From contig NZ_JAKJHW010000002.1 in assembly GCF_021646685.1 (NCBI RefSeq), positions 124,001 to 188,000 of the forward strand: 64,000 nt of DNA, in the 5' to 3' direction. Below, in pieces: positions 1 to 64,000 of the stretch. Source of the DNA: Pseudalkalibacillus salsuginis. Lineage in GTDB: Bacteria > Bacillota > Bacilli > Bacillales > Fictibacillaceae. A model generated the notes under the pieces. That model was not told the origin of the DNA, did no database searches, and was given only the letters and a program-made list of their open reading frames with translations. A program made the translations under genes and the position numbers. The stretch's first letter is position 1. Every line of letters begins with the position of its first letter.

Positions 1-318
1 CGCTTCTGTCCGTAACGGAAAGAAGTTATCCGGTGGTGAAACGGAGATGTTATCCCCTTGGCCGATGCATTCGTGCAAATACCCAGAACCACCGTTATGA
101 TCACTGATCTTTTTTACAGCGATTACGTACTCATTTTTCATTTCGAGGGGATTGTTCACCAACGAGTATTGACGCTTTCCCATTGGAAGATGAAGTGTCA
201 CATGTGCCCCCGCTCCGAATGGAGGTAAGGGGATTTCATCCGATGTGAAGGTGAATTTTTTAATTGTATCGGTTTCGTGTTCAATTTTTTTAACAGTCAA
301 TTGTAATGTATATGCCAT
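1..318 (-). CDS. PDR/VanB-family flavin oxidoreductase, N-terminal 106 residues (cut by window edge)
   Basis: Read on the minus strand from ATG at 318 to the window edge, so only the N-terminal flavin-binding part is visible. It opens MAYTLQLTVKKIEHETDTIK, followed by the beta-barrel motif GAHVTLHLP and the flavin-site motif RQYSLVN typical of phthalate dioxygenase reductase/VanB proteins. A GGATGAG ribosome site precedes the ATG, 22 bases after the stop of the DmmA-like gene. Known family role: passes electrons from NAD(P)H via flavin and a C-terminal 2Fe-2S domain to a partner oxygenase. Context (DmmA-like and DUF3445 genes upstream in the same direction) makes it the likely reductase subunit of a heme-dependent oxidative N-demethylase. 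The C-terminal ferredoxin domain lies outside the window and cannot be checked. Confidence 0.85.
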   Translation of the reverse strand, partial: MAYTLQLTVKKIEHETDTIKKFTFTSDEIPLPPFGAGAHVTLHLPMGKRQYSLVNNPLEMKNEYVIAVKKISDHNGGSGYLHECIGQGDNISVSPPDNFFPLRTEA

Positions 319-340
319 TGAGCTCATCCTTCATGCAATA

Positions 341-766
341 TTACAGAATCGGGTACCCAAGATAAGCGTCTTGAAAGCTCGAATAATGGTTGGAGGGTTC
401 GAGATGCTGACCACAGCTTATGCATATGATTGATTTTTCGAGACTTGCTGTTCTATTGATCCGATGACATTGCGAACAAAAGATGCAATAGGTTCCTGTA
501 TCCATTTTACCGATCCTTACATCCTCATGAGAGAACCCAGCTGAATTGGCGGCACGTCGTATCCGTTTACGGGCTGCACCACCGGTATAGAGGATCAACA
601 TAGTACCAAGAGGCTTGTCCTTGAGTATCTGTTCGATCTTTTTACGATCAACTGGCGAGTCAATCAGTTTTAATTCAACGCTGCTGCCGTTCTCTTTTTG
701 AAGCTCTTTCTCTTTAAGTCCATCTTTTTTGAATCGTACCTCGCTCAAAATCAAAATAGGTCTCAT
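341..766 (-). CDS. DmmA-like subunit of dimethylamine monooxygenase / N-demethylase
   Basis: A 141-residue protein. The N-terminal half has an alpha/beta look (residues 1-90, ending LGTMLILYTGGAARKRIRRAA). The C-terminal part holds a zinc-ribbon-like set of cysteines (CIFCSQCHRI, then CISCGQHL) followed by HYSSFQDAYLGYP. This C-terminal arrangement matches the DmmA C-terminal domain known from dimethylamine monooxygenase operons. Its ATG overlaps the stop of the DUF3445 gene by four bases (ATGA), and the reductase gene follows 22 bases on, so the three genes are almost certainly co-translated. Proposed role: accessory or electron-transfer subunit of the cytosolic N-demethylase complex. The family call rests on recalled motif and context, not on an alignment. 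Confidence 0.75.
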   Translation of the reverse strand: MRPILILSEVRFKKDGLKEKELQKENGSSVELKLIDSPVDRKKIEQILKDKPLGTMLILYTGGAARKRIRRAANSAGFSHEDVRIGKMDTGTYCIFCSQCHRINRTASLEKSIICISCGQHLEPSNHYSSFQDAYLGYPIL

Positions 767-1773
767 TGTCCCCTCCGCTCTTTTTCCATATGATTTTCCA
801 GGAAGCGGATTAATTCAGTCCTATACGTGGAAATCCCTTTGTATTCCGCGATTTCTTCAGGAAGCGTCTTGATGTTTTGGTAGAAAGATTTAAACCAGGA
901 TTCTTGTTGAATCAAGTCATTCAGTTGCAGTAAATAAGTGTGAATGGTAAAAAGGACATCATGATTCATCGGCAGCCTGAAAAGCCTCTGGACTTCTACG
1001 CGTAGGTGGATCAGATCACCTGCATTTTCACAAGTGACTTCCTGGCGATGTTTCCCCCATACAGAATAAGTTTCGAGAGGTGTATCAAGCATGTTGGTGA
1101 CCGTTATCGACCAGTTCTTTCTCTCCCATACGGTCCCAGGCCGGATTTTAGAAATGAACCGTTCCACCTTATCGATGAACCCATCATTTTGTATGCCTGG
1201 TACCGGGTTATGGATGGATTTGAACTCCATTCCTTGAACAAAAGCCAGTGACCAATTGGACGGAAAACACAACTGACCCGCTTCGAGAAAAAGCCCATTA
1301 TGGCGGTCGCCCATGAGGATAAGATCTTCCTGTACATGTCGACCAACCAAGTCCAACGGTTCGAGAGCAATTGTTGAGACGTCGCGAAAGACAAACGCTT
1401 CCTCTTCTTCCAATAGATGATTTTGAAATAAGCATTCATCACCCTTTTTTTGAAAAGTGAAGGACTCTGGATTGCAAGAAGCTAATTCATTGAACAGAAG
1501 GAGCATTATCTCCCATTGCGACTCCATCGACAGTGGAAGCGATCGGAAGCATCGGTGGTGATGTTTCTGCAACAGCTTTCTTTTCAGCTCCAATTCATTT
1601 TTATAATCCGCAGTAACCGTTATCGTTTTCGCTGGATCCAATGGTACGGAATTGTTGGAATAGGTATATTGATCCTTTGTGAATGGAAATGGAAACCCGT
1701 TTAAGCGTGACACTTGTATTACCTCCCGTACATCAAGCCGTCCCGTTATTTTAAATATTCCATAATAACCCAT
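763..1773 (-). CDS. DUF3445 heme-dependent oxidative N-demethylase, alpha subunit
   Basis: A 336-residue protein with the DUF3445 pattern: LPLSMESQWEIM early, VGRHVQEDLILMGDRHNGLFLEAG in the middle, and SIHNPVPG plus WERKNWSITV further on. In the characterised Pseudomonas enzyme this subunit is a PAS-fold heme protein that oxidatively demethylates secondary amines such as dimethylamine, releasing formaldehyde. The start ATG at 1773 has an AAGGA site about six bases upstream, and the gene overlaps the DmmA-like gene by four bases. It sits only 67 bases after the mdxR gene, with a hairpin in between and no obvious promoter. It could act on another small N-methylated amine; the substrate is inference. 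Confidence 0.8.
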   Translation of the reverse strand: MGYYGIFKITGRLDVREVIQVSRLNGFPFPFTKDQYTYSNNSVPLDPAKTITVTADYKNELELKRKLLQKHHHRCFRSLPLSMESQWEIMLLLFNELASCNPESFTFQKKGDECLFQNHLLEEEEAFVFRDVSTIALEPLDLVGRHVQEDLILMGDRHNGLFLEAGQLCFPSNWSLAFVQGMEFKSIHNPVPGIQNDGFIDKVERFISKIRPGTVWERKNWSITVTNMLDTPLETYSVWGKHRQEVTCENAGDLIHLRVEVQRLFRLPMNHDVLFTIHTYLLQLNDLIQQESWFKSFYQNIKTLPEEIAEYKGISTYRTELIRFLENHMEKERRGQ

Positions 1774-1793
1774 ACGAATCCTTCATGAAAACG

Positions 1794-1820
1794 AAAAGAG
1801 CTCACTCAGTGAACTCTTTT
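1794..1820 (-). terminator. Hairpin between mdxR and the N-demethylase operon
   Basis: A 12-base-pair stem with one G-T pair (AAAAGAGTTCAC against GTGAGCTCTTTT on the minus strand), followed by CTCTTTTCGTTTTC. It works as an intrinsic terminator for mdxR, but the run of T is imperfect, so read-through into the N-demethylase genes is possible. Confidence 0.6.
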
Positions 1821-1840
1821 CAATCTTGCATATTCTCTTA

Positions 1841-2863
1841 TTACCTTGCACCTCCGCTTGATTGTCGGATAATGATCTGATGGGCGACTTTTACTCTACT
1901 TGCTGGTGCATCAGGTTTTTCAAGAGATTTGAGTAAACTATCAACTGCCTGATAGCCCAACTCATAAATATTGATTTCGACCGATGTCAATGCAGGTGTG
2001 GCAAGCTCTGCGATCATCGCATTGTTGAAGCTCGCTACCGCAACATCATCCGGGACGGTGATCCCCATATCATCAAGCATCCTTAAGACGCCAAGTGCCA
2101 TAAGGTCATCTGTGACGATTAGTGCACTAGGAGGGTCTTCTAATGACATCAACTCGGAAACTGCCTTCCGTCCATCCTCCAATGCAAAATCGGCGTTGAT
2201 GACATAGTCTTTTCGATATGGAATCTTGGCATTCTGCAATGCTTTTTCATAGCCGAGCAAACGGTCGGTCGTCACGACGAGGTTGAGGCTTCCCCCGACA
2301 AAGCCGATCCGTTCGTGCCCATTGTCAATATGATATTCGGTCAGCTCTTTCGCTGCGCGATAGTTATCATTATCGACATGGTTGATGTGTCCGTCATTCT
2401 TATACGGCTTTCCGATTACGGTGAACGGGAACTTCTGTTCATATAAATAATTCATGATACGATCATCTACCCTTGAGTACAAGAGCACGATCCCATCCAC
2501 TCTTCTTCCCTGGACCATTCCGACCACCGCTCGATATATTTCATCTTCTGTCGTTCCAGTTGACATGAGCAAGGTGTATTCCTGTTCATGTGCCTTTGTG
2601 CTGATTCCGCGCAATACCTCAGGAAAGAAAGGATTTTGGAATGCCTTTTCTGCGGAACTCGGCATCACAAGCCCGATCGCCCGTGAGCTGCGGTTTGCCA
2701 GGCTCCGGGCAGTGAAGTTTGGATGGTACCCCAGATAATCCATCGCTTCACGGACTTTCCTCTTCGTTTCCTCACTTATCCTCGGGTTGTTCGCTACCAC
2801 ACGGGATACAGTCGAGGGAGCCACATTTGCGAGTTTTGCTACATCTTTTATTGTTACGGCCAA
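1841..2863 (-). CDS. mdxR: LacI-family maltose/maltodextrin operon regulator (MdxR/MalR-like)
   Basis: A 340-residue LacI-type repressor. Residues 3-25 form the helix-turn-helix (TIKDVAKLANVAPSTVSRVV); the hinge helix follows near residues 50-60 (ARSLANRSSRAIGLV); the rest is a periplasmic-binding-protein-like effector domain ending IIRQSS. The start is TTG at 2863 with AGGGGG upstream. It lies directly downstream of the maltodextrin permease genes on the same strand and is probably co-transcribed with them. Two inverted repeats of LacI/CcpA type between mdxE and nplT are its likely targets. The effector is expected to be a maltodextrin, but this is inferred from context. Confidence 0.85.
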   Translation of the reverse strand: MAVTIKDVAKLANVAPSTVSRVVANNPRISEETKRKVREAMDYLGYHPNFTARSLANRSSRAIGLVMPSSAEKAFQNPFFPEVLRGISTKAHEQEYTLLMSTGTTEDEIYRAVVGMVQGRRVDGIVLLYSRVDDRIMNYLYEQKFPFTVIGKPYKNDGHINHVDNDNYRAAKELTEYHIDNGHERIGFVGGSLNLVVTTDRLLGYEKALQNAKIPYRKDYVINADFALEDGRKAVSELMSLEDPPSALIVTDDLMALGVLRMLDDMGITVPDDVAVASFNNAMIAELATPALTSVEINIYELGYQAVDSLLKSLEKPDAPASRVKVAHQIIIRQSSGGAR

Positions 2864-2959
2864 GTCTGCTTCCCCCTGTTCGTCTTCTCACTGATTCTAT
2901 ATTACCATTATAATCCAATATACTCATCTGTTAACATATCCTGCCATTTAGGTAATCGT

Positions 2960-3802
2960 TTATCCTTTCGTACCGCCCGCAGTCAGACCCGAAATGAGAT
3001 AACGTTGCAAGGATAGGAATAACAATGAAATCGGAATCGCAATCAAAACAGCCCCAGCAGCGAATTTGGTAAATTCTCCACCGAATTGCTTGGCAACCAG
3101 ATTGTATAATCCCACTGCCAATGTAAACTTTTCTTCACTTCTCAAAATTACTTTTGCAAGAATGAAATCAGCGAATGGTGTAATGAAGCTAAATAGCGCA
3201 ATGACAGCAAGAATCGGTTTTGCAAGCGGCAGGATGATCTGCCAGAAGATTCGAAAATGCCCTGCTCCATCAATTCTTGCAGATTCATCAAGCTCCTTTG
3301 GAATTGTATCAAAATATCCTTTCGCAAGCCATGTATTCATCGGCAGCAATCCACCGGTATATAGCAGGATGAGAGCAAAGTGGGTATCGATCAATTTCGT
3401 CTGGACCGCGAGTACATAAATGGCGATAAGGGCAGCGAAGTTTGGGATCATTTGCAAAATCAAAAACGTCATCAATCCATTTTTGCGGCCGATGAAACGA
3501 TACCTTGAAAAAGAATACCCCATCAAAGCGATCATCGTTACAGAGAAGGTCATCGTAATGATGCAAATTTTCAATGTGTTCCAATACCAGAGCAAGTATT
3601 TGCTTGACGAGAGGTCAAACAATTCTTGATAATGCTTCAACGTAGCGTTTTTTGGAATGATGGTCGATCCAGACAGACTATTTCCAGGATTGAAAGAAGA
3701 ACCGACAATCCAAAGGACCGGATAGATGACAATGGTGACTGCAATCAATATCGCGATATAGGATAAGGTGAGGCGGATGAGTTTTTGTCTTTTCATATTC
3801 AT
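2960..3802 (-). CDS. mdxG: Maltodextrin ABC transporter permease (MalG/MdxG type)
   Basis: A 280-residue integral membrane protein with six predicted segments. It carries the EAA loop that docks the ATPase (ELDESARIDGAGHFRIFWQI, about residues 190-209) and the typical MalG C-terminus QRYLISGLTAGGTKG. It starts one base after the mdxF stop, using a GAGGAGG site inside the end of mdxF. It forms the membrane channel with MdxF. No ATPase gene is present in the locus; in B. subtilis the shared ATPase MsmX serves such importers, and the same arrangement is likely here. Confidence 0.93.
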   Translation of the reverse strand: MNMKRQKLIRLTLSYIAILIAVTIVIYPVLWIVGSSFNPGNSLSGSTIIPKNATLKHYQELFDLSSSKYLLWYWNTLKICIITMTFSVTMIALMGYSFSRYRFIGRKNGLMTFLILQMIPNFAALIAIYVLAVQTKLIDTHFALILLYTGGLLPMNTWLAKGYFDTIPKELDESARIDGAGHFRIFWQIILPLAKPILAVIALFSFITPFADFILAKVILRSEEKFTLAVGLYNLVAKQFGGEFTKFAAGAVLIAIPISLLFLSLQRYLISGLTAGGTKG

Positions 3803-3803
3803 G

Positions 3804-5090
3804 TTACATCATATCCTCCTCTTTAAACGATTTTGTTCTTCTGAACTGCCAGAGAGCTACTGAAATGACAATCAATGATAGAAGCATCGTGACTGCAGCA
3901 GCCTTCGCATATTGCTTGGATTCAAGCGTCAAGCTGTAGATCCAGGATATCAAAATGTCTGTCGAGCCAGCCGTCTGTCCCGGCATTGGCGGACCTCCTC
4001 CGTTGAATAGGAAGATGACATTGAAATTATTGAAGTTGAACGTATATTGCGTAATCAAAATGGGGGCGATCGCATAAAGGATCAGCGGCAATGTGATCGA
4101 ACGGAATTTCTGTAACATCGTTGCACCATCCACAGTTCCAGCTTCATACAATTCTTCCGGAATCGATTGAAGGACACCGGTCACCATCGCAAAGATGAAC
4201 GGGAACCCGAGCCACGACTGAATAAGGATCAACGCGAATTTCGCCCAGAAGGGGCTTGTAAGCCATGGGATCGGGTCAATCCCGAAGAAAGCGAGTAAAT
4301 CATTATTGATTGCCCCGAACGATTCGTTGAACATTCCGGCGAATACGAGGATCGAAACGAATGCAGGAATCGCCCACGGCAGGATCAAAATCGTTCTGAA
4401 CAGTTTTTTGAACTTCAGGTCCTTTTGGTTCAATAGGACAGCCAGGAAGATTCCGATTGTAATTTGAACCGTCGTGGCAATGAATGTCCAGATCACTGTC
4501 CAGGATAGGACACTGATGAATGTTCTGCGCCATATATCCAATTTGAAAATATCAATAAAGTTTTGGAAACCGACCCAATCTACTAATCTAGCTGGTGGTG
4601 AATGATATAAGTCATAGTTGGTGAACGCCAACAGAATGACGAATAGTATCGGAAAGATCACCACGAAAATAAGCAGGAAAAAACCAGGCGAAAGCATGAG
4701 ATACGGGAATCCGGTATCGATTACATTGCGGTATTGTTCACGGATGGAATTCAATTGGATCCCCAAGTCACGCCTCTTTCCATTCAAATGCGCATCATAT
4801 AGATTCAGCGCATACACACAAAGACCGAGTAATAAAACGAGAACCGCGATGATCCCTTCGACCAATAAAAAGACGGAATGATCACGGGGAAGCTGTTCAC
4901 CTAGTGTCACCAGTCCCCAAAGACCTATGTTCAATAAATCCTTAAATGCGATTATGAAAGAAAATGTCAAAACGATGAATGAAAAAGCTTTAAGGTATTG
5001 ACGGTTGTAAAGCTGCCCTACCCCTGGAATGAAGGACAAGAAAAAGGCTCTTTTCCGATGAGTGGACTTGGTAGCGTTCGTGTCGATCAT
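3804..5090 (-). CDS. mdxF: Maltodextrin ABC transporter permease (MalF/MdxF type)
   Basis: A 428-residue membrane protein. The first 110 residues form an extra region with several hydrophobic helices (FIPGVGQLYNRQYLKAF near residue 20), followed by the conserved permease core. The EAA loop is visible as EELYEAGTVDGATMLQKFRS (about residues 315-334). Length is close to B. subtilis MdxF. The ATG at 5090 follows a GGGGGT ribosome site. It pairs with MdxG to import maltodextrins delivered by the MdxE-like lipoprotein encoded upstream. Confidence 0.92.
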   Translation of the reverse strand: MIDTNATKSTHRKRAFFLSFIPGVGQLYNRQYLKAFSFIVLTFSFIIAFKDLLNIGLWGLVTLGEQLPRDHSVFLLVEGIIAVLVLLLGLCVYALNLYDAHLNGKRRDLGIQLNSIREQYRNVIDTGFPYLMLSPGFFLLIFVVIFPILFVILLAFTNYDLYHSPPARLVDWVGFQNFIDIFKLDIWRRTFISVLSWTVIWTFIATTVQITIGIFLAVLLNQKDLKFKKLFRTILILPWAIPAFVSILVFAGMFNESFGAINNDLLAFFGIDPIPWLTSPFWAKFALILIQSWLGFPFIFAMVTGVLQSIPEELYEAGTVDGATMLQKFRSITLPLILYAIAPILITQYTFNFNNFNVIFLFNGGGPPMPGQTAGSTDILISWIYSLTLESKQYAKAAAVTMLLSLIVISVALWQFRRTKSFKEEDMM

Positions 5091-5141
5091 TGATACCCCC
5101 TATCCTTTCTTTCTATATTTTAAAATGGTAGAAAGATAGAA

Positions 5142-5166
5142 GCAGTACCCCGGTTAGAGGTACCGC
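5142..5166 (-). other. Stem-loop between mdxE and mdxF
   Basis: Eight paired positions with one mismatch around a nine-base loop. There is no proper run of T after it on the minus strand. Such hairpins behind binding-protein genes often stabilise the upstream message or lower read-through into the permease genes; that role is inference here. Confidence 0.4.
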
Positions 5167-5178
5167 TTATCTGTCCGC

Positions 5179-6447
5179 TTATTTAGCTCCGGAAGCTTCA
5201 ATTTGTTGTTTAATTGTTTTGGTCGAATCTTCAAGTGCCGGTTGCGGTTTTTGTTTTCCAGTCACGATCAACTGAAGCGCATTAGCCATAGGCTCCCAAA
5301 CCTGACCCATTTCAGGAATGTTCGGCATCGGTACACCGCGTTGCGATTGGACAGCAACAGCAGCCGCACCTTCATTGTCTGCGATGACAGGGTCTTCAAT
5401 CAATGATTTGACTGGAGGAATCTCTTTCGTTTTTTCATAACGGATTTTTGCATTTTCTTCATTCGTAACCCATTCAACTAGTTTTGTTGCCCATTCCTTA
5501 TTCTCAGAATAAGCTGACACATGCCATCCCTTCACCCCGATGAAAGTTTGTGGATACTCACCGTTTGGAAGCTTCGGAAGTGGTGCTACTCCAATTTCGA
5601 TACCGGCATCTTGCATCCCTTGGAATGCCCATGGTCCGTTCATGACTGAAGCGACCTTTCCTTCGTTGAACAATCCGTCCATGGCAGAGCCGCCGTTTTC
5701 ACCTACGATTCCTTTAGGGAACAAGCCTTCCTCATACCATTTTTGGATGTATTGTGCCCCTTTAACTGCGCCTTCATTATTCAACCCGATGTCATCTGCA
5801 TCAAGGCCATCATCCGTTTGCTTGAATACATAACCCCCATTTGCAGCCATGATAGCATTTGCGAAATAGAAGTTGTCCCATAGAGCGAGGAATCCATAGT
5901 TCCCATTTCCAGTGAAATCTTTCGAGAAGTCATATAGTTCATCAAAAGATTCAGGTGCCGCCTCCATGTGCTCTTTGTTATAAATGAAAACTGGGGTTTC
6001 TGTCGCCTTCGGCAGTCCGTAAAGCTGGCCTTCGAAGGATTGTGCTTGAATGGATGATTCTGTAAATGTATCAATCACCTTTTCATCAACCTCAATTGGC
6101 GCCAATAAACCTTGAGTGGCCAATGCACCGATCTGGTCATGAGGCAAAGTCAGTACGTCAGGACCTGTCCCCGCTGGAGCATCTAATGGAAGCTGCTCAC
6201 GGATTTCATCAGCCATCCCTAACTCTTTGAATTCAACTTTGATACCGTATTTTTCTTCAAAGCTTTTGATAGCAGGCTCAAGTGCTACCCCTTTCTCTTT
6301 ATCTTCCCAAACAACCAGCTTTTCAGGCTTTTCATTGCTGTCCGTTTTACCGCCTGTCTCTTCCCCTGAATCTTGCGGACCACAAGCTGCAAGCATTGAC
6401 ACTGCCAATCCAGCTGTCAGTGATACACTCAAAAACTTCTCTAACAT
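5179..6447 (-). CDS. mdxE: Maltodextrin-binding lipoprotein (MdxE-like)
   Basis: A 422-residue solute-binding protein. It has a lipoprotein signal with lipobox L19-A20-A21-C22, then an acidic/polar linker, then a bacterial extracellular-binding family 1 fold (LVVWEDKEKG, VLTLPHDQIG, AVMNGPWAFQGM-type segment, and IRYEKTKEIPPV). The start ATG at 6447 has GGGGGAGG six bases upstream. It captures maltose/maltodextrins at the outer face of the membrane for MdxF/MdxG. It is transcribed divergently from nplT from a promoter whose -35 box lies in an operator-like palindrome. Confidence 0.93.
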   Translation of the reverse strand: MLEKFLSVSLTAGLAVSMLAACGPQDSGEETGGKTDSNEKPEKLVVWEDKEKGVALEPAIKSFEEKYGIKVEFKELGMADEIREQLPLDAPAGTGPDVLTLPHDQIGALATQGLLAPIEVDEKVIDTFTESSIQAQSFEGQLYGLPKATETPVFIYNKEHMEAAPESFDELYDFSKDFTGNGNYGFLALWDNFYFANAIMAANGGYVFKQTDDGLDADDIGLNNEGAVKGAQYIQKWYEEGLFPKGIVGENGGSAMDGLFNEGKVASVMNGPWAFQGMQDAGIEIGVAPLPKLPNGEYPQTFIGVKGWHVSAYSENKEWATKLVEWVTNEENAKIRYEKTKEIPPVKSLIEDPVIADNEGAAAVAVQSQRGVPMPNIPEMGQVWEPMANALQLIVTGKQKPQPALEDSTKTIKQQIEASGAK

Positions 6448-6482
6448 TAAATGACCTCCCCCAAAATATGAATCAATTATTG

Positions 6483-6496
6483 TGAAAACGTTTGCA
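6483..6496. promoter_or_regulatory. Operator-like palindrome O2 (CcpA/MdxR type)
   Basis: On the minus strand it reads TGCAAACGTTTTCA, a good match to the cre/LacI-family consensus. It lies 13-27 bases downstream of the mdxE -10 box, where bound repressor would block transcription. Confidence 0.7.
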
Positions 6497-6509
6497 CTGA
6501 TTTATTTGT

Positions 6510-6538
6510 ATTATACATATGCATAGAACTTTCTGCAA
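6510..6538 (-). promoter_or_regulatory. mdxE promoter (sigma-A)
   Basis: On the minus strand: -35 TTGCAG (6538-6533), a 17-base spacer, and a perfect -10 TATAAT (6515-6510). The -35 lies inside operator O1. Confidence 0.75.
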
Positions 6539-6547
6539 CCGTTTGCA
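6534..6547. promoter_or_regulatory. Operator-like palindrome O1 overlapping both divergent -35 boxes
   Basis: TGCAACCGTTTGCA, a near-perfect inverted repeat of LacI/CcpA type centred on CG. It contains most of the mdxE -35 on one strand and of the nplT -35 on the other, so one protein could repress both directions. Confidence 0.72.
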
Positions 6548-6571
6548 TAACTTTTTTTATTAAATTATGAT
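6543..6571 (+). promoter_or_regulatory. nplT promoter (sigma-A)
   Basis: TTGCAT (6543-6548), a 17-base spacer, and TATGAT (6566-6571), about 49 bases before the nplT start. The -35 shares bases with operator O1. Confidence 0.65.
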
Positions 6572-6619
6572 ATATATAAGATTAATCGAATCAAACTTCT
6601 AAAAAAGAGGTGCCTATCC

Positions 6620-8356
6620 ATGGAGAAAACAGCAATCTACCATCGTCCGAAAAACAACTACGCATACGCTCGTACCACTGAAAAAATCCATATACGTTTA
6701 CGCTCTGCCACAAATGACTTGATACAAGTCCACTTAATCTATGGCGATCCCTATATATGGGATGAAAATGGCTGGAAAAATGATAAGACACCGATGCAAC
6801 TAGAAGGCTCAGATGACCTTTTCGATTACTGGATTGCAGAAGTAGAACCAGAGTTCAAGAGATTACGATACGGATTTCAATTGGAGAACGGTGACGAAAG
6901 TCTCGTCTATGGAGAAAAAGGATTCGCGGAAACTGATCCCCGGGACACTGATTTTTACTTCGCCTTCCCTTTTTTGAATGAAATCGATGTGTTCAAAGCG
7001 CCGGAATGGGTGAACGGGACAGTATGGTATCAAATTTTCCCTGAACGATTCGCGAATGGCGATCCATCTATTAACCCACCAGGGACATTGGATTGGGGGA
7101 CCAAGCCGCCTGAAAAGGATAACTTTTTCGGTGGAGATTTCCAGGGTGTAATCGACCATCTTGATTACCTGACAGACCTCGGGATTGGCGGAATCTACTT
7201 CACCCCTATATTCAAAGCACACTCCAACCACAAATACGACACAATCGATTATATGGAAATTGATCCTCAGTTCGGGGACAAAGAAACATTCCGAAACTTG
7301 GTAACAGAATGCCATAAGCGAGGAATCAAGGTGATGCTCGACGCGGTGTTCAACCATAGTGGTTATTTCTTCGAACCATTTCAAGATGTACTGAAATATC
7401 AGGAGGAATCACGGTATAAAGAATGGTTCCGGATTCGGGAATTCCCGATTGTCGAAGAGCCAACTCCGTCTTATGATGCTTTTGCTTTTGTTTCCTCTAT
7501 GCCGAAGTTGAATACGGAAAATCCAGAAGTCCGTAAGTATTTGTTGAATGTTGGGCGTTATTGGGTTGAAGAATTCGATATTGACGGTTGGCGTTTGGAT
7601 GTAGCAAATGAAGTGGACCATGCTTTTTGGCGGGATTTCCGCCGGACAGTCAAAAAGGTGAAGGCTGACGTCTATATTCTCGGTGAGATTTGGCACGACG
7701 CGATGCCATGGCTTCAAGGCGATCAATTTGACGCAGTGATGAATTATCCCTTCACGAATGCAGCACTCAACTTTTTCGCAAAGAGGGAAATTGGTGCTGA
7801 GGAATTCAGGGCGCAGATCACGAAATGGATGGTCTCCTATCCGAAAAACGTGAACGATGTTGCCTTTAATCTACTCGGCAGCCATGACACACCTCGGATT
7901 TTGACCATTTGTGATAATGATGATCGACGTTTAAGGCTGCTTTTCTTGTTTCAGCTTACGTTTACAGGCTCGCCATGCATTTATTACGGTGATGAAATCG
8001 GGCTTACTGGCGGACAGGACCCTGGCTGCCGCAAATGTATGGAATGGGATGAAAAAAAGCAGGATATGACTTTACGGTCATTCGTTTCGCGCTTGGTTGA
8101 ACTACGCCGGTCGTATAATGCACTGCAAGGTGATTCATATTTCAAATTCATCGAGGTGGACAGTCATCTGGATGTCGTGATGTATGAAAGAAGTATAGAA
8201 GATGAGAAAATTGTTGTGGTCATCAACATTTCAGAGAAAGAAAGCGAAGTTGTGCTTGAAGGTCAATTTGTGGATCTATGGAATGGAAAAGGTACTGTTA
8301 ATGGAGGACCTATCAAGGTGGAGCCATACGGCTTCAAAATTTTCCAGGTAAAGTAA
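6620..8356 (+). CDS. nplT: Neopullulanase / cyclomaltodextrinase (GH13)
   Basis: A 578-residue GH13 enzyme without a signal peptide, hence intracellular. Residues 1-120 are the N-terminal domain typical of the cyclomaltodextrinase/neopullulanase/maltogenic amylase group. The barrel shows WYQIFPERF (136-144), LDAVFNHSG (240-248), the nucleophile D327 in DGWRLD, the acid/base E356 in LGEIWH, and the transition-state stabiliser D423 in LLGSHD. It cleaves imported maltodextrins to maltose and glucose. The ATG at 6620 follows AAAGAGGTG. It is divergent from the mdx transport operon and shares its operator. Confidence 0.92.
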   Translation: MEKTAIYHRPKNNYAYARTTEKIHIRLRSATNDLIQVHLIYGDPYIWDENGWKNDKTPMQLEGSDDLFDYWIAEVEPEFKRLRYGFQLENGDESLVYGEKGFAETDPRDTDFYFAFPFLNEIDVFKAPEWVNGTVWYQIFPERFANGDPSINPPGTLDWGTKPPEKDNFFGGDFQGVIDHLDYLTDLGIGGIYFTPIFKAHSNHKYDTIDYMEIDPQFGDKETFRNLVTECHKRGIKVMLDAVFNHSGYFFEPFQDVLKYQEESRYKEWFRIREFPIVEEPTPSYDAFAFVSSMPKLNTENPEVRKYLLNVGRYWVEEFDIDGWRLDVANEVDHAFWRDFRRTVKKVKADVYILGEIWHDAMPWLQGDQFDAVMNYPFTNAALNFFAKREIGAEEFRAQITKWMVSYPKNVNDVAFNLLGSHDTPRILTICDNDDRRLRLLFLFQLTFTGSPCIYYGDEIGLTGGQDPGCRKCMEWDEKKQDMTLRSFVSRLVELRRSYNALQGDSYFKFIEVDSHLDVVMYERSIEDEKIVVVINISEKESEVVLEGQFVDLWNGKGTVNGGPIKVEPYGFKIFQVK

Positions 8357-8700
8357 GGTCCCCTTTATCAGCATACTCATAAATTTCTTGAGGGGATAAG
8401 ATGTATTTACGCCCCTCTTTTTCTATGCCCATTTTGTTGAGAAGGTAGTTCGTCGTATTGGAAGATAAATCGAGGAAAGGCCGAATTTGCCTATTTGAAA
8501 ATAAGTCACCAAATAAAAGTACATAATCGGCAATGGCTCGATAATGCGCATCTTTAGATTCTGATCTACAAAAAGGACACTTCTACTTATTTCTCAATCT
8601 AGTCATCTTAAGTCTTGAACATTCACTACAATGTACACCTGTAACTATCTCATTTTCCTGAATTTTCTCTTGAGAGGATATTTTTTCCTTCTTTAGAGAG
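8334..8700 (-). pseudogene. Remnant of a NERD-domain protein (C-terminal zinc-ribbon part)
   Basis: On the minus strand a coding-like stretch reads HCSECSRLKMTRLRNK, then a TAG stop at 8583-8585 where TGG is expected, then KCPFCRSESKDAHYRAIADY, and later FLDLSSNTTNYLLNKMGIEK and GRKYILS. This resembles the C-terminal zinc-ribbon plus helical tail found in many Bacillus NERD (nuclease-related domain) proteins. The N-terminal NERD domain is absent, the frame is interrupted, and its 3' end overlaps the last bases of nplT. The best explanation is a decayed fragment. The family call is from recalled motifs. Confidence 0.6.
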
Positions 8701-8720
8701 TGTGTTTAGTTCAAAAATTA

Positions 8721-8840
8721 ATTATCTCGACAACTCGGGGTATAAATGCTACAAATTTAAAAATTATCCCGACAACTTTAAAATTATCTCAACAACTTAA
8801 AATTTATCCCAACAACTACAAAATTACCTACAAAACCAAA
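8721..8840. repeat. Degenerate 20-bp tandem repeat, motif AATTATCYCRACAACTT
   Basis: Six consecutive 20-base blocks begin at 8721, 8741, 8761, 8781, 8801 and 8821. The block at 8721 and the three at 8761, 8781 and 8801 carry the shared motif; the other two are more degenerate. The repeat fills the gap between the NERD remnant and the bpr terminator. Confidence 0.75.
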
Positions 8841-8869
8841 AGGCTGCCACGAACTGGCAGCCTTTTTTT
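8838..8869. terminator. Bidirectional terminator at the bpr 3' end
   Basis: An eight-base-pair perfect stem (GGCTGCCA/TGGCAGCC) with seven T on the plus side and four A before it, so it can stop both nplT-side and bpr transcription. Confidence 0.85.
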
Positions 8870-8872
8870 CCC

Positions 8873-11800
8873 TTATTCCTCTGCATTGATATAAAGTTTT
8901 CCTTCTGCAATTTCCTCTGTTTCATTTCCGTAATCGTCTCTTGCGACGACTTCTACAACTGCTCCATCAGCTACTACGTTGGACGTTGCTGTATAATAGC
9001 CAACATAGTGACCCGGAGTGGTCTCCATCATCGGAAGTTCATTCGCGTTTTGGACCATGCCCATATTTGTAAGTGGCATATGAATCCGGAAACGCGCTTC
9101 AAGACCTTGTTCACTATCAAACTCGATCATCACGGATTGACCAGATTCAAGGTTCTTGTCCATATCTGGTTTCACGTTCGTTACCTCGATCGGACCAAAC
9201 TTCGCATCTACCGTAACTGTTTGGTTTTTACGGTTACCTGCAAGATCTTTCGCTACAACTTTGATGACATTTTCACCTTCATCAAGGAGTATGCGGTGTG
9301 AGTATGATCCATCTTCGTTGACTGTCGCTCTTTGACCATTCACTTTCACCCAATCGAGATACTCGTCATCTACGTTACCTGTGACGTTGACAGCCATTCG
9401 ATTCGTCTTCGTTCCGTCCTCAGGACTCTCGATTGTCAATTCAGGTTTTGTTTGATCCAAAATAACCGTCACCGGCTCGGAAGGATCGGTCATTCCTCTT
9501 TCATTCACCGCTGTCGCTATAAGGACGTTTTCACCACCAACAAGTGTAATATCTGCCGAGAATGTTCCATCTTCATTAGTAGCCACTACAGCCGTTTCTT
9601 CGCCGTTGTTTTCCAAGTGGATATCTACCCCTGGTGCGGACTGCCCTTCAACCGTTACTTTCTCATCATTCGTATGGGTTCCGTCTGCTGGGGAAGTGAT
9701 GACTGGTGCTGTGACTTCATAATCAACAGTAGCACGGATCATATAGTTCCCTTCAACCGCTGGCGTTTGTGACCATGCCCCACTGACGAATTGCCAGCTG
9801 CGCTCTGCATCCGGACCGTTTTCATCTGCACCAAGACCCGGTGCGTTTGGGTGTGGATCCGATTGGATGTACACCATGAAGAAGTCACCATCTACCGTCA
9901 CACCTTGATCAGAAAGGTCGACATGGGTCCATTCCCCATTACGGAGGGCTGTCGCATCGACCGGTCCAGCCAGCTTCTCACCAGGGGATCCATCTTCATC
10001 CGCATCCCAGATTTCAACCTGGAAGTCAGTACCGCCTGGGGTAGGCCAATCATTTGTCCAGAAACGGAACATACCACCGGTGACAAAAGCTTGTTCTTTC
10101 CCTTCCGGCAAGGACATCCTTACACCCCAGCCGTTGCCTGCATCATAGAAAGCACGTGCATTCTCAGCAGTTCCATCGTCGAATCCGATTTCCCCTGGAT
10201 ATCCTATGAACGGCTTTAATTGGGCATCTTGGATCGTCGCTTCTTCATCATCGATTGTAATGCTGAATTCTTCTCCATAGTAACCTGATGCCATGACTTT
10301 CAATGTATAATCTCCAACATATCCAGTCAACGAGTAATTTCCGTCCGTATCGCTTTCTACAGGTGTGACAGCAGCATCTTCCTCAAGCAATACAGTGACG
10401 CCTTCAATCGGCTCACCCGTCTGGCTATTCGTTACTGTACCTGAAACCGTACCTTGTGCCTTTTCTTCTAAGGTAAAGTCGGCTTCCACTTCCCCATCAT
10501 CAGGGATGGTGACGGATTGCTCCTGAGGATGGAATCCATACGCTTCAGCGACGATCGTAAAGTCGCCAGCCGCATGTGTAATCGTGTAGCTTCCATCTAC
10601 CGGGTTTGTTGTAGTCGACCGTCCAGATTCAAGGATACTGACTTCCGCTTCAAGCGGTAGTGCAGAAGGCCCTGCATCTTTACCTTCGTCTTTCTTTTTC
10701 TCAAGATCGATACGTTTTGTCGGCATCAATTCTGCGGGATTCACTTTTTCCTTCTTAGCTGCTTTGTCATCCGCTTTTTCAGGTTTGTCGCCTTTTACAG
10801 ATTTATCTTTTCCGCTGAATAAAGAAGCTTTTGATGAAGGATTGATTGATGCATCACTTAATCGGACATCATCAATGTACCAGCCTTCTCTTAATACACT
10901 TCCGTCAGTATCAACGTTAAAACCGATATAGATCCGTTGATTTGCATACTCTGAAAGGTCGATTTCTTCTTCAACCCATCCATCACTGACGTTATTGAAT
11001 TGAGCAACTTGTTCCCAATTTTCCTGGTCGGTCGAAACGACAACATGACCGTAGTCGTAGTTATTTTCAAGATTATACCAGTTGTTGAACTGTAAATATG
11101 CTTCTCCATCACCAAGGTCGATCGGAGGCATCATGAGTGTCATGTTTGCGTTGTTATCATAGTCACCATCAAGATTGGTTGCATAAACTTTCTCGCCTGA
11201 TGCTGCTTCACCTGGACCAGAAGTTGGTGCACCCCATTCCCAAGTGTTATTGTCCCCCCATGTGATCCACCCTGTCGGCTCGCTTTCGAAATCAGTTGAG
11301 TAACCGGTTGATATTCCTGGTAAAACTGTAACTTCATAATCATCTGAAGTTACATTGTTACCACCGAAGTCACCAATAACCCAACGGTATTTCAATACAG
11401 GTTCCTCGATTGCATCACCTGGAATGACCGCTTCATACCTGCCAGATTGATAATCACCATCTGTTCTGACTGCTTCAACAGCTTCCCAATTATTACGGGA
11501 AATTTCATATTCCACACGTACGTTGGTGACACTGATGTTATCAGAAGCTGTAACCGATAAGGGCAAGTTCAACCCTGCATAGGTTTCAGCTGGAGCCTCA
11601 TGTTCGAAAGTCGGAGCTTCCGCATCGTCCCCTTCCTTCGTTACACTTCCTTTTACAACGCCAAGTCCGTTGATGACTGAGGATACAGCATCATAAGCAT
11701 TGACGATCCCATAACCGAAGCCGTTGTTCGGAGAATCAGGGTATTCTCCATTGGTCATCGGCTCAGCCGTGCTAAGTAGAATTTCCTCGATTTCATCGAC

Positions 11801-13240
11801 AGTCAGTGATGAATCGACTTGACGCAGGAGTGCTACGACAGCCGATACGTGCGGTCCTGCCATCGATGTCCCATTCCATCCGCCCTCATAAGCGCTTCCT
11901 GGTACAGTTGAACGGATATTCACACCTGGTGCACTGACATCTGGTTTGATTTCATCATAAGGAGATGGTCCTTCTAATGAGAAACTTGCCAAATTGTCAT
12001 TAATATCCGTTGCACCTGTCGCAAAAGATTCTGGGTAGTTCGCCGGGGTTGCTACAGATCCAGGTCCACCAGGGTTGAAGATCGTCGTGTTCCCTGCTGA
12101 AAATTCTGGGAAAATATCTGCTGCACGCCAGTTTTGAACCATCGGGCGGTACCATTCATCTAACCCAGGACCGCCTCCCCAAGAGTTATTGACGACATCT
12201 GGGGCCATTTCCGGATGCAGGTTCCCATCAGCATCAGTTGGAGCAATGATCCATTCCCCTGCTTCAAGGAGATCGACATCTGATCCACCATCTGCTGTGA
12301 ATGCTTTTACTGCTATCCACTTGGCACCAGGGGCAACACCTACTTGATTGGACCCATCAGGCTCGGCGCCTACCATCGTCCCCATCGTATGTGTACCATG
12401 TCCTTGATCATCATATGGTGTATCTTGTCCGGCCGTGGCATCGAACCAGTTCATCTCATGGCTTGGAGAGTCTGGATTTGCCGGATCGTATCCACGATAT
12501 TGTTCCACTAGTCCTGGATGGTTCCATTGGACACCTGTATCGATGTTCGCTATGACTGTACCTGATCCATCGATTCCCATGTTCCATACTGCCGGGGCAC
12601 CAACCCGTTCAACGTTCCACTCGACTGAACTTGTTTCATTTTCCACATCTCCCTTTGGTTGTGTGGACGCTTTAGTAGTTTGAGGCATCGGTTGGAGCTG
12701 TCGCACTTCATTCGGCAATACTTTCGCCACCTCAGGGAAAGCAGCTAATTGCTCCATGACTTCCTTGTTGGCTGTTACAGCCATTGCATTGACAATGAAG
12801 AAAGATTGATAGTCTTTCACTGCCTTTTTTTCTTTCTGTTTCTTCAGGAAGTTTTTTACGTTCCCTTGCGTTTCAATTGCGGTCGAACGTAATGATGATA
12901 CGACCTCTGAACGTTGTGTCAACTCTTTTTTATAAGGTGTAAGCTGTTGCTTTTCCGCTTTTTCAATAGCATTTTTCGCTACTTTCGCAGTGTCGACCTG
13001 TTCATGAAATTTGATCAGGAACGTGACTTGTTCTTCATCCTTGAATTGTTTTTGTAACGATTTACTTACCTTATTGGACTGGGCTTCCTTTTTAAAGGAT
13101 GTTGAGATAGGATTCGATTCTTGCTTTACTATCGTTCTAGCATTCGCGGTGGGGGCAAGAAACGTTGAAACTAGTAGAATGATCGCTGTCACAAATGCAA
13201 ATGCACGTCGATTCAACAAAAACCTCGGATAATGTACCAT
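8873..13240 (-). CDS. bpr: Bacillopeptidase F-like secreted subtilase with multidomain C-terminus
   Basis: A 1455-residue secreted serine protease, near the length of B. subtilis Bpr precursor. The signal peptide ends around residue 34 (FLAPTANA). An inhibitor-I9-type propeptide covers about 50-185. The S8 catalytic domain has Asp234 (NIDTG), His281 (GHGTH), oxyanion Asn384 (SAGN) and Ser459 (GTSMAGP). After it come an Ig-like segment (~540-640), a MAM/immune-inhibitor-like domain with FESEPTGWITWG, a lysine/glutamate-rich linker (KGDKPEKADDKAAKK), two carboxypeptidase-regulatory-like repeats, a beta-sandwich, and two glucodextranase-like repeats (each with VTVEGQ or VNVTGN). No LPXTG anchor is seen. 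The ATG has AGGAGGGG upstream. It degrades extracellular protein. Confidence 0.92.
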   Translation of the reverse strand: MVHYPRFLLNRRAFAFVTAIILLVSTFLAPTANARTIVKQESNPISTSFKKEAQSNKVSKSLQKQFKDEEQVTFLIKFHEQVDTAKVAKNAIEKAEKQQLTPYKKELTQRSEVVSSLRSTAIETQGNVKNFLKKQKEKKAVKDYQSFFIVNAMAVTANKEVMEQLAAFPEVAKVLPNEVRQLQPMPQTTKASTQPKGDVENETSSVEWNVERVGAPAVWNMGIDGSGTVIANIDTGVQWNHPGLVEQYRGYDPANPDSPSHEMNWFDATAGQDTPYDDQGHGTHTMGTMVGAEPDGSNQVGVAPGAKWIAVKAFTADGGSDVDLLEAGEWIIAPTDADGNLHPEMAPDVVNNSWGGGPGLDEWYRPMVQNWRAADIFPEFSAGNTTIFNPGGPGSVATPANYPESFATGATDINDNLASFSLEGPSPYDEIKPDVSAPGVNIRSTVPGSAYEGGWNGTSMAGPHVSAVVALLRQVDSSLTVDEIEEILLSTAEPMTNGEYPDSPNNGFGYGIVNAYDAVSSVINGLGVVKGSVTKEGDDAEAPTFEHEAPAETYAGLNLPLSVTASDNISVTNVRVEYEISRNNWEAVEAVRTDGDYQSGRYEAVIPGDAIEEPVLKYRWVIGDFGGNNVTSDDYEVTVLPGISTGYSTDFESEPTGWITWGDNNTWEWGAPTSGPGEAASGEKVYATNLDGDYDNNANMTLMMPPIDLGDGEAYLQFNNWYNLENNYDYGHVVVSTDQENWEQVAQFNNVSDGWVEEEIDLSEYANQRIYIGFNVDTDGSVLREGWYIDDVRLSDASINPSSKASLFSGKDKSVKGDKPEKADDKAAKKEKVNPAELMPTKRIDLEKKKDEGKDAGPSALPLEAEVSILESGRSTTTNPVDGSYTITHAAGDFTIVAEAYGFHPQEQSVTIPDDGEVEADFTLEEKAQGTVSGTVTNSQTGEPIEGVTVLLEEDAAVTPVESDTDGNYSLTGYVGDYTLKVMASGYYGEEFSITIDDEEATIQDAQLKPFIGYPGEIGFDDGTAENARAFYDAGNGWGVRMSLPEGKEQAFVTGGMFRFWTNDWPTPGGTDFQVEIWDADEDGSPGEKLAGPVDATALRNGEWTHVDLSDQGVTVDGDFFMVYIQSDPHPNAPGLGADENGPDAERSWQFVSGAWSQTPAVEGNYMIRATVDYEVTAPVITSPADGTHTNDEKVTVEGQSAPGVDIHLENNGEETAVVATNEDGTFSADITLVGGENVLIATAVNERGMTDPSEPVTVILDQTKPELTIESPEDGTKTNRMAVNVTGNVDDEYLDWVKVNGQRATVNEDGSYSHRILLDEGENVIKVVAKDLAGNRKNQTVTVDAKFGPIEVTNVKPDMDKNLESGQSVMIEFDSEQGLEARFRIHMPLTNMGMVQNANELPMMETTPGHYVGYYTATSNVVADGAVVEVVARDDYGNETEEIAEGKLYINAEE

Positions 13241-13736
13241 TTTTCCCCTCCTAAAAGTTATATAGCTTGACCGAAATCTTACCCCCTTTCATGTCGAATA
13301 CGATATGACTGTATCCTTTGATGTTGAATTCATCATAAAGGAATTTTTTGTAGAAATTAATATAATTAACATAATTTTCTAAAGATGAAGAATTCGTAAT
13401 GGTTAGTCGATAAATTTCGCTTGGGACTATACTCTCCTACTAAATTGGATTAATGTTAAGAAACCTTACTAGTACCAAAGGGTCCTGGGTGGTAGTTCTT
13501 ATGTAGTATCTAGTAGGTCTATAGTATTGCGGGTTATTTCCTTACATTTTTTTCTAATTCAATTGGAGGAGTAAATGTCGAATAAGGGGTAACATTGTGG
13601 AAGTTAAGTAGAATCCTCTACTGACGTCCTATATAAAGGACAAGAACAAACCTATTAATTGGAACGTTCGGAGGATTTAACGTTTTTTGGTCCTGTTTTT
13701 CGTTTTTTACCAAGGATGAGGATCGGAAAGGGGAAA
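13241..13736. other. Intergenic region upstream of bpr, no gene recognised
   Basis: About 500 AT-rich bases containing the bpr ribosome site and presumably its promoter. I could not pick out a convincing sigma-A promoter, RNA gene or coding sequence. The length would allow binding sites for transition-state regulators such as DegU or ScoC, which control exoproteases in relatives. Confidence 0.5.
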
Positions 13737-13765
13737 CAAAAAAGCGACTCGGTGAATGAGCCGCT
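13737..13765 (-). terminator. asnO terminator
   Basis: On the minus strand AGCGGCTC pairs with GAGTCGCT (one G-T) around a seven-base loop and is followed by six T. It lies just after the asnO stop. Confidence 0.8.
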
Positions 13766-13776
13766 AACAAAATAAA

Positions 13777-15624
13777 TCAATCTATAATATTCACGTTATA
13801 ATCCTCGAGCCATATATTGATCTGGGCAAGATGGGCGATCAATTGAGGTCCTGTCATCAACTGGCCGAACCAAGGTGTTTTGAAGGCTTCACCGTTTGTA
13901 TCGATGATTTCCTTCACTTTATTTCGATCAATCAACTCAAGAATCGGTGAAGAATCCTTTTCGATGATAGAACTGAGCCACTCTTTCACGAGGCGGGTAT
14001 ATTCCGGATGATGTGTTTTCGGATATGGACTCTTTTTCCGATATAAGATTTCATGCGGAAGGATACCTTCAAGTGCTTTCCGCAAAATCCCTTTTTCCCT
14101 GCCTCCAAGCATCTTCATCTCCCAAGGAATATTCCATGCATATTCTACAATCCTATGATCGGCAAATGGAACCCTAACTTCAAGGCTTGCCCCCATGCTC
14201 ATGCGATCCTTTCGATCTAGCAGTGTGGCCATGAACCAATGCATATTCAGATAGGACATCTCTCTTCTTCGCGCTTCAGAAGGTTTTTCACCATCAAGCT
14301 TAGGGGTTTCGTTTACCGTCTGTTGGTATCGGTCCTGGACGTAATTTTTCAGGTCAAGCTTTTTCCGCAAGTCTGGCTGTAAAATCGACTCACGCTCACC
14401 AGTCGAGTGCATCCATGGAAAAGCAGCCCTTTCCAGCAACTCTGGTCGATAAAACCACGGGTATCCTCCGAATATTTCATCGGCACATTCCCCTGACAAA
14501 CCTACGGTGAATTGCTTTTTGATTTCCTCACAGAACCAGAGCAGGGAAGAATCGACATCCGCCATACCTGGTAAGTCTCGCATATGGACGGCTGCTGTCA
14601 GATAGTGCCTTAATTTTGCATTATCGATTACAGAAGTGTGGTGGACGGTTTTCAGATATTCCCGCATGATTTTAATCCACGGTCCGTCAGAATTCGGCTG
14701 GAAAGTGCTTTTCTTGAAATACAATTCATTTTCTTCATAATCAATCGAGTACGTATGAAGCGCTCCACGTCCCTTTTGTTGAAAATAACGGGATGCAAAC
14801 GCACTGATCGCACTGGAATCTACACCGCCTGAAAGGAAAGTGCAGACAGGTACGTCGGCCACCAGTTGTCGTTCAACGGAGTCTTGCAACAACCACCGTA
14901 CCTTGTCAACAGTTTCCTCAAGAGAATCTGTATGTTCTTCACTTTTCACATCCCAGTAGCGCCAGATTTTTAGCCCATTCTTGTCGAACCTTAACGCATG
15001 CCCTGCCCTTAACTCGTTGATTCCACGATATACACCGTGACCTGGAGTTCTTGAAGGTCCTAGCCCAAAGATTTCTTGCAGACCCTCCCGATCGACCTCG
15101 GCCTTCACATGTGGATGAGCGAGAATCGCCTTCAACTCTGAGCCGAAGAGCAAAGAACTACCTTTTTCACAGTAAAATAATGGCTTCACCCCGAGCCGAT
15201 CCCGAGCCATGAAGACCTGCTCCTTATTTTCATCCCAGATTGCAAAAGCATAAATGCCATTGAGATGATCGACACAGCCCTCTCCCCACTCGATGTAACT
15301 GGTCAAAAGAACTTCCGTATCACTATGTGAATTGAATCGGTGCCCTTTTGAAACTAAAACTTTACGAATGTCTTCCGTATTGTACAATTCGCCATTATAG
15401 ACCATCGTATATTGTTCCGTTTTTTGGACCTTCTGCATCGGTTGTCCGCCGCCTACCGGGTCTACTACGATCAGACGGGCATGACCGAACACGACCTGGG
15501 GCTCGTTCCAGTGTGCTGTAGCATCCGGCCCACGTTTCCCAAGGGTTGATGCCATCGTTTGTATTGTCGCCGTTTCTTTTGCCAAATTATCTTTAAAATT
15601 GATCCATCCTGTGATCCCACACAT
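13777..15624 (-). CDS. asnO: Glutamine-hydrolysing asparagine synthetase (AsnO/AsnB type)
   Basis: A 615-residue cytosolic enzyme that makes asparagine from aspartate, glutamine and ATP. Cys2 is the glutaminase nucleophile (MCGITGW). The N-terminal class II amidotransferase domain (1-200) includes YNGELYN and SDTEVLL. The synthetase domain shows the ATP pyrophosphatase loop SGGVDSS around residue 265, and FLSGG just before it. Length matches B. subtilis AsnO (YisO), the sporulation-linked paralogue, and yisK/yisL homologues lie nearby, which supports that assignment over AsnB. ATG with GGAAGG upstream. The aminotransferase gene lies upstream on the same strand. Confidence 0.88.
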   Translation of the reverse strand: MCGITGWINFKDNLAKETATIQTMASTLGKRGPDATAHWNEPQVVFGHARLIVVDPVGGGQPMQKVQKTEQYTMVYNGELYNTEDIRKVLVSKGHRFNSHSDTEVLLTSYIEWGEGCVDHLNGIYAFAIWDENKEQVFMARDRLGVKPLFYCEKGSSLLFGSELKAILAHPHVKAEVDREGLQEIFGLGPSRTPGHGVYRGINELRAGHALRFDKNGLKIWRYWDVKSEEHTDSLEETVDKVRWLLQDSVERQLVADVPVCTFLSGGVDSSAISAFASRYFQQKGRGALHTYSIDYEENELYFKKSTFQPNSDGPWIKIMREYLKTVHHTSVIDNAKLRHYLTAAVHMRDLPGMADVDSSLLWFCEEIKKQFTVGLSGECADEIFGGYPWFYRPELLERAAFPWMHSTGERESILQPDLRKKLDLKNYVQDRYQQTVNETPKLDGEKPSEARRREMSYLNMHWFMATLLDRKDRMSMGASLEVRVPFADHRIVEYAWNIPWEMKMLGGREKGILRKALEGILPHEILYRKKSPYPKTHHPEYTRLVKEWLSSIIEKDSSPILELIDRNKVKEIIDTNGEAFKTPWFGQLMTGPQLIAHLAQINIWLEDYNVNIID

Positions 15625-15732
15625 ATTGTTACCTCATCCTTCCAGGGATTCGATAATCCTACATCTCTCTACACCACTTTATGCGCAGAAAAATGAAATG
15701 TGCCCACCAAGATGGTTATTGATTTTTGGAAA

Positions 15733-16911
15733 TCAGAGGTGTTTCGAGTGTACGTTGATCATTCGGTCTGCCGCTTCAAGCAAACGATGCTTTTCACAAT
15801 TCAGACCGACCCTCACAAATCCTTCTCCAGTCTTTCCGAATCCGTTTCCTGGTGCAACGATGACATGTGCTTTTTCAATCAAAAGTTCAGCATAATCCTC
15901 TGATGTATATCCTTCCGGAACAGGAATCCATGAGAAAAATGACCCTTTGGGATAATCGACATCCCAGCCGTTGTCCTTCAGCTTTGAAATGAAAGCATTA
16001 CGACGGTCTTCATATATCGCAGTAAGCTCATGCACACAGTCTTGTGGTCCATTCAATGCACTGGCCGCTGCTTCTTGTATACTGCCGAACATACCGCAAT
16101 AATAATGATCTTGGATAAGGTTGATCGCTTCCACGACTTCCTCATTCCCCAACGCAAACCCGACACGCCAACCGGCCATATTGTATGTCTTGGAGAGCGT
16201 GTACATCTCGACCCCGACTTCTTTTGCTCCTTTTGTCTGGAGGAAGCTGAATGGTTTTTTACGGTCAAACCCGATTGATCCATAAGCGAAATCATGCACA
16301 ATACAGCACCCTGTTTTTTCACCAAGCCTGACCGTTTCTTCGAAGAATTCTGAGGTTGCGATCCCTGCTGTCGGATTGTTCGGATAGTTCAGGAACATCA
16401 ATTTTGCTTTTTGAAGGACTTCTTCCGGGATGGAGTCGTAATCAGGCAAGAAGTCATTCTCCCTTTTCAAAGCCATCCTGTATTGTTTTGCTCCGGCGAT
16501 GGCAATACCAGATTCATAGTCCGGATAACCTGGATCTGGTACTAATACAGTATCTCCATGATTCAGAAGGCATTGGCTTACTTCTACGAGACCCGCCTTT
16601 GCTCCGAATAGGATAGCGACTTCTTTTTCCGGATCCAGCTCCACATCGTATTCGCGTTTATAGTAGTCTGCAATTGCCTTTTTGAGAAAGGTGTGGCCGC
16701 GGAAAGGTGGGTATTTATGATGAACCGGGTTGGTTGCAGACGTTTGAAGAGTCTTTATTATGTGATCTGGTGTAGGCTGGTCTGGGTTCCCTTGACCCAA
16801 ATTGATCATGTCAAAACCGGCTTGATAGTAGGGTTCAATTTTATTTACAAGCTTTGCGAAAAATTGTTCAGGTAAACGTTTGATAGAATCTGATTGCTGG
16901 AAACGAGCCAA
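15733..16911 (-). CDS. mtnE: MtnE-like PLP aminotransferase (class I/II)
   Basis: A 392-residue fold-type I aminotransferase: INLGQGNPDQPTP near 36-48, NYPNNPTAG near 175, and the PLP lysine in TLSKTYNMAGWRVGF. It resembles B. subtilis MtnE (YkrV), which transaminates 2-keto-4-methylthiobutyrate to methionine with glutamine as a good donor. Support comes from the divergently transcribed neighbour, an MtnU-type omega-amidase that would hydrolyse the 2-oxoglutaramate formed. The start is TTG with AGGAGG eight bases upstream. The rest of the methionine-salvage genes are not in the window, so a broader glutamine transaminase role is possible. Confidence 0.75.
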   Translation of the reverse strand: MARFQQSDSIKRLPEQFFAKLVNKIEPYYQAGFDMINLGQGNPDQPTPDHIIKTLQTSATNPVHHKYPPFRGHTFLKKAIADYYKREYDVELDPEKEVAILFGAKAGLVEVSQCLLNHGDTVLVPDPGYPDYESGIAIAGAKQYRMALKRENDFLPDYDSIPEEVLQKAKLMFLNYPNNPTAGIATSEFFEETVRLGEKTGCCIVHDFAYGSIGFDRKKPFSFLQTKGAKEVGVEMYTLSKTYNMAGWRVGFALGNEEVVEAINLIQDHYYCGMFGSIQEAAASALNGPQDCVHELTAIYEDRRNAFISKLKDNGWDVDYPKGSFFSWIPVPEGYTSEDYAELLIEKAHVIVAPGNGFGKTGEGFVRVGLNCEKHRLLEAADRMINVHSKHL

Positions 16912-17041
16912 ACTGATAACCTCCTGTACGATGAAAATTATAAGTGTAATTGTCGTAAAATTCTAATCATTTATGTTAAAGTGTAAACGACTAAATGTAA
17001 AGGGATTTATACTGAAAAATAAGATTTAAGGGGGAGTATAA

Positions 17042-17818
17042 ATGAAAGTAGCTGTTATACAGATGGATATAGAATTCGGTCAACCACAAGTGAATTTCGA
17101 AAGAGTGACCGGATCGATCCGTGAGGCTTGTAACGAATCATCAGATGTCGTCGTCCTTCCCGAATTATGGACGACTGGTTATGACTTGAAAAAGCTTGAC
17201 CAACTCGGTGATGATGAGGGTAAACAAACCATTGAGTTCATCTCCGCTCTCGCTTCAACGTATCGGGTGAATATTATAGCAGGGTCAGTCGCCTGTCAAA
17301 ACAGGTAACAGCGTGTATAACATGATGCTTATTTTTGATCGTGAAGGAGATGTAGTGAAGGATTACAGCAAAGTTCATCTGTTCCGCCTTATGAAGGAAG
17401 AAAAATACCTCTCACCAGGAAATAAGGATGGCCATTTTGAATTAGATGGTGTGCCTTCGGCAGGATTCATCTGTTATGATATCCGTTTTCCCGAATGGAT
17501 GCGAAAGCATGCGCTCGAAGGAGCTGAAGTTTTGTTTGTCACTGCTGAATGGCCGAAGGCGAGGACAGTGCATTGGCGTAACCTCTTATTGACACGTGCC
17601 ATTGAAAACCAATGCATGTCGTAGCATGCAACCGGATCGGTGCTGACCCAGAAAATGAGTTCGGCGGCCACTCCATCATCATCAACCCATGGGGAGAAAT
17701 CATTGCAGAAGCCGAAGAAACCGAAACCATATTATACGCGGACATCTCAATCGACGAACTGAATAAAATCCGTACACGTATCCCTATCTACGAAGACCGT
17801 CGCACCGATTTATACTGA
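17042..17818 (+). pseudogene. mtnU: mtnU-like omega-amidase (nitrilase family) with two frameshifts
   Basis: Three frames together encode one nitrilase-superfamily protein of about 258 residues. The catalytic triad is present: Glu in LPELWTTGYD, Lys in YSKVHLF, Cys in GFICYDIRFPEW. Frame 1 stops at 17308; the sequence GCCTGTCAAAACAGG has one T too many compared with the expected GSVA-K-TGNSVYNM. A second shift near 17610 (AACCAATGCATG, one A short) moves from ...AIENQ to MHVVACNRIGADPE. All three segments stay well conserved, so the damage is recent or a sequencing error. If real, the omega-amidase is lost while its partner mtnE is intact. ATG at 17042 with GGGGGAG upstream. Confidence 0.85.
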
Positions 17819-17893
17819 TCAACATGATCGTACTATTCATTAGTGCTATTTTCGGTGCCTTCATTGATGATAAACATCCATACCATTCATCGG

Positions 17894-17999
17894 GCCTGGT
17901 ACACTTTCATATCCCTTGAGCCATATGGGGTTTAAAACGGTGCCTGGTACACTTTCAAATCCCTTGAGCCATATGGGGTTTAAAATGGTGCCTGGTACA
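17894..17999. repeat. 48-bp direct repeat, two units plus a partial third
   Basis: Units at 17894-17941 and 17942-17989 differ at about three positions. A third copy begins with GCCTGGTACA at 17990 and breaks off. Each unit contains CTTGAGCCATATGGGG. It lies between mtnU and the 3' end of the FIST-GGDEF-EAL gene. Confidence 0.9.
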
Positions 18000-18016
18000 A
18001 CCTACTTCTTTTTCAT

Positions 18017-20566
18017 TCAGATGATTTTATTGCCTGTCAGGAATAAGTCGATCTGGGATGGTCTAACCGGCTTGCTGATATAGTATCCTTGTACTTGGTC
18101 ACATCCAAAATTCTTTAAAGTGAGCAATTGGTTTCTCGTTTCGACCCCTTCGGCAAGGACCGTGACATTCAGCCCTTCACACATTGTGATGATAGCACGC
18201 ACAATCGCTGCATCAGAATTAAATTCATCAAGATTCCGTATGAATGATTGGTCGATTTTTAAAATATCGATTGGAAAATCCCTCAAATAGCTTAAAGAAG
18301 AATAACCTGTGCCAAAATCATCCACTGATATTTTCACACCGAGATTCCTCAATTGGTTGATGGTCCATAAGCTGTGCTCTACATCTTCAAGCATGATGCT
18401 TTCTGTCAATTCGATATGGAGAGAAGATGCGTTCAACCCCGAAACCCTCAAGCTTTCTTTCACTTCATCAACAAATTCCACCCGCTGGAACTGTTTTCCG
18501 GAAACATTTACACAGACCGATAATGCCTTCAACCCTTGATTATGCCATTTCTTTGCCTGCTTACACGCCTTATCTAGGACCCATTTCCCGATTTCATTGA
18601 TCAATCCTGCTTCCTCAGCGATTGGAATGAACACGTTCGGCGGTATCATCCCCTGTTTCGTATGATTCCACCTTAACAGGGCTTCACATGCAAATACTTC
18701 TTCGTCAGATATATTGATCTGCGGCTGGTAAAAGAGCTCAAATTCCCCCAACACCATCGCTTTTCGAAGATGATTTTCCATTTCAAGCCGTTCATTGATT
18801 GAATCATCCATCTCCATCGTAAAAAATTGAACGCTGCTTCTTCCCTCTAATTTTGCCCGATGCATCGCTAAGTTCGCATTTTTCAAAAGCATCACATCAT
18901 CAGCTGCATCTGTAGGGTACAAGCTGATTCCGATGCTTCCGGATAAAACATATTCTTTACCATTCAACAAGATCGGCTTTTTGATCACAGACAAAATGTT
19001 CTTCGCTAAACTTAAGATCTTTTCCGACTCGTTTGCCTTCGGGATGAAAATTAAAAATTCATCTGCTGCAAAGCGTGCGAGAAACTGTCCCTCCTGTATC
19101 ATACCGTTCATGTTACGCGATACATGCTTCAAGATTCGATCACCGGCTTGATGGCCCAAACTATCATTGATCATCTTGAATTCATCTAAATCGACCACCA
19201 TCACTGCAAGCTTTTCTTTCATCTGTTTAGCAGTGCCGATCGCTTCACCTAACCTTTCGTGGAAATACACCCGGTTCGGCAAACCTGTCAAACTATCATG
19301 ATAGGCAAGATGGGATATCTTTTCTTCTGCCATCATCAACGAGTCGTTCAACTCTTCCAGGTCCTCTGTAGAAGCTTTAACAAGTTGGGACATTGCCAGC
19401 ATCTCTTGATAGTCAATAGGAGGTTTTTTTGCCTGTAAAAATTCCTGTTCATCGATATAACTCTCGTATTCAGCCAAGGTGAGGAACGTAAGAGCATAGG
19501 ATAAAACATCATTCCTCCCATCTTCATGATAATATTCACCAGCGGTAAATGCCCCGATCGACGGAACGATATTTCTGATCGTCTCCATCTCGTGAGCTAC
19601 CCCGATATTGAAGAAGCGGCGTCTGGATAGGCAAGAATACAGGAAGAGCTCTTCGACAGGACGATTTTTCAGCTGCTGATAGACAAAGTTCAGGGAATCC
19701 AGGTAATTACCCGCATCCCCACAACCGATCGAAACTTTTGCTCCTTCGGGAATCGGCTGAAGGGCTTCGATTGAGCCGTCCTGATTGAAATTCTTCATCA
19801 TTACAGGTTCTGCATGATCTCCTCGAGTCACCATCAATGGGTAAAGAGATCGCGAATCCGCGATGCTCATGATCATTTTCGTGCCAAGGTACTTTTCATA
19901 CACATCCTTGACGGGTGTACCATTCAATGAATACACTCTAGTATTTTCAGCCTTGGTGACTGTAAATGATCGCCCTACCGTATTCCAATCCGAACATGCG
20001 TGCACCGAGGCGGTCAACTCATCACCTGATAGGCTGACAGCTGTAACGCCTGAATCAATTAAACGATCATCACTCACCAAGAATTCAATGTTCTTTTCGC
20101 CAATCGGCACTGAATTCCCACCTGCCACAACCACATTCGGATAACGTTCCTCCAACGCCTTGAGCATCCCCTTGTTCGCATGTGTTTGGCTGCTCCCAAA
20201 GATAATGACTGCTTTCGTATCCCGTTTGATGATCCTGGTGCCGATTTCGATTCCGATTTCATGCCCTATCATACTTTCTTCATAGGAAACTCCGATACTT
20301 TTAACCTGCACTTTGTCAAAACAAGTGAAGGAGACAGCCGTACCGCTTGTCTTGATTTCACTGCAAAAAGAGGCATCCACTGTCGCGCCTATGATTGAGG
20401 CTTGAGGTAATGATCTGGAAATTAACTCCCTGAGCCTGGAAACACGGACCTTCCCTTCAGAGGTAAAAATCTGGATCAACACGTTTTGGGCTGATTTCAA
20501 ATTATTGGATTCGATGAAAGTTTCTAATTGTTTTTTATTATGATAATTCGTGCTGACAGTCTTCAT
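18017..20566 (-). CDS. FIST sensor domain protein with degenerate GGDEF and intact EAL
   Basis: An 849-residue cytoplasmic signalling protein with no membrane segment. Residues ~25-390 form a FIST-N/FIST-C sensory module (GATVDASF, VVAGGNSVP, SIGAFTAGEYY). A short helical linker (400-415) leads to a GGDEF domain in which the active-site motif is AADEF (500-504), so cyclase activity is doubtful; DLDEFKMINDSLGHQAGD is retained. The C-terminal EAL domain keeps EALLRW, ELTESIML, DDFGTGYSSLSYL and LAEGVET, the pattern of an active c-di-GMP phosphodiesterase. It probably lowers c-di-GMP in response to a small ligand bound by FIST (amino acids are proposed for the family). ATG with GGGGAAGG upstream. 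Confidence 0.9.
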   Translation of the reverse strand: MKTVSTNYHNKKQLETFIESNNLKSAQNVLIQIFTSEGKVRVSRLRELISRSLPQASIIGATVDASFCSEIKTSGTAVSFTCFDKVQVKSIGVSYEESMIGHEIGIEIGTRIIKRDTKAVIIFGSSQTHANKGMLKALEERYPNVVVAGGNSVPIGEKNIEFLVSDDRLIDSGVTAVSLSGDELTASVHACSDWNTVGRSFTVTKAENTRVYSLNGTPVKDVYEKYLGTKMIMSIADSRSLYPLMVTRGDHAEPVMMKNFNQDGSIEALQPIPEGAKVSIGCGDAGNYLDSLNFVYQQLKNRPVEELFLYSCLSRRRFFNIGVAHEMETIRNIVPSIGAFTAGEYYHEDGRNDVLSYALTFLTLAEYESYIDEQEFLQAKKPPIDYQEMLAMSQLVKASTEDLEELNDSLMMAEEKISHLAYHDSLTGLPNRVYFHERLGEAIGTAKQMKEKLAVMVVDLDEFKMINDSLGHQAGDRILKHVSRNMNGMIQEGQFLARFAADEFLIFIPKANESEKILSLAKNILSVIKKPILLNGKEYVLSGSIGISLYPTDAADDVMLLKNANLAMHRAKLEGRSSVQFFTMEMDDSINERLEMENHLRKAMVLGEFELFYQPQINISDEEVFACEALLRWNHTKQGMIPPNVFIPIAEEAGLINEIGKWVLDKACKQAKKWHNQGLKALSVCVNVSGKQFQRVEFVDEVKESLRVSGLNASSLHIELTESIMLEDVEHSLWTINQLRNLGVKISVDDFGTGYSSLSYLRDFPIDILKIDQSFIRNLDEFNSDAAIVRAIITMCEGLNVTVLAEGVETRNQLLTLKNFGCDQVQGYYISKPVRPSQIDLFLTGNKII

Positions 20567-20833
20567 TTTTACACCCTTCCCCAGCTCGATTTATGATTTG
20601 CTCATTTTAAAGACACATCTACCTCTTTTATCGACCATTCCTGTCTACCTCTTCATTCTTAACAGGGTGTATAAACTCCTATTTTACTATCTTCGCCACC
20701 GAGAATACGGGTCTTTTGTTCTAGTTTATTTCAAATTCTTTAAAAATACTTTTTAAAATTGATAAAATTCCCCTATTTTGTTAATTCAGCATTAACCACC
20801 TTGTCTTTAAATGATATACTGATAATCACATTC

Positions 20834-21055
20834 AAAGAAAAGCCGGAAGCGCCCTTATCAGCCACGAAGGACTTGAAAGTCCGACGAGGAGGCTCGAACC
20901 AAACAAAGTTCGGTTCTGCGTGGGTAAACACTTCGACCTAAATCAATGTGTCGACCGCCGCAGGAGGACTGAAGTGATCCAAGTGGTTGGGCGGTAGAGC
21001 TAGACATTTCTTCACCGTAACCAAAATTTTTAAACTATCTTATCATTCAAAAAAG
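20834..21055 (+). repeat. Dispersed repeat, copy A (full length with 3' extension)
   Basis: Starts AAGAAAAGCCGGAAGCGCCC and includes the core TCCGACGAGGAGGCTCGAACC, then a GAACC/GGTTC hairpin, CAATGTGTCGACCGCCGCAG, and a CCGCC/GGGCGG pairing. The 3' extension (CATTTCTTCACCGTAACC and an AT-rich tail) is shared with copies D and F. Short ORFs across it are not genes. The 20567-20833 stretch before it shows nothing recognisable. Confidence 0.9.
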
Positions 21056-21074
21056 AAACAAAGGCTTGATACAT

Positions 21075-21473
21075 ATGAAAAATCTATTATTCGCAATTCT
21101 GACATTCGCAGTATTGTTTGGCGTGTCTTCTCTAGTCGTGAGTCCTGAGTTGACGGACATTTTTGTAGATGATCAACAGATGGAACAAATGGCAGAACTG
21201 AGACAAAAAGAACAGAACACATCCAACTCCCCTTCAAATTCACCAGAAAATATGCTAAAACAGACCGGGTGGGAATGGAGATCCTTCTCAGACCACGAAC
21301 GACTTACATTTGCAGTCCACCTGGCAAAAGGACTGAAAGAAAAAGACATCCCTATCGAGGCTCCGAACCAGATCATTGAAAAAATCGACCATTACTATGA
21401 ATCGAATCCGAAAGATGAAACGATTGAAAAAGCGATCATGGTCCTCATTGCTGAAGACCGCTTTACCGATTGA
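21075..21473 (+). CDS. Hypothetical protein with N-terminal membrane anchor
   Basis: A 132-residue protein beginning MKNLLFAILTFAVLFGVSSL, a single hydrophobic segment or uncleaved signal, followed by a charged, soluble region with a serine/asparagine-rich linker (residues ~45-58) and helical stretches (KQTGWEWRSFSDHERLTFAV; ETIEKAIMVLIAEDRF). I do not recognise the family. I prefer the ATG at 21075; a TTG nine bases upstream is too close to the weak AAAGG. The gene lies immediately downstream of repeat copy A and upstream of a long-stem terminator. Coding character is supported by composition and the matching signal peptide, not by homology. Confidence 0.6.
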   Translation: MKNLLFAILTFAVLFGVSSLVVSPELTDIFVDDQQMEQMAELRQKEQNTSNSPSNSPENMLKQTGWEWRSFSDHERLTFAVHLAKGLKEKDIPIEAPNQIIEKIDHYYESNPKDETIEKAIMVLIAEDRFTD

Positions 21474-21480
21474 ATGAAAA

Positions 21481-21557
21481 AAAGAGCTTGTCCGTCCGGC
21501 TTAGGCATGTGTACCTCACACATGTCAGTTCCCACTCAGCCGCTCGGAAAGCTCTTT
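21481..21557. terminator. Long hairpin terminator between convergent genes
   Basis: A nine-base-pair perfect outer stem (AAAGAGCTT/AAGCTCTTT) closes a 59-base interior that itself holds CATGTGT/ACACATG. A and T runs lie on both sides, fitting the convergent 21075-21473 gene and yisL. Confidence 0.6.
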
Positions 21558-21569
21558 CTTGATGAAATA

Positions 21570-21917
21570 TTATAATACGCTGTAGCCTAAATACAACACC
21601 AGAATAAGGGATATGAAGAACATGATCCACATTCCGGTGACAGAAGCACCTTTTTTCGCTTTCGCTAAAACCATTTCCATACTTCCGATCACCCAAATAC
21701 CAGCCAACACTTTGACAAATAGACTGATTGCATAATAATCGCCTGATAAGTATTGGATAAACATCATTCCGCCAGTAACAATAATGAAGACATAAAACAA
21801 TCTCAAAATCATGCTTGTGATCTTATGGCCCTTTGCTTTACCTGCTTTCATCAAGAAATACGATACAATAAACAGGATGATCGCAATCGCCCATGACGTG
21901 ACATGTGCATGAAGCAT
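21570..21917 (-). CDS. yisL: YisL family membrane protein (DUF1516)
   Basis: A 115-residue protein with four hydrophobic helices (SWAIAIILFIVSYFLM; MILRLFYVFIIVTGGMMFI; ISLFVKVLAGIWVIGSMEMVL; GMWIMFFISLILVLYLGY). It matches B. subtilis YisL in length and in the MLHAHVTSWA start. Function is unknown in the family. A strong AGGAGGAGG precedes the ATG. In B. subtilis yisK, yisL and asnO lie close together, as they do here, though the intervening genes differ. Confidence 0.85.
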   Translation of the reverse strand: MLHAHVTSWAIAIILFIVSYFLMKAGKAKGHKITSMILRLFYVFIIVTGGMMFIQYLSGDYYAISLFVKVLAGIWVIGSMEMVLAKAKKGASVTGMWIMFFISLILVLYLGYSVL

Positions 21918-22063
21918 CCAGCATTCCTCCTCCTAAAACTCAATCGATTTCATCATATCAGAACCCTTTTTAAAATGGAAATCTGATGCTGAGGGTGTTT
22001 TGCAATAGCGTTTTCATTTATAATGGGAAAAGAGTCAAAAATGAAAAGAATGGAGTGAGCCAC

Positions 22064-23275
22064 ATGAGTAAAGTAAGAAATCAACATGGCACAGAAGAAA
22101 TCATTTCTAAAACAGAACAATATGGAGCAAAGAACTATCTCCCACTCCCTATCGTAATCTCTGAAGCTGAAGGTGTTTGGGTTAAGGACCCTGAAGGCAA
22201 TGAATATATGGACATGCTAAGTGCTTATTCTGCCGTCAACCAAGGCCACCGTCACCCGAAGATCATCAAAGCTCTTAAGGAACAGGCTGATCGTGTAACA
22301 CTCACATCACGCGCATTCCACAACGATCAATTAGCTCCATTTTATGAAAAAGTAGCAAAATTGACGAATAAAGATATGGTCCTTCCTATGAACACAGGAG
22401 CAGAGGCGGTAGAAACGGCAATCAAAACAGCACGCCGCTGGGCTTACGATGTAAAAGGTGTAGCCGATAACCAAGCAGAAATCATTGCATGCGAAGGGAA
22501 TTTCCACGGCAGGACGATGACAGCAGTCTCCCTTTCTTCTGAGGAAGAATATAAACGTGGCTTCGGTCCGATGCTTCCAGGCATCAAGGTCATCCCATAC
22601 GGTGACATTGAAGCTCTGCGTAATGCCATCACTGAAAATACAGCAGCATTCTTGTTCGAACCGATCCAGGGTGAAGCCGGGATCAACATTCCTGCAGATG
22701 GGTTCTTGAAAGAAGCACGTGAATTATGTACTTCACAAAATGTATTGATGGTTGCTGACGAAATCCAATCCGGATTAGGACGCTCTGGGAAAACATTCGC
22801 ATGTGATTGGGAAAACGTCGAACCAGACATGTATATTCTAGGTAAAGCACTTGGCGGTGGAGTATTCCCGATTTCCTGCGTTGCGGCAAACAAAGATATC
22901 TTAGGTGTTTTCACCCCAGGCTCCCACGGTTCCACATTTGGAGGGAACCCGTTAGGATGTGCAGTATCCATCGCTTCACTTGAAGTTTTAGAAGAAGAAA
23001 AATTGGTAGAACGTTCATTAGAATTAGGGAACTACTTCCAAGAGGAATTGAAGAAAATCAACAATCCAAAGATCAAAGAGGTTCGCGGACGCGGATTATT
23101 CATCGGTGTCGAACTTACAGAGGAAGCACGTCCTTATTGCGAACAATTGAAAGAAAAAGGATTGCTTTGTAAAGAAACGCATGATACTGTTATCCGTTTC
23201 GCCCCACCGCTTGTCATTGAAAAGAAAGACTTGGAATGGGCAATCGGAAAAATCAAAGAAGTGCTCGAAGCATAA
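22064..23275 (+). CDS. rocD: Ornithine aminotransferase
   Basis: A 403-residue class III PLP aminotransferase that converts ornithine and 2-oxoglutarate to glutamate semialdehyde and glutamate in arginine/ornithine breakdown. Seen: [34 protein letters not shown], and GNFHGRT; the PLP-binding aspartate lies in [13 protein letters not shown] and the lysine in ILGKALGGG. The start is the ATG at 22064 with GGAGTGAG upstream; the open frame extends 26 codons further but has no ribosome site. A TATAAT lies upstream at about 22017-22022, without a clean -35. It stands alone, unlike the rocDEF operon of B. subtilis. Confidence 0.93.
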
Positions 23276-23290
23276 AAAGCTAAGAATGGA

Positions 23291-23318
23291 GAACAGGCCT
23301 AACATGGTCTGTTCTTTT
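23291..23318 (+). terminator. rocD terminator
   Basis: Stem GAACAG-CC / GG-CTGTTC with a short loop followed by TTTT, 15 bases after the rocD stop. Confidence 0.8.
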
Positions 23319-23410
23319 ATAATTTTAGGACTTTCTTCAGTTCTTATTAAGGATCAAGATGAATAGTCTATGATAGCTTATCTTATTTTTCATCTTTGGA
23401 GGGTCCCTTT

Positions 23411-23866
23411 ATGAAAAACGTACGAATCTGGTTACATATCGCTCTGCTCGGAAGTTTTGCACTCCCCTGGCTCAAAATCCCTTTTATTGTCACCGTTGTT
23501 CCTGTTGTCGGTTACCAGCTTCCTTTCAAAACAAATTCACTCGCGAACCAACTGAACAGTTTAGGAGTCATGTCGATCAGTTACGACCAAATCGCCTCAA
23601 TTTATGTGATGCTGGTGGCACCTGTCATTGCTGCATTGGTTTTAGTTATGATAGTTTTAAAACGGAAACCAAGCGTTTATCTGGATAGTGCAGCAGGTAT
23701 GATTTCAGTGATGTGCTGTCTGTACATCCTTACCAATACGGGAAATATCGCTACATTCGGATTCTATGTGACCCTGATTGTTTCTCTGCTGCTTGTGGCA
23801 TCACCTTTGTTACATGGGGAAAAGGAAAAGAGCATCCGTGTTCAGAACCAAGCCGTGTTGAAGTGA
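23411..23866 (+). CDS. Hypothetical four-helix membrane protein
   Basis: A 151-residue protein with about four hydrophobic segments (LHIALLGSFALPWLKIPFIV; ASIYVMLVAPVIAALVLVMIVL; AAGMISVMCCLYIL; ATFGFYVTLIVSLLLVASPLL) and a short charged tail. The ATG at 23411 has GGAGGG nine bases upstream. I do not recognise a family. It lies alone between the rocD terminator and the gabD terminator, so it is likely a single-gene transcript. Confidence 0.7.
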   Translation: MKNVRIWLHIALLGSFALPWLKIPFIVTVVPVVGYQLPFKTNSLANQLNSLGVMSISYDQIASIYVMLVAPVIAALVLVMIVLKRKPSVYLDSAAGMISVMCCLYILTNTGNIATFGFYVTLIVSLLLVASPLLHGEKEKSIRVQNQAVLK

Positions 23867-23971
23867 ACTTTAAGATAAGTATTACAACCCTTTTTCTGTT
23901 CTCTTTGGTACTTAGGGAAAAACAAAAATAACCACAATCAAAAGTACTGTGGTAGAACCAACTTTAAAAAA

Positions 23972-24006
23972 GATTGACCCGAAATTTGTTCAACTGCGGG
24001 TCAATC
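23972..24006. terminator. Bidirectional terminator between the membrane gene and gabD
   Basis: A ten-base-pair perfect stem (GATTGACCCG/CGGGTCAATC) with a 15-base loop, flanked by A6 on the left and TTTT on the right. Confidence 0.85.
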
Positions 24007-24020
24007 CTTTTCCGTTTATT

Positions 24021-25454
24021 CTATTCTTTCAAACCGATTGAGATATACTTGGTTTCAAGATATTCTTCAATTCCCTCAGTTCCGCCTTCCCGGCCTAGCC
24101 CACTCTGTTTCATTCCTCCGAATGGAGCTTGTGCTGCTGAAGGGACGCCATCATTCCATCCAACAATACCATAATCAAGGGCCTCTACGATTTTCAATCC
24201 CCGGCTATAATGCTCACTGAACACATATGCGGCTAAACCATACGGCGTCATGTTTGCATACTTCACAGCTTCTTCATCCGTTTTTACCTTCTGAATCGGT
24301 GCCACAGGGCCAAAGGTCTCTTCGTTCATGATCAACATGCTTGGTTCTACGTCGATGAGTACAGTCGGTTCATAGAAATATGTTCCGTTTTCAGCTTCAT
24401 GGCCTTTTCCACCGACAACACACTTCGCCCCCTGGTTGATCGCATTCTGTACATGCTTTTCGACTTTCTCGTATGCGTCTTTATTGATCATCGGTCCGAT
24501 GTCAGTATCCTCGTCAAAACCATTGCCAACCTTTAGTTTTTCCGTTACAGCAACGACTTCCTCAATGAATTCATCGTAAATCTTTTCCTGGACATAAATC
24601 CGGTTGCCGCAAATACAGGTCTGTCCCCCATTACGGAACTTGGATGCGACAGTCTGTTGGGCAGCGTATTTGATGTCCGCATCATCAAGGACGATGATCG
24701 GTGCATGTCCGCCAAGCTCGAGAGACATATTTTTGACCTGCTCCGCACCTTGTTTCATCAACAGCTTTCCGACTTCTGTCGAGCCAGTGAACGTCACTTT
24801 ACGGACCTTCGGATTCGACAAAAGCTCCTCCCCGATTTCAGAGGATTTACCGGATACAATGTTGACGACCCCCTTCGGAATACCTGCTTCCTGGCAAAGC
24901 TCCACTAGACGGACAGCTGTCAAAGGTGTTTCATTCGGTGGTTTGACGACAAACGTACACCCAGCCGCTAACGCAGGACCCAACTTCCGGGTGATCATTG
25001 CAGCAGGGAAGTTCCATGGTGTAATCGCCCCGACCACACCCACTGGCTGCTTGATGACTTGCATCCTTTTATTTTCTTTTGAAGAAGGGATTGTTCTGCC
25101 GTAAATTCGTTTACCTTCCTCAGCAAACCATTTCAGAAAGGATGCTGCATACTGGACTTCTCCTTTGGATTCCTTCAATGGTTTCCCCATTTCCTCAGTC
25201 ATGAGCTTTCCAAGTTCATCCACATGTTCAAGCATCAGATCATGCAATTTTTCCAGGTAGGCCGCGCGATCATAAGCAGTCAGATTCGACCACGATGGAA
25301 ATGCCTCATAAGCTGCATCTATTGCCATTTTCGCTTCCTTTTTCCCGCCTTTAGGAACAGTACCGACGAGATCACCTGTTGCAGGATTCACTACTTTGAC
25401 TTTTTCGAGACCATAATCAGACCATTCATTATTGATAAAAATACCTTTCTCCAT
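24021..25454 (-). CDS. gabD: NAD(P)+-dependent succinate-semialdehyde dehydrogenase
   Basis: A 477-residue aldehyde dehydrogenase. Seen: TPWNFPAAMITRKLGPALAAG, the general base Glu in ELGGHAPI, the catalytic Cys in GGQTCICGNR, and the GabD-type C-terminal motif APFGGMKQSGLGREGG. It oxidises succinate semialdehyde to succinate, or a related aldehyde; substrate specificity in this superfamily cannot be fixed by sequence reading alone. ATG with GGAGG upstream. It is the last gene of a probable yisK-linked operon with the pterin dehydratase. Confidence 0.85.
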   Translation of the reverse strand: MEKGIFINNEWSDYGLEKVKVVNPATGDLVGTVPKGGKKEAKMAIDAAYEAFPSWSNLTAYDRAAYLEKLHDLMLEHVDELGKLMTEEMGKPLKESKGEVQYAASFLKWFAEEGKRIYGRTIPSSKENKRMQVIKQPVGVVGAITPWNFPAAMITRKLGPALAAGCTFVVKPPNETPLTAVRLVELCQEAGIPKGVVNIVSGKSSEIGEELLSNPKVRKVTFTGSTEVGKLLMKQGAEQVKNMSLELGGHAPIIVLDDADIKYAAQQTVASKFRNGGQTCICGNRIYVQEKIYDEFIEEVVAVTEKLKVGNGFDEDTDIGPMINKDAYEKVEKHVQNAINQGAKCVVGGKGHEAENGTYFYEPTVLIDVEPSMLIMNEETFGPVAPIQKVKTDEEAVKYANMTPYGLAAYVFSEHYSRGLKIVEALDYGIVGWNDGVPSAAQAPFGGMKQSGLGREGGTEGIEEYLETKYISIGLKE

Positions 25455-25515
25455 CGTAACGCCTCCATTTTAAAAATGATCGTAACTACTAAACAATTCC
25501 ATCAGGTGCGGACGA

Positions 25516-26427
25516 TTAAACATCATTGCGGACTGGATTCGATAGAGCACCGATGGTTTTTACCTCGACTACGACGACATCATCTGCTTTCAGGTATTTA
25601 GGCGGGTTGAATCCTTTCCCTACTCCAGCGGGTGTTCCAGTTGCGATGATGTCTCCAGGTTCAAGGGTCATTCCCTTAGACAGGACTTTGATCAACTCCG
25701 GTATTGAAAAAATCATTTTTGCTGTAGAAGAACTTTGGCGTATTTCCCCATTGACGTAGGTGATGATATGTAAATCGTGGGGATCAGCCACTGCAGATTT
25801 ATGGACCAAAGCTGGTCCCATCGGGCAGCTCGTATCAAGACTTTTCCCGAGTAAAAATTGTTTGTGCTTGCTCTGAAGGTCTCTCGCGGTTATATCATTG
25901 ATGAGGGTGTATCCGAAAACATAATCATATGCTTCTTCCCTCGTAATGCCTTTCCCCTTCTTGCCGATGACGACAGCAAGCTCTCCCTCATAATCGATAT
26001 CGGTTGAGACCTTTGTCGGGATGATGATCGGTTGCTCAGGACCGATCACCGTTGTCGGGGCTTTCGAAAAGATCATCGGTACTTCCGGGACATCAGCTTC
26101 CGTGCCAAGTTCGAGGGCATGATCGAGGTAATTCTTCCCTACACAAAATATGTTTTTCGCTGGACGCGGAATCGGAGCCAGCAACTCGAGAGATTCGACA
26201 TCAACAGTGTAGTTGCCTGTTTTGTCCTGTTCCCTTAATTGCCTTCGTATATCCTCGACAGATTGTACAAATCGATCACCAAGCCCGATTGCTTCAAGCA
26301 GATTACTCGGAAAATCCACATTTAACGCAGAGGCTGCGCTTGTCAGATCAAGTGCTTTTTCAGGTTCGTTTTCCAAAATAATAGCAACAACCTGTTTTTT
26401 GTGATGGGCTCCATAGATGAATTTCAT
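25516..26427 (-). CDS. yisK: Fumarylacetoacetate hydrolase-family protein (YisK-like)
   Basis: A 303-residue protein, matching B. subtilis YisK in size and in its N-terminal extension before the FAH core. Core motifs: KNIFCVGKNYLDHALELG, the acidic metal site DIDYEGELAVVIGKKGKG, and TGTPAGVG near the end. YisK has oxaloacetate decarboxylase activity and associates with the cell-shape protein Mbl in B. subtilis; whether that holds here is inference. ATG with AGGAGG upstream. It sits nine bases after the pterin dehydratase gene and about 60 bases before gabD on the same strand. Confidence 0.85.
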   Translation of the reverse strand: MKFIYGAHHKKQVVAIILENEPEKALDLTSAASALNVDFPSNLLEAIGLGDRFVQSVEDIRRQLREQDKTGNYTVDVESLELLAPIPRPAKNIFCVGKNYLDHALELGTEADVPEVPMIFSKAPTTVIGPEQPIIIPTKVSTDIDYEGELAVVIGKKGKGITREEAYDYVFGYTLINDITARDLQSKHKQFLLGKSLDTSCPMGPALVHKSAVADPHDLHIITYVNGEIRQSSSTAKMIFSIPELIKVLSKGMTLEPGDIIATGTPAGVGKGFNPPKYLKADDVVVVEVKTIGALSNPVRNDV

Positions 26428-26436
26428 ATCTTCCTC

Positions 26437-26724
26437 CTATTGATCATGGATGCGGTCATACTCAGAAGCAAGCTTAAAATCCACTTCTGTCAAGCCATTT
26501 GCCTGCCATGAGCTTAATTTGACCGTTACTAGTTTAAAGTCGATCGAGATGAGCGGATGATGTTGGACCTCTTCGGAAAGTTTAGCGATTTGAGTGACAA
26601 AATCGATCCCATCCAGATAGTAACTGAATCGGTATTTTTTCGTGATCCATTTTTCGTCGCTCAGTTTCCAGCCATCAAGCTCCTGAAGCTGTACATTGAT
26701 TTGCTCTTCCGTAAATTGTTCCAT
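26437..26724 (-). CDS. phhB: Pterin-4a-carbinolamine dehydratase
   Basis: A 95-residue PCD/DCoH-family protein with the active-site signature [19 protein letters not shown] and the C-terminal [13 protein letters not shown]. The enzyme dehydrates 4a-hydroxytetrahydropterin in pterin recycling. No aromatic amino-acid hydroxylase is in the window. The start is ATG at 26724 with AAGGAGG seven bases upstream. It leads the operon with yisK and gabD; the functional link is unclear. Confidence 0.88.
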
Positions 26725-26769
26725 CAAAGCGCCTCCTTTACTGAATGTTTAACCCTGTGTCAACCAAGA

Positions 26770-26872
26770 AGTGAACAAATTGATGTAGAATGAACAGATT
26801 ATTCATATAAGTGAACATAATAATCTGGGAAGTGAACAAAAAACCCTCTGAAGTGAATAGATCAACTTCACT
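26770..26872. repeat. Degenerate 20-21-bp tandem repeat, motif AGTGAACA
   Basis: GTGAAC-like motifs start at 26771, 26790, 26811, 26832 and 26853, i.e. every 20-21 bases; the sequence between motifs is variable. It lies in the 347-base gap between the divergent pterin dehydratase and radical SAM genes, which otherwise shows no gene. Confidence 0.75.
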
Positions 26873-27071
26873 TTTGTAAAATCATTCGCTCAGACTCACG
26901 TATATACTTCCATTTCTAACTTAAAAATTCCTCTTTTCACAATAACCGTGAAGTTACCTGTCAAAATGTGATAAAATGAGTAGTTAAATAATCAATTTAT
27001 TTTTTCGGTTAATCAGGAATATCACCGGATAAAACGTTCCGAACTGTGACAACCGACACGGAGTGAAAAAG

Positions 27072-28841
27072 ATGAACATAGTTGTAAGCAGCTTAAACGC
27101 TAAATACATCCATACATGCCTTGCATTGAGATATTTGAAAACTTATTGCGAGCCTGCTTTTCATATCGAAATGGCTGAATATACAATCAAAGATCCTGTC
27201 ATGAACATCGTCAGCGATTTGTATTCACGAAACCCTGATGTCATCGGTTTCAGCTGTTATATTTGGAACATTGAAGAAACGATCCCGATCATCGAAATGT
27301 TGAAAAAGATCAACCCTGATATCAAAATCGTCCTTGGGGGACCTGAAGTTTCTTATGATGTCCCTCACTGGCTCGAACGCCTTGAACATGTCGATTACAT
27401 CGTCGTAGGCGAAGGTGAAGAAACCTTCAAGGACCTATTACATGCCTTAGAAAAAAACGAAGACATCGAATCCGTTGCAGGTCTAGCCTACATGAGGGAC
27501 GGGAAACCATACCGGACTGCTCCCAGACCCAAGCTCGACCTGAAAAAAGTCCCTTCTCCTTTCCGTGTTGAAGAAGATCTGCCTCAGCTATCGAAACGTG
27601 TGACCTACATTGAAACTAGCAGGGGTTGCCCATATTCCTGTGCATTTTGTTTGTCTTCCATTGAAGTAGGTGTAAGATACTTCGACATCGAAATGATGAA
27701 GGAAGAGATCCGTTTCTTGATGAAAAATGGAGCACGAACGATCAAGTTTGTCGACCGGACGTTTAACATCCGCAGAGATTATGCGCTGGAAATGTTCGAC
27801 TTCTTGATAAAGGAGCATCTCCCAGGCACAGTATTCCAATTTGAAATTACAGCGGATATCATGCGCCCTGAAGTCATCGAATTCTTGAATGAGCATGCAC
27901 CTGAAGGATTGTTCCGTTTCGAAATCGGTGTCCAATCGACGAATGACAATACGAATGAACTTGTTGAACGACGCCAGAATTTCGAGAAACTGACAAGGAC
28001 AGTGACTACGGTACGTGATGGCGGCAAAATCGTCCAGCATCTGGATTTAATTGCTGGTTTGCCAGAAGAAAACTACGATTCTTTTCGAAAAACGTTTAAC
28101 GACGTGTTTGCTTTCCAAATCGAAGAAGTCCAGCTTGGATTTTTGAAAATGCTGAGAGGAACAGGGATGCGAATACGCGCTGAAAACCATGATTACATCT
28201 ATATGGAAAAGGCGCCTTATGAGATTCTCGGAAACAATGTATTGAGTTTTGATGAAATCATCAAGATCAAACGGGTGGAAGATGTCCTGGAGAAATTCTG
28301 GAATGACCACCGAATGGACACGACTGTCAGTTATTTGATCGACCATGTCTTCCCTTCGGCATTCGATTTCTTCCAGCAGTTCGGTGACTATTGGGAGGCA
28401 CGCGGATGGTCACGGATCGGCCATCAGCTTGAAGACTTGTTCAAACGTCTCTATTCCTTTTTACGGGATCAGGGTATCCCGCAGCTGGAAATCGTGGAAG
28501 GATTGATGAAGTACGATTATTTCATCCGCCAAAAGCATAAACCTCGGAAGCCCTGGTGGGAGTTTTCGATGGATAAAGCGACGCAAACTGAATACTTGCG
28601 TTTCCTATCTGACCATCCTGAAAAAGTTTCCGACGATTTCAAGAAACTTGATTTGAGTGAAAAGGAATTGCACAAGCATGTCATGATCGAAAGCTTGTCC
28701 TTTGACCTGGATGCATTTTTAAATATTGGCGAGCTTGTCAAAAAAGGGACACTGCTGATTGTCTATTTCGATCCGAAAACAAAATCGGCTACATCTTTTA
28801 CAGTTGACGATGAACAAAAGAAAATAACTGAAATCGTATAA
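27072..28841 (+). CDS. B12-binding radical SAM protein (DUF4080)
   Basis: A 589-residue protein. Residues 1-140 form a B12-binding-like Rossmann domain (NPDVIGFSCYIWN, KIVLGGPEVSYD, YIVVGEGEETF). The radical SAM core follows with the 4Fe-4S motif RGCPYSCAFC and FRFEIGVQSTN. The C-terminal part (from about 400) is the DUF4080 region common in Bacillus. It is cytosolic; substrate unknown, and a methyl or other radical transfer is expected from the family. I chose ATG 27072 because GGAG lies eight bases before it; the GTG nine bases upstream is part of that ribosome site. The hemolysin III gene follows after 17 bases. Confidence 0.88.
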   Translation: MNIVVSSLNAKYIHTCLALRYLKTYCEPAFHIEMAEYTIKDPVMNIVSDLYSRNPDVIGFSCYIWNIEETIPIIEMLKKINPDIKIVLGGPEVSYDVPHWLERLEHVDYIVVGEGEETFKDLLHALEKNEDIESVAGLAYMRDGKPYRTAPRPKLDLKKVPSPFRVEEDLPQLSKRVTYIETSRGCPYSCAFCLSSIEVGVRYFDIEMMKEEIRFLMKNGARTIKFVDRTFNIRRDYALEMFDFLIKEHLPGTVFQFEITADIMRPEVIEFLNEHAPEGLFRFEIGVQSTNDNTNELVERRQNFEKLTRTVTTVRDGGKIVQHLDLIAGLPEENYDSFRKTFNDVFAFQIEEVQLGFLKMLRGTGMRIRAENHDYIYMEKAPYEILGNNVLSFDEIIKIKRVEDVLEKFWNDHRMDTTVSYLIDHVFPSAFDFFQQFGDYWEARGWSRIGHQLEDLFKRLYSFLRDQGIPQLEIVEGLMKYDYFIRQKHKPRKPWWEFSMDKATQTEYLRFLSDHPEKVSDDFKKLDLSEKELHKHVMIESLSFDLDAFLNIGELVKKGTLLIVYFDPKTKSATSFTVDDEQKKITEIV

Positions 28842-28858
28842 ACCTTAGGAGGTCTATC

Positions 28859-29512
28859 ATGGCAAATACTCATACGTATACTCGGAAAGAAGAAATAGCC
28901 AATGCGATTACACATGGGATAGGGGCATTATTCAGTATTGTTGGACTCGTCTTCCTCGTGGTCATGTCTGCAGTGGATGGATCGGTCTGGCATGTAGTCA
29001 GCTTTTCGATTTACGGAGCATCCATGCTTTTGCTCTATACAGCTTCAACATTGGTGCATAGTTTTCCAGAGGGAAAAGCGAAGGATCTTTTTGAGATTTT
29101 TGATCATGCGGCCATCTATATTTTCATTGCAGGAACGTATACCCCCTTCTTGTTCATCGCCGTGAAAGGTGCATTGGGATGGACGTTGTTCGGGGTTGTT
29201 TGGGGGATTGCAATCCTAGGGGTTTTCTTCAAAGCGTTTTTCGTTAAGAGATTCCTATTCATTTCGACCATCATCTACATTGTAATGGGATGGTTGGCTT
29301 TGATTGCATGGAAGCCATTGATGACGACTTTGCCAAGTACTGGCATGCAGCTTTTCATCATCGGTGGTGTCTTATACACGGTCGGAACCGTATTTTATGT
29401 TTGGCGTGGATTTCCATATCATCACGCCGTTTGGCACCTGTTCGTTTTAGCAGGTTCTGCTGCACACTTTTTTGCCATTCTTTTGTACATCCTTCCGATC
29501 CAGATGGTTTGA
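28859..29512 (+). CDS. Hemolysin III family membrane protein (PAQR/YplQ type)
   Basis: A 217-residue protein with seven hydrophobic helices and the PAQR signatures: EEIANAITHGIGAL near the N-terminus, HSFPEGKAKDLFEIFDHAAIYIFIAGTYTPF in the middle, and FPYHHAVWHLFVLAGSAAHFFAI at the end. The conserved His/Asp residues suggest a zinc-dependent hydrolase-like site as in human PAQR receptors. B. subtilis YplQ belongs to this group; its true cellular role is uncertain. AGGAGG precedes the ATG. It is in an operon with the radical SAM gene. Confidence 0.9.
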   Translation: MANTHTYTRKEEIANAITHGIGALFSIVGLVFLVVMSAVDGSVWHVVSFSIYGASMLLLYTASTLVHSFPEGKAKDLFEIFDHAAIYIFIAGTYTPFLFIAVKGALGWTLFGVVWGIAILGVFFKAFFVKRFLFISTIIYIVMGWLALIAWKPLMTTLPSTGMQLFIIGGVLYTVGTVFYVWRGFPYHHAVWHLFVLAGSAAHFFAILLYILPIQMV

Positions 29513-29518
29513 ACCCTT

Positions 29519-29616
29519 TATCGGTGCAAATTGAAAATATATCGGTGCAATTCTGGAATATATCGGTGCAAATTGAAAATATATCGGAGCAATCCTGGAA
29601 TATATCGGTGGAACCC
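29519..29616. repeat. 21-bp tandem repeat with alternating A/B units
   Basis: Units at 29519, 29540, 29561, 29582 and a partial at 29603, each starting TATCGG(T/A)GCAA. Units 1 and 3 end ATTGAAAATA; units 2 and 4 end TCTGGAATA or CCTGGAATA, giving a 42-bp higher-order period. It is between the hemolysin III stop and its terminator. Confidence 0.92.
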
Positions 29617-29621
29617 ATAAA

Positions 29622-29662
29622 AAAAACTAGAGGATGGCTGAATTTACGAGCCATCCTCTTTC
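29622..29662. terminator. Bidirectional terminator
   Basis: An 11-base-pair perfect stem (AGAGGATGGCT/AGCCATCCTCT) with a nine-base loop, preceded by A7 and followed by TTC, serving hemolysin III and the convergent HlyD-like gene. Confidence 0.88.
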
Positions 29663-29670
29663 TGATGCTT

Positions 29671-30945
29671 CTATTCTGTTCCGCCATCGTCCGATTCAAG
29701 ATCAACAGTACCTTCACTATCTGCCGGATCTGATGTTGGTTCCTCCTCTGGAGACTCATTCCTATCTTGTTCTTCATCTTCGGGATTTTGTTGTTCCTCT
29801 GATGCCCCGCTGGTCCCACTCTTCTTCTTCCCTGTACTCTTCGATTCGATCTCCATACCTTCTACAAGGAAAATATTCGGATCAGTCATGATAGTTTCCT
29901 CTGCCTTCAATCCTTTGGACACTTCCTTATAAGCTTCATTTTCAAAACCGAAGCTAACCTTCCGTTTGTCGATATAGTCATTCTTCACAACCAAGACATA
30001 CGCTTCGCCATCATTATGTAGAACCCATTCATGCTTCACAGCTAAAGCATTTTCTACAGCAACTGGTTTCATTGTAACCTCTAGCGTACTTCCGATAGGC
30101 AATCGGTTCTCACCTTCTAGGTCAAGCTCAATATCCACGGGAAATTTCAAATCTTCCTTTGACTCGCCGGCTGGTCCGATATCTGTTATGACTCCTTTTC
30201 TTTTTCCTCCCCGAGAGGCGCTTATTTCTACCTCATCTCCCTCTCTTAAAAACAAAACATCATCTTCGGAAAGATAAGCTCTGGCCATGACCTGGTCCTC
30301 ACTCGAAATGACGACGACCGGTTCTTCACCTGATCCTGCAATCACATTCACCTTTTGGACGGTGCCTGCTACATTGGTTTTGACCACTTTCTCATCGAGC
30401 TTGGACTCCAATTGTTTCACTTCTGATTCTTTGCTCGAGATTACCCGTCCAATACGCTTCGTTTGATAAGAAGCATCCGCTTTTTGCTGTTCAAGCAAAA
30501 AGATGCTGGACTCATTCTTCTCTTCTTCATCCTTATCAGATTCTGTGCGGATTTGTCCTGCTAAGGTTGTTTCACGCTCTTCAAAAAAGTCCTGTTCCGT
30601 CTCAAGCTCCTTGATTTCATTTTCCAACGTCGTGATCTGGTTTTCAATATCAGTTGATTGATACTTCAGTATTTCTGACCCTGCAGAAACCTCATCCCCT
30701 TCTTGGACAAGGACTTCTTCTAACACACCCCGATGAGCTTCATTATAAATTTCCTGCGTTTCCAGCGGAATGATCGTTCCTGATGCTTTCATAGTTTCCC
30801 GGAGATCCCGATTCTCAATTTTCGCCACTTCATAAGGCTTTTCACTAGCAAACAATGATTGATTCAAAAGGAACAAATACGTATTCAAAATAATAAATAA
30901 TAGGATCGGTAGCCCTATCAAAGCTCTTTTCATATGCCGGTTCAA
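29671..30945 (-). CDS. HlyD/MacA-type membrane fusion protein (YknX-like)
   Basis: A 424-residue protein with an N-terminal membrane anchor (LIGLPILLFIILNTYLFLL), a lipoyl/barrel-sandwich half (EVLVQEGDEVSAGSEILKY), a coiled coil of about 100 residues, the second half (VVKTNVAGTVQKVNVIAG), beta-barrel domains, and an acidic low-complexity tail rich in Glu, Ser and Asp (last 55 residues). I chose TTG 30945 because GGGGGG lies seven bases upstream; the next ATG is further. It follows the YIP1 gene by 17 bases. In B. subtilis YknW and YknX work with the ABC proteins YknY and YknZ, which are not found here. Confidence 0.82.
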   Translation of the reverse strand: MNRHMKRALIGLPILLFIILNTYLFLLNQSLFASEKPYEVAKIENRDLRETMKASGTIIPLETQEIYNEAHRGVLEEVLVQEGDEVSAGSEILKYQSTDIENQITTLENEIKELETEQDFFEERETTLAGQIRTESDKDEEEKNESSIFLLEQQKADASYQTKRIGRVISSKESEVKQLESKLDEKVVKTNVAGTVQKVNVIAGSGEEPVVVISSEDQVMARAYLSEDDVLFLREGDEVEISASRGGKRKGVITDIGPAGESKEDLKFPVDIELDLEGENRLPIGSTLEVTMKPVAVENALAVKHEWVLHNDGEAYVLVVKNDYIDKRKVSFGFENEAYKEVSKGLKAEETIMTDPNIFLVEGMEIESKSTGKKKSGTSGASEEQQNPEDEEQDRNESPEEEPTSDPADSEGTVDLESDDGGTE

Positions 30946-30962
30946 CCTGATGCCCCCCAATT

Positions 30963-31637
30963 CTATCCGTTCAATGGCAGATGATACATAGTATTAATTA
31001 TAGCGATGCTCGTGATGAATAGTAGATGTAATCCAATAGATACTGTCCACACATATCGTTTCGACTTCAACGATGCTTCCATCAATAGCTTGATAGACGC
31101 GTAGATATGCCAGATGAAAAAGATCGTAATCCATCCGAAAAAACTGGTCAGAAATATATGGTCGGAAATCGCATTGACCCATGGCCCTACACCAAAGGGT
31201 GACAGCATTTCAATGGAACCGAAAGCCAACATATAAGGGATGTTTGCCGCTAAACCTATTAAGATGATGACGTACAAATACGTATGTAAAACGAATAACT
31301 TTCTGAAACCGATATCCCGGAAGAATCCCCAGAACGATAAGGCAGATGCCCCAATGAGAATGAAAGGCAATGCGAACCCACTGATCGCTCCACCGATTCC
31401 GATGTAAATCGAAGCTGCCTGCTTTTGTTCTGCTGTCAATTCCATCGCCATAGCTTCTGGAACCTTCAACCATTCTGCAGCGCTTATATAGAAAAGAAAA
31501 CCGAATACGAGCGAGCTGCATAATAACAAAATCAAAACTCTTAATCTATATCCTTGGATGGATGAGGATTCTCTCAACGTATGCAATGTTTCCTCAGGCC
31601 TGAACAGCCCTTTCCAAACCTGTACCTGGTGTTCCAA
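30963..31637 (-). CDS. YIP1-family membrane protein (YknW-like)
   Basis: A 224-residue protein with about five hydrophobic helices and the YIP1-like arrangement: a soluble N-terminus (VWKGLFRPEETLHTLRE), then LRVLILLLCSSLVFGFLFYI, GGAISGFALPFILIGASALSFWGFF, YLYVIILIGLAANIPYML, and two more. The start is TTG at 31637 with GAGGGGG upstream. By position and type it corresponds to YknW, which in B. subtilis belongs to a four-protein transporter protecting against the SDP toxin; the assignment is by resemblance and gene order. Confidence 0.75.
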   Translation of the reverse strand: MEHQVQVWKGLFRPEETLHTLRESSSIQGYRLRVLILLLCSSLVFGFLFYISAAEWLKVPEAMAMELTAEQKQAASIYIGIGGAISGFALPFILIGASALSFWGFFRDIGFRKLFVLHTYLYVIILIGLAANIPYMLAFGSIEMLSPFGVGPWVNAISDHIFLTSFFGWITIFFIWHIYASIKLLMEASLKSKRYVWTVSIGLHLLFITSIAIINTMYHLPLNG

Positions 31638-31692
31638 CCTGTATCCCCCTCTTCTATGTCGTACATGATGGTATAATCTATCCTACCAGATT

Positions 31693-31851
31693 TCAATGAA
31701 TATATCCTATTTTTTCCGATATATTTTTTCCTCCAGCTTCACTTAAACTTGATTCATAACCAAGTAACGGGTTATTCGGGCTTTGTATAAATTCCTCCAA
31801 AGATCTTGCCCATTCATTGGACAGTCGAAAGGTTTTTACTTGTTTTCTCAA
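31693..31851 (-). CDS. Possible small ORF, 52 residues, unknown
   Basis: A minus-strand frame opens at TTG 31851 (upstream GGATGGG) and reads KQVKTFRLSNEWARSLEEFI, then SPNNPLLGYESSLSEAGG, ending at TGA 31693. Composition looks protein-like and hydrophilic. It precedes the YIP1 gene by about 55 bases. It may be a small gene or the decayed end of a lost gene; I recognise no family. The rest of the 308-base gap shows nothing else. Confidence 0.3.
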   Translation of the reverse strand: MRKQVKTFRLSNEWARSLEEFIQSPNNPLLGYESSLSEAGGKNISEKIGYIH

Positions 31852-31945
31852 CCCATCCAATTACCATTTTATTCTGCTACACTTCGATATTTTTTAACAA
31901 TATCCTTGTTTTTTCTATCATAAATTTCCATAAATCAGCTGAAAA

Positions 31946-32668
31946 CTAGTGTTCAATAGGAGGCACATCCTTGGCATCAACTTCCTTCATGGACAAAAAC
32001 AATTCGCCATTTCGATTGTATGAACCATAAAACACTGAACCTATATCTGAAATATTCTGTTCTGCCAGTTTTTCTTCAAGCCAAACCTCGCTCTTTTTCA
32101 ACCACCGCAATAGATCAAATTGGACTTTACCATCCAAAATGATTGGAATTTCATATTTCACTGGTTCACCTGTGAGCTTCAAATCTTCTCTTATCACAAC
32201 TTCTTTCGAAGGGATCATTTTCACCGATAAATTCCCATTCGCTTCAATGATGGCTATCTCGACATCCCCCACGTTATACACGTTCTTCTCCCGAAGCATC
32301 TGCAGGATATTATCGATCGAGTATTTTTCCTTTTTCATTTTTTCACAGAGAAATTGTCCTTTATAGATCACCACTGCAGGTTCGAAGGTCATCAATTTTC
32401 CGCGGTTTCGATTTTTCATTTTTAGATAAATGATCAATTTATGGAGCAGGGCAATTACAATCATTGCAACAATCGTGTGGAAATGGTTGATTTTCGGGTC
32501 GGCAATATCGGCCCCAACCACCGCACCCAGAACTAAAATGACAAGAAAATCAAAAACGGGTAGTTCACCAATGGACCGTTTTCCCATATAAAGTGTGACG
32601 AACAGCATGAATGGCAGGATTGTAATGATACGTCCGATCACTTTGACCGAATCCATGAAGATCTCCAT
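31946..32668 (-). CDS. DUF421 membrane protein (YetF/YcaP-like)
   Basis: A 240-residue protein with three N-terminal helices (IGRIITILPFMLFVTLYMG; FDFLVILVLGAVVGADIAD; IVAMIVIALLHKLIIYLKM) and a soluble C-terminal half containing the DUF421 motifs KGQFLCEKMKKEKYSIDNIL and LREKNVYNVGDVEIAIIEANG. Family role is poorly known; relatives in Bacillus include YetF and spore-related YkjA-like proteins. ATG 32668 lies nine bases after GAGGTG; a GTG four codons upstream is inside that site. It stands alone. Confidence 0.85.
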   Translation of the reverse strand: MEIFMDSVKVIGRIITILPFMLFVTLYMGKRSIGELPVFDFLVILVLGAVVGADIADPKINHFHTIVAMIVIALLHKLIIYLKMKNRNRGKLMTFEPAVVIYKGQFLCEKMKKEKYSIDNILQMLREKNVYNVGDVEIAIIEANGNLSVKMIPSKEVVIREDLKLTGEPVKYEIPIILDGKVQFDLLRWLKKSEVWLEEKLAEQNISDIGSVFYGSYNRNGELFLSMKEVDAKDVPPIEH

Positions 32669-32709
32669 CTTAAAATACACCTCATTTGTCTATATAAAAC
32701 CATCCTCTC

Positions 32710-32862
32710 CAAAACGGTAAAGAAAACTTGGCAAACCGAGCTTTAGTGAAGGTTGAGCTTTAGTTGCCCTTATACTGAAAAAAGCATTTGTGCTTTCTTA
32801 CAGTGCAAAGAAAACTTGTATTGTCCCAAGCATTCACCAGGTTGATCTTTAGTCACCCTGAA
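32710..32862. repeat. Imperfect duplication upstream of the DUF421 gene
   Basis: Two copies of AAAGAAAACTTG followed ~20 bases later by GGTTGA(G/T)CTTTAGT and a CCCT. The spacer sequences differ. GAGCTTTAGT also occurs twice in the first copy, 17 bases apart. Confidence 0.55.
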
Positions 32863-32865
32863 TGG

Positions 32866-32895
32866 AAAAGGGACTGACCAGATACAGCCAATCCC
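32866..32895 (-). terminator. sbcC terminator
   Basis: On the minus strand GGGATTGGC pairs with GTCAGTCCC (two G-T pairs) around an eight-base loop and is followed by TTTTCC, 12 bases after the sbcC stop. Confidence 0.75.
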
Positions 32896-32907
32896 AATTA
32901 CATCCCA

Positions 32908-35900
32908 TCACAATGTTTCGATGGCGACACTGCTTCCTTTTCCTGATGGAGCAGCTGGGGTGACGATCAGCTTCCTTGGTAATCGTGCACGTAGTTCAGG
33001 TACGTGAGAAATCACTCCAACTGAAACCCTCTGCATTTGTAATCGCTCCAACGCTGAGATCACTGTATCAAGCAAGGACTGATCAAGAGTGCCAAAACCT
33101 TCATCCAAGAAGAAGAACTCTAATGGATACTCCCCTTGCAACTGGATTTGGGCAGATAATGAGAGTGCCAGTGCCAGAGATGTCAAGAATGTTTCTCCGC
33201 CGGATAATGAAGTGACAGGTCTCCGTACACCACCATTTGCATCATCCCTGATCACAAAACCACCTGATGAATCCACTTCTAACGCATAGCGTTGTCTAGT
33301 CAGTTCTCCCAATCTTTGCGAGGCATCCTCTGCTACTTGATTCAGCTGTTCTTCTGCAATGAACTCGACAAAGCTGTTCCCACGGAAAACTGCCTGTAAT
33401 TTGCCGAGCCTTTCTGATAGCTCCACATTTCTCAATCGTTTCTCCTCTAACATAGCAAATTTCTCAGCTCTGTTTTGCAGATCCGATAGAGCCGTTTCAA
33501 TCTTCGCTTTTTCAGAAACGGCTTCCTCTTTTTCCTGTTTTGCTTGCCTCAACTCTTCCTGGACCCGCTCCCATTCCTCTATACTGACCTCTTTATTATT
33601 CAAAAGGTTGAACAATCTTTTCTGATCATGCTGATGATTCTGTTTTTGTTTATGGTATCGCTTTATTTCCTCTTCCCAGACTTTTTGTTTTTGGGTCGGG
33701 ACAAGAGCTTCTTTTACCTGTTCCTTAGAGTCGAAAGAGGTTTCCTCTGCTAGTTGATTCCACTTATCTTGTGCCCTCGATAAACGGACTTCGATATTTT
33801 GCAGTGTAGATTTTGCTACTTCAAATTCCTGCTCGATCTTCTGTAGTTTTTTACTTTCCATTTCTGCTTGCTGAAGAGCGGTCTGTTCTTTTTGTTTCAA
33901 CTCATCCAATTGTAGTTGGACGTTCTGATAAAGCTTCTCCGCTTTATCATTCCCACAGATTCCTTCAATCTTTTCATGTAGTTGCTCACATCGTTTTTCC
34001 ATATTCGATACTTTAGAGGAGAGCTCTGCTACATGAAGCTTAAGTGACTGGTAGTCTTCAACTGCGCTTGTAATCGTACCATCTACGTCGACCAGATAGG
34101 TTACACTCCTATCATAGCGTTCATTCAAATCTGTGACCTCTCGTTCGATCTCATCCATCTCTTTTTGTAATCGTTCCAGATGATCGAACTGATAGGATTT
34201 GAATGATTCGTTCCAACGCTTTTCCTGCTCAACTGATATTTGATTAAATTCCTTCAGCTTCTCTTCCAACTTGGCAGAATCACGCTTACATGAGTTCAAG
34301 TTTGTCGTTTTTTCTAATAGTTTTTTGTCATACTCAGCAAATAATGAGATGAATTTGCTGCGTTTTTCTTTCAGCTCTATTACATCTTGCTTGAAGCCTT
34401 TCGTCTCCGTTTTCAGTAGCTTCAAGTAATCATTCAGGTCTTTTATCGATTGGAGTGAGTTCTCGATCGGGTCGAAGGTAGTGGCGGCAATTTCATCTTC
34501 ACTGAACTCCCCTTTTTTCACATACTCCTGAATCGCTTCAAAAAGGTGCTCTAAATCTTTCTTACTGAAATTGACAGCCTTCTCCTCTTCTTTTAACGAT
34601 TTGTAAATCAACTCCAGTTCTACAACCATTTCTTTATAATCTTCATCGCCCTCTGCAATTTTACTTACAGGCGCTGGATGTTCCTTTGAACCACAAACAG
34701 GACAGGCTTCTCCGGCTCTCAATTCCTCAGCGATTTGTGCTGAAAGCGCATGCAGTTCAATAGTTTTTAGCTTCTGGACCGTGTCTTTCAAGTATAGGTC
34801 GATCGAGAGTTCGGCACGTTCAATCACCCGGTCGTGCTCACAAACACGATTGTACAACGTCTCTATATGCTGCAGAAGATAACCGATATTCTGTTTTACA
34901 TTTTTCTTCTGTTTTTTAAGCATAGAGATTTCATCATTCAATTTCTTTTCCGTCGAAGCAATTTTGGATTGCTCCCTGATCAATTCGTCTTTCGTTTCAT
35001 TGGCCCGGCTGATTTCTTGTTTAAGAGCAAGTGCATCCCTCAATCGGTTTCGATGTTCGATTGGTATCGTCTTCTTTTTAATGGACGCCTTGATTTCCGC
35101 TTGCTTTTCGATTGCTTGCTGTTTTTTTCTTTTTAATTTGATGAGTTTGGTTTCTACAGCTTCAAGTTCTTCTTCCGCTTTCGTCAGTTTCAATTTCTCG
35201 TCAGAAAGGGAACGTTTCTCTTTTTCAAACTCGATTTCCATTTGTTTTGCCTGTTTCAATTGTTGAAGATGCTCATACAATACGGGTTCTTTTTCTGTTC
35301 GTTCATTTTGGATTTCATGAACCAGATTTTGTGTTTCTTCAACTAGATGCTTCGATTGTTCACTTGAACGGGACAGTTCTTCCTTCTTTCCCTTCCATGT
35401 CTGTTGCTCTGTAAGGATCGATTCCAGTTCTTCAACAAAAGGGAACAAAGAATCCGCTTCTTCTGCAAGTTTCAAATTCTTCTCAAGTCCTGCTATTACT
35501 GGTGCTTTTTCCTCCAGTTGGGCGAGCTTCCGTTTCACTTCATCCAGTTCTTCCTGCCAACTCCAGATTTGCCTGTAATGCTCGAATTGGACTTCCTTCT
35601 TGTCCAAATTAAGGTTTTTCCGTTTCACAGCATCGATCGACTCTTCCAGCTGGTGTTGAAGTTCCTCGACCATTTCCTTTGAAGCATTGCCCAGACCTTG
35701 CTGTTCAGCCAAGATCTCTTTTAAATACACGCTGGTTTCTTCCACCCTTGATTTCAGGCGATGATTAAGATGATCCCCATACTTCTCTAAATGAAAGAGA
35801 CGTTGCAGCATCTGTCTTCGTTCAGTGCCTTTCAATGAAAGGAATTCGGCAAACTTTCCTTGAGGCAACACCACAGCACGTGTGAAGTCTGTGATCGTCA

Positions 35901-36318
35901 ACCCTAGAATGCTTTCAACCTGTGAAGTTACATCCCGTTCTTTATCCGCAAGGACAGCTGTTTCATCGTGTATGATTTCGATCAGACGGCAAGTGCTTGT
36001 ACGGATTGAGTCATTCTTCCCTTTTTTATAGGTCCGCTCAACCTTATACCGTTTTCCTGTTTGTTGTGTTCCCAATTCGAAGGTGAAGCTGACATGAAGC
36101 TGATCCTCCGCATGGTTCATAATTCCTTGTATCGTGTTCGCTGCACGTTCTATCTTCCCGTAAAGAGCAAGTGTGAGCGCATCCAACAAGGAGGACTTTC
36201 CACTCCCGGTTGGACCGAAGATTCCGAACACACCTCCTTCACAAAGGGATTGGAAATCGATATCCTGCCTTTCCCGAAAGCTATGTAAACCTGAAACAGA
36301 GAGGTGAATAGGTCTCAT
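32908..36318 (-). CDS. sbcC: SbcC exonuclease ATPase subunit (Rad50 homologue)
   Basis: A 1136-residue SMC-like ATPase. The Walker A is GPTGSGKSSLLDALTLALYG (residues 35-54). Long coiled coils flank a central zinc hook CPVCGSKEHPAP. The C-terminus carries the signature SLSGGETFLTSLALALSLS and the Walker B FFLDEGFGTLD. With SbcD it opens DNA hairpins and processes blocked double-strand ends. The ATG is two bases after the sbcD stop and uses GGAGG inside the sbcD end. It is the last gene of the addB-addA-sbcD-sbcC operon. Confidence 0.95.
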   Translation of the reverse strand: MRPIHLSVSGLHSFRERQDIDFQSLCEGGVFGIFGPTGSGKSSLLDALTLALYGKIERAANTIQGIMNHAEDQLHVSFTFELGTQQTGKRYKVERTYKKGKNDSIRTSTCRLIEIIHDETAVLADKERDVTSQVESILGLTITDFTRAVVLPQGKFAEFLSLKGTERRQMLQRLFHLEKYGDHLNHRLKSRVEETSVYLKEILAEQQGLGNASKEMVEELQHQLEESIDAVKRKNLNLDKKEVQFEHYRQIWSWQEELDEVKRKLAQLEEKAPVIAGLEKNLKLAEEADSLFPFVEELESILTEQQTWKGKKEELSRSSEQSKHLVEETQNLVHEIQNERTEKEPVLYEHLQQLKQAKQMEIEFEKEKRSLSDEKLKLTKAEEELEAVETKLIKLKRKKQQAIEKQAEIKASIKKKTIPIEHRNRLRDALALKQEISRANETKDELIREQSKIASTEKKLNDEISMLKKQKKNVKQNIGYLLQHIETLYNRVCEHDRVIERAELSIDLYLKDTVQKLKTIELHALSAQIAEELRAGEACPVCGSKEHPAPVSKIAEGDEDYKEMVVELELIYKSLKEEEKAVNFSKKDLEHLFEAIQEYVKKGEFSEDEIAATTFDPIENSLQSIKDLNDYLKLLKTETKGFKQDVIELKEKRSKFISLFAEYDKKLLEKTTNLNSCKRDSAKLEEKLKEFNQISVEQEKRWNESFKSYQFDHLERLQKEMDEIEREVTDLNERYDRSVTYLVDVDGTITSAVEDYQSLKLHVAELSSKVSNMEKRCEQLHEKIEGICGNDKAEKLYQNVQLQLDELKQKEQTALQQAEMESKKLQKIEQEFEVAKSTLQNIEVRLSRAQDKWNQLAEETSFDSKEQVKEALVPTQKQKVWEEEIKRYHKQKQNHQHDQKRLFNLLNNKEVSIEEWERVQEELRQAKQEKEEAVSEKAKIETALSDLQNRAEKFAMLEEKRLRNVELSERLGKLQAVFRGNSFVEFIAEEQLNQVAEDASQRLGELTRQRYALEVDSSGGFVIRDDANGGVRRPVTSLSGGETFLTSLALALSLSAQIQLQGEYPLEFFFLDEGFGTLDQSLLDTVISALERLQMQRVSVGVISHVPELRARLPRKLIVTPAAPSGKGSSVAIETL

Positions 36319-36320
36319 GG

Positions 36321-37490
36321 TTATACGCCTCCTTCATTTTCGTGGATGAGCTCCATGAACAGCGTAACTGTCGCTTCATCTGGAGTTCCACCATTTGTCT
36401 GTCTTTCATAAAAGCGTTTGAACAGCTCATCAATCGGAAGGTCGGAGGTCCGTTTATCCCTATCCATCCCATTCATCTCTTCGAATACCGGTCTGATGTG
36501 GATGAAGCCTTTATGTGCGTTCCTGAGATGGTGGATTTGTTCCATACTTAATGTATCTTTCAAATGGACTTCTAAATCAATCCAAGCATTGGTGTCCTTT
36601 TTTTCATCGAGCCAACGATGGACCTGTGCAAGCCCATCTTCTGCTTTCCAACGAACCAGGGGCTTCCCGCACGATAAATGGAGTTCCTCCATGTTTGGTT
36701 CTGAGCCTGGTGCAATATCAAGAATCGTGACCGATTTCGATTGCCCAGCTTCAGAAAAGCTGTAACATAGCGGTGAACCAGAATACCTGGCCAGACTGCT
36801 TGTACGATGGATCGATTGTGGACGATGCAAATGCCCTAGGGCGATATACTGGGCTTTGGAGGGGAGAGCATTGGCCGATACCGTGTAGGCCCCACCGACC
36901 TGGATCGGCCTTTCCGATTCGCTCTCACGACCACCAGCCACATAAATATGGCTCATTGCAATATTTACACTGGATGCATCAAAATTACAGCAAAGTTCCT
37001 CAAACAATTTTTCGATACGGATATCATAGGCATTCCGTAATGCCTCTTCATCAAAGGATTCCGTCAAAATCTCTTTCAACCTGGATTCTGATGGATATGG
37101 GAGACCAGCAAGCTTCAATCGTTCGCCAGTCGATTCGATCCCAAAGCTAATCGGTTGAATGGTCGGGTATCCTAAAATACTGATTCCATGGAGGGCCGCA
37201 AGTGGTCCAGATGCACTCAACCGATCCGGATTATCATGGTTCCCTGCAATGATGATGACTTTACACTTTTGATTTTTCGTCAATTTTGCCATAGATTCAT
37301 AAAATAATTGTTCTGCCGCCGCCGGGGGATTGACCGTGTCAAACACATCACCAGCCATCAAGACGACATCCACCTTCTGGTCTTCAACAATACCACATAA
37401 TTCTTCAAGAAATTGTTCCTGCTCAGAAAGACGGTCCCTTCCCTCAAGTGTCCTTCCAAGATGCCAGTCAGCAGTATGAAGTAGTCTCAT
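36321..37490 (-). CDS. sbcD: SbcD nuclease subunit (Mre11 homologue)
   Basis: A 389-residue metallophosphoesterase. The metal-site motifs are in order: LLHTADWHLGRTL (3-15), LMAGDVFD (~45), IIAGNHDNP (~80), MSHIYVAGG (~185) and ALGHLHRPQ (~220). The C-terminal region holds the capping and SbcC-binding parts. It cleaves DNA ends, including hairpins, in complex with SbcC. ATG with GGGGGAA upstream, ten bases after addA. Confidence 0.95.
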   Translation of the reverse strand: MRLLHTADWHLGRTLEGRDRLSEQEQFLEELCGIVEDQKVDVVLMAGDVFDTVNPPAAAEQLFYESMAKLTKNQKCKVIIIAGNHDNPDRLSASGPLAALHGISILGYPTIQPISFGIESTGERLKLAGLPYPSESRLKEILTESFDEEALRNAYDIRIEKLFEELCCNFDASSVNIAMSHIYVAGGRESESERPIQVGGAYTVSANALPSKAQYIALGHLHRPQSIHRTSSLARYSGSPLCYSFSEAGQSKSVTILDIAPGSEPNMEELHLSCGKPLVRWKAEDGLAQVHRWLDEKKDTNAWIDLEVHLKDTLSMEQIHHLRNAHKGFIHIRPVFEEMNGMDRDKRTSDLPIDELFKRFYERQTNGGTPDEATVTLFMELIHENEGGV

Positions 37491-37499
37491 AGATTCCCC

Positions 37500-40400
37500 C
37501 TAACATGGCAGACTCAATAGATGTCCACCATCAAAAAAGTATAAAAATTTCTCTTTACAAGGTTTTTTCCAAATTTGTTCTAACGCTTTCGAATAAAGAT
37601 CAAGCTGTACGGTGTAACGCCTTTCGAGCACTGGACGTGCATGTTCAAAGTCCTCGAAACGATTTCTGATGGCATCCGTTTTATAATCCAGCAAAACGAA
37701 TCCATCCTCTTCTTCAATTACACAGTCGATCACACCTTGGACCAGAACATGTTCATCAAGGGAACCGTCCCAATCCGAATAGACGTCCCGTGCCGGCAAT
37801 GCAAGACTGAACGGAACCTCGCGATGGATCGTTGAACAGTGTTGGATCCGTGCCCCCAGTTCTGTTTTGAAAAACTGTTCAATCGACTTGATATCGATAA
37901 CCTCTGCTTGTTCCTGTGTCATCAGTTCACTGTTGACAAGCTTTGCTACTGTCTCTACAATGGTTTCCTCCGATATGGTCTCGGAAGGTTTCATCACATG
38001 CTGCATCACGAGATGCATCGCTGTCCCACGTTCAGCAGCATTCAATGATTTTTCCTGCATGAAGTTCGGGCGTTCACCAATCAGGTTACGGTATTCTCTG
38101 ACGAACGATGTGTCTCCATATTCATCCCTTGTTTCCATGCCCCTTTTCAATTCTGTAACCGATTGTTTCGACATGTGTCTCCTGGATAATCGGTATGGGT
38201 AACACCAGGAGAGAGATCCCGCCACTTCACTTTCTTCATCCGTGCTTACCGGGACCCATGCCTTGATCTTTTCCAACTGATCACTCTTATCGGCTTCTCT
38301 TTCATCATCTATTACGGCAATATCACGTGATTGGAAGATTGCCAGCTCCCATTTATGTTGGGTCTGGCTGACACTCTCATCAATCACATTTCCACTTCCC
38401 ACCCTGTTTCGTAACAATTCCATGCTCGGATGGCGGATGACGGCAGGACCGATCCAATCCAAATAAGATTTAGCCGATGCCCTCTCGAAGTCAGGTAATA
38501 ACCAGCCTTTCCGCGATACCATGTGTTCCCATTGTTTCACTTGTTTATCGAGCTCCCGGACTGATCCGACAAGGATCAGTTTTTCCTGGGCACGGGTCAG
38601 GGCCACATAGAGGATCCGCATCTCTTCAGCCACCATCTCCATCCGGAGGCGTTTCTGGATAGCAAGCTGAGGCAGAGTCGGGTAACTGATCCGATACTTC
38701 GGGTTCATGAATTTCGCACCAAAGCCGATCTCCTTATGTAGGAGGAAACCGCCTCTCAAATCCATCTCATTAAAACGCTTGTTCAAATTCGAGAGGAATA
38801 CGACCGGGAATTCCAATCCTTTACTTTTGTGTATCGTCATGATCCGGACGACATCTTCCTGCTCCCCGAGTGCTCTAGCTGTACCTAGATCCTTCCCTTG
38901 ATCCCGCATCCGTTCTATGAATCTAAGGAAACGGAATAGACCACGGAAGGACGTGTTTTCATACTGTCTTGCACGATCATATAAAGCTCTCAAGTTCGCC
39001 TGGCGCTGCTGTCCACCTGGCATTCCACCGACGTAATCGTAATATCCTGTTTCCCGGTAAACCTGCCAGATTAGATCGGACAAATCACCTTGGCGGGCTT
39101 TCGTACGCCAATTCTGCAGTTTTTTATAGAATAGGTTGACCTTCTGGTAAGTATCAGAGGACTCTGCATGTTTTAAAAAGGCAAGGACCGCTTCATAATA
39201 GGATCCTTTCTTATCAGCAATCCGTACTTTCGCTAGTTCCTCCCCGCTTAATGCGATGATCGGAGAACGGAGTACTGATGCTAACGGAATATCCTGGTAT
39301 GGATTATCGATGACTTGAAGAAGTGCAAGCATGACCGAAACTTCAACTGCTTCAAAATATCCTGTCGACAGGTCTGCATATGCAGGGATCCCTTGCTTTT
39401 TGAATTCCTCTTGAAGGACAGGGGCAGTCGTCGAAGTCGACCGTAACAAGATCACGATATCCCTGTATTCAATCGGTCGAAATTGCTTCAATTTCCCATC
39501 GTATACCTGGTAAGGCTCTCGGTCCTCATTATGCCCGATCAACCGTTTGATCCTACCCGCCATCCAGCGTGCTTCCAATTGGATTGATTCGAGGCTCTCA
39601 ATATCTTCGTCCTCACCGTCCTCTTCACTCCTGTCGATCAGTACCAATTCTGTCGCAGCCTGCTCATTTTCAGGATAATCAGCACCTAACCGTAATTTCG
39701 CCGCCTCATCATACTCGATTTCCCCGACTGTTTCATTCATGATCTGTTTGAAGAGGAAATTGGTACTGTCGATAACATTTCTGCGGCTCCGGAAATTACG
39801 CGATAAGTCGATCCGTATACCTTCTCCAGGTTCTGATTCATAATAGCGCTTATACTTATTTAGAAACAAAGTCGGTTCAGCCAGACGGAATCGATAAATG
39901 CTTTGCTTCACGTCTCCGACCATGAATAGATTCGATCCCTCTTTTTGTTCCTTCGTGACCAGCTGGACGATCGACTCTTGCACAAGATTGGTATCTTGAT
40001 ATTCATCGACGAGAACCTCGATGAACTTTTGCCGGTATTCCTGTGCAGCTTGAGAAGGAATTAACCGTTCTCCTGAAGATTCTTCACTTGACAGGACCTC
40101 AAGGCAAAAATGCTCCAGATCCGAAAAATCGACAAGACCTTTTTCTTTCTTTGCAGATTGAAAACGATATGAAAAGCTTTTTACAAGCTTGATCAACGTA
40201 TGCATCACCGGGGAAAGTTCCCTGATATGGTTGATAAACGATTCCGGAGCCCGGCCAAACAGTTCCTCTTGAAGGCTTTCCACCTGTTTTTTGACACGAT
40301 TCCGAATCGCTTTGACTCGTTCTATCAAAGCTTCGTCATATTCATCACCTTTACATGGTTTTAAGCGTGAAAAAGAAGAGGTGGCCTGGAATGTTTCATA

Positions 40401-41243
40401 TACCTTTTCCCAGGATTCAGTACCTGCCTTGATAAGGTCCATGATCATCTGCTCATCATTCACTAAAGTATCGTAATAAGGAGCAGGTCCTGCAGGAAGG
40501 AGAGCCCATTGTTTTGCCTGCCCGATTAATTCGATCATGCCCCTAAGCTGTAATTGGACGTCCTGGATCAATTCATTTGTCCAGGAAAGTTCTTCAATTG
40601 TCTCAATATTTTCACTCATCGAATACTTTTCCACCATTTGATCCAACCATTGATCCGGCCAGGGATAACTACGGGAAAAGTTATAGAGACGGATGATCAT
40701 GTTCTGAATTTCATCATCAGCACGGTCGTTACTGAAACAGTCAACCAGATCGAAAAACGGCTCGTTATCTTCCAAGCCATACTCCTCTTCCAAAAGCTCT
40801 TCAAGAACTTCCTGACGGATCAATTCTGCCTCCGTTTCATCCGCGACCCTGAAATTCGGATCCAAATCCAGCTGGTAATAATACTTTCGTAAAACTTCGA
40901 TACAAAATGAATGGAGTGTAGAAATCGATGCTCTGTTCAACAGGGTCAGCTGCCGTCGTAAATGAAGGGATCCGGGTCTTTCCTTTAATGCCTTTTCAAG
41001 TGCAAGTCCGATCCGTTTCCTCATTTCAGCTGCGGCAGCATTCGTGAATGTCACGATCAATAATCGATCGACGTCCACACCCTCCTGATCCGTCAGCCTG
41101 CGGATGATCCGTTCCACGAGTACTGCTGTTTTTCCAGAACCTGCAGCTGCAGCAACAAGGATGTCTTCTCCCCTTGCCGTAATGGCCTGCCACTGTTCAT
41201 CCGTCCACTGTGCCCCCTCAGGCTTTGGAATCACTTCACGCAT
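37500..41243 (-). CDS. addA: ATP-dependent helicase/nuclease subunit AddA
   Basis: A 1247-residue UvrD-like helicase with a C-terminal nuclease. Walker A: AAAAGSGKTAVLVERI near residue 33; Walker B/motif II: VLVDEYQDTN; motif III onward: VGDVKQSIYRFR; motif V: TIHKSKGLEFPVVF; motif VI: LYVALTRAQEKL. The nuclease site is FVLLDYKTD near the C-terminus. AddAB resects double-strand ends and loads RecA at Chi. I chose ATG 41243 (MREVIPKPEG): it has AAGGGGG upstream and overlaps the addB stop by eight bases. The open frame extends further but lacks a ribosome site. Confidence 0.95.
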   Translation of the reverse strand: MREVIPKPEGAQWTDEQWQAITARGEDILVAAAAGSGKTAVLVERIIRRLTDQEGVDVDRLLIVTFTNAAAAEMRKRIGLALEKALKERPGSLHLRRQLTLLNRASISTLHSFCIEVLRKYYYQLDLDPNFRVADETEAELIRQEVLEELLEEEYGLEDNEPFFDLVDCFSNDRADDEIQNMIIRLYNFSRSYPWPDQWLDQMVEKYSMSENIETIEELSWTNELIQDVQLQLRGMIELIGQAKQWALLPAGPAPYYDTLVNDEQMIMDLIKAGTESWEKVYETFQATSSFSRLKPCKGDEYDEALIERVKAIRNRVKKQVESLQEELFGRAPESFINHIRELSPVMHTLIKLVKSFSYRFQSAKKEKGLVDFSDLEHFCLEVLSSEESSGERLIPSQAAQEYRQKFIEVLVDEYQDTNLVQESIVQLVTKEQKEGSNLFMVGDVKQSIYRFRLAEPTLFLNKYKRYYESEPGEGIRIDLSRNFRSRRNVIDSTNFLFKQIMNETVGEIEYDEAAKLRLGADYPENEQAATELVLIDRSEEDGEDEDIESLESIQLEARWMAGRIKRLIGHNEDREPYQVYDGKLKQFRPIEYRDIVILLRSTSTTAPVLQEEFKKQGIPAYADLSTGYFEAVEVSVMLALLQVIDNPYQDIPLASVLRSPIIALSGEELAKVRIADKKGSYYEAVLAFLKHAESSDTYQKVNLFYKKLQNWRTKARQGDLSDLIWQVYRETGYYDYVGGMPGGQQRQANLRALYDRARQYENTSFRGLFRFLRFIERMRDQGKDLGTARALGEQEDVVRIMTIHKSKGLEFPVVFLSNLNKRFNEMDLRGGFLLHKEIGFGAKFMNPKYRISYPTLPQLAIQKRLRMEMVAEEMRILYVALTRAQEKLILVGSVRELDKQVKQWEHMVSRKGWLLPDFERASAKSYLDWIGPAVIRHPSMELLRNRVGSGNVIDESVSQTQHKWELAIFQSRDIAVIDDEREADKSDQLEKIKAWVPVSTDEESEVAGSLSWCYPYRLSRRHMSKQSVTELKRGMETRDEYGDTSFVREYRNLIGERPNFMQEKSLNAAERGTAMHLVMQHVMKPSETISEETIVETVAKLVNSELMTQEQAEVIDIKSIEQFFKTELGARIQHCSTIHREVPFSLALPARDVYSDWDGSLDEHVLVQGVIDCVIEEEDGFVLLDYKTDAIRNRFEDFEHARPVLERRYTVQLDLYSKALEQIWKKPCKEKFLYFFDGGHLLSLPC

Positions 41244-44200
41244 CCTGACTTCCCCCTTTCCTACGTATTTGATCAAATAATTCATCGTCTTTCATATTTT
41301 TCAAGAATCGATAATTGTTCTCTTCTAAAGAGTGATCGAACTGACAGACAGAACGGAACGAGCAAAACGTACATGGTGTGCGTTTTTGCATTTCATAAGG
41401 CGCTATATCAATGTTTCCGTTCGTGATATCCGTACCGATCGAACCGATCATCGAACGGACATAGGACCGCACTTCATTGAATTGATCTCTATTCATAAGT
41501 GAGGAGCCTTTTCGGAAACTGCCATCTTTTTTCGTAGCGACGGGGATAATCTCCGAATGCCCGTCAATGCCTTCATCCATCAGCTGGACAACCTCTTCAT
41601 CTTCAAGCACATAGCCTTTCATCTTGAACTTCTTGAACAGTTCTTTTTCAATCTCATCAAGGGTCAATAGCTTTTTCGATGAGTGGACAGGGTCGTGCAC
41701 ATGGAAATACAGCACACCTGCTGGATCAGCGGACTTTCCTAGCCATCGGTCAGAATGGGTGATCACAACATCCAGATAGGTGAGCATCTGTAATGCTATA
41801 CCGTAGTATACTTCCGATAAATTCAACCCTCTTTGGCTTGATTTATAATCAATGACCCGAAGGAACAAGCCATCATTATTTGTGGCTGCATCGACGCGAT
41901 CGATCCGACCGATGACTTCCATCGTCGTACCGTTCGCCAACGTATATTTAAGCGGTGGAATTGCATCTGATTTCCCAAATCCAAGTTCAAGTCCGACAGG
42001 CGAAAATCCACTTGCCTTTGCTTGCTGGCTGAGCACATAGGAGGCTCGTCCGACGACGTTTTTCAGTTTCCGTTTGATATATTGATAGCGGTTCGAGCTT
42101 AACAGGATCTGGCTCTGCAAACGGGGAGCAAGTTTTTCGACCATTTCTCCTGCGATCCGATAACAGTCTGCAGCAGAGAGTTCTCGCCAATCAATCCCGT
42201 GCTGTTGGAGGAAATCTGCAACTTCTTTCAATGCTGCATGGAACAGCTGGCCAATATCCGGCGCCTCAAGTCTGAACATCTGCCTTTCTTCAAGTTTCAG
42301 CCCATAACTCGCAAAATGGGAGAACGGACAGGATTGATGTTTCTCCATTCTTGAAACACTTGCTTTCAATTGGTCGCCGTATAATTCTTTACTGGTTTCT
42401 CGTTTAAGCTTGTCCGTTTTATTTTGGTAAAAGAGACTGTGAATCGTCCGTTTCGCCTTGCTGCTCCACTCGTTGCTCTGGACAAACCAATTGTAGACAT
42501 GCCACCAATCCTCCCCAATCGGGTATCCCTTCTGCCACTGCCGCAATTGTACAGTCAGGAATGACAGGGTCCTGCCAGGACGAACAATGAACCGGGAATC
42601 CGATTCTTCGCTTTCGCCCGGCTCTTGCATCAATAGCCGTTCAGATTGCTCGGGCAGCAATTCCCTCAGTTGATTGATGAGAATCGACGGAACTAGTGAT
42701 TTCCCTTCTTCATCCGCTAACGGGTAGGATACATATAACCAATCCGATGCACTCGATAAAGCCATGTAGATAAGAAAGTTTTCATCGAGTAGATTTTCCC
42801 TTGCTGTCGGAGCCATCTCTGCTCCTATTGCAGCCAAAGTCTCACGGTCATCCTCTGAAAGGATTCCATCCTCAGAAGGTTTAGCTGGCAAAACACCATC
42901 GTTCACCCCGATGATGAAGGTGCATTTTACCTGGTAAAACCTCGACCTGTCTAGGCTTCCGATCAATACTTGGTCCATCGCCGGTGGCACGAGGGCAAAC
43001 CGCATCGATTCAAGACCTGTATCCAGCATCTTGCTGAACAGATCCAAACTCAATTTTTCATTTCCGACAATTTCAACCATTTGTTCCAGTAAATCGATGA
43101 CCGCATTCCAAACTTGATCATGCTCTCTCGCATGGGCCAAATCGCCATCTTCTTCAGCTTGATGTCGCCATTCCTCCAGCTTTGCCGGCACCTGCAGATA
43201 CTCGAGATAAAGGAACAATGCCTCACATAACCCTTTTCCATCCTTAGCTTCTTTCAGATCACGCTCCAATCGTGATAGCGGATCAGCCACCTTCTGTCTA
43301 GCATCATTGATCAGACGCTGCTTGGTCAGTTCTTCATCTGTCTGGCTTCCAAAACTGAAATCCAGTGACCGGAACTTACGGTAGATCCAATCTTCATTGC
43401 TCGTCCATTTCTTTTTCCCGTGGATTCCGTGAGCCAGAACGTAGTTTTCCAACAGGTCGACCTGTTCACGGAATTGCTGGGTCGAGCTATCCTGATCCAT
43501 CAGCAGATCCGTTTTCACACAACGGAAAACAGCGTCATACCGCCAATTTTGAAGGATGATATCGAGACTTGAACGGATACATTCGATTAATGGATGATGA
43601 AGCATTGAACGCTTCTGATCCAGGAAATAAGGAATCTCGTAATCTTCAAATAACGTATCCAATAAATCGGAATAGGAGGAAGCATCACGGACCAATACCG
43701 CAATATCCCGGTACCGATAACCCTTTTTCTGGACAAGCTCCTGAATATCCCTAGCCATTCCTTCGATTTCTGCCCGTCTGTTCACTGCACCACTGATCCG
43801 GACATTATGTTCTTCTCCGTTAAAAGGGACAACAGGCCGTTCGTGGAAGTAGTTTTCCAGGTGCCTGATAGACGGAGATCCCTCAAATCGCGGTTTCTGC
43901 CCGAGACGGTGTACCTTTTCGATTTCGACTCCCTCTTCCTCAGCTATGCTTTTCAGCTTTTGGTAGGTTAAGGTCGTCATCCTGAACAAGTCCAGGTCTG
44001 ACGGAGGATAATCCCTTGATTCATCCAATGTCAATGTGATCATCATACGGTCCGCTTTTTTCAACAAAGCACGGAGCGCACCGAGTTCTTGCGGTGTATA
44101 ACTATGAAAACCATCAACCCAAACATCGCAGCCATCGAAGAACGACGACTCCGGTATCCGCTCTTCAAACAAACGCAAATAATCCTCTGAATCCACATAT

Positions 44201-44733
44201 TTATCGGCTAGCAACTCATCCAATTGATTGTATATGATATGTAAGTCATGGAGTTTATCCTTCAATAAAGTACGATCGTCATTTTCGCTCAAGAGCTTCC
44301 GTTCAAGATCTTCAAGGTCTCCCGCCCCAAAACAATAACGTTTGAACTCTGTTATCATTTCTTCTAATAGCTCATAGAAACCGCTTTGTTCAGATGATTT
44401 ATGAAAAAGAATCAATTGATCTTTCTGCTTTTCAACGACTTTCCGCAAAAGCATGTTCATCCCTGTCGAATTCAGGTGATATCGGGTCAGCCCTCCGACT
44501 TCCTGGAGGACTTTCAATGCTAGGCGGGAAAAACTAAACACCTGTGCACGAATCATTCCGCCTAGTCCAGGTGTTTTAACCAGCTCATATTCCATTTGGA
44601 AGGTCATTTGATCAGGTACAAGCATGACGAGTGGTTTCCCTCTCGGATTGTTATGTAAATGTTTTCTGATTTCATCTAAACAGACTGTCGTCTTACCACT
44701 ACCAGACCTTCCGATCAAAAATCGGACAGACAT
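41236..44733 (-). CDS. addB: ATP-dependent nuclease subunit AddB
   Basis: A 1165-residue partner of AddA. N-terminal Walker A GRSGSGKTTVCLDEI (8-22); inactive-helicase-like body; nuclease motif LRVIDYKSS. The Fe-S-cluster cysteines are visible as QSCPFSHF plus CTFCSFRSVCQFD near the C-terminus. AddB recognises Chi and cuts the 5' strand. ATG 44733 has AAAGGAG upstream. First gene of the operon; translational coupling with addA is implied by the overlap. Confidence 0.95.
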   Translation of the reverse strand: MSVRFLIGRSGSGKTTVCLDEIRKHLHNNPRGKPLVMLVPDQMTFQMEYELVKTPGLGGMIRAQVFSFSRLALKVLQEVGGLTRYHLNSTGMNMLLRKVVEKQKDQLILFHKSSEQSGFYELLEEMITEFKRYCFGAGDLEDLERKLLSENDDRTLLKDKLHDLHIIYNQLDELLADKYVDSEDYLRLFEERIPESSFFDGCDVWVDGFHSYTPQELGALRALLKKADRMMITLTLDESRDYPPSDLDLFRMTTLTYQKLKSIAEEEGVEIEKVHRLGQKPRFEGSPSIRHLENYFHERPVVPFNGEEHNVRISGAVNRRAEIEGMARDIQELVQKKGYRYRDIAVLVRDASSYSDLLDTLFEDYEIPYFLDQKRSMLHHPLIECIRSSLDIILQNWRYDAVFRCVKTDLLMDQDSSTQQFREQVDLLENYVLAHGIHGKKKWTSNEDWIYRKFRSLDFSFGSQTDEELTKQRLINDARQKVADPLSRLERDLKEAKDGKGLCEALFLYLEYLQVPAKLEEWRHQAEEDGDLAHAREHDQVWNAVIDLLEQMVEIVGNEKLSLDLFSKMLDTGLESMRFALVPPAMDQVLIGSLDRSRFYQVKCTFIIGVNDGVLPAKPSEDGILSEDDRETLAAIGAEMAPTARENLLDENFLIYMALSSASDWLYVSYPLADEEGKSLVPSILINQLRELLPEQSERLLMQEPGESEESDSRFIVRPGRTLSFLTVQLRQWQKGYPIGEDWWHVYNWFVQSNEWSSKAKRTIHSLFYQNKTDKLKRETSKELYGDQLKASVSRMEKHQSCPFSHFASYGLKLEERQMFRLEAPDIGQLFHAALKEVADFLQQHGIDWRELSAADCYRIAGEMVEKLAPRLQSQILLSSNRYQYIKRKLKNVVGRASYVLSQQAKASGFSPVGLELGFGKSDAIPPLKYTLANGTTMEVIGRIDRVDAATNNDGLFLRVIDYKSSQRGLNLSEVYYGIALQMLTYLDVVITHSDRWLGKSADPAGVLYFHVHDPVHSSKKLLTLDEIEKELFKKFKMKGYVLEDEEVVQLMDEGIDGHSEIIPVATKKDGSFRKGSSLMNRDQFNEVRSYVRSMIGSIGTDITNGNIDIAPYEMQKRTPCTFCSFRSVCQFDHSLEENNYRFLKNMKDDELFDQIRRKGGSQDA

Positions 44734-44831
44734 GTATATTTCTCCTTTCCGAATCCTAAAATCGTACTTCCTATTATCTCACGTTTTCAATCGCTTTTGT
44801 AGGTTTTAACGTTTACCTGGAACACGGCTAT

Positions 44832-45209
44832 CTAAATGTCGGTTTTATGCTCTTTCCATTCGTGATCCAGGAATAATCTCTGGAGTGTGAGCTCTGCCTG
44901 GTTACGGAGATGAAAATTGGAATATTTGATGACCTCATGGTAGCCGCGGACGATGATGTTATACTCTGACGTATCCTCGTAACGGCGGTGGAAAGAGACT
45001 TTGACGTTTTTCGCTTTCATCTCTTTACGGATTTGATGCAGTTCAAGAGAAATTTCCTTCATTCTGTTTTCAATCCAGAGGATATATGGCTGGGTGAATT
45101 TCAATGGCGCACGTTGGAAGATTTGCATGTCCCGATTAAGGATCGTCAATAACATCGGGTACAGGATGAAACGATCGATAAGCAGGCTTTCTTCTTTTGT
45201 CGCATACAT
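44832..45209 (-). CDS. Conserved-looking hypothetical protein, 125 residues
   Basis: A soluble, basic protein (MYATKEESLLIDRFILYPML at the start), mostly helical, with NRMKEISLELHQIRKEMKAKNVKV in the middle. I do not recognise its family. It has AGGAGGGG upstream of the ATG and follows the 78-residue gene by 17 bases, so they are co-transcribed. Overlapping frames in addB's direction give no sign of a longer gene. It lies between the hairpin array and addB. Confidence 0.7.
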   Translation of the reverse strand: MYATKEESLLIDRFILYPMLLTILNRDMQIFQRAPLKFTQPYILWIENRMKEISLELHQIRKEMKAKNVKVSFHRRYEDTSEYNIIVRGYHEVIKYSNFHLRNQAELTLQRLFLDHEWKEHKTDI

Positions 45210-45226
45210 CGAGCCTATGCCCCTCC

Positions 45227-45463
45227 TTATCCTGCGTTGTCATTTCTGTTATTACGTAATGGGAGCATCCGAGCAGATAGGACCTGACCGATACTGAAGG
45301 TCCGTGTCTCCCTTCTTAAGGAGCAATATCCAGTCATCGTCGTTTCTGTAAGCGACGTGATCCAGACCACACGTTGTGTAATATAACCATCGTTAGACAG
45401 ATAAACGATTTCAATCGGCTTATTCTGTTCAAAAGATCTATCTAACATCCTTCTCATACTCAA
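45227..45463 (-). CDS. Small WYL-like barrel protein, 78 residues
   Basis: The sequence FEQNKPIEIVYLSNDGYITQ, then RVVWITSLTETTMTGYCSLR and RETRTFSIGQVLSARM, resembles the small beta-barrel of WYL domains (ligand-sensing modules of bacterial regulators), but without a DNA-binding part. Such stand-alone proteins occur in Bacillus with unknown role. ATG with GGAGGG six bases upstream. It is the first gene of a two-gene unit and begins right after the hairpin array, 130 bases away. Confidence 0.7.
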   Translation of the reverse strand: MSMRRMLDRSFEQNKPIEIVYLSNDGYITQRVVWITSLTETTMTGYCSLRRETRTFSIGQVLSARMLPLRNNRNDNAG

Positions 45464-45593
45464 CCCTCCATTTTATATCATTATATGCGAACATAAGTTC
45501 TATATGCAACTGTTTCTGAATGAGAAAGTTTTCCAGAAACTGATGGTGTTGGACAGCGGTTCTCGTAAAACTAAGGACCAAAAAACTCTCGCT

Positions 45594-46085
45594 GAGTACC
45601 TTACACCCTGTTTTTCGCTTCGTAAGGTACTCAAAAACCCTTGCCGAGTACCTTACACCCTGTTTTTTGCTTCATAAGGTACTCAGAAATCCTCGTTGAG
45701 TACCTTACACCCTGTTTTTCGCTTCGTAAGGTACTCAAAAACCCTCGCTGAGTACCTTACACCCTGTTTTTCGCTTCATAAGGTACTCAAAACCTTCGCT
45801 GAGTACCTTACACCCTGTTTTTCGCTTCGTAAGGTACTCAAAAACCTTCGCTGAGTACCTTACACCCTGTTTTTGGCTTCGTAAGGTACTCAGAAACACT
45901 TGCTGAGTACCTTACACCCTGTTTTTCACTTCGTAAGGTACTCAAAAACCTTCGCTGAGTACCTTACACCCTGTTTTTCGCTTCATAAGGTACTCAGAAA
46001 CTCTCGCTGAGTACCTTACACCCTGTTTTCCGCTTCATAGGTACTCAAAAACCCTCGCTGAGTACCTCAAAATCAGTTTTCATCT
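45594..46085. repeat. Nine-unit 52-bp tandem array of hairpins
   Basis: Nine units of 51-52 bases (45594-46059), plus a degenerate tenth (to about 46085) and a partial tail before the first. Each unit starts GAGTACCTTA and contains TAAGGTACTC, giving a 10-11-base-pair stem with an 17-19-base loop that includes CACCCTGTTTTT. Differences are mostly single bases, in the loop and in the spacer CTCAAAAACCCTCGCT. It fills the gap between the ABC-F gene's terminator and the two small genes. Confidence 0.97.
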
Positions 46086-46168
46086 TATTGGGTGATTCTT
46101 GAAATGTCTTTGGGTTTCTCTACTAAACGGCTTCATGAAACCCGGACTCGAAAGCCGGAATAACGAAA

Positions 46169-46189
46169 GGACTGGCACCATGCCAGTCC
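46169..46189 (-). terminator. ABC-F gene terminator
   Basis: A nine-base-pair perfect stem (GGACTGGCA/TGCCAGTCC) with a three-base loop followed by TTTCG on the minus strand, eight bases after the stop. Confidence 0.75.
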
Positions 46190-46197
46190 TCGCCTAT

Positions 46198-47823
46198 TCA
46201 ACCCAACTGTGTTCTTTTTTCTTTTGCAGCTTCATAATTGCCGATATAGCTTTTCAACTGCTGATCTTCCAGCCAGTACGTCCGATCCATCAGTTTATTC
46301 AAAAAGTACCTGTCATGCGATACGACAAGGATCGTCCCTTTGAAACCTTCCAGTGCCTCTTCCAGGGCTTCCCGTGATTCTATATCAAGATGGTTTGTCG
46401 GCTCATCCAGCAATAACAGGTTATAGTTCTCAGACATCATTTGTGCCAATCGTAACCGTGTCCGTTCACCACCACTTAAATTATCCACCTTTTGAAATAC
46501 GTCTTTTCCGAAGAACAAAAACCGGCTCAGGCGATATCGGGCCTCTCCTTCCTCGACCTTAGCGATATCCCGATATGCATCCAGCACAGTCCAGTTTTCG
46601 TAGCCTGTCAGTCCTTTTTGAGAAAGATAACCGACCTTCACCGATGCACCGATCCGGACATCACCTCCATCAGCAGGAACTTCACCTAATATCAAACGGA
46701 GAAGGGTCGATTTGCCGACCCCATTCTTACCAATGATAGCGGCTCTTTCCTGATACTGTACCAGCATATTCAAATTGGTAAACAAAATTCGGTCTTCCAT
46801 CTTTTTCGTTACCTTTTCGAATATGATTACATCCTTGCCGCTGCGTTTAGCAGTGGTGAATTCCAGGGATGCTGTCTTCCGTTTGAGCTTCGGACGTTCG
46901 ATCTTGTTCATGCGTTCCAATGCCCGTTCCATGTTGCGGGCGCGTTTATGCATATTCGGATTATCAGCACGGATCGCCCAATCCCGCATCCGTTTGATCG
47001 CTTCCTTCATCTTTTGGATTTTCTTCTGTTGATCCTGATAAGTCTGGAATTCAAGCAACAGGCGTTTTTCTTTTTCTTTTATGAAGGTCGAATAATTCCC
47101 TTTGTATTCTTCAATGCCTCCTGAATCGATTTCCATCGTCTTTGTCACGACTGCATCAAGGAAATAACGGTCATGCGAGATGATGACAACCGCACCATCA
47201 TAGTTCTTGATATACTCCTCCAACCAGTCGAGTGCCTCCATATCGAGATGGTTCGTCGGTTCATCAAGTAATAGCAAATTTGGTTCTTCAAGCAGGATTG
47301 CAGCTAGTCCGACTTTCGTTTGTTCACCTCCACTCAAAGATTGGAACGGATGATCACTTAGATGTTCGAGTCCGAGGCCATGCAATACCCCTTTGATTTT
47401 CGATTCAACGGCATAACCATTCACTTCTTCCAAGCGATCCTGAAGCTTACTGAATTTCTTGAAATGCTTGTCAAGGTCAGCTTGCTCTTCAGGATCTGCC
47501 ATTTTTTCAGTGACCTGTTTCAATTGTTGTTCGATTTCATAAACCTCGTGGAAGGATTGCTTCAATACCTCTGCCACCATCAAGTTCCCCGCAATATCTG
47601 GTATTTGGTCAAGCATACCGGTCGTGAGTTCTTTCTTGTACGAAATATTGCCTTTATCTACATGCTCTATTCCAGCTATGCATTTCATCAATGTTGATTT
47701 TCCTGCACCATTAGGACCAATCAGTGCAATACGTTCATTCTCATGAATTTGTAAAGATATATTTTCAAAAATCCAAGTACCTGCATACATTTTAGCTATA
47801 TGATTTACTGATGTTACGATCAT
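46198..47823 (-). CDS. ABC-F family ATPase (translation factor or ribosome protection)
   Basis: A 541-residue protein with two ABC domains and no membrane segment. Domain 1: GPNGAGKST, SLSGGEQTK, LLLLDEPTNHLDMEALDWLE; domain 2: GKNGVGKST, NLSGGERTR, LLLLDEPTNHLDIESREALE. Between them lies a charged helical linker of about 80 residues that in this family contacts P-site tRNA. Members rescue stalled ribosomes or confer resistance to antibiotics acting at the peptidyl-transferase centre. ATG 47823 (MIVTSVN) has AAGGAG upstream. An upstream leader ORF and intrinsic terminator suggest attenuation control of the antibiotic-responsive type. Substrate range cannot be read from sequence. Confidence 0.88.
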   Translation of the reverse strand: MIVTSVNHIAKMYAGTWIFENISLQIHENERIALIGPNGAGKSTLMKCIAGIEHVDKGNISYKKELTTGMLDQIPDIAGNLMVAEVLKQSFHEVYEIEQQLKQVTEKMADPEEQADLDKHFKKFSKLQDRLEEVNGYAVESKIKGVLHGLGLEHLSDHPFQSLSGGEQTKVGLAAILLEEPNLLLLDEPTNHLDMEALDWLEEYIKNYDGAVVIISHDRYFLDAVVTKTMEIDSGGIEEYKGNYSTFIKEKEKRLLLEFQTYQDQQKKIQKMKEAIKRMRDWAIRADNPNMHKRARNMERALERMNKIERPKLKRKTASLEFTTAKRSGKDVIIFEKVTKKMEDRILFTNLNMLVQYQERAAIIGKNGVGKSTLLRLILGEVPADGGDVRIGASVKVGYLSQKGLTGYENWTVLDAYRDIAKVEEGEARYRLSRFLFFGKDVFQKVDNLSGGERTRLRLAQMMSENYNLLLLDEPTNHLDIESREALEEALEGFKGTILVVSHDRYFLNKLMDRTYWLEDQQLKSYIGNYEAAKEKRTQLG

Positions 47824-47930
47824 GAAATTAGTCTCCTTTACGATGAAAGTCAAATTATCATCTAATACTCAACTTTATATTTCATTAGCCTGATATGACC
47901 TTACGATTCATTTTCAAGATTTTTAGACAA

Positions 47931-47964
47931 CAAAAAACCATGAGCAAGCTGACCTGCCCATGGT
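47931..47964 (-). terminator. Leader terminator ahead of the ABC-F gene
   Basis: On the minus strand ACCATG and GCA pair with TGC and CATGGT (one G-T between) around an eight-base loop, followed immediately by T6. It lies 38 bases after the leader ORF stop and 108 bases before the ABC-F start, so it must be passed for the gene to be expressed. Confidence 0.8.
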
Positions 47965-48002
47965 ATCCGTTCATTATAAGGATGAAAGGGGTAAGGTTTT
48001 GC

Positions 48003-48128
48003 TTACGTTTTGATCGATTCCGCATCTGGAAAAATGGACATACTTCTCCCGTCAAACGCAAATTTATGCGTAATAGAACGGACTTCGACTGTCAACCAAT
48101 CCAAAATGCGCAACAATCCTGTAAGCAT
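48003..48128 (-). CDS. 41-residue leader peptide upstream of the ABC-F gene
   Basis: A small frame from ATG 48128 to TAA 48003, with an AGGGGG...AAGGA ribosome site. It reads MLTGLLRILDWLTVEVRSIT and continues to SMSIFPDAESIKT. The ribosome site can pair with CCTTACCCC located just after its own stop (9 pairs with a two-base bulge). Together with the terminator downstream this resembles translation-coupled attenuation. It could instead encode a functional small protein; I do not recognise a family. Confidence 0.6.
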   Translation of the reverse strand: MLTGLLRILDWLTVEVRSITHKFAFDGRSMSIFPDAESIKT

Positions 48129-48163
48129 TCCTTACACCCCCTAATTTCAATAGTAATAATTTT

Positions 48164-48192
48164 ATATTACCGTAAAAATTCCAGTTCAGCAA
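48164..48192 (-). promoter_or_regulatory. Candidate promoter for the ABC-F leader transcript
   Basis: On the minus strand TTGCTG (48192-48187), a 17-base spacer, and TAATAT (48169-48164). Weak match but well placed, about 36 bases before the leader ORF. Confidence 0.4.
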
Positions 48193-48198
48193 GCCTGT

Positions 48199-48990
48199 TC
48201 ATGCCGTTTTGTGCCACATCGTCCAGCGCCCGATATCTTTGAAGCCTAAACGCTTGTAAATTGAGCCTGCCGCCGGATTATCGTAAAACAGACACAAAGT
48301 CTTCCCCTCTTTCAAGACGTCTTCACAAAGTGCACTCAAACATCTGGAAGCAAGACCTTTATTACGGAAGCCCGTGTCAGTACAGACACCTACAACCATC
48401 GCTGACATCGAGTTTTCTGCAGTCGTGGAAACACTTGTAATTGCAGTATCTCCTTCTTTAATGAAATATGTACGTCCTGTTTTCGATTGAATCGAATGGA
48501 GCATACTTTCCCGTGAAGCGATAGAACTTGAGAACTCTTCAATTCTTTCACGCAATGAAAATATCGCTTCCACATCTTCCTCTCCAGCAATACGTATATC
48601 CTCCCGTTCAAGTTCAAGTCCTAATACGTCCCCATTGGTCATTTCCGCAAAATACATCCCTTTTTTCTTATTCGAGGAGATATAAGGTGCGAATTGATCA
48701 ATTATGTCCTCTTTTCCTGATAAGATTTGGAAGTTTTCGTCCGAAGTAATGATGTTCGCGAATCCCTCCACGTCGAATGGGCCTTTAGCGTATGGGATGA
48801 AATTACCTTTATAGCGAAGTAGGATGGCAATCATATGGCCTTTATCATCCCATTCACCCCAAACTTGCTGAAAATCTGCGTCATAACCGAAGTTTTCGAT
48901 ATCTCCGATGATGAACAGGTTCAAAGCACGTTCTTCACTTAAATATCCCATGACTTGTTCGTGATCATTTGCTGTTAGTTTTCTAATCAA
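48199..48990 (-). CDS. GNAT-family N-acetyltransferase
   Basis: A 263-residue protein with an N-terminal half of degenerate GNAT type (residues 1-130) and a C-terminal GNAT domain: ITSVSTTAENSMSAMVVGVCTDTGFRNKGLASRCLSALC (beta4, motif A) and LFYDNPAAGSIYKRLGFKDIGRW. Acetyl-CoA-dependent transfer to an unknown substrate. The start is TTG at 48990 with GGGGAGGGG six bases upstream; the longer open frame has no ribosome site. It follows the HEAT-repeat gene after 84 bases. Confidence 0.82.
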   Translation of the reverse strand: MIRKLTANDHEQVMGYLSEERALNLFIIGDIENFGYDADFQQVWGEWDDKGHMIAILLRYKGNFIPYAKGPFDVEGFANIITSDENFQILSGKEDIIDQFAPYISSNKKKGMYFAEMTNGDVLGLELEREDIRIAGEEDVEAIFSLRERIEEFSSSIASRESMLHSIQSKTGRTYFIKEGDTAITSVSTTAENSMSAMVVGVCTDTGFRNKGLASRCLSALCEDVLKEGKTLCLFYDNPAAGSIYKRLGFKDIGRWTMWHKTA

Positions 48991-49074
48991 GTTGATCCCC
49001 TCCCCGAAACTGTAATAAGACCATTTTACAGATTCATAGAATGGAATCAACTACTTTTTGGAAATTCACTAAAA

Positions 49075-49887
49075 TTATTTCGCTGGTTCCTTAACTGCTT
49101 TCTCTAAATTCCGCCGAGCCTTATCCACAGCTCGCTGGATAGGCTTCCTATCATCCGATTCCAACATCGCCAACAGCCTTTCCCCTTTTTCATGAAAGGG
49201 TCTTGCAGCAGCAGCCGAGAATACCATTGCAATATTCCACCTTATATTCACATTCTCTGATTCAACAAGTGATTTCAACCAAGTTATCACATAGTTCGGA
49301 TACCGTTTCAACAACCCGTCCCCAATTGCAAACGCCCCAAGATTTTTCTTTACATAATCCGATTCATCTTGCATGAGTGGCTCTAGGATTCGTAACAGTT
49401 CTGGAGCATGTGATTCGTCAAGTGATTTACTCGCATACATGATTGCAAGGACCGTTGCACGCCTAACCTTCTCGGATTCATCCTCTTTCCATACATTGAT
49501 GACAGGATAGAAAGTATCATAGTGTTTTGCTAAGACTTCACCACAGCCACCAGCAGCCCATTCCCTTACCTCCCAATTTTCATCATCAGAAATTTGATGT
49601 AACAGCCTGGCACCCTCTTCAGGGAAATTCCCAAAACATTCAGATATCAAATGAGCACAAATTTCTTTCGCAGAGGGGCTTTCAGAATTCCCAAAATGAC
49701 TTGTAACATTCCTAAGGGTAGCGGTATCCTCTTTTAGTTCCTTCAATAGCCAATCGGTGACTTTTCGTTTAACATGCGCAGGTGCTGTACCTGCATGGTT
49801 CGTTTTCTCTTTTCCCAATAAATTGATGATTTCTTCCCAATCATGAAGGTTAATTGCTTCTGCAACAGATTTCTTCAGATCCTTCAT
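49075..49887 (-). CDS. HEAT-repeat protein related to AlkD-type DNA alkylation repair proteins
   Basis: A 270-residue all-helical protein with repeated helix pairs (WEVREWAAGGCGEVLAKHYD; DESEKVRRATVLAIMYAS; DESDYVKKNLGAFAIGDGLL; VNIRWNIAMVFSAAAA). This is the ALR/HEAT-like layout of AlkD/AlkC-family proteins, but I cannot see enough to claim glycosylase activity. ATG 49887 with AGGAG nine bases upstream, five bases after the acetyltransferase stop, so the two are co-transcribed. Confidence 0.7.
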   Translation of the reverse strand: MKDLKKSVAEAINLHDWEEIINLLGKEKTNHAGTAPAHVKRKVTDWLLKELKEDTATLRNVTSHFGNSESPSAKEICAHLISECFGNFPEEGARLLHQISDDENWEVREWAAGGCGEVLAKHYDTFYPVINVWKEDESEKVRRATVLAIMYASKSLDESHAPELLRILEPLMQDESDYVKKNLGAFAIGDGLLKRYPNYVITWLKSLVESENVNIRWNIAMVFSAAAARPFHEKGERLLAMLESDDRKPIQRAVDKARRNLEKAVKEPAK

Positions 49888-49892
49888 TTTTT

Positions 49893-50432
49893 TCAACTCC
49901 TGATCCTCTCAATCAATAGGCAGTTTTCTTTTTTTCCTTCGTGTAGTTCATGGGAAACCAATCGTCTGACAGTCCGGAAACCACATTTTTCATAACAGCG
50001 TAGGGCACGATGATTCCGTACCTGTGGATCCATAACTACTTTTTCTGCACCTGATGCATGGAACAGGTAATCGACAACCGTATTAACAAGCTTCGTTCCA
50101 ACCCCTCGGTTCTGATAGTTAAGCTCTCCGATAAATTGATCCATCCCATATAATGATTCATCAAATTTATAACCATAAATTCTTTTCTCTTCCTCGGATA
50201 AAGGGTAATATTGAACATAACCAATCGGTTTTTGGTCCCATATCACCAAATTTTTAAAAACCCCATCATCACTTTCATAGAAATGCTCATAGACTTTATG
50301 GAGGTCATGTGGGCGGTCACGGCCTTCATACCATTGCAGAACTTCTGGATCATTCAGCCATTTGACCAGCAATAAAGCATCATCTTTTTCCAATGGCCGT
50401 ATGAACAAGTTTCCTGATTCAATCACCGTCAT
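49893..50432 (-). CDS. GNAT acetyltransferase of AAC(6')/siderophore type
   Basis: A 179-residue single-domain GNAT: WLNDPEVLQWYEGRDRPHDL near residue 25, IGYVQYYPL, GMDQFIGELNYQNRGVGTKLV (acetyl-CoA loop) and VRNHRALRCYEKCGFRTVR. The pattern resembles aminoglycoside 6'-acetyltransferase-like proteins common in Bacillus genomes; resistance activity is not implied. The ribosome site GGAAAGG is only three bases from the ATG at 50432, so GTG at 50426 is an alternative start. Confidence 0.78.
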   Translation of the reverse strand: MTVIESGNLFIRPLEKDDALLLVKWLNDPEVLQWYEGRDRPHDLHKVYEHFYESDDGVFKNLVIWDQKPIGYVQYYPLSEEEKRIYGYKFDESLYGMDQFIGELNYQNRGVGTKLVNTVVDYLFHASGAEKVVMDPQVRNHRALRCYEKCGFRTVRRLVSHELHEGKKENCLLIERIRS

Positions 50433-50475
50433 CAACCTTTCCGGACTATAGTACGTTGAAATGGAGGTCTTACAT

Positions 50476-50928
50476 ATGATTCATTCATCCGCATTACGTT
50501 ATATCATATACTTGATTTTGTACAGCGCATTGCTGATCACTGGGTTTAAGACTGAAGAATTGCTTCATGTCAAAGCAACAGAGAGTTTTCTGCTTACCCC
50601 AGTCTTCTATTATTCCATCTTGTTTCCGATATTGGTCGGGATGTTACTGGCTTTTCCACTTGGCGATTTTTCATTGAAAAAAAGCCGGAATTTGAAAATC
50701 AGTTGGGAAAAGCTGCTTATATTTGGAATTCCTTCGCTTCTCGTCTTGCTTTTTCCTGCTTATTATTTTTCGCTATTCGGCTGGGGCGACTTGATTCCAT
50801 TTGCTGACTTACTCTATGGAAACCAAAAACTCCATTTCTTTGCGGGAATTGTATTCGGTTTTACGATCGTTTACAGCATTGATGAAAAAGAGCAGTCAGA
50901 AGATGATCCAGGAAAGGAGGAAGGATGA
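50476..50928 (+). CDS. Hypothetical membrane protein
   Basis: A 150-residue protein with four hydrophobic segments (ALRYIIYLILYSALLITGF; TPVFYYSILFPILVGMLLAF; LLIFGIPSLLVLLFPAYYF; LHFFAGIVFGFTIVYSI) and a charged tail. ATG 50476 with GGAGG upstream. It overlaps the methyltransferase gene by one base, so the two form an operon. I recognise no family. Confidence 0.75.
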   Translation: MIHSSALRYIIYLILYSALLITGFKTEELLHVKATESFLLTPVFYYSILFPILVGMLLAFPLGDFSLKKSRNLKISWEKLLIFGIPSLLVLLFPAYYFSLFGWGDLIPFADLLYGNQKLHFFAGIVFGFTIVYSIDEKEQSEDDPGKEEG

Positions 50929-51560
50929 TGAATTTAGAGAGTTACATCCAATCGCTTTTTGTCCAGAAAGATGAAGAGCTTGAAAAGATCACCGACAGTT
51001 TGCTTCAAGCGGGGATGCCGACCATCTCTGTTTCACCTGAGTCTGGCAAATTATTGACTCTGCTTGTTAAAATTTCAGGGGCACAAAACCTTCTAGAAAT
51101 CGGTGCTTTAGGCGGTTATAGCGGAATTTGCCTGCTGAGAGGGGATGACATTGCCAATCTGACTTCATTGGAATTGCATGAAACTTATGCGGATATGGCG
51201 AAACAACATGTAGAAGAAGCTGGGTTTAAAGACCGTGTCCGATATAAAATCGGTCCTGCGCTCGATTCATTGAAACAACTTAAAAGGGACCGCATTACTT
51301 ATGACTTCTTCTTTATTGACGCCGATAAAGGAAACTATGTGAACTACTTGGACTATTGTATCCAATTAGCTAGTCCCGGGGCATTAATCATAGCGGACAA
51401 TACCCTATGGGGCGGTGAAGTCCTTAATGAGCATACAGAAAATAAAGATACGAAAGCTTTACAAACCTATAACCGGAAAGTGGCTGATCATCCTCAACTA
51501 GAAAGTCTCCTGGTTCCGCTTGGCGACGGATTGACGATTGCCCGGTTAAAATCGAAATGA
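50928..51560 (+). CDS. O-methyltransferase family 3 (YrrM-like)
   Basis: A 210-residue SAM-dependent methyltransferase with motif I LLEIGALGGYSGICLL and the metal/SAM region FFIDADKGNYVNYLDY, then LIIADNTLWGG. The fold is that of catechol/caffeoyl-CoA O-methyltransferases; the B. subtilis relative YrrM (TrmR) methylates tRNA uridine. This could be TrmR or a small-molecule paralogue. I prefer ATG 50928 (AAAGGAGG seven bases upstream) over ATG 50925. Confidence 0.85.
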   Translation: MNLESYIQSLFVQKDEELEKITDSLLQAGMPTISVSPESGKLLTLLVKISGAQNLLEIGALGGYSGICLLRGDDIANLTSLELHETYADMAKQHVEEAGFKDRVRYKIGPALDSLKQLKRDRITYDFFFIDADKGNYVNYLDYCIQLASPGALIIADNTLWGGEVLNEHTENKDTKALQTYNRKVADHPQLESLLVPLGDGLTIARLKSK

Positions 51561-51587
51561 TAAATAGGAATGACGACCATAGTTTAC

Positions 51588-51626
51588 GAACAGGAGCCTG
51601 GCACCGATCGTGTCCTGCTCTTTTTT
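51588..51626 (+). terminator. Methyltransferase gene terminator
   Basis: An eight-position outer stem GAACAGGA/TCCTGCTC (one mismatch) with inner pairing, followed by T6. Confidence 0.8.
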
Positions 51627-51660
51627 CATTGCACATGATAATCACAAAACAACTTGAATC

Positions 51661-51836
51661 CAAGAAAAGCGGAAACGCCCTGACCAGCCACGAAGGTCAC
51701 TGGAAGTCCGACGAGGAGGCTCGAACCAAACAAAGTTCGGTTCTGCGTGGGTGAACACTTCGATCCTAAATCAATGTGTCGACCGCCGCAGGAGGACTGA
51801 AGTGATCCAAGTGGTTGGGCGGTGGAGCTAGACATC
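51661..51836 (+). repeat. Dispersed repeat, copy B
   Basis: Full core copy, from AAGAAAAGCGGAAACGCCC to GGAGCTAGACATC, same orientation as copy A. Confidence 0.9.
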
Positions 51837-51895
51837 AAGAAAAGCGGAAACGCCCTGACCAGTCACGAAGGTTACTGGAAGTCCGACGAGGAGGC
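51837..51895 (+). repeat. Dispersed repeat, copy C (5' fragment)
   Basis: Starts at the end of copy B and repeats its first ~59 bases, then breaks off after GACGAGGAGGCA into unrelated sequence. Confidence 0.9.
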
Positions 51896-52024
51896 AGGTG
51901 ACGGAATCTTAAACCTGCCATCCAGCGGTCAAATGATGCTGTCTACCATCTATTAGGATACGAACGAGGGAAAATGACCGATCTGTCTGGCCGATGAAAA
52001 AATCGGTGTTTAACGATACTTGTA

Positions 52025-52053
52025 TTGGGTATTTTAAGAAATAAGCTTATACA
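52025..52053 (+). promoter_or_regulatory. Candidate promoter for the terC riboswitch transcript
   Basis: TTGGGT, 17 bases, TATACA. The start would be near 52060, upstream of the aptamer. A second TTGTTC-16-TAGAAT at 52084-52111 starts too late to include the aptamer. Confidence 0.5.
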
Positions 52054-52109
52054 TCAAAGATAACCGTCCACTGCCAAAAAAGCTTGTTCATTTTTATAGT
52101 TACCTTAGA

Positions 52110-52254
52110 ATTTCAAAGGGGAGTAGCTTTAACAATTTCGTCGTCAATCCAGAGGGATTCCCTCTCGGCGTTATTGGCAACTCGATGTTGTTAGCAAGAC
52201 CTTTGCCTCTAATGGTAAGGGTTTTTTTGTATGGAAAGACTCTACCATTAGGGG
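52110..52254 (+). ncRNA. yybP-ykoY manganese riboswitch with transcription-termination platform
   Basis: Conserved aptamer features: CAAAGG (52114-52119) pairs with CCTTTG (52200-52205), with GGGGAGTAGC at the 5' side and GCAAGACCTTTGCC at the 3' side. ACCTTTGCC (52199-52207) can instead pair fully with GGTAAGGGT (52214-52222), followed by T7: an intrinsic terminator. CCTCTAATGGTA (52206-52217) can also pair with TACCATTAGGGG (52243-52254), an antiterminator. The known family turns genes on when Mn2+ binds. Confidence 0.85.
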
Positions 52255-52286
52255 ATCAAGTCTTTCTTCTGAAAGGAGCCATTATG

Positions 52287-53090
52287 ATGGATTCACTTTG
52301 GTTGGAGTATGCGTGGACTTTACTGATATTGATTGGGCTTGAGGGCTTACTATCCGCCGATAATGCCTTAGTCATTGCTGTCATGGTGAAACACCTCCCT
52401 AAAGAACAACGTAAAAAGGCTCTCTTTTATGGGATTCTCGGTGCATTTGTCTTCAGATTTTCTGCCTTGTTCGCAATCTCATTTCTCGTCAATGTTTGGC
52501 AGGTGCAAGCAATTGGTGCCGCCTATCTAATGTTCATCGGGCTAAAACATATTTATAAACAATACCGGATTAAGAATCAAGGACATGTAGAGGAAAAGAC
52601 AGAAGAAATAGTCAGTGCAAAAGGATTCTGGAAAACAGTTGTACAGGTTGAATTAGCAGACATCGCCTTTGCTGTCGATTCCATATTGGCTGCAGTCGCG
52701 CTAGCACTCGCGCTTCCCGAAACCCCGCTTCCACAAATCGGCGGAATGGATGGAGGACAGTTTGCTGTCATTTTCCTAGGAGGGTTTATCGGATTATTAC
52801 TCATCCGGACGGCTGCCACTTATATATCCAAGGTGCTGAGAAAGCGACCTGGCCTTGAAACAGCCGCATACCTCATCGTCACCTGGGTCGGTGTGAAACT
52901 TGTCGTTCTTACCTTATCCCATAAAAAAATAGGGATCATTTCAGAACACTTTGCGCACAGTATCCCATGGAAGTTTACATTCTACAGCATACTAGTCGCA
53001 ATTGCTGTTGCTGGATGGATTCTATCTGACCAGAAAAAAGAACCTGGAACAAAGCGGAAACAATCAAAAGAACAAACTGGAAACACTTAA
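52287..53090 (+). CDS. TerC family membrane protein (probable Mn2+ exporter)
   Basis: A 267-residue TerC protein with about seven helices. Metal-site acidic motifs: GLEGLLSADNALVIAVMV near the start and VQVELADIAFAVDSILAAVALALALP in the middle. In B. subtilis the TerC proteins YceF, YkoY and YjbE act in manganese efflux or metallation of secreted enzymes, and ykoY is under the same riboswitch class found here. The starts 52284 and 52287 are both ATG; 52287 is eight bases from AAAGGAG. The charged C-terminal tail (last 20 residues) is cytosolic. Confidence 0.9.
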   Translation: MDSLWLEYAWTLLILIGLEGLLSADNALVIAVMVKHLPKEQRKKALFYGILGAFVFRFSALFAISFLVNVWQVQAIGAAYLMFIGLKHIYKQYRIKNQGHVEEKTEEIVSAKGFWKTVVQVELADIAFAVDSILAAVALALALPETPLPQIGGMDGGQFAVIFLGGFIGLLLIRTAATYISKVLRKRPGLETAAYLIVTWVGVKLVVLTLSHKKIGIISEHFAHSIPWKFTFYSILVAIAVAGWILSDQKKEPGTKRKQSKEQTGNT

Positions 53091-53165
53091 ATGTTCTTAC
53101 CGGATCGCCCGTGGGAAAAGGGACTTCGCAAATACAAGCAATGGAATGAAAGTGCTGAAGATAAA

Positions 53166-53210
53166 AAGGGAGCGGATTTACGGTACATATGCCGCAGCTG
53201 CTCCCTTCTT
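53166..53210. terminator. Terminator between convergent terC and cotJC
   Basis: GGGAGC/GCTCCC outer stem with further inner pairing. Five T follow on the minus strand; a weaker TTCTTCTT follows on the plus strand. Confidence 0.65.
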
Positions 53211-53217
53211 CTTGATG

Positions 53218-53787
53218 TTAAAAAATCTTCTTGCGGTCACGTTCATCTTTCAAGATTTCCACTGCTTCCCTAAAACGTTGTGAGTGGACAACTTCACGTT
53301 CCCTTAGAAAGCTGAGGCCATCGTTCAGATCCGGATCATCACTCATATTGATGATCCACTGATATGTAGCCCTTGCCTTTTCTTCAGCAGCAATGTCTTC
53401 ATATAAATCAGCAATAGGGTCTCCCTTTGCCTGGATATAAGTTGCAGTCCAAGGTGCACCTGCCGCATTATGATAAAAAAGTGCGTTATCATGGTTAGCA
53501 TAATGGTCACCGAGCCCTGCTTCCTTCATCTCATCTGGGGTAGCATCTTTAGTAAGCTTATAAACCATCGTTGCAATCATCTCTAAGTGTGCAAACTCTT
53601 CCGTACCGATATCCGTCAACAATCCGACTACTTTATCCGGTATCGAGTAACGTTGATTCAGATATCTCAACGCTGCTGCTAATTCTCCATCTGCCCCACC
53701 ATATTGTTCAATCAGGAATTTCGCCAACATGGGATTGCACTTGCTTACCTTGACAGGATATTGTAGTTTCTTTTCATAGACCCACAT
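53218..53787 (-). CDS. cotJC: Spore coat protein CotJC (manganese-catalase family)
   Basis: A 189-residue ferritin-like four-helix protein of the Mn-catalase family. The metal-ligand helices are visible: LIEQYGGADGELAAALRYLNQRY, IGTEEFAHLEMIATMV, DIAAEEKARATYQWII and REREVVHSQRFREAVEIL. Present in the spore coat or inner layers in relatives. ATG with AGGAGG upstream. It follows cotJB after 38 bases; the operon would be read in the mother cell during sporulation (sigma-E in B. subtilis). Confidence 0.95.
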   Translation of the reverse strand: MWVYEKKLQYPVKVSKCNPMLAKFLIEQYGGADGELAAALRYLNQRYSIPDKVVGLLTDIGTEEFAHLEMIATMVYKLTKDATPDEMKEAGLGDHYANHDNALFYHNAAGAPWTATYIQAKGDPIADLYEDIAAEEKARATYQWIINMSDDPDLNDGLSFLREREVVHSQRFREAVEILKDERDRKKIF

Positions 53788-53825
53788 GGTTCAGCGCATA
53801 CCTCCTTATAGTAGTAGTCAGTTGA

Positions 53826-54095
53826 TCACATCTGCCAAGGCCATGGAGGATCATCCCAATTCCAAGGATATCCGGAGTAGCTTTGACCATATTGCATCAA
53901 CGGGCCGTATTTCTTTTCAATCTTTTGCCGCAGTCTCATCCCCTTTTCAGCAAACTCATTGAATTGCTTGATCGAATCATAATCCTCTGGATGGGTATCA
54001 AGATAAAGGGTCAATTCGACCAGGACAAAATCAATTTCCTGGAGTTGTTTCATCCATTGATAAAACTCATCCGGCATCTGTTTGGGATTTGCCAC
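53826..54095 (-). CDS. cotJB: Spore coat protein CotJB
   Basis: An 89-residue protein matching CotJB: PDEFYQWMKQLQEIDFVLVE, then LYLDTHPEDYDSIKQFNEF and a Trp-rich C-terminus (YPWNWDDPPWPWQM). The start is GTG directly after the cotJA TAG, using the GAGGAGGAG that encodes the last residues of CotJA as ribosome site. Confidence 0.93.
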   Translation of the reverse strand: MANPKQMPDEFYQWMKQLQEIDFVLVELTLYLDTHPEDYDSIKQFNEFAEKGMRLRQKIEKKYGPLMQYGQSYSGYPWNWDDPPWPWQM

Positions 54096-54323
54096 CTACT
54101 CCTCCTCCTCTCGTTTCTTCTTATAAGGATTGCTGTATGGTGCATACAATGCGGGCCAGAGTGTACCTTTAAATAGTGCTGTGGAGGGATCGAATTGCTT
54201 CAAGCCATAAGGTTGATAACCTAAATAAAGATTTGGTGGGGTTTCGTAGTATTTGATTTCTAACGGTGGACACGGGTCATTCGGTCCAATATAGGGACGC
54301 CAGGATTTTCTATAGGTGCTCAT
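54096..54323 (-). CDS. cotJA: Spore coat protein CotJA
   Basis: A 75-residue CotJA: RKSWRPYIGPNDPCPPLEIK, then YYETPPNLYLGYQPYGLKQF and a glutamate-rich end. First gene of the operon; ATG with GGGAGG upstream. With CotJB and CotJC it marks the organism as a spore former. Confidence 0.93.
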   Translation of the reverse strand: MSTYRKSWRPYIGPNDPCPPLEIKYYETPPNLYLGYQPYGLKQFDPSTALFKGTLWPALYAPYSNPYKKKREEEE

Positions 54324-54439
54324 TACGGTTAAAACCTCCCTATAAACAATGTCATATACACCTTATTCAAGTTCAACGAACAATAGACCTCAATAAACTT
54401 TCATGCGGGGTGAAGCGTTTTAGGCTTAACAGTTTTAAC

Positions 54440-54637
54440 CAAGAAAAGCGGAATCGCTCGGATCAGCCACGAAGGTCACTGGAAATCCGACGAGGAGGCT
54501 CGGACCAAACAAAGTTCGGTTCTACGTCGGCAAACACTTCGAACCTAAATCAATGTGTCGACCGCCGCAGGAGGACTGAAGTGTGACATTTCTTCACTGA
54601 AACAAAAACTTTTATACTTTCATACCTTTAAAAAAGA
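54440..54637 (+). repeat. Dispersed repeat, copy D (internal deletion, 3' extension)
   Basis: Core copy lacking the segment ATCCAAGTGGTTGGGCGG and its flanks. The 3' extension runs into the doxX terminator (…CTTTAAAAAAGAGC), as in copy F. Confidence 0.9.
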
Positions 54638-54664
54638 GCCGATTCATAAGAATCAGCTCTTTTT
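54631..54664 (-). terminator. doxX terminator
   Basis: On the minus strand a 13-position stem (AAAGAGCTGATTC/GAATCGGCTCTTT, one G-T) is followed by T run. Confidence 0.88.
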
Positions 54665-54676
54665 CATACTATTATT

Positions 54677-55075
54677 TCAACCAAGCAGCAGTGCATCAAG
54701 AGAATACGCGCCTGGCCCTGCTAAAACGAGGGCAACAGCAACTGTTATGATCGCAAGGTTGTATTCATACCCGCCATCTGTAGCCCAATATCCGTTCTTA
54801 CCATGAACCTTGAAGATCGCTATGAGCATAGGGACAATCATCAGTACGGCACCGACCTCTGTAAGCAGGCCGATAGTGATCAACAATCCCCCGACCAATT
54901 CACCTAGACCAGCCATAAGAGCCATGGTATGACCCGGCTTCAAGCCAAGTGATTCAAAAAAACCTGCAGTTCCTTTCAGCCCATGACCACCGAACCATCC
55001 AAACAGTTTTTGTGTCCCATGTGCCGCAAAAGTCAAACCAAATACAATACGAAGTAATAATAGTGCGATATCCAT
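54677..55075 (-). CDS. DoxX family membrane protein (CatD/MhqP-like)
   Basis: A 132-residue protein with four helices and the DoxX pattern: LLLRIVFGLTFAAHGTQKLFGWFGG, LMAGLGELVGGLLITIGLL, LMIVPMLIAIFKVH and YEYNLAIITVAVALVLAGPG. B. subtilis relatives CatD and MhqP respond to quinones and thiol stress. ATG with AAAGGAG upstream. An inverted repeat over the promoter resembles targets of MarR/DUF24 quinone sensors. Confidence 0.88.
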   Translation of the reverse strand: MDIALLLLRIVFGLTFAAHGTQKLFGWFGGHGLKGTAGFFESLGLKPGHTMALMAGLGELVGGLLITIGLLTEVGAVLMIVPMLIAIFKVHGKNGYWATDGGYEYNLAIITVAVALVLAGPGAYSLDALLLG

Positions 55076-55109
55076 TTATATCTCTCCTTTGCTTTTACTT
55101 TGTTTTTTC

Positions 55110-55156
55110 ACTTACTTTATGTAAGTATATTATTATACATTACTTACTTTTGTCAA
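55110..55156 (-). promoter_or_regulatory. doxX promoter with overlapping inverted repeat
   Basis: On the minus strand a perfect -35 TTGACA (55156-55151) and, 18 bases on, TAATAT. ACTTAC-5-GTAAGT (55110-55126) is a perfect inverted repeat just downstream, and a half copy lies upstream at 55142-55147; the spacing resembles YodB/CatR-type operators. Confidence 0.6.
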
Positions 55157-55205
55157 GGTGCTTTTAAAAAATATTATCCATAAAACTTACTTCCCTTTCC
55201 GCATC

Positions 55206-55377
55206 TGAAAAAAACAGAAGTTAATCGCTTAGCCACGTAGACCACTGGAAGTTCGACGAGGAGGCTCGAACCAAACAAAGTTCGGTTCTGCGTGGGCAAA
55301 CACTTCGAACTAAATCATGTGTCGACCGCCGCAGGAGGGCTGGAGTGACCCCAGGTTGGGCGATCGAGCTGGACACC
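55206..55377 (+). repeat. Dispersed repeat, copy E (diverged)
   Basis: The core is recognisable (TTCGACGAGGAGGCTCGAACC, GTCGACCGCCGCAGGAGG) but has the most substitutions; no 3' extension. Confidence 0.88.
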
Positions 55378-55446
55378 ATTTTTCTGCATACTGGGGTCCC
55401 GCCTGGCTCGCTTTTCCTGCAGGATTATTGTGAATTTCACTTTAAT

Positions 55447-55471
55447 AAAAAAACCGCCTCTTTTAAGGCAG
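55447..55471 (-). terminator. mapB terminator
   Basis: CTGCCT/AGGCGG stem with loop TTAAAAG, then T7 on the minus strand, beginning right after the mapB stop. Confidence 0.8.
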
Positions 55472-55472
55472 T

Positions 55473-56225
55473 CTATCTGTATTGGTTCGTGAGTATGATG
55501 GGTCCCTTTTTTGTGATCGCTATTGTATGTTCATAATGGGCAGACAATTGACCATCCACGGTTTTCGCTGTCCAGCCATCCTCCTCTACATATACGAAAT
55601 GGCTTCCGCAATTCAGCATCGGTTCGATTGTGATGACCATACCTTCCTTCAATTCAGGTCCTTGTTCAATCGGCCCATAATGAGGAACGATTGGGGGTTC
55701 ATGCATTTCTCTACCAATCCCATGGCCAAGGAAGTCTTTGACAACTGAAAACCCCTTTTCTGTAGCAAATCGTTCAATAGCATGTGCGATATGCCCAATC
55801 CGATTGCCCACCTTCGCCTGCTCAATCCCTTTGTATAATGCTTCTTCAGTCGTTTGTAAAAGGTCTTGTGCTTTTTCATCTATTTTTCCCACCGGATATG
55901 ACCATGCTGAATCAGCCAACCATCCGTTCAAATTCACAACAAAGTCAATTGTTACGATATTTCCTTCTTTCAATTTGGAAGATGAAGGGATCCCATGACA
56001 GACGACATCATTTATAGAGGCGCACGTTGCATGCCGATATCCCTGATAGCCTTTCTGTTCGGGGGTTGCCCCATTCTTCTTTAGGTATTGTTCAACAAAG
56101 TCGTCAATTTCCCTAGTTGAAACTCCCGGCTTGATGAGCTTCCTGATTTCATGATGACAATCACTGACTAACCGGCCAGCTTCATGGATCATTTCAATTT
56201 CTTCTTTTGTTTTAAAAGCAGTCAT
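55473..56225 (-). CDS. mapB: Methionine aminopeptidase type I (MapB/YflG-like)
   Basis: A 250-residue enzyme that removes N-terminal Met. Metal ligands in their motifs: VTIDFVVNLNGWLADSAWSY (two Asp), GHGIGREMHEPP (His), MVITIEPML (Glu) and HYEHTIAI (Glu). Length and C-terminus fit the second Bacillus enzyme YflG/MapB rather than the ribosomal-operon Map. ATG with GAGAGGTG upstream. Confidence 0.92.
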   Translation of the reverse strand: MTAFKTKEEIEMIHEAGRLVSDCHHEIRKLIKPGVSTREIDDFVEQYLKKNGATPEQKGYQGYRHATCASINDVVCHGIPSSSKLKEGNIVTIDFVVNLNGWLADSAWSYPVGKIDEKAQDLLQTTEEALYKGIEQAKVGNRIGHIAHAIERFATEKGFSVVKDFLGHGIGREMHEPPIVPHYGPIEQGPELKEGMVITIEPMLNCGSHFVYVEEDGWTAKTVDGQLSAHYEHTIAITKKGPIILTNQYR

Positions 56226-56268
56226 CCGATCACCTCTCTAACTTCCTTAAGTGTTTTTATCAAAAGAA

Positions 56269-56298
56269 ATGAGATAATTCAAAAGGAATTACCTCATT
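56269..56298 (-). terminator. Terminator behind the TVP38-family gene
   Basis: An ATGAG-TAATTC / GAATTA-CTCAT stem (one mismatch) with a T-rich tail on the minus strand, 23 bases after the gene. Confidence 0.6.
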
Positions 56299-56321
56299 TT
56301 ATTAACAGAAAACCATTATTG

Positions 56322-56948
56322 TTACTGGGAGACTTTTTTCAATGGACGGTGTAATTTCCGTTCCAGCAATTTGCCTATCAACCAAAGTACGAAAATAACA
56401 ATGCTGATGATGATCATTTTAACCGGTTCCTTGATGATGGAAAAGAAATCATGCCCGATATAGGAAATGAAGAACACCATCACAAGCTTTCCCAGACTGA
56501 CAGCAAGTACGAAAGTCAAGGTGCTCACCTTGGACAATCCACAAATGACATTGATCAAGGCAGAGGGCGTGAATGGAAAACAATATAATACGAACAAAAG
56601 CCCGAACCCTTTCTTTTCAACCCATTCAAGCAATGATTTCGTTTTATCATGTCGGGTAAGGAAATTCAAAAAGCGTGCTTGTGCATACTTTCTGACTAGC
56701 ATATAAACAAAGATCGATCCAAAAACTGTTCCGATCCACGAAAACAAGACCCCCCAGAAAAATCCATAGGCTGCTGCATTTCCTGCAACGAATAAAACGA
56801 GAGGCAAAATAGGTAAAAACGCTTCAAGCATCGGCAGCAGGATCCCTGGAAAAGGTCCAAGATCCTGGTACTCATCCAACCATCGTAAAATATCTTCTTG
56901 CGTCAATTCAGTTAAAAAGTATTTCAGTCGCTCCCAGTAAGTGCCCAT
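56322..56948 (-). CDS. TVP38/TMEM64 family membrane protein (DedA superfamily)
   Basis: A 208-residue membrane protein with the VTT-domain pattern: GILLPMLEAFLPILPLVLFV, NAAAYGFFWGVLFSWIGTVFGSIFVYMLVR and FCFPFTPSALINVICGLSKV-like (here YCFPFTPSALIN). Similar in size to B. subtilis YhjE. Family members are implicated in lipid scrambling or transport. ATG with AAGGAG upstream. Single-gene unit. Confidence 0.87.
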   Translation of the reverse strand: MGTYWERLKYFLTELTQEDILRWLDEYQDLGPFPGILLPMLEAFLPILPLVLFVAGNAAAYGFFWGVLFSWIGTVFGSIFVYMLVRKYAQARFLNFLTRHDKTKSLLEWVEKKGFGLLFVLYCFPFTPSALINVICGLSKVSTLTFVLAVSLGKLVMVFFISYIGHDFFSIIKEPVKMIIISIVIFVLWLIGKLLERKLHRPLKKVSQ

Positions 56949-57264
56949 GAATGTACTCCTTCATCCTATATGTATAGCCTTTATTTTATCATACGGCAAA
57001 AGAAAAGGTTTTTAACCTGATTAATTTCAATTATTATTAAAAGAATTGTCAAAGAATAGGTGATTTCACTGTAAAAAAGCAGGTTGCCTAAGAAGGCGGG
57101 GCTTGTCAATTTCGTTCACATCAGGAAAACAAAGCTTGGCATTATCAAATTTTCTTTCCAGAAAACTTTTTCAGTAAAATTCATGACCCTCCTGCGAAAA
57201 AAAACAAACCGGGCGAAACACGGTGAGGAAACTTGCGGACACTCGCTCAAAAGGTGGATTTTGC

Positions 57265-57487
57265 AAAAGAAAAGCGCAAACGCCCTGGTTAACCATGAAG
57301 GTCCCTTGAAGTCCGACGAGGAGGCTCGAACCAAAAAAAGTTCGGTTTTGCGTGGGTAAACACTTTGACCTAAATTAATGTGTCGACCGCCGCAGGAGGA
57401 TTGAGTGATCCAATTGGTTGGGCGGTGGAGCTGGCCATTTCTTACCGCAACCAAAATTTTTATGCTTTCTTATCCTTTAAAAAAGAG
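57265..57487 (+). repeat. Dispersed repeat, copy F (with 3' extension)
   Basis: Core and 3' extension are present; the extension ends in TCCTTTAAAAAAGAGCTGA, the start of the next terminator. The bases 56949-57264 before it hold no recognisable gene. Confidence 0.9.
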
Positions 57488-57507
57488 CTGACATTTGTGT
57501 GTCAGCC
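57479..57507 (-). terminator. Terminator of the flavin split-barrel gene
   Basis: GCTGACA/TGTCAGC perfect stem followed by TCTTTTTT on the minus strand. Confidence 0.85.
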
Positions 57508-57515
57508 CTTGATCA

Positions 57516-57971
57516 CTACTTCATCAACGCAGCGTAGACGGAATCGTCCAATTCCTTTGCCTTGACTGGATTATATGTCTTTTCATATTCAGGTTCCCTG
57601 GTGATTTTCGCGCCCCAGAACATGCTTTCAAAAACAGCTTCCACAGTGATTTCGATTTTCGAAAGTTTCAGGTTGACACCTTCCATGATATCCTCAAGGA
57701 TCTCAGCTTTACCCTGGATCGAATATACGGTCTCCAACCCGATGATATTCAAGACAACCCCTGGATTCGCTTTGATGTTATCCACGATCCTTGAATTGTT
57801 CGTAACTGAAAAACGGATCCGCTTTTCATCGACACTCTTCACCCAAGAAATCGCATTCACATTAGGAGCCCCGGTCTCTGCGTCCACTGTTGCGATATTC
57901 ACAAGTTTCTCACCTTGAAAAAATTCAACGAGCTCAGGTGATAGTTCTGTAGGTATTTCTTGTTTTACCAA
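57516..57971 (-). CDS. Pyridoxamine 5'-phosphate oxidase-like FMN-binding protein
   Basis: A 151-residue split-barrel protein: LVNIATVDAETGAPNVNAISWV, IRFSVTNNSRIVDNIKANPGVVLNI and a helical C-terminus. Such proteins bind FMN, F420 or heme; substrate unknown. The start is TTG 57971 because AAAGGAG lies eight bases upstream; a TTG at 57989 lacks a ribosome site. It lies downstream of, but is separated by a terminator from, the aromatic catabolic operon. Confidence 0.8.
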   Translation of the reverse strand: MVKQEIPTELSPELVEFFQGEKLVNIATVDAETGAPNVNAISWVKSVDEKRIRFSVTNNSRIVDNIKANPGVVLNIIGLETVYSIQGKAEILEDIMEGVNLKLSKIEITVEAVFESMFWGAKITREPEYEKTYNPVKAKELDDSVYAALMK

Positions 57972-58129
57972 GTCAAAAACTCCTTTCAATGATTACCTGT
58001 TGCTAGATTAAATATATCATTAGTCAAAAAGGCTGCAAAGTATTGGATTGCTGAAATTCATAACCTCTATTGTTCTTGCCTCTCATTCCCCAGTTCAACC
58101 GACTAGAAACTTATTTTACATCAATTGAA

Positions 58130-58162
58130 AGAAAGAAGCTGACATCCAATGGAATCGTCAGC
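58130..58162 (-). terminator. Terminator of the hpa operon
   Basis: GCTGAC/GTCAGC stem with inner ATTCC/GGAT pairing, followed by TTCTTTCTTTC on the minus strand, 18 bases after hpaD. Confidence 0.65.
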
Positions 58163-58179
58163 CTCGTGAGTGTATTTCA

Positions 58180-59163
58180 TCATGTTACAAAATCAGGCTT
58201 ACGCTGCTGCAAGGTCGGTTCTCCTTGTGCAACTTCTTTACCGGTATGGACATCAAGTACAGCCGTCGCTTCATTAAACCAGCTGTCAGGGGCAGCGTGA
58301 CCCCAGAATGTCGCTCTTCTAGGATCATTCAGGTCCCACCGGATCGGCATGAAATCCGGATCGCTCGTCAAATAATCTCCCGTATACATTTCAATCCTGT
58401 TTCCATCAGGATCTTTCAAGTACAAGAAGAAAGCGTTGGATAACCCGTGTCTGCCGGGGCCGCGTTCGATCCCATCGGCATAGCCCAACGATGCCAGGAC
58501 ATCACAGCAATGGATGACACTCATCGGTTCACTGAGGGTAAAACCGACATGATGCAGCCTTGGTCCTTTCCCGTTCATGAATGCGTGGTCGTGGACAGTA
58601 GGTTTGCGATGTAACCATGCCGCCCATACCCGATCATCTTCAGTGGCGGTGTATTCTGAACACCGAAAGCCTAGCTCATTGATATAAAAGTTTTGGGCTG
58701 CTTCCACATCTTGAACCATGCAATTGACATGGTCGATTCGCTGGACGCGTGCCCCCCGGTATAGATCGAACCGTTGAAGCAAACGATCGACACCTTCCAT
58801 TTTTGCGAAGAACTCAAGTGGCAGACCGGATGGATCTTGAACCCGAAACGTTCTGCCTACAGCTCTTTGTGAACCTTGTTCAAGCCACTTCGGTTTCATC
58901 CCTTTTGATTCGAAAAGCTTATAGAGGTTGTCAAGATGGCTTTCTTCCATCACCTTGTAGGACATCGCCTGGACGCCTGGTCCTGCTGCTTTTTTCAGAA
59001 CCAGACTATGATGGACATGTTCTTCCAACCCCCTCAGATATAAATGTTCCTCGTCCCGCTCTGTTTCCACAAATCCAAGTGCATCCACATAAAAGGCTTT
59101 TGCCTTATCGAGGTCTGTCACATTCATGACCACTCTTGCTATCCGTATGATGTTAAAGTCCAT
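58180..59163 (-). CDS. hpaD: 3,4-dihydroxyphenylacetate 2,3-dioxygenase (vicinal oxygen chelate type)
   Basis: A 327-residue extradiol dioxygenase with two vicinal-oxygen-chelate modules. Metal ligands: His in RIDHVNCMV, His in LHHVGFTL, Glu in NRIEMYTGDY. Similar in architecture to the Fe/Mn homoprotocatechuate dioxygenases of Brevibacterium and Arthrobacter rather than to the E. coli HpcB family. It opens the ring of homoprotocatechuate to 5-carboxymethyl-2-hydroxymuconate semialdehyde, the substrate of the adjacent dehydrogenase. ATG with GGGGCGG upstream. Confidence 0.9.
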   Translation of the reverse strand: MDFNIIRIARVVMNVTDLDKAKAFYVDALGFVETERDEEHLYLRGLEEHVHHSLVLKKAAGPGVQAMSYKVMEESHLDNLYKLFESKGMKPKWLEQGSQRAVGRTFRVQDPSGLPLEFFAKMEGVDRLLQRFDLYRGARVQRIDHVNCMVQDVEAAQNFYINELGFRCSEYTATEDDRVWAAWLHRKPTVHDHAFMNGKGPRLHHVGFTLSEPMSVIHCCDVLASLGYADGIERGPGRHGLSNAFFLYLKDPDGNRIEMYTGDYLTSDPDFMPIRWDLNDPRRATFWGHAAPDSWFNEATAVLDVHTGKEVAQGEPTLQQRKPDFVT

Positions 59164-59174
59164 ATTGCCGCCCC

Positions 59175-60650
59175 CTATACATTCACATTCTCAGTCGTAG
59201 TCGGCTTGACTCGATCCAGGAATGATTTGACCATTTCTTTATATGGCTCTTTGTTGTAGACGTCATAATATACGTTCGACATCCGTACAGGGTCTCCGAA
59301 GAAATAATATTCGTATAAAGCTTGACGGCCACCGAAAGAACTTAATGAAATATCCCATGCCAATCGGAACAATTGGACTTTTTCATACCCATCGATCTGG
59401 CCGCCTTGGGTATAACGATGGACAAGCTCTCCAATGTCCTCATTGTTGAAGTCATCCTGTGTCGGTGTTCCCATCAAACCGGAAGCACCAAGAATCCGTA
59501 CGATTTCGACCATCCGTTGATACACTTTCGGATACCAGTTCCTCGCAGCATTCAGCGGCGCAAAATCAGGTGTCATATTCCCGTACTTGTCTAGAGCTGC
59601 ATTTTGTTCAGCCCGGAACATATGTGAACGCATCGTTTCGAGGATGATCATCACTTCAGAAGCTTTTTCTTTTACATGCTGGAACCGTTCAATTCCTATC
59701 GCATCAATCATGCTTAAAATGACTCCGAGGACGAATTCAGTCTTCGCTGTGTTCTTGGCTATGACTTGGTGTGTCATATGGACCATCGCATTCGTCTCGA
59801 CATAAGTACGGTTGCAGATTTCAGAATTACCTGCTACAAAGACACGCTCCCATGGTACGAAAACGTTTTCAAAAATGACGATCGCATCACTTTCTTCGAA
59901 ACGACTGCTCAATGGATGATCCCACTGGTTACGCCCGATATCGAATGACTCCCTGCAGACGTATATCAAGCCTTTTGTGTTATTCGGAATTGCAAAAGCC
60001 ATCGCATATGGATCGTCATCAGTCGAAGCTTTATTCAAGGTCGATGGGAAAACGACGATTTCATCAGTGATCCCACCTTGTGTTGCAAGAAGGCGGGCTC
60101 CATTGACGACGATGCCGTCCTTGTTCTTTTCAACAATATGCGCTGAAATGCCAGGATCCTTCTGCTCATGCTGCATTTTCGAACGGTTGATCTGCGGGTG
60201 GATCAATGTATGTGTCAATGTCACGTCGTTTTCGCGGCAATACTCATAGTACTTACGGACATTCTCGCCAAACATCGGGTCCTGTTCAGCGAAAAATTGA
60301 TCTGCTGTCCCGAAAGCCATCACACTCGTGTTCAAGTAGTCAGGTGTGCGCCCCATCATTCCGCCAGTATTACGAGCCCATTCTGTGAACATGCCGCTCC
60401 GTTTCATCAGATCCTCTTTCGTTTTCGGTGCGATGAAGGATAACCCTACCTTCTCACCGGATTTTGGGGAGGTATAAAGCATCTTGTCAGGTTTCTCATG
60501 CTGGAGATCCAACAGCCTTGCCATCGACTGGATAACGTTCTTCAATGCCGGATGCTCAGTGACATCCTCTACTCTTTCCCCATGAATCCATACATTATTG
60601 TTTGCGGCTTTCAAACCATCTATATACTGTTTACCATTTCGTGCACCCAA
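59175..60650 (-). CDS. hpaB: 4-hydroxyphenylacetate 3-monooxygenase, oxygenase component
   Basis: A 491-residue FADH2-dependent monooxygenase of the HpaB family: LGARNGKQYIDGLK at the start, TLTHTLIHPQINRSK, RESFDIGRNQWDHPLSSRFEE and VFVPWERVFVAGN. It hydroxylates 4-hydroxyphenylacetate to homoprotocatechuate, using reduced flavin from a separate reductase (HpaC) that is not in the window. The start is TTG 60650: AGGAGGG lies six bases upstream and the protein then begins like other family members. An ATG at 60728 would add 26 residues but has no ribosome site. Confidence 0.92.
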   Translation of the reverse strand: MGARNGKQYIDGLKAANNNVWIHGERVEDVTEHPALKNVIQSMARLLDLQHEKPDKMLYTSPKSGEKVGLSFIAPKTKEDLMKRSGMFTEWARNTGGMMGRTPDYLNTSVMAFGTADQFFAEQDPMFGENVRKYYEYCRENDVTLTHTLIHPQINRSKMQHEQKDPGISAHIVEKNKDGIVVNGARLLATQGGITDEIVVFPSTLNKASTDDDPYAMAFAIPNNTKGLIYVCRESFDIGRNQWDHPLSSRFEESDAIVIFENVFVPWERVFVAGNSEICNRTYVETNAMVHMTHQVIAKNTAKTEFVLGVILSMIDAIGIERFQHVKEKASEVMIILETMRSHMFRAEQNAALDKYGNMTPDFAPLNAARNWYPKVYQRMVEIVRILGASGLMGTPTQDDFNNEDIGELVHRYTQGGQIDGYEKVQLFRLAWDISLSSFGGRQALYEYYFFGDPVRMSNVYYDVYNKEPYKEMVKSFLDRVKPTTTENVNV

Positions 60651-60750
60651 TCCGATCCCTCCTGGATAATTGATCATTTCATTGTCCAAACTTACGCCGA
60701 CAAATCTGTCTGGTTGCAAATCATTCATGTAATTCGCCGGAGGTATTCGA

Positions 60751-62268
60751 TTAATTTTGCTGTGAAGATGAGGATGTCAACGATTTCTTTCCGAATTGCG
60801 GAATATGATGTTCCCCCATCGCTACATGGATCACTTTCATTTCCGTATAGAATTCAAAAGCGTAATGCCCGCCTTCACGGCCAATTCCGGAGCTTTTCGA
60901 TCCACCGAAAGGTATACGAAGATCACGGACATTTTGGGAATTCACCCATAACATCCCTGCTTCTACAGCCTGTGCAACCCGATGCCCCTTTTTCATATCA
61001 TTCGTCCATACGTAACCTGCCAGGCCATAACGGATATCATTCGCTAGCTGGATGACCTCTTCTTCTGTTTTAAAAGTCATCACTGATAAAACAGGCCCGA
61101 AAATTTCTTCCTGTGCAACACGCATGTCATTTTTCACGTTAAGAAGCAAGGTCGGTGCGACGAAATTCCCTTTTTCAAATCCTGCAGGGATATTACCATA
61201 ATAGAGCTCAGCTCCTTCTTGGGTAGCAATGGCCAGGTAATTTTTCACCCTGTTGTAGTGCTCCTTGTGAACAAGCGGGCCAACCTCGGTTTCCATATCC
61301 ATCGGGTCCCCGACTATGATATTGGATACACGCTCCTTCAACCTTTCGATGAAAGATTCTGCAACCGATTCTTGAAGGAACAGCCGGGAGTTCGCTGTAC
61401 AGCGTTCACCATTGAAAGAGAAAATCCCCCATACACAAGCATCGAGTGCCCTTTCCATGTCTGCATCGTCAAAAACGATGATCGGAGATTTGCCACCAAG
61501 CTCCATGGAAAAGCGCTTTAAGCTTGCAGCGCCATTACGCATGATTTCAGAGCCAGTCGTCGTTTCTCCTGTAAAAGAGATCAACTGGACATCAGGATGT
61601 GCCACCAGGGATGCTCCAGCTGTTTCACCAAACCCGTGGACAACATTGAATACACCGTTCGGCAATCCGGCTTCGTCAATGATTTCAGCCAATTTATTTG
61701 CTGTTAACGGTGACCATTCAGCCGGTTTCAATACAACAGTATTCCCAGTAGCCAATGCAGGAGCGACCTTCCAGGTTTCAAGCATGAATGGGGCATTCCA
61801 TGGTGTGATCAATCCAGCTACACCGACCGGTTTTTGGACTGTATAATTCAAAAATTCATCATCGACCTGATATGCTTCGCCGACCATCCTGTTCTTCACC
61901 ATTTCAGCATAGAACCTGAAGTTGGAAGCTGCTCTCGAGGTCATTTTCTTCGTTTGCTTGATCGGTAACCCTGTATCAAGTGATTCAAGATGTGCAATCT
62001 CTTCGATATGCTCATCGATCAAATCTGCAATCCTATAGATGTATTTCAGACGTTCGTCAAGTTTCATCGAACCCCATGGACCGTTACGGAAAGCCTCTTT
62101 CGCAGCATCCACCGCGAATTCAATATCCTCCTTCTGACCTTCTGCAACATTGTTCAGCGCTTCCGCTGTTACCGGGCTGAAATTTTCAAAAGATTGTCCA
62201 GTACGTGCATTTTGGAACATACCATTGATATAAAGCTGGATCGGGTCTTTAATTGTTGCTTCTAGCAT
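60751..62268 (-). CDS. hpaE: 5-carboxymethyl-2-hydroxymuconate-semialdehyde dehydrogenase
   Basis: A 505-residue aldehyde dehydrogenase: TPWNAPFMLETWKVAPALA, general base Glu in MELGGKSPI, Cys in FNGERCTANSR, and RIPFGGSKSSGIGREGG near the end. It oxidises the ring-fission aldehyde to the acid in the homoprotocatechuate pathway. ATG 62268 has GGAGG upstream and overlaps hpaG by 20 bases. Confidence 0.9.
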   Translation of the reverse strand: MLEATIKDPIQLYINGMFQNARTGQSFENFSPVTAEALNNVAEGQKEDIEFAVDAAKEAFRNGPWGSMKLDERLKYIYRIADLIDEHIEEIAHLESLDTGLPIKQTKKMTSRAASNFRFYAEMVKNRMVGEAYQVDDEFLNYTVQKPVGVAGLITPWNAPFMLETWKVAPALATGNTVVLKPAEWSPLTANKLAEIIDEAGLPNGVFNVVHGFGETAGASLVAHPDVQLISFTGETTTGSEIMRNGAASLKRFSMELGGKSPIIVFDDADMERALDACVWGIFSFNGERCTANSRLFLQESVAESFIERLKERVSNIIVGDPMDMETEVGPLVHKEHYNRVKNYLAIATQEGAELYYGNIPAGFEKGNFVAPTLLLNVKNDMRVAQEEIFGPVLSVMTFKTEEEVIQLANDIRYGLAGYVWTNDMKKGHRVAQAVEAGMLWVNSQNVRDLRIPFGGSKSSGIGREGGHYAFEFYTEMKVIHVAMGEHHIPQFGKKSLTSSSSQQN

Positions 62269-63043
62269 TCTCAGAACCTCCTGCCGCAACCTGATCGGTT
62301 CTTCCGTCTAAAATACCGTTTTCCAAAGCACCCAGGTAATCGATTTCGAGACGCACGTGATCACCAGGGTATACGTGTGAAATCCCTTTCGGCGTCCCTG
62401 TCCAGATGACGTCATTTTCCTCGAGTGTCATGAACGAGCTTATGAATTCGATCAAATCATCGATACCATAGATGAGATCTTTCGTATTCCCTTGCTGGCG
62501 AAGCTCCCCATTTACATAGGAGCGCAACTCGATATTATTCACATTCGGGATGTCTTCTTTATCAACAAAATAAGGTCCCATCGGTCCGAACGTATCATGC
62601 CCTTTTGCACGTACTGGCGGACGATACATGTTATTGACGAAATCCCTTACTGTCACATCATTAGCAATCGTATAGCCCTTGACGTGATCCATTGCATTTT
62701 CTTTTTTGATATTGCGTCCTTCTTGTCCAATGACGACAGCCAATTCATTTTCATAGTGCATGTACGTAGCTCCGTCCGGATAGTAAATGGGGGATTTGTG
62801 ACCGATGATGGAAGAATTCGGTTTGATGAACAAGACTGGTTCCTTCGGCTTTTCAAGCCCTAATTCATCTGCATGATCGGCATAGTTCAACGCAAGCCCG
62901 ACCATTTTATTCGGCTTGAACGGTGCCAACCAGACATCAATCTCACTTTCTTCATATACCTTTCCAGATGAAGCCTGGATTTTTCCATCTACCACTGTTC
63001 CTGATTGTTCTCTACCTTCTATAATAAAACGGGCATGTTTCAT
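62249..63043 (-). CDS. hpaG: Fumarylacetoacetate hydrolase-family isomerase/decarboxylase (HpaG-like)
   Basis: A 264-residue FAH-fold protein: VGLALNYADHADELGL, the acidic metal site MHYENELAVVIGQEGRN, TFGPMGPYFV and WTGTPKGISHVYPGD. In the pathway HpaG decarboxylates 5-oxopent-3-ene-1,2,5-tricarboxylate and isomerises the product. The E. coli enzyme is a fused double-length protein; here only one half-size protein is present. Its ATG shares the A of the preceding gene's TAA (TAATG). Confidence 0.85.
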   Translation of the reverse strand: MKHARFIIEGREQSGTVVDGKIQASSGKVYEESEIDVWLAPFKPNKMVGLALNYADHADELGLEKPKEPVLFIKPNSSIIGHKSPIYYPDGATYMHYENELAVVIGQEGRNIKKENAMDHVKGYTIANDVTVRDFVNNMYRPPVRAKGHDTFGPMGPYFVDKEDIPNVNNIELRSYVNGELRQQGNTKDLIYGIDDLIEFISSFMTLEENDVIWTGTPKGISHVYPGDHVRLEIDYLGALENGILDGRTDQVAAGGSENARSNN

Positions 63044-63972
63044 TACGCATGACTCCCAACATTTTTAGATAGTAAACCGTAGTGGTCCAATACAGAGCGG
63101 ATCTCCTTCTGTAATTCTTCACTTGGCAAATCCATCGGCAGACGCAGGTTCGGGGTGATCCGATCCATCATACCGAGTGCTGCTTTGAGCGGCGCAGGGT
63201 TCGTATCCTTGAACAGGACATCATTCAAAGGCATCAAATCATAATGCAGATCCTGTGCTTTTGTTACATTACCGTTCACCCAGTGGTTATAAACGTCCGC
63301 CACCCTGCCAGGCATGATGTTTGCAGTCGCACTGATATATCCTGCTCCACCAATTGCAAGCATCGGGTAACAGAGAAGCTCGATCCCGGAATAGAGCAAA
63401 AAGTCTCTCCCGCAATTCAGAAGCACGCGATTGACATGTTCAAAGTCCTTATTCGATTCTTTGATTCCGATAATGTTATCGCAATCCTCATTAAGTCTTG
63501 CAATTGTTTTGACGTCCATGTTGACGGCTGTGCGTCCTGGAATATTATAGATGATGATCGGAATATCTACGGTGTCTGCGATTGTTTTGAAATGTTTGTA
63601 AAGCGCATGTTGGGAGGGCTTGTTGTAGTATGGAACAATGACCATTGCTGCGTCTGCTCCGATTTCTTTCGCTTTCCTGGTGAGGTATAACGTTTCTTGG
63701 TGATTAGTGGAACCTGTACCTGGTACGAACGGGACTCTGCCGTTGACTGTTTTCGCTGCAGTCTCCATAACCTGGACTCTTTCCTCAAGAGTCAAAGAAC
63801 TCGGTTCACCAGTTGTACCAGTAATAGATACTCCATGGGAACCGCTTTCGATGTGCCATTCAATCAAGCTTTTCAACGTATCAAGATCAAGAGAATCATC
63901 TTCCTTGAACGGGGTGATAATCGGTGCAATCGATCCTCTCAATTGTTGTTTCACCACATCTAACTTCGACAT
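63043..63972 (-). CDS. DapA-family aldolase in the homoprotocatechuate operon
   Basis: A 309-residue class I aldolase of the dihydrodipicolinate synthase/N-acetylneuraminate lyase superfamily: TGTTGEPSSLTLEER, the proton-relay Tyr in IIIYNIPGRTAVN, Schiff-base Lys in IIGIKESNKDF. Its place in the hpa operon suggests it cleaves 2,4-dihydroxyhept-2-ene-1,7-dioate to pyruvate and succinate semialdehyde in place of HpaI; this is inference. A true DapA is less likely because lysine genes are absent nearby. ATG with AAAGGAGAGG upstream. Further genes of the operon probably lie beyond 64000. Confidence 0.8.
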   Translation of the reverse strand: MSKLDVVKQQLRGSIAPIITPFKEDDSLDLDTLKSLIEWHIESGSHGVSITGTTGEPSSLTLEERVQVMETAAKTVNGRVPFVPGTGSTNHQETLYLTRKAKEIGADAAMVIVPYYNKPSQHALYKHFKTIADTVDIPIIIYNIPGRTAVNMDVKTIARLNEDCDNIIGIKESNKDFEHVNRVLLNCGRDFLLYSGIELLCYPMLAIGGAGYISATANIMPGRVADVYNHWVNGNVTKAQDLHYDLMPLNDVLFKDTNPAPLKAALGMMDRITPNLRLPMDLPSEELQKEIRSVLDHYGLLSKNVGSHA

Positions 63973-64000
63973 GACAACCTCTCCTTTTTAAATGTAATTT

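Follow-up and report, generated by a model that had tools for sequence, protein, structure and literature searches.

Each step of ribosome-mediated transcription attenuation has a precedent in the vmlR (PMC9226507) and tlrB (PMC6851288) leaders of Bacillus subtilis. The vmlR leader combines an upstream ORF (uORF), a terminator and an ABC-F gene with an anti-antiterminator and a pause hairpin. In the tlrB (yxjB) leader, a leader peptide is accompanied by an SD-sequestering hairpin, and a NusG-dependent pause gives time for leader translation. The uORFs of Listeria rli53-lmo0919, cplR, VmlR2 and LsaA are also ribosome-stalling attenuators of ABC-F genes (PMC8079631, PMC10201436). Listeria RliI (Rfam RF01487), which is located before lmo2760, is catalogued as an sRNA; a review passage citing Term-seq data describes it as a putative conditional terminator of lmo2760, and an ORF is absent from the account given there (PMC8079631). 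Among related cases, RliI alone has experimental support, through this passage.

The leader described here shares the uORF, terminator and ABC-F gene with vmlR and the leader peptide and SD-sequestering hairpin with tlrB, and it contains putative counterparts of the anti-antiterminator and pause elements of these systems. The vmlR uORF encodes only MIN, and VmlR belongs to another ABC-F type (263 bits against the window ABC-F), whereas the present ORF has 41 codons, includes a conserved core and itself forms the structure. The tlrB leader encodes a 9-aa peptide with an RYR motif, targets a methyltransferase and pauses polymerase after the ORF, in contrast to the block inside the ORF described below. 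The other uORFs have three or four residues and no peptide similarity to the present leader. RliI shares with it an RAxF peptide (MFLLNARTSIAKFLYIVRAIFSG...), a leader RNA, a terminator and a downstream ABC-F that is 47% identical, and differs in having no T run after its GGCGAAGTCTGCC block. The peptide family of this leader class is NCBIfam RAxF-45 (NF041642); its hmmscan entry gives no function, and a text search of a literature library returned no paper naming the family.

Locus layout and conservation of the leader

On the minus strand of the window (the whole 64,000-nucleotide stretch of DNA analysed, from an assembly of 19 contigs), a GNAT-like gene, a 41-codon ORF, a terminator hairpin and an ABC-F ATPase gene follow each other in this order. 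The features are as follows.

48199..48993, minus strand: GNAT-like acetyltransferase gene, upstream neighbour of the leader (synteny)
47984..48143, minus strand: structured leader RNA, matched over its full length by covariance model R1
48129..48142, minus strand: leader ribosome-binding site AGGGGGTGTAAGGA, 5´ strand of the closing helix P1 (fold)
48003..48128, minus strand: leader ORF, MLTGLLRILDWLTVEVRSITHKFAFDGRSMSIFPDAESIKT, RAxF-45-like (NF041642; orthologs by peptide search)
48066..48080, minus strand: codons R-S-I-T-H, corresponding to the R-A-x-F-H core, where stalling is likely (codon statistics)
48030..48050, minus strand: in-ORF block GGGAGAAGTATGTCCATTTTT, candidate RNA polymerase pause element (pattern survey; third-position entropy)
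47985..48006, minus strand: stop codon and post-stop strand (GTAAGCA...CCTTACCCCTTT), 3´ strand of P1 (fold; covariation)
47932..47964, minus strand: intrinsic terminator hairpin with T6, between leader and ABC-F
46198..47823, minus strand: ABC-F ATPase gene (541 aa; two ABC domains and linker), the gene presumably controlled

The ORF, hairpin and ABC-F start reported in the initial annotation are all present at exactly the distances given there. The ORF runs from an ATG at 48128 to a TAA at 48005-48003. The hairpin (47964-47937; 12 pairs, ACCATGGGCAGG-TCAG-CTTGCTCATGGT) begins 38 nt past this stop and runs into the T6. The ABC-F gene has its own AAAGGAG site and starts with an ATG at 47823, 108 nt past the T run. 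No promoter was found near the leader by a consensus scan of the minus strand.

The ABC-F product meets the ribosomal protection-like ABC-F model NF000355 (496.3 bits against a cut-off of 380) and stays below the cut-offs of the proven resistance families Vga, Lsa, Sal, Msr and CplR (270-334 against 680-780 bits). Judged from its sequence, it probably helps ribosomes cope with antibiotics. Its closest named relatives are in Alkalihalobacillus sp. YIM B00296 (96%) and Bacillus sp. Marseille-Q3570 (86%). PADLOC matches of this protein resemble generic ATPase matches and were discarded. The GNAT-like acetyltransferase is syntenic in the genus loci L003-L008, gives no tblastn match in those g2 and g4 loci that retain leader and ABC-F, and is probably outside the switch. 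Downstream of the ABC-F gene, a 52-bp unit is repeated in tandem (window positions 45581-46067; 9.4 copies, 90% match).

The initial annotation did not recognise the leader sequence. The leader is not without precedent, being RAxF-45-like and similar to RliI in architecture. It falls just under the NF041642 cut-off (26.1 bits against 27; 24.9 in the genome search), whereas the leader of a sister genome with 83% peptide identity passes at 29.7 bits and the ortholog in G008 scores 56.3. Peptide search located orthologs in 13 other genomes of the bacterial family. Of 298 order-level relatives, 141, spread over 61 of 112 genera, carry RAxF-45; it was detected in none of 14 control genomes, and a plasmid search with an RAxF peptide gave no match. 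Parsing of 144 matches left 137 leaders, since 7 had no ORF; start codons were picked by ribosome-site score. An ABC-F gene, 44-100% identical to that of the window in its product, comes next downstream in 133/137 (the loci are phylogenetically related, and the counts are not independent). The peptides in these 133 loci measure 34-56 aa, and the best ribosome sites match at 5-6 of 6 bases. G004, the sole species of the genus without an ABC-F ortholog, also lacks a detected leader match. The candidate attenuator of the initial annotation is supported by this pattern, as orthologous loci throughout the family and in most of the order keep leader, terminator and ABC-F gene together.

Four leaders do not precede an ABC-F gene. 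Two lie at contig ends, L142 precedes an AAC(3)-like acetyltransferase gene, and L165 precedes an MFS pump gene in a genome without a close ABC-F ortholog. Targets such as the latter two are expected if the leader class is an antibiotic-sensing module.

Curation of RAxF-45 as a protein family by NCBI and the strong ribosome sites at nearly all loci would also fit a functional small protein acting in trans, with the terminator as the end of its transcript and a separate promoter for the ABC-F gene. Such a protein is quite improbable given that all but four ORFs lie directly before an ABC-F gene, the exceptions being two contig ends and two resistance-type genes. Moreover, the C-terminal parts vary, the conserved DNA is read in another frame in L162, L167 and the g4 genus, and the entire ORF is RNA structure. 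A transcript that functions mainly as a trans-acting small RNA was first proposed for RliI, and here would make ABC-F regulation incidental; Rfam types RliI as an sRNA gene, and its binding to lmo1035-1036 mRNA has been reported (PMC8079631). The constant position before ABC-F, the translated-ORF features with a ribosome site, and the Term-seq passage that reads RliI as a conditional terminator (PMC8079631) render this highly improbable for the present class.

Structure of the leader RNA and its terminator

The self-pairing of the ribosome site, which the initial annotation had proposed, is real and more extensive than described there: AGGGGG.GTAAGG..TGCTTAC pairs with GTAAGCA...CCTTACCCCTTT. 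This helix, P1, reaches beyond the post-stop region, takes in the stop and start codons and closes the ORF into one structured RNA. Folding of 48148-47963 yields -64.9 kcal/mol (z -6.4; none of 200 shuffles equal), and the mean z over the 133 loci is -5.0 with 40 shuffles per locus. The SD is paired to the post-stop region in 126/133 loci.

Covariation is consistent with this structure. Among 14 same-family sequences, it reaches 0.228 compared with 0.163 after shuffling and at most 0.102 after sliding, and the SD:post-stop helix (7-11/167-171 of family alignment A1) carries double-sided changes in four of its five pairs. For 32 leaders from other families, base-pair probabilities computed per sequence and mapped onto the alignment gave a three-way junction as consensus. 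P1 joins the ribosome site and start to the stop and post-stop strand, P2 covers codons ~6-21, and P3 covers codons ~23-38 with the block at its tip. Double-changed cells number 116 in these leaders, compared with 51 ± 6 in shuffled controls. MAFFT with RNAalifold recovered only a 3-bp block helix from 34 distant leaders. The single-sequence fold of the window leader is one long hairpin with P1 unchanged; alignment to the model suggests that it may also adopt the junction form.

Covariance model R1 was built from these 32 leaders, leaving out the bacterial family of the window. The window leader scores 31.9 bits with it (E=1e-5 in 64 kb), and the runner-up in the window scores 11.8. The model also recovers nearly all tested loci of the family, some weakly. 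Its matches to RliI (27 bits) and Staphylococcus L177 (E=0.3 only) are weak. An Rfam scan of the window gave nothing at gathering and no match to rliI RF01487 (threshold 45 bits), and rliI scores on the leaders of relatives are 22-31 bits. R1 has two matches in the whole source genome, the window leader and one before a YfmM-like ABC-F gene.

This second leader RNA of the same type (G000:C18:214406-214527; L214 ~707-828) carries a block, GGGAGAAGTATGCCCATTTTT, that is one base off the window block. Its short ORF ends in TRSVVLLIVVA, and the downstream YfmM-like ABC-F scores 391 bits with NF000355.

All 133 loci contain an intrinsic terminator, a hairpin that ends in a U run, in the leader/ABC-F interval, compared with 23 of 266 dinucleotide shuffles, and its energy averages -19.6 kcal/mol. 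The 3´ strand of P1 shows weakly enriched pairing with the terminator over all loci (mean z -0.34; 26 below -1 and 4 above +1) and is not enriched in the window (z -0.17). The block was considered as the 5´ strand of a general antiterminator and rejected, with block:terminator pairing at chance (mean z 0.03); at L045, the two pair over ~10 bp. The pairing scans thus gave no clear antiterminator, which is compatible with control acting mainly on translation or transcript stability, such that the structure gates leader translation and the terminator is constitutively read through. Translation and transcription attenuation are indeed combined in vmlR and cplR. Because a terminator of this strength with a U run is kept at every locus and RliI is read as a conditional terminator in the reviewed Term-seq account (PMC8079631), we consider predominantly translational or stability control unlikely.

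Two constraints within the ORF and a model of the proposed switch

Codon statistics of 71 non-redundant leaders separate two regions of the ORF. For most of the codons from -14 to -9 ahead of the block (consensus LYICRA), variation is greater at the third position than at the second, and the alanine uses all four of its codons. This third-position variation argues for amino-acid selection on the stretch. The conservation of this core suggests that drug-dependent stalling involves the nascent chain. In the block (GGG NNN MGT NTG YCC N TTTTT), third positions are fixed at GGG, MGT and NTG, with zero entropy at block codons 0, 2 and 3, and are nearly fixed at YCC. First positions vary (CGT/AGT, NTG, CCC/TCC). 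L162, L167 and the g4 genus read the same or a near-identical block in a different frame. The fixed third positions and the frame differences identify the block as a nucleic-acid signal. We report as a new finding that, on this comparative evidence, GGGnnnMGTnTGyCCnTTTTT is constrained as nucleic acid and not as peptide. The NGxRMPFF part of RAxF-45 is largely the translation of the block, and peptide conservation inside it is a by-product of DNA conservation.

A translatable leader ORF with its ribosome site lies upstream of the target gene, an intrinsic terminator lies between them, and the leader ribosome site is sequestered in a structure that a ribosome translating the ORF has to unfold. 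We conclude, from sequence and comparative data, that the window leader is most probably a ribosome-mediated transcription attenuator of an RAxF-45/RliI-like class that is found in much of the order. This conclusion draws on the conserved leader/ABC-F linkage, the terminator present at all loci and the sequestered SD, on covariation beyond shuffles and slides and the success of R1 on the held-out family, and on the codon pattern that separates the LYICRA peptide constraint from the nucleic-acid constraint of the block.

In the proposed mechanism, RNA polymerase would pause at the in-ORF block before the 3´ strand of P1 exists, letting a ribosome load on the leader. During normal translation, the ribosome would finish, P1 would close, presumably acting as an anti-antiterminator, and the terminator would form, leaving ABC-F off. 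A ribosome-targeting drug would stall the ribosome, probably around the RAxFH-like codons, and hold P1 open. Competition of the freed 3´ strand of P1 for the 5´ arm of the terminator, or some other effect of the stalled ribosome on the polymerase, could then sustain transcription; in either case ABC-F would be made.

Leader, terminator and ABC-F are arranged almost identically at 133 loci of Bacillus-type bacteria, which points to an antibiotic-sensing switch that is widespread and has hardly been studied. If this holds, RAxF-45, a named yet unexplained small-protein family, would acquire a function, Listeria RliI would be reinterpreted as a translated leader, and a single attenuator class would, in dozens of genera, govern ABC-F genes and in some cases pumps or an acetyltransferase. 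With the shared block inside the ORF, simple reporters would suffice for a direct test of how polymerase pausing is coupled to ribosome stalling.

The block outside RAxF-45 leaders

The 21-letter block pattern occurs in 89 of 198 genomes, compared with one site for the reversed-pattern control. Pausing that depends on NusG has been reported in the ribD, vmlR and tlrB leaders (PMC12288461, PMC9226507, PMC6851288), and on this analogy we infer that the block is an RNA polymerase pause element. The window block, which has ATTTTT and ends ATTTTTCC, does not contain the strict NusG motif TTNTTT, and the blocks of many relatives have CCTTTTTT. More tentatively, and with somewhat more doubt than belief, the block could be a pause signal that is portable and of higher specificity than TTNTTT; members of the order would place it in antibiotic-sensing leaders, even within coding sequence, and after riboswitches, where it would hold polymerase for a ribosome or ligand, with RAxF-45 leaders as a new widespread class of drug-sensing arrest peptides.

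Several other leader types carry the block. Seven sub-threshold RAxF-45 HMM matches (model 25-37) were rejected as RAxF ORFs and are nevertheless block-bearing; L170-L175 are ermD-type leaders. Leaders of this type (MTHSMRLRFPTLNQ and variants; L170-L175, L184, L188, L194, L212, L213, L220, L221 and L232) contain an MRLR or RIRFR motif and bear the block after the ORF. They precede genes for RlmA-II-type methyltransferases, Mph phosphotransferases, Mef-like pumps and ABC-F proteins. In a second leader class, exemplified by MFEMGMGCMKRFIAFMSTIFGILHFNGTSVSFFRQIP, the block is in frame and located before MFS pump genes (L203-L205, L217, L219, L229 and L199), and a Cfr leader (MITVFRILYG...) similar to this class also has a block. 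YfmM-like ABC-F genes with 12-aa leaders and a VmlR2-like ABC-F gene with an MKY uORF are likewise preceded by it.

Some riboswitch-linked or intergenic matches may be ordinary terminators. The block lies ~16 to 140 nt past FMN, purine and glycine riboswitch aptamers at L211, L227, L228, L187 and L195, where the downstream genes are ribD, purE-like and gcvT-like.
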